25,661 nucleotides of DNA. It comes from a virus. Location: IMG/VR virus record IMGVR_UViG_3300013126_000215, positions 1 to 25,661 of that record. One strand, 5' to 3'. Positions within the stretch are counted from its first letter, which is position 1; the number at the start of each line of letters is the position of its first letter. The translations under genes were made by a program, and so were the position numbers. Positions 1-25,661 of this stretch are shown here, piece after piece. Under the pieces are notes generated by a model, which had not been told where the DNA came from, searched no databases, and worked only from the letters and a program-made list of their open reading frames with translations.

Positions 1-53
1 TACAATCTGCTTCCAACAATGTTCAATTCATAGATAACGTCATAGTGTTTCAT
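1..53 (-). CDS. Partial small leftward gene, N-terminus only
   Basis: An ATG at 53-51 on the minus strand opens a frame of 17 codons that runs off the left window edge (MKHYDVIYELNIVGSRL). It starts 3 nt after the stop of the upstream leftward gene. A GGGAG ribosome site lies at 66-62, 8 nt before the ATG and inside the end of that gene. The block AAGGGAGATT is identical to the one before the upstream gene, which supports a shared leftward operon. The visible residues are too few to assign a family. The main doubt is that only 17 codons are seen. Confidence 0.6.
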   Translation of the reverse strand, partial: MKHYDVIYELNIVGSRL

Positions 54-56
54 AGT

Positions 57-314
57 TCAATCTCCCTTCGCCTTCGCTTCGATATAGCCTGAATACCAAG
101 GTTGATCCGGCGAATCACTTGATGCGTCCGAACATACGTCAAAGAAATAGTTACCGCAGTAGGAATCATATGAATTGATCCCTAGGATGCTGCAAGATAC
201 CTTATGCCACGCCTTAAGGTGTTCCCTAGCGTGATCTTCGAACAAAAACACACTGGTATGTTCTTTGGGCAATCCAACAGTACTACCGAACACAGTTACG
301 TGATAAGTGATCAT
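57..314 (-). CDS. Small hypothetical protein, leftward operon
   Basis: This 85-residue protein starts at the ATG at 314-312, with GGGAG at 328-324 and a 9-nt spacer. The frame also allows a TTG at 320, but that would lie only 3 nt from GGGAG, so the ATG is preferred. The protein is acidic and aromatic-rich, with four cysteines and no signal peptide or membrane segment. I do not recognise a family. Its base composition is clearly more G+C-rich than the late genes, and it reads away from them, so it is probably an early or accessory gene under the divergent control region. The next leftward gene starts 3 nt after its stop. Confidence 0.75.
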   Translation of the reverse strand: MITYHVTVFGSTVGLPKEHTSVFLFEDHAREHLKAWHKVSCSILGINSYDSYCGNYFFDVCSDASSDSPDQPWYSGYIEAKAKGD

Positions 315-359
315 GGTCAAAATCTCCCTTGGTCAACAATCGGTTGAAAACAATCATAC

Positions 360-370
360 GGATCAGATCC
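360..370. promoter_or_regulatory. Operator-like dyad GGATC-A-GATCC
   Basis: This is a perfect 5-bp inverted repeat around a single A. It sits on the candidate leftward -10 box and start point, where a repressor would act. Further GATC sites lie at 382, 403 and 412. Confidence 0.35.
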
Positions 371-396
371 TACCATTATGAGATCCAATCTGTCAA
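367..396 (-). promoter_or_regulatory. Candidate leftward promoter
   Basis: On the minus strand, a perfect TTGACA (396-391) is followed after 18 bp by TAGGAT (372-367), a four-of-six match to a -10 box. Transcription would start near 360, leaving a leader of about 45 nt before the ATG at 314. The dyad at 360-370 overlaps the -10 and start point. The call rests on consensus matching only. Confidence 0.4.
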
Positions 397-438
397 ATTC
401 AGGATCGTGCGGATCACAAAATGTTCTATGGAATAGCT

Positions 439-474
439 ATTGTGCAAAGTGCACAATATAGTGCGTTAACGCAC
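439..474. promoter_or_regulatory. Two adjacent dyads with TTGTGC half-sites
   Basis: ATTGTGCA (439-446) and TGCACAAT (450-457) form an 8-bp inverted repeat with a 3-nt spacer. Four bases later comes the perfect 14-bp palindrome GTGCGTTAACGCAC (461-474). GCACAA half-sites recur at 471-476, 678-683 and 847-852, and TTGTGC recurs at 836-841. The motif is spread over about 400 bp of the control region, which fits a multi-site regulator or replication-initiator binding pattern. The protein partner is unknown. Confidence 0.55.
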
Positions 475-477
475 AAT

Positions 478-560
478 TATCCAACATTATCCAACATTAT
501 CCAACATTTATCCCAAATTTATCCCAATTTATCCCAAATTATCCCAAATTTATCCCAAGG
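478..560. repeat. Tandem array of 10-11-bp TATCC units
   Basis: Eight consecutive units are present. The first three are TATCCAACAT. Five variants of TTATCCCAAAT follow, each 10 or 11 bp long. Each unit spans about one helical turn, so the CC doublets face the same side of the DNA. No spacer sequences separate the units, so this is an iteron-like or binding array and not a CRISPR. Confidence 0.85.
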
Positions 561-591
561 ACTATAATTTTTGTGACTTTTTTGTGATATT

Positions 592-612
592 TTGTTAACA
601 TAACGTTAACAA
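592..612. promoter_or_regulatory. Dyad TTGTTAAC-N5-GTTAACAA
   Basis: This inverted repeat has 8-bp arms (592-599 and 605-612) and a 5-nt spacer. Its GTTAAC core also forms the centre of the palindrome at 461-474, which suggests one protein binding both places. It lies between two 11-bp arrays. Confidence 0.45.
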
Positions 613-655
613 TTCTCTAATGTTTCTCTAATGTTCCCTTAATCTTCCCTTAATC
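613..655. repeat. Two paired 11-bp direct repeats
   Basis: TTCTCTAATGT occurs twice in tandem (613-623 and 624-634). TTCCCTTAATC then occurs twice in tandem (634-644 and 645-655), sharing one base at the junction. Both pairs are exact with an 11-bp period, matching the unit length of the neighbouring arrays. Confidence 0.8.
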
Positions 656-715
656 TTTCCCCATATATGTACAATTTGCACAATAGACATAAGACTGACA
701 ACCGTATAGTTAGCT

Positions 716-841
716 GTCTAGGGTCTGTATAATGTTTGTACAGTATATGTCTATGTTCTGTCTATGTTTTGTACAATATATGTCTATGTTTTGTCTACTC
801 GCACGTGAGCACACATTTTGTCCAGGTTTTGTCCATTGTGC
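716..841. repeat. Phased 11-bp GT-initiated array
   Basis: From 716 to 803 there are eight 11-bp units without a break in register, each starting with GT. Examples are GTACAGTATAT (738), GTCTATGTTCT (749), GTCTATGTTTT (760 and 782) and GTACAATATAT (771). After a 16-bp interruption, two more units follow at 820 and 831 (GTCCAGGTTTT and GTCCATTGTGC). The last runs into the TTGTGCAA dyad. An open frame through this stretch (736-918) is a by-product of the repeat. Confidence 0.85.
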
Positions 842-852
842 AACTTGCACAA
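836..852. promoter_or_regulatory. Dyad TTGTGCAA-C-TTGCACAA
   Basis: This inverted repeat has 8-bp arms around a single C. It uses the same half-site as the dyad at 439-457, about 400 bp away. Two distant copies could be bridged by one regulator, but that is inference. Confidence 0.5.
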
Positions 853-906
853 CGACCCCCTTCGAGGGCGACTTTACATAAGGCGGGGGGGCTGGCCGGG
901 GGCGGG
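853..906. other. G-rich island, possible packaging or replication site
   Basis: This is a short, strongly G+C-rich block in very AT-rich DNA. It holds a CCCT-TCG-AGGG hairpin (about 857-867), then several runs of three to seven G on the plus strand (882-906). It lies about 0.5 kb before the packaging operon. Cohesive-end and pac sites often sit near terminase genes, so a cos or pac role is possible, but no end structure can be seen. Confidence 0.3.
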
Positions 907-1000
907 ATATTTAATTAAGTATTATCTTTTAAGAAAAAGGCATTGATTTATAAACATATACAGTTTACCACTAAACAATTAAACTGTCAATGGTTTAAGT

Positions 1001-1340
1001 TATACATACATATACATACATATAGATACATATACATACATATACATACATATACATACATATACATACTTATACATACATATACATACATATACATACA
1101 TATACATATAGATACTTATACATATACATACATATAGATACATATACATACATATAGATACATATACATACATATACATATAGATACTTATACATACATA
1201 CATATACATATAAACATACATACATATACATATACATACTTATACATATAAACATTTATACATATACATATACATATAGATATTTATACTTATAAATATA
1301 CATATAAATACTTATAAATATAAACATTTATACATAAAAA
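1001..1340. repeat. 10-bp TATACATACA low-complexity array
   Basis: From 1001 to about 1110, eleven units follow an exact 10-bp period, TATACATACA with C/G variation at position 5 and A/T at position 10. To about 1340 the array continues with small indels and decays into AT-rich sequence. Short open frames occur on both strands because the repeat lacks stops in several frames; their Tyr/Met/Ile-rich translations are not believable proteins. Such a long simple repeat is unusual in a phage. Confidence 0.9.
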
Positions 1341-1452
1341 CATACATAAAACTAATAAAAATACAATAAAACATTCATTATTTTATGTTAAACTATAAAT
1401 ATACACATATATCCCCCTTTTTCTTATTTTTATTCTATTATTGGTACCATAC

Positions 1453-2202
1453 ATGGAACAAATACTAATTACAATTATAGTTACACTAATAATAAAAAAG
1501 TTTTATGATCTAATTAAATCACAATTAGAATGTAAGAGTAAAATCATTGAATTAAAGAAAGAATTACAATTAGAAAGATTAAAGAATGAAGAATTGAATA
1601 TAAAAAATAAACAATTAGAATTAGAAGTCAATAAACTTAAACAAGATCTATCTACAATCAAAGAAAGATTAACAAAAGTAGAGACAACACAAGAGTTTGT
1701 ATTGACTAAAGAAAAGGCGGCGTTGTTAGTGATGTCTAATAAACAGTTTGCAGACAATGATAGAAATGCTCTACGAAGAGCGGGTATCTTATTCCACAGA
1801 TTATCAAGTGGACAGTTTTTAGAATTGAAGAATGAATTACAAAGAAAGAGAATAGAAAACAGACAATATAAGGTAGTTCACATATCTTCTCATGCAAGTA
1901 AAGATGGAATAGAATTTAGTGATGTAACAGTGGGCGGGCAAGAGTTATCAGAAATAATGACTGGTATAGATTTACTCTTTTTAGCCTCCTGTTCTAATGT
2001 AGAAATAGCAGACAATCTTATAGGTATTGTCAAAAACATCATAACAGTCTATGAAGAAATAGAAGACAAAGATATGCAAGAGTTTGTTTATAATTTTTAT
2101 AATGAATTAAAGAAAACATTCAACATACTCGAAAGTTATAATAAAGCAATTACTCTAGTTCCACACGTAAGTGAGTATGTTGACTTAAGGACAAGCACAT
2201 GA
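1453..2202 (+). CDS. Membrane-anchored coiled-coil protein with CHAT-like domain
   Basis: This protein has 249 residues from the ATG at 1453; a TTG at 1441 would add four. Neither start has a clear ribosome site. It opens with one hydrophobic helix (residues 3-14, ILITIIVTLIIK), so the N-terminus is probably in the membrane. A Lys/Glu/Leu coiled coil follows (about 20-78), then a C-terminal domain with the layout of CHAT caspase-like proteases. In that domain a strand leads to HISSH (His143 and His147), then GGQELSEI, then LLFLASC (Cys180). ITVYEEIEDKD follows, and a helix holding NFYNEL ends in a motif with Ala in AI. The usual HG is HA here, and the AGA loop of many CHAT domains is missing, so activity is not certain. 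Its stop overlaps the terminase small-subunit start (ATGA). A role in exclusion, cell suicide or control of packaging is inference. The fold call could be wrong, but the His/Cys spacing fits well. Confidence 0.7.
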   Translation: MEQILITIIVTLIIKKFYDLIKSQLECKSKIIELKKELQLERLKNEELNIKNKQLELEVNKLKQDLSTIKERLTKVETTQEFVLTKEKAALLVMSNKQFADNDRNALRRAGILFHRLSSGQFLELKNELQRKRIENRQYKVVHISSHASKDGIEFSDVTVGGQELSEIMTGIDLLFLASCSNVEIADNLIGIVKNIITVYEEIEDKDMQEFVYNFYNELKKTFNILESYNKAITLVPHVSEYVDLRTST

Positions 2203-2732
2203 CATTCAAAAGAGACTTAGACAAAATAGAAGAAGAGAAGAGATCTCTTCTTTTACTCACTAACGAAGAGCGTAATGCGATTGTGTGGGCTGGAAGACTG
2301 AGAGGAAAGTCGTTTGAAGAGATTCACATTTTTCTAATAACAAATTATGTTTCACAGTTACCACGTGATTATTCAGTGAGGGATGTTCAAAAAGACTTAA
2401 GTTCAGCACTTAATAAATTACAGCCCGCTTACTTAGAGACAGCAGCAGAATTAGTTCAGATAGAAGCACACCGTTTTGATGTAATGTTAGATTCTATTTG
2501 GAATAAAGTCACTAGTGGAGACACAAAAGCGGTTGATGCAGCACTGGCAATCAGTAGAGAACGAAGAAAAATGTTAGGTCTTGATGAACCAGATAAAATT
2601 CAAGTTGACTGGAAAGTCACACTAGCACAATTGATTCAGTCTGGAGACATCACTCCCGCTGATATTGTGAAAGATTTTGGAGAGGAAGTTCTCACAGAAG
2701 TCAATTACAAGTTATTGGAGTTAAATAAATGA
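2199..2732 (+). CDS. Probable terminase small subunit
   Basis: This 177-residue protein would recognise phage DNA and hand it to the large subunit for packaging. It is mostly helical and charged. An N-terminal stretch (about 20-60) including GRLRGKSFEEI fits a helix-turn-helix-like DNA-binding region. A central helix pair with many Glu/Lys follows, and the C-terminus (GDITPADIVKDFGEEVL) could contact the large subunit. The assignment rests mainly on position, size and overlap: ATGA overlaps join it to the CHAT-like gene upstream and the terminase ATPase downstream. Sequence alone would not prove it. Confidence 0.65.
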   Translation: MTFKRDLDKIEEEKRSLLLLTNEERNAIVWAGRLRGKSFEEIHIFLITNYVSQLPRDYSVRDVQKDLSSALNKLQPAYLETAAELVQIEAHRFDVMLDSIWNKVTSGDTKAVDAALAISRERRKMLGLDEPDKIQVDWKVTLAQLIQSGDITPADIVKDFGEEVLTEVNYKLLELNK

Positions 2733-4231
2733 TTCCAGATTCAGTTTTTAAGCAGGCTAAGTTAGAAAAGATAAAAAATGAATTATCTAAAAGAAGTGCT
2801 CTTAAAGCACCGGATAAACCACTATTGTGGTTGATGGCTATATTCCCCACTATCTTCTCAAAACCGTTTGCACAATTCCATGAAGATATGTTTAAGTGGG
2901 CGTGGAGTATTGAACTAGAAAAATCATCCCCCCCTTTCGTCTCAATTCTGTCACGTGGTTTTGGTAAGTCTACTTGCGCAGAGTCTGCCACAATTATGTT
3001 AGGCGCTATGAGAAAGAGATCTTACTGTCTTTACGTTTCTGCTACACAAGATCTTGCTGACCAGCATGTAGCATCTATTAAAGATATGGCTGAAACACCA
3101 ATCATGTCATCATACTATCCCATTTTTGCAAAACCTAAATTGAGTAAAGAGGGGCATTATCGTTCGTGGCGTAGAAACAGACTTGCTTTTGGAAATGGAT
3201 TTACTGTTGATAGTGTTGGCCTTGATAGTGCAAAGCGTGGTAGTAAAATGATGGACAAACGCCCAGACTTGATTGTCTTAGACGACATTGATGAGAAGGG
3301 CGACAGTCCGACAATTACACAAAAGAAAATAGATGCTATCTTCACATCACTCTTACCCGCTGGATCTAAAGACTTAACCATCCTAGCAGTACAAAACATG
3401 ATTATTGATACTGGTATTTTTTCAAGATTGAGTCAAGACGATCCCCCCTTTTTAAAAAACAGAATACTTTCTGGACCCTATCCCGCACTACAAAACTTTA
3501 ATTGGAATTACAAAAAGGATTCAACTGGTAAAACATTGATTGAAGTCAGTGGAGAGCCGACATGGAAGGGCTTCACACTTGAAAACATTCAAGAAATCAT
3601 AAACAACATTGGAATTACTGCATTCCAAAGTGAATACCAACATCTCATCGTTGATGAATCTTCAATGTTCAATGGAATTAAATTTCAGAGAATTCCACAA
3701 TCACAAGTTCCAGAACTTTTTTATAAGGTTGTATCTTTGGATCCGGCTGTTACAAGTAATGATGGTAGTGACAGTCATGGTATCTCTGTAATGGGAGTAA
3801 GTGATAAAGGAAACTACTACATTCTTGAAAGTTGGGAAAAGAGAGCAACACCAGAGCTTGCTTTGAGAAAAGCACTTTATTTTTGCATAAAGTATGGAGT
3901 TACATTATTGCAAATAGAAAGCAATCAAGGTGGTGAATTGTGGTACAACTTATGGGACAATATAGTTGACCAAACAGGTATGTCAAATGATGATAGAATG
4001 CCTGGGCTTGAGATTGTACGTGCTTCAACGTCTACAGGCGGAAAAATGGAGAGAGCAAGTCAAATGTTGATTGATTATGAATTAGGCAAAGTTTTTCATG
4101 TAGACAATGATTCAACAAACGAACTAGAGGTTGCACTTATGCGATTTCCTACTCGCAAGCCATTCGATCTTGTCGATGCTACATACTGGTCCTGGCAAGC
4201 CTGTAGCAACGCTTCTAGGTGGGTTTTATGA
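2729..4231 (+). CDS. terL: Terminase large subunit
   Basis: This 500-residue packaging motor has an ATPase and a nuclease domain. The Walker A loop is SRGFGKST (residues 75-82), and Walker B is LIVLDDID (181-188) with tandem Asp. SATQ (104-107) is a likely coupling or adenine-side motif. The RNase-H-like nuclease domain shows its three acidic positions: Asp338 in SLDPAVT, Glu397 in IESNQGG, and Asp480/Asp483 in DLVDA. Length and motif order are normal for a full-length protein. It powers DNA translocation into the prohead through the portal and cuts the concatemer. Its start overlaps the small-subunit stop (ATGA). The next gene is 91 bp away, separated by the structured element at 4265-4311. 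Confidence 0.95.
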   Translation: MIPDSVFKQAKLEKIKNELSKRSALKAPDKPLLWLMAIFPTIFSKPFAQFHEDMFKWAWSIELEKSSPPFVSILSRGFGKSTCAESATIMLGAMRKRSYCLYVSATQDLADQHVASIKDMAETPIMSSYYPIFAKPKLSKEGHYRSWRRNRLAFGNGFTVDSVGLDSAKRGSKMMDKRPDLIVLDDIDEKGDSPTITQKKIDAIFTSLLPAGSKDLTILAVQNMIIDTGIFSRLSQDDPPFLKNRILSGPYPALQNFNWNYKKDSTGKTLIEVSGEPTWKGFTLENIQEIINNIGITAFQSEYQHLIVDESSMFNGIKFQRIPQSQVPELFYKVVSLDPAVTSNDGSDSHGISVMGVSDKGNYYILESWEKRATPELALRKALYFCIKYGVTLLQIESNQGGELWYNLWDNIVDQTGMSNDDRMPGLEIVRASTSTGGKMERASQMLIDYELGKVFHVDNDSTNELEVALMRFPTRKPFDLVDATYWSWQACSNASRWVL

Positions 4232-4264
4232 CGTTTTGGTACTGCACTACCTTAAAGGGTTTTT

Positions 4265-4311
4265 CGTTGAATCTAGGGCCCTCTACGCCCGATAGCGGGC
4301 ATTCTAGGAAG
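4265..4311 (+). repeat. 47-bp structured intergenic element, copy A
   Basis: This element matches copy B at 7874-7920 in about 40 of 47 positions with two 1-nt gaps. It contains a hairpin GCCCG-ATAG-CGGGC (4287-4300). An upstream GGGC (4276-4279) can pair instead with GCCC (4287-4290), so two exclusive folds are possible. CTAG occurs at both ends of the element. It ends at the ribosome site (GGAAGGGAG, 4308-4315) of the PAPS-reductase-like gene. There is no U-run, so it is not a standard terminator. It may be an mRNA leader, processing or regulatory element. Confidence 0.75.
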
Positions 4312-4322
4312 GGAGTCTAGGA

Positions 4323-5132
4323 ATGTTAAAAGTCTTCAGTTTCGGCGGTGGTCGTCAGTCAATGGCTGTCCTTGTTCTTGCTTCGCAAGCCATTTTAAAA
4401 TACGATGCATTCCTTTTTTCAAATGTAGGTAATGATGCAGAAAATCCAGATACAATAAAGTATTTTAATGAGTATGCACTACCGTTTGCACAAAAACACA
4501 ATCTTAATCTAATTGAAGTCAGTCGTATTCCTACAAAAGGTAGAAACAAAGATAAGTCTGAAAGTCTTTACCAAAATTTGATTTTTGAAAATAGAAGAAC
4601 GATTGAAATTCCTGTTCATATGAAAAATGGTGCACCAGGAAGAAGAGCGTGCACACATGAGTTTAAGATAAAGGTTGTAGGTAAATGGTTGAGTAAACAT
4701 GGTGCAACCAAAGAAAATCCTGCAATCACTGGTATTGGAATATCTTTAGATGAATTTCAGCGTGCAAGAAATAAAGCCTACTATGATTGGCAAACACTAG
4801 AATATCCACTATTAGACTTAAAACTTACAAAAGATGATTGTATTAAAATAATCAAAGATTCTGGATTGCCAATTCCACCAAAGTCAGCCTGCTGGTTCTG
4901 TCCTTTTCATACAAACGAAGAATGGATAGACTTAAGAATCAAAAAACCAGAATTGTTTCAGAAGGCGGTAGACTTAGAAAAAACTTTGAATGAACGAAGA
5001 AAAATGTTGAACAGAGATGAAATATATTTAACACAATATGGAGTGCCACTAAATGAAGCTTTTGATTATCAACTTAAATTTTTTGATGAGAGTGTTGAGC
5101 TTACTTGTGACACTGGCCATTGTTTTGTTTAA
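4323..5132 (+). CDS. PAPS-reductase-family (PP-loop) protein
   Basis: This 269-residue protein belongs to the adenine-nucleotide alpha-hydrolase (PAPS reductase/DndC-like) superfamily. The N-terminal nucleotide loop is SFGGGRQS (residues 6-13). RRACTHEFK follows with Cys110, then SACWFCPFH with Cys190 and Cys193, and the C-terminus ends in CDTGHCFV (Cys262, Cys267). The cysteine set suggests an Fe-S cluster or zinc site. Relatives are known in many phages, usually with no proven function. They are often suspected of moving sulfur or activating a substrate by adenylation. The start is well set by GGAAGGGAG, 7 nt before the ATG. The DNA methyltransferase starts 15 nt after its stop, so a joint role in DNA modification is reasonable but inferred. 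It is probably not a housekeeping sulfate reductase. Confidence 0.85.
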   Translation: MLKVFSFGGGRQSMAVLVLASQAILKYDAFLFSNVGNDAENPDTIKYFNEYALPFAQKHNLNLIEVSRIPTKGRNKDKSESLYQNLIFENRRTIEIPVHMKNGAPGRRACTHEFKIKVVGKWLSKHGATKENPAITGIGISLDEFQRARNKAYYDWQTLEYPLLDLKLTKDDCIKIIKDSGLPIPPKSACWFCPFHTNEEWIDLRIKKPELFQKAVDLEKTLNERRKMLNRDEIYLTQYGVPLNEAFDYQLKFFDESVELTCDTGHCFV

Positions 5133-5147
5133 TAGAAAGGTTTTTTG

Positions 5148-6377
5148 ATGAATAATTTATTTTTTGGTGACAATCTTGAAGTAATGAAAACATTTCCTGA
5201 CAATACTTTCGATAGTGTTGTTACTGACCCACCATATGGAATTGGATTTATGAATAAAAAGTGGGACAGTCTTGACAATGATTTTCATTTTAAGTGGGCC
5301 AGTGAAGTTTTAAGAGTAATCAAGCCCGGTGGGCATATGTTTGTTTTTGGTTCACCACGAACATACCATCGTTTGACTGTTGCAATAGAGGATGCAGGAT
5401 GGGAAGTCAGAGATTGTTTGATGTGGTTGTATGGAGAAGGTTTTCCAAAGTCTATGGATGTGGCGAAAGCCATTGATTCTTTTTATGGAAAGAAGGGTGA
5501 ATATGGAGACTACAAAACGCAAGAGCATGCAATTCCAAGAAAGCCAGCAAACCAAAGAATGGAAGAGGGATATCAACGACCTTGGAGAGATGATAAAGAG
5601 GCAGTGGAAAGAAATCTCAGAGAATATATTCCAGAAACAGAGGAAGCTAAAGGTTGGCAAGGATGGGGGACTGCGCTTAAACCAGCATGGGAGCCTATCA
5701 TACTAGTAAGGAAACCATTGTCTGAAAAGACAGTTGCTGCAAATGTAATCAAATATGGAACAGGCTCACTGAATATAGGTGAAAATAAAATTTACACAAA
5801 ATCTCTTGAAAACACTGGAAGATGGCCTGCTAATTTAATTTTAGATGATGATCCATATATCATTAGCCAGTTACCTAAAAATAAATCAAACGATCGAGTG
5901 AGAAGAAACACTGTACCAAACTTTGGTTCTCAAGCTGTTTATCATAAAAGTAAGATTGTTTATGCAACAGGATTCAAAGACGAGGGGTCTGTTGCAAGAT
6001 TTTTTTATTGCTCTAAAGCAAGTAAAAGCGAAAGAGAATTTGGTCTAGACAATTTTGAGTTTTCTATTGTAGATGACGGTAGAGACAAAAAGATTGACAA
6101 TCCTTACTTAAGAGGAAAAACTGAAAGAAAAAACATTCATCCAACAGTCAAGCCAGTAAAATTATTAAGATATCTTGTTAGATTGATTACTCCAACAGAA
6201 GGTAAGATTTTGGATCCATTCATGGGAAGTGGAAGCACTGGAATTGCTTGTGTGTTGGAAAACAAAAATTTTTTTGGAATTGAAATAGAAAAAGATTATT
6301 TCGATGTTTCGCAAGCAAGGATTGCGCAAGCAGAAATTGTGCAAAGTTCGTTAGACAATCAGGAGAACAAACAATAA
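5148..6377 (+). CDS. DNA methyltransferase, beta-class N6A/N4C
   Basis: This 409-residue protein transfers a methyl group from SAM to adenine N6 or cytosine N4. The catalytic motif IV DPPYG is at residues 27-31, near the N-terminus. A long central region (about 90-320) holds the target-recognition part. The SAM-binding motif LDPFMGSGSTG lies near residues 355-365. This IV-before-I order marks the beta class. The ATG at 5148 is preferred over the TTG at 5145, since AGAAAGG lies 7 nt before it. No restriction nuclease is next to it, so it is an orphan enzyme, perhaps protecting phage DNA or marking control sites. It directly abuts the portal gene. The target sequence cannot be read from the protein. 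Confidence 0.93.
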   Translation: MNNLFFGDNLEVMKTFPDNTFDSVVTDPPYGIGFMNKKWDSLDNDFHFKWASEVLRVIKPGGHMFVFGSPRTYHRLTVAIEDAGWEVRDCLMWLYGEGFPKSMDVAKAIDSFYGKKGEYGDYKTQEHAIPRKPANQRMEEGYQRPWRDDKEAVERNLREYIPETEEAKGWQGWGTALKPAWEPIILVRKPLSEKTVAANVIKYGTGSLNIGENKIYTKSLENTGRWPANLILDDDPYIISQLPKNKSNDRVRRNTVPNFGSQAVYHKSKIVYATGFKDEGSVARFFYCSKASKSEREFGLDNFEFSIVDDGRDKKIDNPYLRGKTERKNIHPTVKPVKLLRYLVRLITPTEGKILDPFMGSGSTGIACVLENKNFFGIEIEKDYFDVSQARIAQAEIVQSSLDNQENKQ

Positions 6378-7805
6378 ATGGCATTTGATACAAAGATTTA
6401 TACGCCCACTGTTGGAAAAGCGATTTCACTAGAACAATTCAACAATGAGGCATTATGGAGGGATGCTTATACTTCAGAGTATAGAGACAAACAAGGAGAA
6501 ATTCAAAAGTCAAAAAGATACAAGTCTTCTATTGCAACACTATTTCGTTGTATTGATATTCGTGCTGGCACTGTAAGTCAAGTGCCATACTCAATCTATA
6601 AATTGAGTAACAGCAAAGAGGTTGCCACAAACAACAATTTTTGGAACAACACAAAATTTCAATGGTTATCCGATTTTCCAAGATTGATGTACCTTACAGA
6701 AGCATCAATTCTTTTAACTTCAGAAGCATTCTGGCTTAAACAGACTTCAGCAACAAACAAAACACTAGGATTCAGATGGCTTGCAACGCCATATATTTCA
6801 CCTATTTATGATACTCAATACGGAATTACTGGATTTAAAAGAGAATTGAATACAGGGTCAATGGAAGAATTTAATAAAAATGATATTGTTTATTTTTATA
6901 CACAAAATCCACTAGGTGAAATTATTCCTGATATGCCACAAGCACTTAGTGCTGCTATGAGTGCTAACGTTATTTTCAATTATGAAAAGTTTGTTGAAGA
7001 GTTTTATAAGCGTGGTGCGGTCAGAGCAACAATCTTGAAAGTTGACCGTTCTGTTGCACCGAAAGAGAGAGCAAGATTGAGAGAATTTTGGCAAAACTTT
7101 CTTTCTGGAACAACAAATGCTTATGCAACAGAAGTTATTTCTGGGGATGTTTCTGCTGAAGTGATTGGAGAGGGTGCGGGTGACAGTGAAAAAACAGAAG
7201 TTTTGAGAGACAGAAGAAAAGATATTGCCACTGGCATGGGTGTGCCATTTTCTTTGTTGTTTGGTGATTCTTCTGCAAGCTATACCGCAGGACCAACAGA
7301 AGAAATGAATTTTTTGAAATATACAATCAGACAGAGAGTTGAATTGATTCAAAATCAATTGAACGAACAGTTTTTTCTTGAAAATGGTTATAGAATCAGA
7401 TTCTTTGTTGAGCATATGCCAGCATACAAAGATTTTATTTCAAGTCAATTTGATATGTTCAAAAAACTTACAGACTCTCTTCTTCCAGCATCGCTTGCTG
7501 CAAAATTATCTGGCATTGTTTTGCCAGATGATATCAGTTATGAAGATATGGACAAGTATGTTGCAGAAGAGCGTGAAAGACAATTCAGAGAGAAAGAGCG
7601 CATTGTTACACTCAACTCTAAAATTCAAGAAAACAACGGACAAACTCCAGACAATAGCGATCCAACAGAAGACAACAACATGAAAGATTTTTATGAAGAA
7701 TTGAAAAAGTTCAAAAAGTGGTTGAAGAACAATAAAGGTAAAAAAGAACTGTCGGAATTTAAGGCGGAATTTTTGTCTGACCGTCTGAAAGAGGCTTTGT
7801 CCTAA
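6378..7805 (+). CDS. Portal protein, HK97 type
   Basis: This 475-residue protein would form the dodecameric channel at one capsid vertex, where the terminase docks and the tail later attaches. The N-terminal part includes a typical opening region (SSIATLFRCIDIRAGTVSQV, residues 49-68). The middle shows the NDIVYF and PLGE signature (about 166-180). The C-terminal half contains ATGMGVPFSLLFGD (about 281-294), a hallmark of this family, and then helical crown segments. The last 90 residues are Lys/Glu-rich and probably flexible. The start follows the methyltransferase stop without a gap, and AGGAG at 6361 is 12 nt upstream, a somewhat long spacing. The downstream gap holds a palindrome and copy B of the structured element. 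Confidence 0.92.
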   Translation: MAFDTKIYTPTVGKAISLEQFNNEALWRDAYTSEYRDKQGEIQKSKRYKSSIATLFRCIDIRAGTVSQVPYSIYKLSNSKEVATNNNFWNNTKFQWLSDFPRLMYLTEASILLTSEAFWLKQTSATNKTLGFRWLATPYISPIYDTQYGITGFKRELNTGSMEEFNKNDIVYFYTQNPLGEIIPDMPQALSAAMSANVIFNYEKFVEEFYKRGAVRATILKVDRSVAPKERARLREFWQNFLSGTTNAYATEVISGDVSAEVIGEGAGDSEKTEVLRDRRKDIATGMGVPFSLLFGDSSASYTAGPTEEMNFLKYTIRQRVELIQNQLNEQFFLENGYRIRFFVEHMPAYKDFISSQFDMFKKLTDSLLPASLAAKLSGIVLPDDISYEDMDKYVAEERERQFREKERIVTLNSKIQENNGQTPDNSDPTEDNNMKDFYEELKKFKKWLKNNKGKKELSEFKAEFLSDRLKEALS

Positions 7806-7812
7806 AACGCAA

Positions 7813-7826
7813 TAGAATCGATTCTA
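7813..7826. promoter_or_regulatory. 14-bp perfect palindrome TAGAATCGATTCTA
   Basis: This perfect palindrome lies just after the portal stop, 48 bp before copy B of the structured element. It could bind a dimeric protein or form a short hairpin. The GATTCTAGGGG that ends it resembles the GAATCTAGGGG opening of copy B. Confidence 0.35.
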
Positions 7827-7873
7827 GGGGGTCAAAATGTCATTTGAGTATCTATGTACCAAAAGGATGCTAT

Positions 7874-7920
7874 CGTTGAATCTAGGGGCCTTCTTGCCCG
7901 ATAGCGGGGCATTGTAGAAG
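7874..7920 (+). repeat. 47-bp structured intergenic element, copy B
   Basis: This is the second copy of the element at 4265-4311. The core CGTTGAATCTAGGG and the hairpin core GCCCGATAGCGGG are unchanged. The linker between the pairing segments differs, while GGGC (7886-7889) and GCCC (7896-7899) can still pair as the alternative fold. It ends 1 nt before the ATG of the gp10-like gene, exactly as a 5' leader would. Conservation of the pairing parts over the linker suggests RNA structure matters. Confidence 0.75.
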
Positions 7921-7921
7921 C

Positions 7922-8455
7922 ATGCCTACAAACCCTGTTATAGTTCAAGTTATCGGAGCGGAAAAAGTGCAAGCGGCGCTTACACTTGCCCAACGTAAAG
8001 TTAAACTTACAACAGTAAATTTAACAAGAGAAGCAGGGCAAATTTGTCTTGCTGGTATTAAAAGTTATCCTGCTAGTAAGTACACGGACGATTGGAAAAA
8101 CAGAGTATACACTTTCTTTCCTTTTAAACCACCACTAACAAAAAAAACTTATGAACGAACAGGTACGATGCAAAATTCATGGAAGGGTGGTATTAGAAGA
8201 GATTCTTCTGGAGGAGGGCCTCGTGGAGGGGGAATAGTGTCATATGAAATTTATCAACAAAATCTTATAAACCCAAAATCTGGTAAAAACAAAGAAGGTA
8301 AAAGTGTACTAGAATATACACAATATGTAATAGGTGATGAACAAATAAAAAGACATAAAGGTTATTGGAGAAAAATTAGTAAATGGAAGCAAATGTTAGA
8401 AAAACACATTCAAAAAATTTACAAACAATCTTTTAACATTGATTTTTCTAGTTAA
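7922..8455 (+). CDS. HK97-gp10-like tail completion/neck protein
   Basis: This 177-residue basic protein would sit at the head-tail junction. The N-terminal half is a helix rich in Ala/Lys/Thr (IGAEKVQAALTLAQRKVKLT). The motif YERTGTMQNSW (about 78-88) is the typical RTG-(x)-L/M-x-x-SW signature of gp10-like proteins. A C-terminal segment includes YTQYVIGDEQIKRHKGYWRK (about 131-150). The start ATG follows the structured element, and the ribosome site (TAGAAG) is weak. In many phages this gene lies with the connector genes after the capsid; here it sits before the protease. Its 3' end overlaps the opposite-strand gene by 8 bp. Confidence 0.65.
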   Translation: MPTNPVIVQVIGAEKVQAALTLAQRKVKLTTVNLTREAGQICLAGIKSYPASKYTDDWKNRVYTFFPFKPPLTKKTYERTGTMQNSWKGGIRRDSSGGGPRGGGIVSYEIYQQNLINPKSGKNKEGKSVLEYTQYVIGDEQIKRHKGYWRKISKWKQMLEKHIQKIYKQSFNIDFSS

Positions 8456-8774
8456 AAAATAGTATTTCATCAAAGAAATCCATTATAAACTTTTTACTTT
8501 CATCGTTAAATTCTATAAACACTCCAAAATTATTATATTGTAATGTTTTACTTCTAAATGCTTTGGCAATCAATGAATTGTCTATAGATTGTATACATTT
8601 GTGTGCTCTATATGGGAACGTTTGTTCACTACCTTCTATGTTAAGAAATTCACCTGCAAGAAAAAAATCAGATTGAAAACTGACAGTCACAATCTTTCTT
8701 TGTCCAATCATTCCAAACAGTCTTTCATCATAATTGAATGTGCAAAAATTATAAGTGGTTATTTTGTTAAACAT
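8448..8774 (-). CDS. Opposite-strand small hypothetical protein
   Basis: This 108-residue protein is the only gene facing against the late operon. The minus-strand ribosome site AAAGGAA lies 6-7 nt before the ATG (8774), a near-ideal arrangement. No plus-strand gene of value competes in 8456-8832. The protein is rich in Phe, Ile and Asn, and its C-terminal part is FNDESKKFIMDFFDEILFF. It has no clear signal or membrane segment and I do not recognise it. As a lone gene with its own orientation between structural genes it fits a moron, an independently expressed insertion. A weak promoter could lie at about 8790-8820 on the minus strand. It converges on the gp10-like gene with an 8-bp overlap and no terminator between them. 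Confidence 0.7.
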   Translation of the reverse strand: MFNKITTYNFCTFNYDERLFGMIGQRKIVTVSFQSDFFLAGEFLNIEGSEQTFPYRAHKCIQSIDNSLIAKAFRSKTLQYNNFGVFIEFNDESKKFIMDFFDEILFFN

Positions 8775-8804
8775 AAGATTCCTTTATATGTTATACTTTT
8801 ATTA

Positions 8805-8822
8805 GAAGTCTAGTAAGACTTC
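8805..8822 (+). other. Small hairpin before protease-capsid ribosome site
   Basis: GAAGTC (8805-8810) pairs with GACTTC (8817-8822) around the loop TAGTAA. The stem ends one base before the AAGGAG of the protease-capsid gene. It may affect translation of that gene, or serve as an operator for the divergent opposite-strand gene. The stem is only 6 bp, so the role is uncertain. Confidence 0.35.
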
Positions 8823-8832
8823 AAGGAGAAAA

Positions 8833-10548
8833 ATGATGATTAAATTTGTAAGTGAAACAGAAAACGACCTTATTTTACAAGGAATGGGTGTTGTTTTCAA
8901 CAAATATGATTTAGATGGTGAAGTTTTTACTAAAGAAACAAACTTTTTTATAGATGCTGTCAATTATGTTCCCGTTCTTTACGGACACAACAGAAAAGAA
9001 ATTACTGAAGTGTTAGGTAAAGCTACTATATCTAGTATAACTGAAGAGGGAATTCTTTTTGACATTATTATTCAACGAAGTAATAAATACTTCAATCTTA
9101 TCAAAAAGCTTGTTGAAGTTGGAAGACTTGGATTGAGCACTGGTGCTTTGCCACAGACAATGGAAAAAGATGGAAACATTATTAAACAATGGCAGATAGG
9201 TGAAATTAGTTTAGTAGAGAATCCAGCAGAACCATCTACAATCTTTACATTACAAGAAATTAAAAACTTCTCAGAGAGTTCTTCAGAGAGTGCACTTGCG
9301 CTAGAAGAGCTAGAAGAAGATAAAAATATAAAAATTGAAATTATAGGAGAAGAAAATAAAATGGATACGAATGTTATTGAGAATGCCAATGAAACGCCCG
9401 TGAAGGCAGTCACGCAAGATTATGATGCTATTTTTGCTAAGTTTGAAGATAAGCTTAGTAAGATTATGAACATCATTGAAAACACTCCGGTTGCTAAGGC
9501 TGGTTATGTTACTCAGGATGGCGGTGTTGCTGACAAAAACATTAAAAGTTTTGGTGATTTTCTTGTTGCTGTGAAGCGCAACGACCACAAACGTTTGACT
9601 GAATTGTACAAGACCACGAAAGACTTGGGAGAAACTCCCGGTAGCAGTGGTGGCTATCTTGTTCCTACTGAGTATTCCACTAGCCTTATTCAGGTTGCTG
9701 CTATGGAAAATCAGATTTACAGTCGTGTTCAGAAAGTTCCTGTTTTGAGAAATAGTGGAACGTACCCTGCACTTGACCAGTATTTCACGCCTACGGCTGG
9801 TGCTGGTGAAACTTATGGTGCTGGTGGTGTAAAAACTAACTTTACTCAGGCTGGACAGGAATTCACTGAGACTGAACCTGCTTTTTCTACGCTCGAATGG
9901 CGTTTGAATAAGATTGGTGGGTTTACTGAAGTGGAAAATGAATTGCTGGAAGATTCTCCCTTTGCAATTGAAGCACTGTTGCGTGGTTTGTTCCAGGTCG
10001 CTATTGCCGCAAAGAATGAAAGAAACATTCTTCGTGGAAGTGGGCTTGGAGAGCCTCTCGGCATTCTGAATTCTAATGTTGCAATCGGCGTTAGCGACGA
10101 AACCACTGGCAAATTCAAGTGGGAAGATGTTGGCAAGATGTATTCCAAGTTCAAGTCGATTGGTGGTCAGCCTACGTGGATTATTCATCCTTCTGTTTTT
10201 CCCCAGTTGATGATTATGAACAACAGCACTGTGACTGCATGGCAAAGTAGCTTGAATGGTGGACCCATGAATTCTTTGAATGGTTATCCAATCATTGTTT
10301 CTGAACACATGCCCCAGTTAGGTGCAAATGGTGCTGTTATGCTTGCAGACTTGACTTCCTATGTTATGTGGGAAAAGGCTGGCCTTACTATCGCTTTTAG
10401 CGATCAGGTTGGGTTTAAGCGAGATGTTGGTACTTGGGTTTTCCGTCAGCGCAACGATGGTAAGCCCTGGTTCAAGTCTCCCATCACTCTGGCTGGCCCT
10501 GGAAGTGCTTATACTGTTTCTCCCTTTGTTTACATTATCAACGATTAA
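8833..10548 (+). CDS. Prohead protease fused to major capsid protein
   Basis: This 571-residue fusion starts at ATG 8833 (or the next ATG at 8836), with AAGGAG just upstream. Residues 1-150 form an HK97/U35-type prohead protease: His52 in LYGHN, Ser102 in GRLGLSTGA, and the acidic motif GEISLVENPAEPS (Glu124/Glu129). A Ser/Glu-rich linker spans about 150-176. The rest is an HK97-fold capsid protein: a short delta-like region (177-255), the GSSGGYLVP start of the mature shell, and the E-loop, A- and P-domain segments up to GKPWFKSP. Codon choice changes at about 9361, from AT-rich before to the pattern of highly expressed genes after. An internal ATG with its own ribosome site lies at that point. 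Fusions of this type are known in other phages. Confidence 0.92.
   Translation: MMIKFVSETENDLILQGMGVVFNKYDLDGEVFTKETNFFIDAVNYVPVLYGHNRKEITEVLGKATISSITEEGILFDIIIQRSNKYFNLIKKLVEVGRLGLSTGALPQTMEKDGNIIKQWQIGEISLVENPAEPSTIFTLQEIKNFSESSSESALALEELEEDKNIKIEIIGEENKMDTNVIENANETPVKAVTQDYDAIFAKFEDKLSKIMNIIENTPVAKAGYVTQDGGVADKNIKSFGDFLVAVKRNDHKRLTELYKTTKDLGETPGSSGGYLVPTEYSTSLIQVAAMENQIYSRVQKVPVLRNSGTYPALDQYFTPTAGAGETYGAGGVKTNFTQAGQEFTETEPAFSTLEWRLNKIGGFTEVENELLEDSPFAIEALLRGLFQVAIAAKNERNILRGSGLGEPLGILNSNVAIGVSDETTGKFKWEDVGKMYSKFKSIGGQPTWIIHPSVFPQLMIMNNSTVTAWQSSLNGGPMNSLNGYPIIVSEHMPQLGANGAVMLADLTSYVMWEKAGLTIAFSDQVGFKRDVGTWVFRQRNDGKPWFKSPITLAGPGSAYTVSPFVYIIND
9345..9363 (+). promoter_or_regulatory. Internal start for capsid protein alone
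   Basis: AGGAGA (9345-9350) lies 10 nt before an in-frame ATG at 9361, codon 177 of the fusion. Initiation here would give a free 395-residue capsid protein lacking the protease. That would solve the stoichiometry problem of a one-to-one fusion. The start coincides with the change in codon use. Confidence 0.6.
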
Positions 10549-10560
10549 GGAGAATGAATA

Positions 10561-11007
10561 ATGAATTACGAGTCTCTTCTTACTGAAAAGTTCACTGTTG
10601 TTGCAGCAGTTCAGCCCCAGGCTGTCACTGCGGGTGCAACTGGCGTTCTGACTGGTGCAATTGATTGTGCAAATTACACTCAATTGCTTGGTGTTTTACT
10701 TAGCGGAACGCTTGGAGCGTCTGGTACGCTTGATTTTAAGGTGGTTGCTAGTGCAACGTCGGGCGGAACGTACGAATTGCTTACCGGAAAGGCAATTACT
10801 CAACTTGTGAAAGCGAGTAATGACAATGATATTGCTGCTATCGAGGTTGATGCACACGAGGTTTTGACCGCAGGTAAGCGATATATTAAATTCAATGTCG
10901 TTGCTGGTACTGCAAACGCTACGTCTGCTGCTGTTGTTCTTGGCGCACCAAGAAATTATCTGGCAAGCGATGTTAAGAGTGCAGACCTTATTCAGGTTGT
11001 AGCTTAA
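10561..11007 (+). CDS. Capsid accessory/decoration-like protein
   Basis: This 148-residue protein is rich in Ala, Val, Thr and Gly, with alternating beta-strand patterns, as in capsid decoration or stabilisation proteins. GGAG lies 8 nt before the ATG, and the gene starts 12 nt after the capsid stop. It shares the capsid gene's biased codon choice, which suggests a very high copy number in the virion. Segments such as GTLDFKVVASATSGGTYELL and KRYIKFNV resemble the C-terminal domain of the longer tail-tube protein (12927-13649). It has no Cys in the core besides DCANY and no membrane segment. Decoration is inferred from position, composition and expression signals. Confidence 0.6.
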   Translation: MNYESLLTEKFTVVAAVQPQAVTAGATGVLTGAIDCANYTQLLGVLLSGTLGASGTLDFKVVASATSGGTYELLTGKAITQLVKASNDNDIAAIEVDAHEVLTAGKRYIKFNVVAGTANATSAAVVLGAPRNYLASDVKSADLIQVVA

Positions 11008-11019
11008 ATGTTAAAAGAG

Positions 11020-11041
11020 GAGAGGGACGAAAGTCCCTCTC
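11020..11041 (+). terminator. GAAA-capped hairpin after capsid genes
   Basis: GAGAGGGAC and GTCCCTCTC form a perfect 9-bp stem closed by a GAAA tetraloop, which is unusually stable. It lies 13 nt after the decoration-like stop and 10 nt before the next ATG. There is no U-run, so it is more likely an mRNA 3'-end stabiliser or partial attenuator protecting the abundant capsid message than a complete terminator. Confidence 0.6.
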
Positions 11042-11050
11042 ATTCTAATT

Positions 11051-11755
11051 ATGACACAACCTGCTTTATTTTATCAAAGCTTTACACATAACAAAAACCC
11101 AATTACATCTGGCGTAGTTACAGTTAATGTTTATCGCATAGAAAAAAGCACGGGCACAGTCACACAGATTATTACAAACCAAACTGCTACAGAAATAGGA
11201 AACGGAATTTATTTTTACAGAATATCAAATGCAGATGACATCACTGATTACGATTTTACTGCATCTATGGCAATCGCCGGTAATGCTGACGAGCACGTTA
11301 AGTATTCTTTTATCAATCAAAACAATACTTCTATTTCTAGTGCAGTATGGGAAAAAAGTCTTTCTGGTTACAGTCAAACCCAGGCAGGTTATTATCTTCT
11401 TAAGTTAGCAAATAATCAAGTGAGTCTGTTGCAATACTATGACCCTCAAGAGAAAACAATTACTGTTGTCTATGGCGATGATTATTTATCTTCTAATGGT
11501 CGTGCAATATCAGTTACGAGCAATTACGTTTTAACTGGAAATACTGTAAATTTAATCGTTAAAAACAACAGTCAAGTTTACACAATTCCATGCACGATAG
11601 TTTCCGCAAGCCTTCTTAACATTGAATTAACTTCAACACAAGTAAATAACATTGGAATAGGAAACTGGGATTTTGACCTTGAAATTACAACCGCAAGCAA
11701 TAAAAAGATTACTGAGATCCAAGGCAAGCTTTTAGTAATGAAAGATGTAAGGTGA
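11051..11755 (+). CDS. Putative structural protein, beta-rich
   Basis: This 234-residue protein is predicted to be mostly beta strand, rich in Thr, Asn, Ser and Tyr. Two halves can be seen. Residues about 1-85 include VTVNVYRIEKSTG and GNGIYFYRIS. Residues 135-234 include NTVNLIVKNNSQVYTIPCTI and GIGNWDFDLEIT, resembling the N-terminal immunoglobulin-like modules of baseplate or collar proteins. Between them lies a helix (SSAVWEKSLSGYSQTQAG). It has no membrane segment or signal peptide. It lies after the capsid genes and before the connector gene, so it may decorate the head or neck. The start has no clear ribosome site of its own apart from the purine-rich hairpin just upstream. I do not recognise an exact family. 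Confidence 0.55.
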   Translation: MTQPALFYQSFTHNKNPITSGVVTVNVYRIEKSTGTVTQIITNQTATEIGNGIYFYRISNADDITDYDFTASMAIAGNADEHVKYSFINQNNTSISSAVWEKSLSGYSQTQAGYYLLKLANNQVSLLQYYDPQEKTITVVYGDDYLSSNGRAISVTSNYVLTGNTVNLIVKNNSQVYTIPCTIVSASLLNIELTSTQVNNIGIGNWDFDLEITTASNKKITEIQGKLLVMKDVR

Positions 11756-11758
11756 AAA

Positions 11759-11959
11759 ATGAAATATGTTGCAATGAAATTTTTTAACAATTTTGTTATT
11801 GGAGATGAAGTTCAAAATCCACACAATTCATGGATTGACAGTGGTCTTGTTTCTGCTGTAGAAAGTCCTTCTGATTTTGGTGAAAAAGTAAACGAGTTTG
11901 TTGAATCTTTAGACCCAGAAAAGAAAACACAGAAAAAGAAAAATGTATCCAACCCTTAA
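11759..11959 (+). CDS. Small acidic/basic hypothetical protein
   Basis: This 66-residue protein has an AAGGTG ribosome site before its ATG and starts 3 nt after the upstream stop. The first half (KYVAMKFFNNFVIGDEV) looks like a small beta motif. The C-terminus is a run of Lys (EKKTQKKKNV). Its last 17 bp overlap the start of the connector gene. It probably belongs to the neck or connector set, but nothing in the sequence gives a function. Confidence 0.6.
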   Translation: MKYVAMKFFNNFVIGDEVQNPHNSWIDSGLVSAVESPSDFGEKVNEFVESLDPEKKTQKKKNVSNP

Positions 11960-12524
11960 AGATTTGAAGTCTTATCTTTCAGTCGCAACCGCAAAAGATG
12001 ATTCTTTGTTAACAGAAAAATTGAATCAGGCAATCATTACATTTGAAAATGTTACTGGTGGAAGGAAATTTGTTTCTGAAGCACTTACAACTAGAATCTT
12101 TTATTCTGACCAAAGAAACATAAAAGACAGTAGAACGTTTTTCTTTTTAGATGATTGTTGTCATGTTCAAACACTGACAATCAATGGTAATATAGTTAAT
12201 CCAAACCATTATATTGTTAAAGACACATACGACCTTCCATTGACAAAGATTGTTTTGCTTAATGTTTGTCCATATGATTTCAATAATTACTCAACTACAG
12301 AAGATTTTTCAACGATTCAGATTGAAGGGCACTGGTCTTACTCACAACAATGTCCGTTAGATGTTCACGGTTCAATTATCAGACTTGCAGCATGGCTTTA
12401 CAATCAGAAAGATAATGCAACTGACTTCGATAGGCCTGTTTCATTTACAATGTTGACTTCATTACCTGTTGGTGTTCCTGCTGACGTTATCTATAATGCT
12501 AAAAGATATATGAGGCTTTTTTGA
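11943..12524 (+). CDS. Head-tail connector protein (gp6-like)
   Basis: This 193-residue protein likely forms the adaptor ring below the portal. The N-terminal helical part (LKDLKSYLSVATAKDDSLLTEK) is typical of phage gp6/gp15-type connectors, where a short helix pair begins with LxDLKxYL and DD. A beta segment follows, and the C-terminus has a helix including HGSIIRLAAWLYNQ. It contains three Cys. The ATG lies inside the end of the small upstream gene, so translation is coupled. The stop TGA shares its A with the ATG of the next gene (TGATG). Confidence 0.7.
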   Translation: MYPTLKDLKSYLSVATAKDDSLLTEKLNQAIITFENVTGGRKFVSEALTTRIFYSDQRNIKDSRTFFFLDDCCHVQTLTINGNIVNPNHYIVKDTYDLPLTKIVLLNVCPYDFNNYSTTEDFSTIQIEGHWSYSQQCPLDVHGSIIRLAAWLYNQKDNATDFDRPVSFTMLTSLPVGVPADVIYNAKRYMRLF

Positions 12525-12916
12525 TGCAAGAAATAATCAATCAGTTATATTCATTAAGGGTTGCTGGTGTAAGTCTTCATCTTGAGAGTGCTCCATTTAC
12601 TTTTACTACTGCAAACTTTCCAACACTATTTATTCGCAACATTACGTTTAATATGAATTACAATTCAACACTTAATAATTCTAGAAATGTCAGCACTATA
12701 AGTTGTGAGTATGTAATCATCGTTGAACCAATCAAACAAAATAAACCACAGAAAAATTATCAAACGAGTAGAGAGTTGATGGTCAATTTTGTCAATGCAG
12801 TAGAATCTTCTGAATTTCAATTGAATGTTAATTCTGTGAACATAAAAGAAGATTTTGAAATGACTGAAGAGAGTGTGTTTTTTGTTATTGTTGCAGAAGT
12901 CAACTGTAACATTTAG
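12524..12916 (+). CDS. Putative tail terminator/neck protein
   Basis: This protein has 130 residues from the ATG at 12524; the frame also allows a TTG one codon earlier. It is a compact alpha-beta protein with QEIINQLYSLRVAGVSLHLE at the start, VSTISCEYVIIVEP in the middle, and a helix RELMVNFVNAVESS. Its size and place, between the connector and the first tail-tube gene, match the tail-terminator/completion slot of siphoviruses. The call depends on gene order more than sequence. Confidence 0.5.
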   Translation: MQEIINQLYSLRVAGVSLHLESAPFTFTTANFPTLFIRNITFNMNYNSTLNNSRNVSTISCEYVIIVEPIKQNKPQKNYQTSRELMVNFVNAVESSEFQLNVNSVNIKEDFEMTEESVFFVIVAEVNCNI

Positions 12917-12926
12917 GAGAAAATAA

Positions 12927-13649
12927 ATGGGAGTATTAAGTAATAAAACTAGAATTTTATATGGTTTTTATGATATGTCTGGTGACACTTACGAATGGGA
13001 GGTTGCACAGACTGTTGGAGAGCTTGAAAAGACTGTATTGTCTAGTACTGCAATGGAATACATTCCAAATATAGTGGAAGGCAATTTGACTTTCAGTGGT
13101 TATTTGAAGGTAGCGTCAGCAAGCACTGTTGAAAGTAGATTGAATAACCTTCTTAACACTGAAACAGAAAATGTTGCAGTATTGTTAGATTATCAGACTT
13201 TTCCGTCTGCATCTATTGTTTTTCCAAGTGCTTTTAACAACACTGTAAATTTTGGTGCGTCTGTTGGAGAGTTGTTGACTTTCAACGGTGGAATCAGATC
13301 GAGGGGAGTCATTACAAGAGGAAACACAATCTGTTATTCAAGAACAGCTTCAACTGTAGGTGCAATTCCTTCCGTTCAAGTTCCATCTATCGCAGCATCA
13401 AATACAGGAAACATCTTTTTCTTTTTGCACAATCTTACTGGGGCGTTTAGTAGTAGTGCTGTTGTTGCAATCCAATCTAGTCCAGACAACACTACATTCA
13501 CGACAAATGCAACATTTACTACAAACGCTCAGCAAAGTATGGTTGCTGTAACAAGCCCTGCTTACACAGGAAGTTACATTCGTGCGAATGTGACTGACCT
13601 TGGTGGGGCTACATCGATTATTTACTCTGTAATTGTTTCTAAAAATTAA
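12927..13649 (+). CDS. Major tail protein 1 with extra C-terminal domain
   Basis: This 240-residue protein has AGGAGA before its ATG. Residues 1-130 match the next gene's product in pattern: GELEKTVLSSTAMEYIPNI here against AEIETTHLASTTQTYIPSM there, followed by LTFSG against LSLSG. Both should be tail-tube-like. Residues about 135-240 form an added beta domain (LHNLTGAFSSSAVVAIQSS, then SYIRANVTDLGGATSI) reminiscent of the capsid accessory protein at 10561-11007. The extra domain would project from the tail surface. The pair may arise from a tandem duplication, with one copy carrying a surface domain. The ribosome site is good and the spacing from the previous stop is 10 nt. Confidence 0.65.
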   Translation: MGVLSNKTRILYGFYDMSGDTYEWEVAQTVGELEKTVLSSTAMEYIPNIVEGNLTFSGYLKVASASTVESRLNNLLNTETENVAVLLDYQTFPSASIVFPSAFNNTVNFGASVGELLTFNGGIRSRGVITRGNTICYSRTASTVGAIPSVQVPSIAASNTGNIFFFLHNLTGAFSSSAVVAIQSSPDNTTFTTNATFTTNAQQSMVAVTSPAYTGSYIRANVTDLGGATSIIYSVIVSKN

Positions 13650-13663
13650 GGAGAAAATGAATA

Positions 13664-14086
13664 ATGATTAAAGCTAATAATAATGTTAGAGTAAAATATG
13701 GCGGTACTGTCATCACAGAATACTTAAATGAATTTGAGCTTGCGACCACAATCGCTGAAATTGAAACTACACACCTTGCGTCCACCACCCAAACTTATAT
13801 TCCTTCTATGACGGAATACTCTTTAAGTTTAAGCGGGGATTGGAGGAGTGCTTTTGATACAATCTTTGGTCCTGATGCTATTACTCCAACGTTGAGAACT
13901 GTTGTAATATCTTTTAGTGATGGTAGCGGTAGTGCAGGTAGCGTTGCAATTTATACTTGGACAACTAATGCTTTTATTACTGGCTACAACATTTCTGCAT
14001 CTTCTGGTGATAAAATTACTCATTCTGCAACATTGAGATTGAGTGGAGCACCTACAAGAACAACAGATACTGCTTTACCTGCTTAA
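13664..14086 (+). CDS. Major tail protein 2 (paralogue)
   Basis: This 140-residue protein is built from beta strands with few helices, as expected for a siphovirus tail-tube subunit. AAGGAG precedes the ATG at 13664. An earlier ATG at 13657 stops after four codons, so it is excluded. It shares the LxSTTxxYIPS core with the upstream protein and lacks that protein's C-terminal extension. Position directly before the G/G-T chaperones and tape measure supports the tail-tube role. Which of the two paralogues is the main tube subunit cannot be told. Confidence 0.7.
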   Translation: MIKANNNVRVKYGGTVITEYLNEFELATTIAEIETTHLASTTQTYIPSMTEYSLSLSGDWRSAFDTIFGPDAITPTLRTVVISFSDGSGSAGSVAIYTWTTNAFITGYNISASSGDKITHSATLRLSGAPTRTTDTALPA

Positions 14087-14101
14087 AGAAAGGATTTTTA
14101 A

Positions 14102-14443
14102 GTGAGATATTTTATTGATTTTCCAGAATACACTGACTGTTTTGTTGAGGTTGCTGACCAATGGACGTTGAAAGAAGTAAATGAATTAGCAGCATCAGAC
14201 GAAGAAAGCTATTTTGACATTCTACGTAGAAAAACTTTATCGATTTTACTTCGTGATGTCAATGGGCTTGAATTGAGAGATGTGAGTAAGCTTGATAAAG
14301 ATTTTATTGAAAACATTGATGTTGCTGTTGCTGGATTTCTCGGCACAGTGCTTGTAAAGCACGTTAGAGATAGAAGAAGCCTGGGGGGTTCGAGCGTGCT
14401 TCCACAATCTTCCACATCAGAGCGACAAACAGTGAAGAAGTAA
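14102..14443 (+). CDS. Tail assembly chaperone G
   Basis: This 113-residue product starts at GTG 14102, with GAAAGGA about 8 nt upstream. The N-terminal half is a small domain (RYFIDFPEYTDCFVEVADQW), followed by helices, consistent with a lambda-gpG-like tail assembly chaperone, which wraps the tape-measure protein during tail building. It ends shortly after the slippery run at 14383-14389. Ribosomes that slip back make the longer G-T form. It lies directly before the tape measure, its expected place. Confidence 0.8.
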   Translation: MRYFIDFPEYTDCFVEVADQWTLKEVNELAASDEESYFDILRRKTLSILLRDVNGLELRDVSKLDKDFIENIDVAVAGFLGTVLVKHVRDRRSLGGSSVLPQSSTSERQTVKK

Positions 14444-14736
14444 TCAAAAAAATTGAAGAAAAGGGTATCTCCATTCCACCAATGGGAGATGCCCTTTTTG
14501 ACAATTATTTGCTTCAACATTTTCCAGGTAAAACACTCGAAGAGTTAGACAATATGGATGTTTTACGTTGGATGAGAGCTATGGACGCACGCAATATAGA
14601 TAGTGTGGAAGAAATAAGAAAAGAGCAAATAAAAGGGAAAAAGAAAGCTTCTGACATTCCTGATAAAGTTCTAAAACAATTCCTGCAACATGATGAATTG
14701 TTTGAGGAGTTTGAAAATTATTTAAATGGCAAATAA
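14102..14736 (+). CDS. Tail assembly chaperone G-T, -1 frameshift product
   Basis: The -1 frame is open from 14374 to the stop at 14734-14736 and has no independent need for the ATG at 14482. Read through the slip site it gives a fusion of about 211 residues: 96 from the G frame, then about 115 from the T frame (FERASTIFHIRATNSEEV onward, including MGDALFDNYLLQ). The slip heptamer G GGG GGT (14383-14389) fits the X XXY YYZ rule. The T part is acidic and helical and would bind the tape measure. The T frame overlaps the tape-measure start by 11 bp. Confidence 0.82.
14383..14389 (+). promoter_or_regulatory. -1 slippery site GGGGGGT
   Basis: In the zero frame the codons are CTG GGG GGT. Slipping back one base keeps both glycine tRNAs paired with GGG and GGG. 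The upstream -1 frame is closed by stops at 14365 and 14371 but open from 14374, so the slip must happen in this short interval. No clear downstream hairpin is seen. Confidence 0.8.
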
Positions 14737-17716
14737 TATAACTTTAGTTATACAAGCAAAAGATAATGCAACCAAGGTTCTTTACAATGTTTCAAAGAGC
14801 CTTAATAACCTGTCGGCTGGGAATGCTTCTGCTAGTATAAACAGTTTGAATACTTCTATCATGGGTCTTGCTGGTGCAGCAAACCCATTGTTAGCACTAA
14901 TTGCTACAACTACACAGGTTATTGGTGCTTTTAACGATCTTGCTGTTGCTGGTGCACAATTTGATAGACTTGAAGCTGGTGCAAGTTCCCTTGGTAGACA
15001 ATATGGAATGACATCCCAAGACATTATCAACGCTGTAGACAAAATTACTCAAGGAACATTGAGTCAAAGTAGCATTCTTCAGCAAGCTAATCAGGCAATG
15101 TTGTTGGGTGTTGCGCACTCTGAAGAAGAATTGACAACACTTGCTGCTATTGCAGCTGATAGAGGAAGAAAAATGGGTATCAGCATGGAGAAAGCTTTTT
15201 CCAGCATTGTGCTTGGTGTTGGTCGTCTTTCTCCATTGATTCTTGACAATCTTGGTATTATTCTTGATGCTGATGTTACTTACGCAAAGTATGCTAAAAC
15301 AATTGGAAAAACAGCAGATTCTCTCACTGACATGGAAAAACGTCAGGCTTTATTGAACAGACTTAAAGATGAAATGAAGTCTGTCGGTGAAGTTCCAATG
15401 GATGATAAAACTTCATGGGAAAAGCTTGCTGCATCAATTGATAACGCCACAGCTTCACTTGGTACGTGGATCAATGAGTATTTGAAATTTAATAAGGTTG
15501 TCGATGCTACTGCGGATGCAATCGAAGGTTTTTCTGACAATTTAAATGATACAATGCTTGTTGGTGTAGAAGGTTCAAAAAAAAGGATTGAAGAATTAAC
15601 AATAGAATATCACAAGTTTCAAGGAGAACTTATTGCTATTCAAAGACTTATAGCAACATCTGACCCAAATGATTTTATTGACATTCGTGCATCAGAATCG
15701 ATCTCAGAAGGTATGCCACCAGAGTCTTTTCTTGTTTCACAATTAGAAGCAGAAAAAAAATTAAGAGAAGACATGAAAGGTATTCTTTCAGAACTTACTA
15801 GATTGGAATACGACATTTCTACTATGACTGCCGTAAACCAAAAACAAGAAGAAATGAGATACTATGCAAAAATAAAAACGTTAGAAGTGGCTATCAAAGA
15901 AGAAGAAGAAAATCAAGCAAACATTTTATTACAAGAAAGATGGAACAAGCTTGTCAGTGAATATGCAACACTAAAAAATGTTTCAAAACATGAAGCAGAA
16001 TTACTTGCTCAAGCATTATTTGATGGGCAAGAAATAACGGACGATCTTGTTAGAAGTTTTGGTGCTCTTGTTGGCCGATTGACAGAAGCCGAAAAGAAAG
16101 CCAAAGATATGCAAAATGCAATTGAAGGAATACAAGGTGGCGTTAGAAACGCTGCTATTCAAGCATATATTGCCACAGGATTCAATGAAGATGTCTTAAA
16201 TTTATATCAAGCACAAAAAATGGAATTACAGGGAGCAACAGCAGAATTACAAGTAATGGGCTACTCTGAAGACGAACTAGCATTCAAGGTTGCTAAAGTT
16301 CAAGATGAACATACTTCTGTTTTTGAAGAAATATCAAATAGTGTTAAAGAAACTGAAAAACTTAAGAATGTAACCACCAAAGTTACAGAAGAATATACAA
16401 AATTAGAAGGTATTGTTGGTGGAATTGTTGGTGGATTGTATGAAGACATTGGTGGTGTAAAAGTTGAAGACTTTTTGCCGTATGAAGACGCACCAAACGA
16501 GGCAGCAAGAAGAATTGCTGATGTAATGGTGAAGGGTTTTGACAGTCCTTGGGCATCTTATTTCAAAGATTCTTTTCCTGAGCTTTTTACAAAATACTCT
16601 GACTTGGCTGGTGGAGATGTAAAGAAGGCTGCTGGCCTTCTATTAAAAGACTTTCAGTCTGGTCTTGTTCCAGAACTAATTGATAAAGAGAAAGTCAAAG
16701 ATCTCGCCAAAAGAATGTTTATGGCTGACCAAGCATCAAAAGCAATGGTTGATGAGATTGCTAAAGATTTAGCAAAGGAATTAAACATATCTATCGAGGA
16801 AGCAACAGGTGCTGTATCTTCTGCTGCTGGTGTTAAAAAACCATTGTCTGGTGATGAAATTAAAAAGATTATTAGTGAAACAAAGCTAACACCAACATTT
16901 GATTTAAGTTCATCTAAAAGAGATTTTGAGCAAGCCGCAAAAACTTCTGGGTTTGCTGACCAGAATGGTAAAGTTTTTGTAAATGTAACGGCAATGATAA
17001 ATGAGATTAAAAAGAGCGATGAATTGCCTGCAAGTGCATTTACAATTACAACAGGATTAAAGTTTCCAGAAGAGGATGTGATTCAACTAGCATTAAACAT
17101 TCATTATCCTTCACTTTACTTAAACACAAACTTAAAGATTACAAAAGAAAATCTTGATGGCTTTACTGCAATCTTGAATTCTTTGATGGAAACAAACCCT
17201 GCTTTAATTTACACAAAATTCCAACTGTCGAATATGGCAGATTTTGTGTATCAGACACAAACACTTTTAAACATGCATAAGGTTACATTACCAATTGACT
17301 TTTTGTCTGCTACAGCAGAACAATTTTCAACAATGTTGGCACCATTTGCAGACCAGTTAAAAAGTTCGTTTGAGGGAGAAGGTGGAATCGCAGTCAGTGT
17401 CGCAAAAGCACTTGAAGATTCAATGATGAACAATCAAGACATTCTTGAATTTCAAGGAATTATGTTTGCTGCACACTTTTTCAATGGATTCTCTAATAGT
17501 GGTGTTGGTCGTTCTCTTGCGTTTGAATTGAACAGACAATTAAGTGAATCAGAAAGTTTGATTGAAGTTTCTGGTAAAACATTCGGAGGAAAATGGGGAC
17601 AGTCGTTTTTAGAGATTGTTGGCCGTGACGTTCCGTTTGAATTACTTAAAATTCTTGTAGATCTTGTTACACCGGAAGTCAAAAAGAGAGTAGCAGAGGA
17701 GAAAACAAGACAATGA
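14726..17716 (+). CDS. Tape measure protein
   Basis: This 996-residue protein spans the tail tube, sets its length, and is ejected with the DNA. The N-terminus (NNITLVIQAKDNATKVL) and a hydrophobic segment (about 45-75) are followed by the repeated signature of phage tape measures (KAFSSIVLGVGRLSPLILDN, about 157-176, and KTIGKTADSLTDMEKRQALL, about 191-210). Long helical regions follow, with many Lys/Glu heptads, then a Gly-rich segment (GIVGGIVGGLYEDIGG, about 564-579). At the usual 1.5 angstrom per residue the tail would be near 150 nm. No lysozyme or peptidase domain is visible. It starts inside the end of the T frame and its TGA overlaps the next ATG. Confidence 0.93.
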   Translation: MANNITLVIQAKDNATKVLYNVSKSLNNLSAGNASASINSLNTSIMGLAGAANPLLALIATTTQVIGAFNDLAVAGAQFDRLEAGASSLGRQYGMTSQDIINAVDKITQGTLSQSSILQQANQAMLLGVAHSEEELTTLAAIAADRGRKMGISMEKAFSSIVLGVGRLSPLILDNLGIILDADVTYAKYAKTIGKTADSLTDMEKRQALLNRLKDEMKSVGEVPMDDKTSWEKLAASIDNATASLGTWINEYLKFNKVVDATADAIEGFSDNLNDTMLVGVEGSKKRIEELTIEYHKFQGELIAIQRLIATSDPNDFIDIRASESISEGMPPESFLVSQLEAEKKLREDMKGILSELTRLEYDISTMTAVNQKQEEMRYYAKIKTLEVAIKEEEENQANILLQERWNKLVSEYATLKNVSKHEAELLAQALFDGQEITDDLVRSFGALVGRLTEAEKKAKDMQNAIEGIQGGVRNAAIQAYIATGFNEDVLNLYQAQKMELQGATAELQVMGYSEDELAFKVAKVQDEHTSVFEEISNSVKETEKLKNVTTKVTEEYTKLEGIVGGIVGGLYEDIGGVKVEDFLPYEDAPNEAARRIADVMVKGFDSPWASYFKDSFPELFTKYSDLAGGDVKKAAGLLLKDFQSGLVPELIDKEKVKDLAKRMFMADQASKAMVDEIAKDLAKELNISIEEATGAVSSAAGVKKPLSGDEIKKIISETKLTPTFDLSSSKRDFEQAAKTSGFADQNGKVFVNVTAMINEIKKSDELPASAFTITTGLKFPEEDVIQLALNIHYPSLYLNTNLKITKENLDGFTAILNSLMETNPALIYTKFQLSNMADFVYQTQTLLNMHKVTLPIDFLSATAEQFSTMLAPFADQLKSSFEGEGGIAVSVAKALEDSMMNNQDILEFQGIMFAAHFFNGFSNSGVGRSLAFELNRQLSESESLIEVSGKTFGGKWGQSFLEIVGRDVPFELLKILVDLVTPEVKKRVAEEKTRQ

Positions 17717-18069
17717 CAATTAACGGAACAAATGTTGTAGACCCTTTTGACGTACAAATAACTAGAGCTGAATTGGCATCATTGTCAAGAAGCATAGATG
17801 GCACACAATACGTTGAAAGTTTTAATAGTACACTAGATAAAAATATAAATATCGTTTGTCAATGGAGAACAATTACATCATCAGAAAGAAATACCCTTAA
17901 AACACAATTAGAGAATTGTATTTCTACGGCACGTACTATTGTTTTACCAGATACAAATACAAATTACACAATGAGACTTGCTCCAGAAACTCCAGTAATT
18001 GAGACAATTGTTCGTGTTGCTGGAGGTTGGAGATACAATGTTCAGGCAGCATTTGTTGGTGTTGTATGA
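17713..18069 (+). CDS. Small distal tail protein
   Basis: This 118-residue protein follows the tape measure with an ATGA overlap. It is beta-rich with a central helix (SSERNTLKTQLENCISTA, about 55-72). VDPFDVQITRAELASLSRSI at the start and RVAGGWRYNVQAAFVGVV at the end are patterns of small baseplate or distal-tail proteins. The middle helix flanked by strands resembles tail-tube-like folds, so it may form the ring joining the tube to the hub. The assignment rests on position and secondary-structure pattern. Its stop overlaps the hub gene start (ATGA). Confidence 0.6.
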   Translation: MTINGTNVVDPFDVQITRAELASLSRSIDGTQYVESFNSTLDKNINIVCQWRTITSSERNTLKTQLENCISTARTIVLPDTNTNYTMRLAPETPVIETIVRVAGGWRYNVQAAFVGVV

Positions 18070-19535
18070 CTTCTAAAACACTATCAGTTTTTTTAGGAAT
18101 AGATTGGGCAAACAGTGGAGGAGATGGTACTGATGAAAGTTCACGTATTGAAGAAATTAGTGGAAATGAAAGTCTTTCTGCACCAGATGAGGCAGTTTTT
18201 AGTGAAGGCGGATACATTCCACAGATATCTTTTTCTCTAATAAACACTGATGGAAGGTTCTCAACAAATAATGCTTCCTCGCCAATCTACAATAACATAA
18301 GAGATGGAAACTTTTTTCAAAAGAAGGTTGTTGTAAAACTAACAATCAATTCAACACAGACTGTTATTTTTAGAGGTTCAATCAAGTCACTAGATGAAAC
18401 TTTTGGCACTTACAATAACACAAATACTGTAAAGATTGTTTGTCGTGGTCAAGAAGATATTTACAAGAATGTCAAATTGTCTAGTTCTCTCAATGATTCT
18501 AGGTCAAACTTTCTCACTCAACGAGATGAATCTTTAATTATCAGTTCTATACTGGAAGGTATTGGCATTACAGTCCAACAAATGTCTTTAGACAAAGGAT
18601 TGTTTATCATTCCTTATTTTTGGTTAGACAATGACAGTCCAATAGAAGATTGCTGGAGAATTGCATCAGCATGTGGAGGAAGATTTTATTATAATTCACA
18701 AGATGGAAAGTTTTATTACAAGAATGCTTTTTACTATGCTTCTTTAGGTGCTTCACAAGAAACATTTACTCAAGCAAATGTTGGTTCTGCTATTTTTGAT
18801 GGTGTTGACAAAGATTTAATCAAAAAAGTTAGAGTGACAACAAGAAACAGAAGAATTGGTAAAGTAGATGAAATTTGGTCTAATGATGAGGTGTTTTCTA
18901 TTGCGCCGTATGCAACAAAAATAATTACAGCAGAACTGTCTAACCCTCTGATTACATATACAGGATATGAGTTTAGGCCAACTACATTTAGTGGTTTTTC
19001 GCTTAGCAATGTAACAATTGGTGCTGAATCTTACTCTAACAAGATAGTTTTGACAATATACAATGGCAATACAAACAATAATGTTGCTTATGTTAAAGAA
19101 TTAAAACTTTTTGGGCAATTATTAGAACCATCTGAAACAATTATTTATGAAAGAGAAAGTAATTCTGCTTTCTGGTCAACAAGAAGTGGAAGTGAAAAAT
19201 CTTTATCCTCCAATCCTTACATTCAAACATATGCTCAAGCAAAATCTATTGGTGACATCATTTTTGACAGACAAACAAAGTATAATTCTGTTTTAAGAAT
19301 AAATAATTATCTTGGTAATCAATTTTTGAGAGTTGGAAGTAGAGTAACCGTAAACATTCCTAATCGTGCAAGTGGTGACTTTTTTATTGTTAAAGCAGAC
19401 TGGGCAATCAATTCCAGTGGTCTTAAGCAAAACTTTGAATTATTGTCCCTCTCTGGTATTTACGGACAATCACCAGATTCTTATTTTATTATCGGCACAA
19501 ACAAAACAGCCGACAACAAAAAACTGTTCTACTGA
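18066..19535 (+). CDS. Baseplate hub/minor tail protein
   Basis: This protein has 489 residues from the ATG at 18066, which overlaps the previous stop (ATGA). The frame could reach back to 18027, but those 13 codons overlap the upstream gene and are Cys-rich, so they are left out. The protein shows VFLGIDWANSGG, then ISFSLINTDGRFS (about 61-73), a Tyr-rich middle (RFYYNSQDGKFYYKNAFYY) and a late RVGSRVTVNIPNR, the pattern of siphovirus hub proteins with a gp27-like fold. It would cap the distal tail and carry the fibres. The 3' end lies in a bulged hairpin (19529-19560). Confidence 0.7.
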   Translation: MTSKTLSVFLGIDWANSGGDGTDESSRIEEISGNESLSAPDEAVFSEGGYIPQISFSLINTDGRFSTNNASSPIYNNIRDGNFFQKKVVVKLTINSTQTVIFRGSIKSLDETFGTYNNTNTVKIVCRGQEDIYKNVKLSSSLNDSRSNFLTQRDESLIISSILEGIGITVQQMSLDKGLFIIPYFWLDNDSPIEDCWRIASACGGRFYYNSQDGKFYYKNAFYYASLGASQETFTQANVGSAIFDGVDKDLIKKVRVTTRNRRIGKVDEIWSNDEVFSIAPYATKIITAELSNPLITYTGYEFRPTTFSGFSLSNVTIGAESYSNKIVLTIYNGNTNNNVAYVKELKLFGQLLEPSETIIYERESNSAFWSTRSGSEKSLSSNPYIQTYAQAKSIGDIIFDRQTKYNSVLRINNYLGNQFLRVGSRVTVNIPNRASGDFFIVKADWAINSSGLKQNFELLSLSGIYGQSPDSYFIIGTNKTADNKKLFY

Positions 19536-19560
19536 TAGTGTGTCCGTAACTATTCAGTAG
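19529..19560 (+). other. Bulged hairpin after hub gene
   Basis: CTACTGA-TAGT pairs with ACTA-T-TCAGTAG, leaving one bulged base, in an 11-bp stem with a 9-nt loop. It includes the hub stop codon. A second weak pairing, TGTCC with GGACA, shares part of it. There is no U-run. It may slow ribosomes, process mRNA, or partly end transcription before the fibre genes. Confidence 0.45.
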
Positions 19561-19579
19561 GACAGTGAAAAGGATAATA

Positions 19580-20578
19580 ATGAGAAATTTTATTGCACCA
19601 CCATATTTTCAAAACGGCAATCCATTGAATGCCTATGGTGTCAATCAAATAATTGAAGCAACAAACGCACTTGAAAGTGAATTTTTAGACTTTAAAATGT
19701 TGCGTCCTAAAATGTTGATAAAGGAACGGATGAGATCAATTGATTCTTTAAATGACAGTAAAAATGGTTTTGTTTTACTTAAAAACTTTTCACATTTAAG
19801 GGTTGCTGGAAATTCTACTGATGGAAACGTTATAAGAGTTTATTTAAGAAGAGTAGGAAAAAATAATGTTCAAATAGGTGAAGCTACTACTGCCTCTTCA
19901 GGTTTTGATATTAACATTCATCTAAACAATCTAGATGGAGATACACCAAATGCTGGTGAAATTTACATTATTTATCTTACTTCATCACTTGAAGATATAG
20001 ATACAACAATAAATTATATGTACGAATACAATTTCACTCCAATTACTAAAATTGAAATGTCCACCATAGATGGTCAAACAACTATAGACCAAACACATTT
20101 GAATAAGTTTGTCGACAACATTAGACAATTGCCAGAGCTTGCACCAAGTAATCCACCATTTCGTGGTGTTGGTGGTAGAGTTTCTTGGCCTGTTGGAGCA
20201 AGCAACTACATAAATCAATTTACAAAATGGGAGGGAGTTAGACTTAATAACTTTTTGAGAATGAGATTTAGAACACAAATAGGTTCTGAAAATTTGTCTG
20301 TTAGTTTTTTTATAGACACTTATGAAGGTCAGTTTTCAATTGGAAGTTTTTTTGCAGATTCACTTAAAAGTTATGATTATGTTCTTAACTTTACTACAAG
20401 AGGATGGACGATAACTAATTCAGTAACTGGAGCATCAGTTGGAACTGGAACCGCAGAAAATGGAGTGCAAAATATAGCAAAAGGTACTTTTTATCAATTT
20501 AGAACTACAGCAGAAACAAACTCTACGTCCAGTTATTTTTATGTAGATTATGTTCTAGAAAGTAAGAATCCACTATGA
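19580..20578 (+). CDS. Putative tail/fibre-associated protein
   Basis: This protein has 332 residues from the ATG at 19580. AAAGG lies 7-8 nt upstream, so the GTG at 19565 is not needed. It begins with IAPPYFQNGNPLNAYGVNQI, a typical opening of phage collar- or fibre-type proteins that list positions along the virion. A middle domain includes SHLRVAGNSTDGNVIRVYLR, and the C-terminal part is a beta-sandwich-like region rich in Phe, Thr and Ser (FSIGSFFADSLKSYDYVLNF). It could be an adhesin or fibre-attachment protein. It ends with an ATGA overlap to the next gene. Confidence 0.5.
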   Translation: MRNFIAPPYFQNGNPLNAYGVNQIIEATNALESEFLDFKMLRPKMLIKERMRSIDSLNDSKNGFVLLKNFSHLRVAGNSTDGNVIRVYLRRVGKNNVQIGEATTASSGFDINIHLNNLDGDTPNAGEIYIIYLTSSLEDIDTTINYMYEYNFTPITKIEMSTIDGQTTIDQTHLNKFVDNIRQLPELAPSNPPFRGVGGRVSWPVGASNYINQFTKWEGVRLNNFLRMRFRTQIGSENLSVSFFIDTYEGQFSIGSFFADSLKSYDYVLNFTTRGWTITNSVTGASVGTGTAENGVQNIAKGTFYQFRTTAETNSTSSYFYVDYVLESKNPL

Positions 20579-21015
20579 GTGTAAATACTGTAAACTCTGG
20601 AGATAATGTTGCATTTGGAACATTCAATGATATAAAAACAACACTAGACAATGTTTATACAAATATGACATTTCAGTATTTCAATCATGCTGGACCATCC
20701 TCTTATTTGTACACAAACATTCAAGATGTTGTTGGTGACAATGATTACAACAATGACCCCGAAAGAGAGTCATGTTTAAGTTTTATCAATAAATATAACA
20801 CTTTATTTTTTGCAGTATACGATACAGACCATCTTCCAAAGATAGTTGACCCAACAGGATACAACGAGGATGTCAGTCTTCCAGTAAATACACCATTTGT
20901 TTTAGAAGCATTTGACCTTGAGTCAGTTAGTTGGATTCGTCCTGGTGTGGTTTATCAAGTAAAGCAAGTTTTTTATGCGTTAGAAGTGCAACAAGGAAAT
21001 TATTTATATGGCTAA
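20575..21015 (+). CDS. Hypothetical protein before the tail fibre
   Basis: This 146-residue protein starts in the ATGA overlap with the previous gene. It is acidic and aromatic. The N-terminus ([20 protein letters not shown]) resembles the opening of the upstream neighbour's class, and a later Asp/Asn-rich segment (DNDYNNDPE) could bind metal. It has no membrane segment. Its end overlaps the tail-fibre start by 8 bp, so the two are probably translated together, and it may be a fibre adaptor. I do not recognise a family. Confidence 0.6.
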
Positions 21016-24000
21016 GAGCGATTCCGTCTTAAAAATAGAATACAATCCAAAGTCTAAAACTTCAACATCCAATTCTACAGTTTTAACTGTAATTTCTTCT
21101 GGACAAACATCCCCGATAAGTAACCTGTATCTTTTGAGAGACGGAAGTCTATCAATGACAGGCAATCTCAACATGGGATTAAAAAGTATAATCAATGTTG
21201 GGCTTGTAGATGGTGTTGACATTTCCGCACACACTGGAAACAGCAACATTCATATAGATCACTCAACATTATCTGTTGTTGCTGGAAATGGAATGACAGG
21301 TGGTGGAGATTTAACTACAAGTAGAACACTTACACTTGGAACACCAGGAACACTAAATGTAACTAGCACTAACCTAACAACAGGAACAACACACTATCAC
21401 ACAATTACTCACAGTAATAATCCTGAACAATCTGCAACATTGCTGTCTACTAACTCTAGTGGAGAGTTGTCTTTATACAGATTATATGTAACTAACCAAC
21501 TTTTTACACCAACCATTAAAAGTTCTTCTGGTTCAATTGTTTTATCTCCCAATTCTGCAAACGTGCTTCCTGAAGGAAGTGTGTTAAAAGACCTGGGAGA
21601 TTACAACAGAAAATGGCGTTCATTGTATGCAGCAGAATTGATTGTTGAAAATCTTGTTGCACAGAATGTTATTGCTACAATTGGAGGAAGAATTCTTGTT
21701 GCACCTACAACAAAATTGATTGCAGATGTTGCAAGCGTTGCACCTACAATTGACGTAGAGCACAACATTTTTGTTAATGGTGATTACATTTATCTTGCTA
21801 CCGCACCAGGCGGAATAGCACAAATTGAGTCAATGAGAGTAACGTCTGGCCCAACTACAATTACAGGCGGATATAGATTTTCTGTTGACAGAAACGTGGA
21901 TGGCACTCTGGCTAATGCATGGCTTGCTGGAGATGCTGTTGTTTTGTTGAGAGAAGGTTATATTGATATAACTTCTACTTCCACTATATTAAATCATTTA
22001 GGGCCAACGATTGCTATCTACAGTAGAAATTCTACAAACACATGGAATGATTTTAAGGCAACAGTTGCTCAAGGCAACCTTAGAAATTTTGTTGATTACT
22101 CTACAAACGTTTTTGGTATTGGTGTTGGAAACAACCTTACTTTAACTCCAGAAGCAGGCTTTGTTGGCGCTACAGTAGACGCTACAAATGGACTAAGACT
22201 TTTTAACACTCCACTAAAAATGTTTAATGGAATTACTCAAACTGTTGCAATCAATGCATACAATGATATTTGGATAGGTCCAAACAGTAATGACAAAAAA
22301 TTAACGTGGAATGGAACAACATTAACTGTAAATGGTGTAATAAATGTCACTGGCGGCAATGCCGCACTTACAGACTTATCAAATAGTGTTATCAGCACAA
22401 TCATTACTGGAAATAGTATTCAAGTTGGAAGTGGTGCAAAAGATAGTACACTGAATGGATGGAATATCGCTTCTAGCGAGATAGTTGGGCAAGCAACCGG
22501 CGTTGATCAAGTTATTCTTGGAACAGACGGAAAAATTAGTGCTGGTGCTGGTGCAGTGATTTTAAGTTCAATGGGAATGGACTTAGATGCTTATGAAGTT
22601 GGAGTTTTACAACCAGATCCAACAAATAACATTTCTTCTATTGCATGGTGGCCTGATGCATCTTCTGTAAATGTTTTAACAGATAGGCCTGTTGCGAGAA
22701 TATGGGGTGGTAGAGTCGGATCAGCAGACAAATTTATTCAATTAGAGGTTGACCCAGACAATGATGCACCAAAAATGTGGTTACAAGACGGTGGTGTATC
22801 TCAAAGATATTTTTCTTTAAGTAATATAGATATTTTTAGTGGCATTCCAGGATTAAGTGCGAGCACATCTTCTATAAATTTAGGAAACTATCCTGCTAAC
22901 CCTAATTACAATGGAATTGGAATACATTCCAATGTTTTTGCCCAAACAAATTCATTAAGTGTTGGTACACAAGCAAACCCATTTGGTAAAATTTACGCCA
23001 AAGAATTCGTTACTGTAACAATAGGTGGCGTCAAATCATCTATTGGTAGTAGCGGTGCTACATTTTCAACAATCTATGTTGATAATGTAGTTGCATCTTC
23101 TATCACTAGCTCAACACAATTGTCCGGTCAAATTTGGTATTTTGACCAAAATTCTGATATGTATATCAGACACAATTATGCTGGACCAAAAACATTATTC
23201 ATTGCAAACCAGAATGCTTCTAATGTAATGCACTTAGATGTAGAAGGAAACATTACACTTGGAGGTACGGTAGATGGTGTTGATATTGCTTCTCACGCAA
23301 GTAATGTAAACGCACATCACGATCGAGCACATGAGATAGTAAGCGCAAGTGATCATACGGCATCGGGATTAACCGCAGGCCATGTATTGCGTGCAAGTGG
23401 TGCAACAACATTTGCATGGGCACAATTATCACATACAGATTTAAGTAATATCGGCACCAACACGCACACTCAAATTGATACACATATCGGGGCCAGCACT
23501 GGTGTGCACGGTGTGACCGGATCGGTCGTTGGCACATCCGATTCGCAAACACTTACCAATAAAACATTAACAACACCGACAATCGGTGATTTCACAAACG
23601 CAACACACGCACATACTGGAGCAAGTAGTGGAGGAACGATCTCGCATACTTCACTGACTTCACTTAACGCAGACGACCACACTCAATACTATAATCAAAC
23701 AAGAGGTGATGCTAGATATGCATTAAATACAATTACAATAACAGCCGGAGATGGTTTGACTGGAGGAGGAAATCTAACTACAAATAGAACATTAAATGTT
23801 GGTGCTGGAACATTGATTTCTGTTGCAGCAGACAGTGTTAGTTTGTCAAGCGGTAGCGCACAATATCAAATACCTGTCACTGGTGCAACAACATTTAATC
23901 CCAGCTGGACAGCATTGAGTGATTTTGCTGGAAATGGATTAACTTTTTCTAGTGGTGTTTTTGCTGTTGGTGCCGGTAGTGGATTAACTGTTAATTCAGA

Positions 24001-25661
24001 CGATATTGCACTTACAACACCCGGTGGACTAACAGCATCTACAATAAACAGTTCTTCTGGAAGTCATACTCACGCAATATCTACAGGTGCTGCATCCACA
24101 TTATCTGTATCATCTTCTAATGCAACAGGTAGTAGTGCTAATCTAGCGAGAGCAGACCACATTCATACTATTACAAATAGTAGTAATCCTGGTGCTGCTG
24201 CAAGCTTATTGTCTTCTGACGCAAGTGGTATTTTAACTTTAGTTCAATTAACTGGAACTACAAGAGTTAGAACGCCATTGTTAGATACTGCATCAGGAAA
24301 CATTTCTATCGCACCGGCTGGAAATATAGTACTAGAGCCATCAGGCTCTTTAGTTTCTTTAACTAGCACAAAAAACTTTCGTTCAACTACATATGTTTCC
24401 GGCTTTGCAGGATCTAGTTGGAGTTTGACTGGAGGAACAACATCTCTTTTTGAAATTGACAACCTTTCTGTGAGAGGAACATTAAGAGTCTATGAATTAC
24501 TTATTCAACAGATAAGAGCAACAAACGGAAGTTTGTTTGTAAGTTCGTCTGCAAGAATAGAGACAGTAACAGGCACAGGCCCATATAATTTGACAACAGA
24601 AGGTAAAGATGGAATAGACATACAACCTTTTGCAGTAAATGACGTCATTCGAGCACAAAGAATTGAAATTGGTTCTACTGACTTGATTTATCGCTCAGAC
24701 TTGACTGTTACGGCAATAAATGTTGGTGGTAATGCTAGAGTTTTTACAGCAACATTAAGAGCTGGAACAAACGCACCAGTGGCAGGATATGAGTATGTAA
24801 GACTTGGAAATACAACCGACACTTCACGACAAGGAACAATCTATTTAACTTCAGACGACACTCAATCTCCATTTATTGATATTGTTACTGGAATAACTTC
24901 CCATACTGACTGGAATACATCCGGTAAAGTAAAAATGAGAATGGGAAGGTTGGATGGAATTACTGGCTCAACAAATGAATTCGGAATGTACGCAGGAGAT
25001 GGATGGGGGTCTGGTGGAAAGTTTATTGTTGCAAGTAATAATAGAGTTACACTACAAAACGTTCCCATCAATTTTGGTTATGGTGTTAGTGCTGGCAGTC
25101 TTGCGTCTAATGGCAATATAAACTGGAAAAACAATAGTGATGCAACTGTAGCTTCAATCAATGGTAAAGACATAGATGCAACAAACAGTTATTTGAACAT
25201 AGAAACAAATACTGGTGGAACATCTTATATTTCGTTGACGACTAATTGTGTTGGCATTGGAGCAACAAATCAAAATAGAAAATTAAATGTTGAAGGAAAT
25301 TCAGCAGGACAACTAATTGTATCAGAATTTACTAATTCAAATAACAGTTCAACAGCATACAATGAAATACAAATCACTTCAGGAAAAGATGCAAATTTTG
25401 CTAAATTGAGACTTGGTGTTGCTGATAATGATTACCCTGGATTCACGGGTGGAGCGTTTATTTGGTCTACTCACACCAATGGAAGACTTTCTTTTGGAAC
25501 ACAAAGTACCGAAAGAATGGTTATTAGTAGTACGGGAGATGTCGGCATTGGGACGGCGAGTCCTAATTCAAAACTTCAGGTTGTTGGGACTACATCCGTC
25601 GATAGATTAAATGTTATAGGTAGTGGTTATGGACTAATAAATGTTAGTGTTAATAGTGATA
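21008..25661 (+). CDS. Giant tail fibre/adhesin, 3' end outside the window
   Basis: From the ATG at 21008 (AAGGAA 9 nt before it) the frame has no stop to the window end, giving at least 1551 codons. It has the make-up of a trimeric beta fibre: mostly Thr, Ser, Gly, Asn, Ile and Val, with few Cys. Segments seen in order are [20 protein letters not shown] (about 92-111), a region near 203-225 ([20 protein letters not shown]), a mid part rich in NG and DG turns, a His-rich stretch with HAH/HTH motifs (about 758-895), a second [20 protein letters not shown] (913-932), and [20 protein letters not shown] (about 1148-1167). Near the edge comes [20 protein letters not shown] (about 1505-1524). That last motif often precedes a C-terminal self-cleaving chaperone domain, which would lie outside the window. 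It should bind the host surface. Being cut, its full length is unknown. Confidence 0.9.

Follow-up and report, generated by a model that had tools for sequence, protein, structure and literature searches.

A putative membrane-anchored CHAT caspase-like peptidase encoded upstream of the terminase genes in a clade of uncultivated phages

CHAT proteases are bacterial weapons against phages and are used in cell death and defence. This raises the question of what a gene for such a protein would do at the head of a phage packaging operon, where the original prediction had placed one on a 25,661-base virus contig (referred to here, over its whole length, as the window). The open reading frame concerned (1453–2202, plus strand, 249 amino acids) was described as encoding a membrane-anchored CHAT-like protein with a hydrophobic helix, a coiled coil, and four C-terminal motifs. 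All of these were found in the reading frame as described, with HISSH at residues 143–147, LASC ending at Cys180, ITVYEEIEDKD at residues 197–207, and FYNEL at residues 215–219.

The reading frame is a real gene and not a chance one, since it revealed a codon-position bias and a low dN/dS ratio and is found again in this position on five further virus contigs. Compared with L002, the codon-position differences amounted to 23/18/72, and dN/dS was about 0.085 for the whole gene and 0.053 for residues 85–249, a value of about 0.05 that resembles that of the terminase genes; this estimate of strong purifying selection is based on the relative L002/L003, which is 90% identical. The start codon is an ATG at 1453, which is also the conserved start in L002, while an alternative TTG at 1441 would add four amino acids. 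The stop codon (TGA, 2200–2202) overlaps the start of the next gene (ATG at 2199) as ATGA, confirming the coupling noticed earlier. About 100 bp upstream of the gene, a 348-bp (TATACATACA)n tract was detected (1001–1348); the same kind of tract precedes the gene in L003, with weaker low-complexity stretches upstream in L042 and L047. About six tandem copies of TTATCCCAAAT are located in a non-coding region at 475–558.

Comparison of the window protein with the Pfam CHAT family (PF12770) resulted in E-values of 4.6e-4 (full length) and 2.9e-4 (domain) at 20.2–20.8 bits, which is under the curated gathering threshold of 24 bits. The family was matched by all five phage members tested (best domain E-value 9.1e-6), one of which, the orthologue L018, passed this cutoff with 24.5 bits. 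Furthermore, a phage-only profile, built from the five members, aligned with a profile of 11 other CHAT domains over 146 columns (hhalign 97.9%, E-value 6.1e-13), and the plasmid genes underlying weak tblastn matches of the phage gene turned out to encode CHAT proteins in five of five annotated cases. A profile search of the PDB with the phage-only alignment found no CHAT chain, so that the sequence link to the PDB rests on mixed alignments; with phage and bacterial sequences combined, SAVED-CHAT 8TL0 was matched at 1.5e-33 with both catalytic motifs aligned. At the level of sequence, these profile comparisons support homology of the phage protein to CHAT domains. A chance motif match would be in line with the score of the window protein alone (20.2 versus 24 bits) and with an AF2 model from only two sequences, which was uninformative on the domain, but the profile–profile E-value, the score of L018 above the curated cutoff, and the ranking of SAVED-CHAT followed by caspases among the fold matches make such a coincidence extremely improbable.

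In regard to its predicted fold, the CHAT caspase-like domain (residues 80–249; 1690–2199, plus strand) was delimited by AF2, Foldseek, and hhalign. Its AF2 model, computed from an 18-sequence alignment, reached a pLDDT of 89.2 and a pTM of 0.86, though it is not independent of the homology, as the input alignment contained bacterial CHAT rows. It replaced a full-length model from two phage sequences (pLDDT 53), in which only the N-terminal helix was reliable. The elements of the modelled domain follow the order beta-alpha-beta-alpha-beta(H)...beta(C)-alpha-beta. Foldseek revealed SAVED-CHAT 8TL0 as the best PDB match (TM up to 0.82, E-value down to 2.2e-10), with a superposition at 2.3–2.4 Å across most of the domain, followed by caspase-6, CED-3, and caspase-8; C. 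elegans separase ranked lower, and c-FLIP was found among the neighbours. In proteins of clan CD, the catalytic His follows beta-3 and the catalytic Cys follows beta-4. The model supports a caspase-like fold with exactly this placement, in agreement with the CHAT or caspase fold that had been anticipated.

Only six columns were invariant among 18 aligned CHAT domains (five phage members and 13 others), namely Leu92, His143, Ser145, His147, Leu177, and Cys180 (window numbering). Among them are the two residues singled out in the original prediction, His147 (codon 1891–1893, plus strand; in HISSH, just after beta-3) and Cys180 (codon 1990–1992, plus strand; in LASC, just after beta-4), which are shared without exception by the five full-length phage members and the 13 other domains and align with HFIGHG and LNAC of 8TL0, respectively. 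We infer that the phage CHAT protein is a peptidase with a His147/Cys180 dyad. In Craspase, whose dyad is H585/C627, mutation of the Cys abolishes activity (PMC9729208).

The part preceding the CHAT domain comprises a single predicted transmembrane helix (residues 3–21; 1459–1515, plus strand), assigned from hydropathy and flanking charges and present as the same pattern in L002, L018, L037, and L038, and a helical or coiled-coil stretch (residues about 22–75; 1516–1677, plus strand). The Kyte–Doolittle value of 1.71 for residues 3–21 is weak alone; it ranges from 1.65 to 3.61 in the four relatives. The full-length AF2 model displayed a helix over residues 2–95 (pLDDT 75–91 over residues 1–70), and profile matches of the helical stretch point to coiled coils of the ZapB, FtsB, and DivIC type. 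The plan of one N-terminal transmembrane helix, a helical stretch, and a CHAT domain is shared by all five full-length members and is kept even though the N-terminal part diverges to 10–31% identity between distant members. Since the positive charge is higher after the transmembrane helix than before it (5/5 members), an N-out/C-in topology with a cytoplasmic CHAT domain is predicted from the sequences, and the coiled coil probably oligomerises the protein.

The gene overlapping the CHAT stop codon (2199–2732, plus strand, 177 amino acids) is presumed to encode the terminase small subunit (TerS), judging from its location, its size, and the coupling to terL. It is conserved in relatives, and its only family match was phrog_645 (E-value 1.2e-13), labelled 'RNase E'. 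It is followed by the gene for the terminase large subunit (TerL) (2729–4231, plus strand; phrog_38, E-value 4.4e-47; Pfam Terminase_6C above its cutoff). Further neighbours encode the portal, a capsid protein fused to the head protease, the major tail protein, and the tape measure. In this fusion, head-maturation protease and major capsid protein apparently form one 571-aa gene (8833–10548; phrog_80, phrog_10). Between terL and the portal gene (4323–6377), we identified a PAPS-reductase-like gene and a DNA methyltransferase. As relatives carry different cargo there, i.e., a methyltransferase-like gene (L004) or HNH-like genes (L005, L006, and L038), this region looks like a variable slot.

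Among terL relatives gathered at about 50% identity or more, the CHAT gene was located upstream of terS in all six clade contigs reaching that far (the window, L003, L004, L018, L037, and L038), and it is kept at that place down to 33% identity. A linkage to packaging genes in other phages, as the original prediction had proposed to look for, was thus found. L004 shows only the last 55 amino acids of the gene because of the contig end, five full-length phage members being available, and L005, L006, and L007, which end within or just after terS, fall outside this count. Identity of the CHAT domain across phage pairs tracks that of TerL (r 0.93), its mean of 53.9% in five phages is matched by 53.4% for TerS, indicating the same pace of divergence, and the five phage CHAT domains form one branch in the tree (98/96). 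Gene order, co-divergence with terL and terS, and the single branch suggest that, as far as seen, a single acquisition was followed by joint descent with the packaging genes; the CHAT gene belongs to the core of this clade and is passed on vertically.

No CHAT gene was detected in the readable sequence of terL relatives at 38–43% identity (viral contigs L008–L011 and L040). A host search with a terL profile over 397, 291, and 40 genomes of three phyla resulted in only five distant prophage-like relatives, none with an HxxxH CHAT-like reading frame in about 1.5 kb of flanking sequence; the scan of the genome collection used one pattern, which would miss the L037/L038 type (LYDVVHISSH). A tblastn search of the CHAT gene against the phage collection resulted in no match. 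An unannotated fecal contig (MT836801.1, L017) contains an 830-aa frame with a CHAT-like domain; it was not counted, as its surroundings do not appear phage-like.

In L037 and L038, the CHAT gene and terS are separated by a gene whose 86-aa product has one or two predicted transmembrane helices (L037 1962–2222; L038 1472–1732), and L037 encodes a further, 59-aa protein of this kind between terS and terL (2789–2968). No family match was found for these small proteins beside terS, which may be partners of the CHAT protein. In L040, which is more distantly related, the genes just upstream of terL were read by eye as probably encoding an M15-type endolysin and a holin-like protein. Taken together, the small membrane proteins and the lysis-like genes indicate that genes for late membrane or lysis functions are found at this location.

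We propose, with about an even chance of being right, that the CHAT protein is a late, inner-membrane-tethered His/Cys peptidase whose substrate lies on the cytoplasmic side of that membrane and whose activity serves lysis or late takeover of the host. Translational coupling to terS would cause it to be made together with the packaging genes, and this coupling to the terminase genes suggests late expression. Clustering through the coiled coil at the inner membrane would activate the peptidase, which may then cleave a single protein or a few of them on its cytoplasmic side, likely serving late host takeover, either by eliminating a host protein of defence or of the envelope or by helping or timing lysis. 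We prefer this purpose because of the endolysin- and holin-like genes of L040 at this location and the recurring small membrane proteins. The link to lysis is one of position, as no endolysin was recognised near the CHAT gene in the clade contigs examined, and the Ala that follows the catalytic His in the window group, instead of the common Gly, counts against the proposal. A reading in which the peptidase is integral to the late programme of the clade, being produced in concert with the packaging motor and licensing packaging or timing lysis through cleavage of a phage or membrane protein, seems rather unlikely.

The protein could also act in superinfection exclusion or inter-phage killing, sensing a competing infection or a defence signal, cleaving a target, and killing the cell or blocking the newcomer. 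Membrane tethering would suit this role, and CHAT domains are part of effectors of bacterial defence (loci annotated TIR, SAVED, and EAD1; Craspase, PMC9729208; SAVED-CHAT 8TL0). Nevertheless, we consider it unlikely, since coupling to terS implies expression at a time when exclusion would bring little more benefit, an integrase was not recognised in the window, no prophage carrying the CHAT gene was found, and no sensor domain besides the coiled coil is present; expression late in every infection is more in line with takeover or lysis than with exclusion of the classical kind, expressed from a prophage. If heads were assembled or filled at the membrane, the CHAT protein might instead dock or process terminase, portal, or another head protein there, as would be suggested by its co-divergence with TerS and TerL and by the strict association of its gene, including overlap, with the terminase genes throughout the six contigs. 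This role appears doubtful in view of the head-maturation protease already present in fusion with the major capsid protein, the terminase relatives outside the clade that lack a CHAT gene where upstream sequence is readable, and the additional gene separating CHAT from terS in L037 and L038.

A non-enzymatic CHAT protein might serve as a decoy or inhibitor, binding host CHAT-dependent defence complexes or their substrates, much as c-FLIP plays such a role towards caspase-8. The presence of c-FLIP among the structural neighbours and the many CHAT effectors in bacteria would agree with this, but a decoy has no need of a dyad that is invariant across members only 40–60% identical in the domain, which renders it very unlikely. 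Regarding the original interpretation, the fold, the membrane anchor, and the location in front of the packaging genes are supported, while exclusion, killing of competitors, and a packaging checkpoint gained no direct support.

Among known systems, SAVED-CHAT 8TL0 shares the CHAT fold and the aligned His and Cys motifs, but has SAVED as its sensor domain and is part of the type III CRISPR immunity of bacteria, whereas the phage protein consists of a transmembrane helix and a coiled coil before the CHAT domain and is encoded in a packaging operon. Neither a SAVED nor a TPR sensor domain was found in the window protein, in which only these two elements precede CHAT, and no CRISPR or CBASS neighbourhood was seen, the neighbours being terminase, portal, and head genes. 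TPR-CHAT/Csx29 of Craspase (type III-E CRISPR) likewise belongs to the CHAT peptidases and carries a His/Cys dyad (H585/C627, PMC9729208), but differs in its TPR domain, RNA-guided activation, role in bacterial defence, and lack of a transmembrane anchor, and no sequence match to it was found. Caspases and separase (clan CD) share the general fold without a detectable sequence relation to the phage profile. Actinobacterial coiled-coil CHAT proteins (e.g., WP_111072660.1; L012, L020, L024, L026, and L027) resemble the phage protein in an N-terminal coiled-coil-like region, a small C-terminal CHAT domain, and an EIxD-like motif; unlike it, they are chromosomally or plasmid-encoded, with about 20–25% identity in the CHAT domain and no transmembrane helix noticed. 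The N-terminal part of one of them, from Curtobacterium, matches the PADLOC candidate family PDC-S66, and a gene of this actinobacterial type lies directly after a tyrosine-recombinase-like reading frame on a 58.9-kb virus contig (L049, 3413–4510).

PADLOC has no family for the full-length window protein, PHROGs revealed only weak coiled-coil matches and none in its CHAT region, and no account of such a phage CHAT gene was found in open-access papers, in agreement with the original prediction that no phage system with this layout had been described. A few other phage or viral proteins found by structure search share the fold, e.g., A0A8S5MXG5 (Myoviridae sp. ctWaE18) and several giant-virus caspases, so that CHAT/caspase folds are not unique to this clade among viruses; what appears to be novel is the membrane-anchored CHAT form tied to terS in uncultivated phages. 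Kept by a phage clade as a core gene tied to the packaging operon, CHAT would be an example of an enzyme known from defence against phages serving the phage instead, and, if it licensed packaging or timed lysis, a death-type caspase relative would be part of the phage's own exit machinery. With His147 and Cys180, it would offer a concrete, mutable target for studying the ways in which phages subvert programmed death in bacteria or imitate it.
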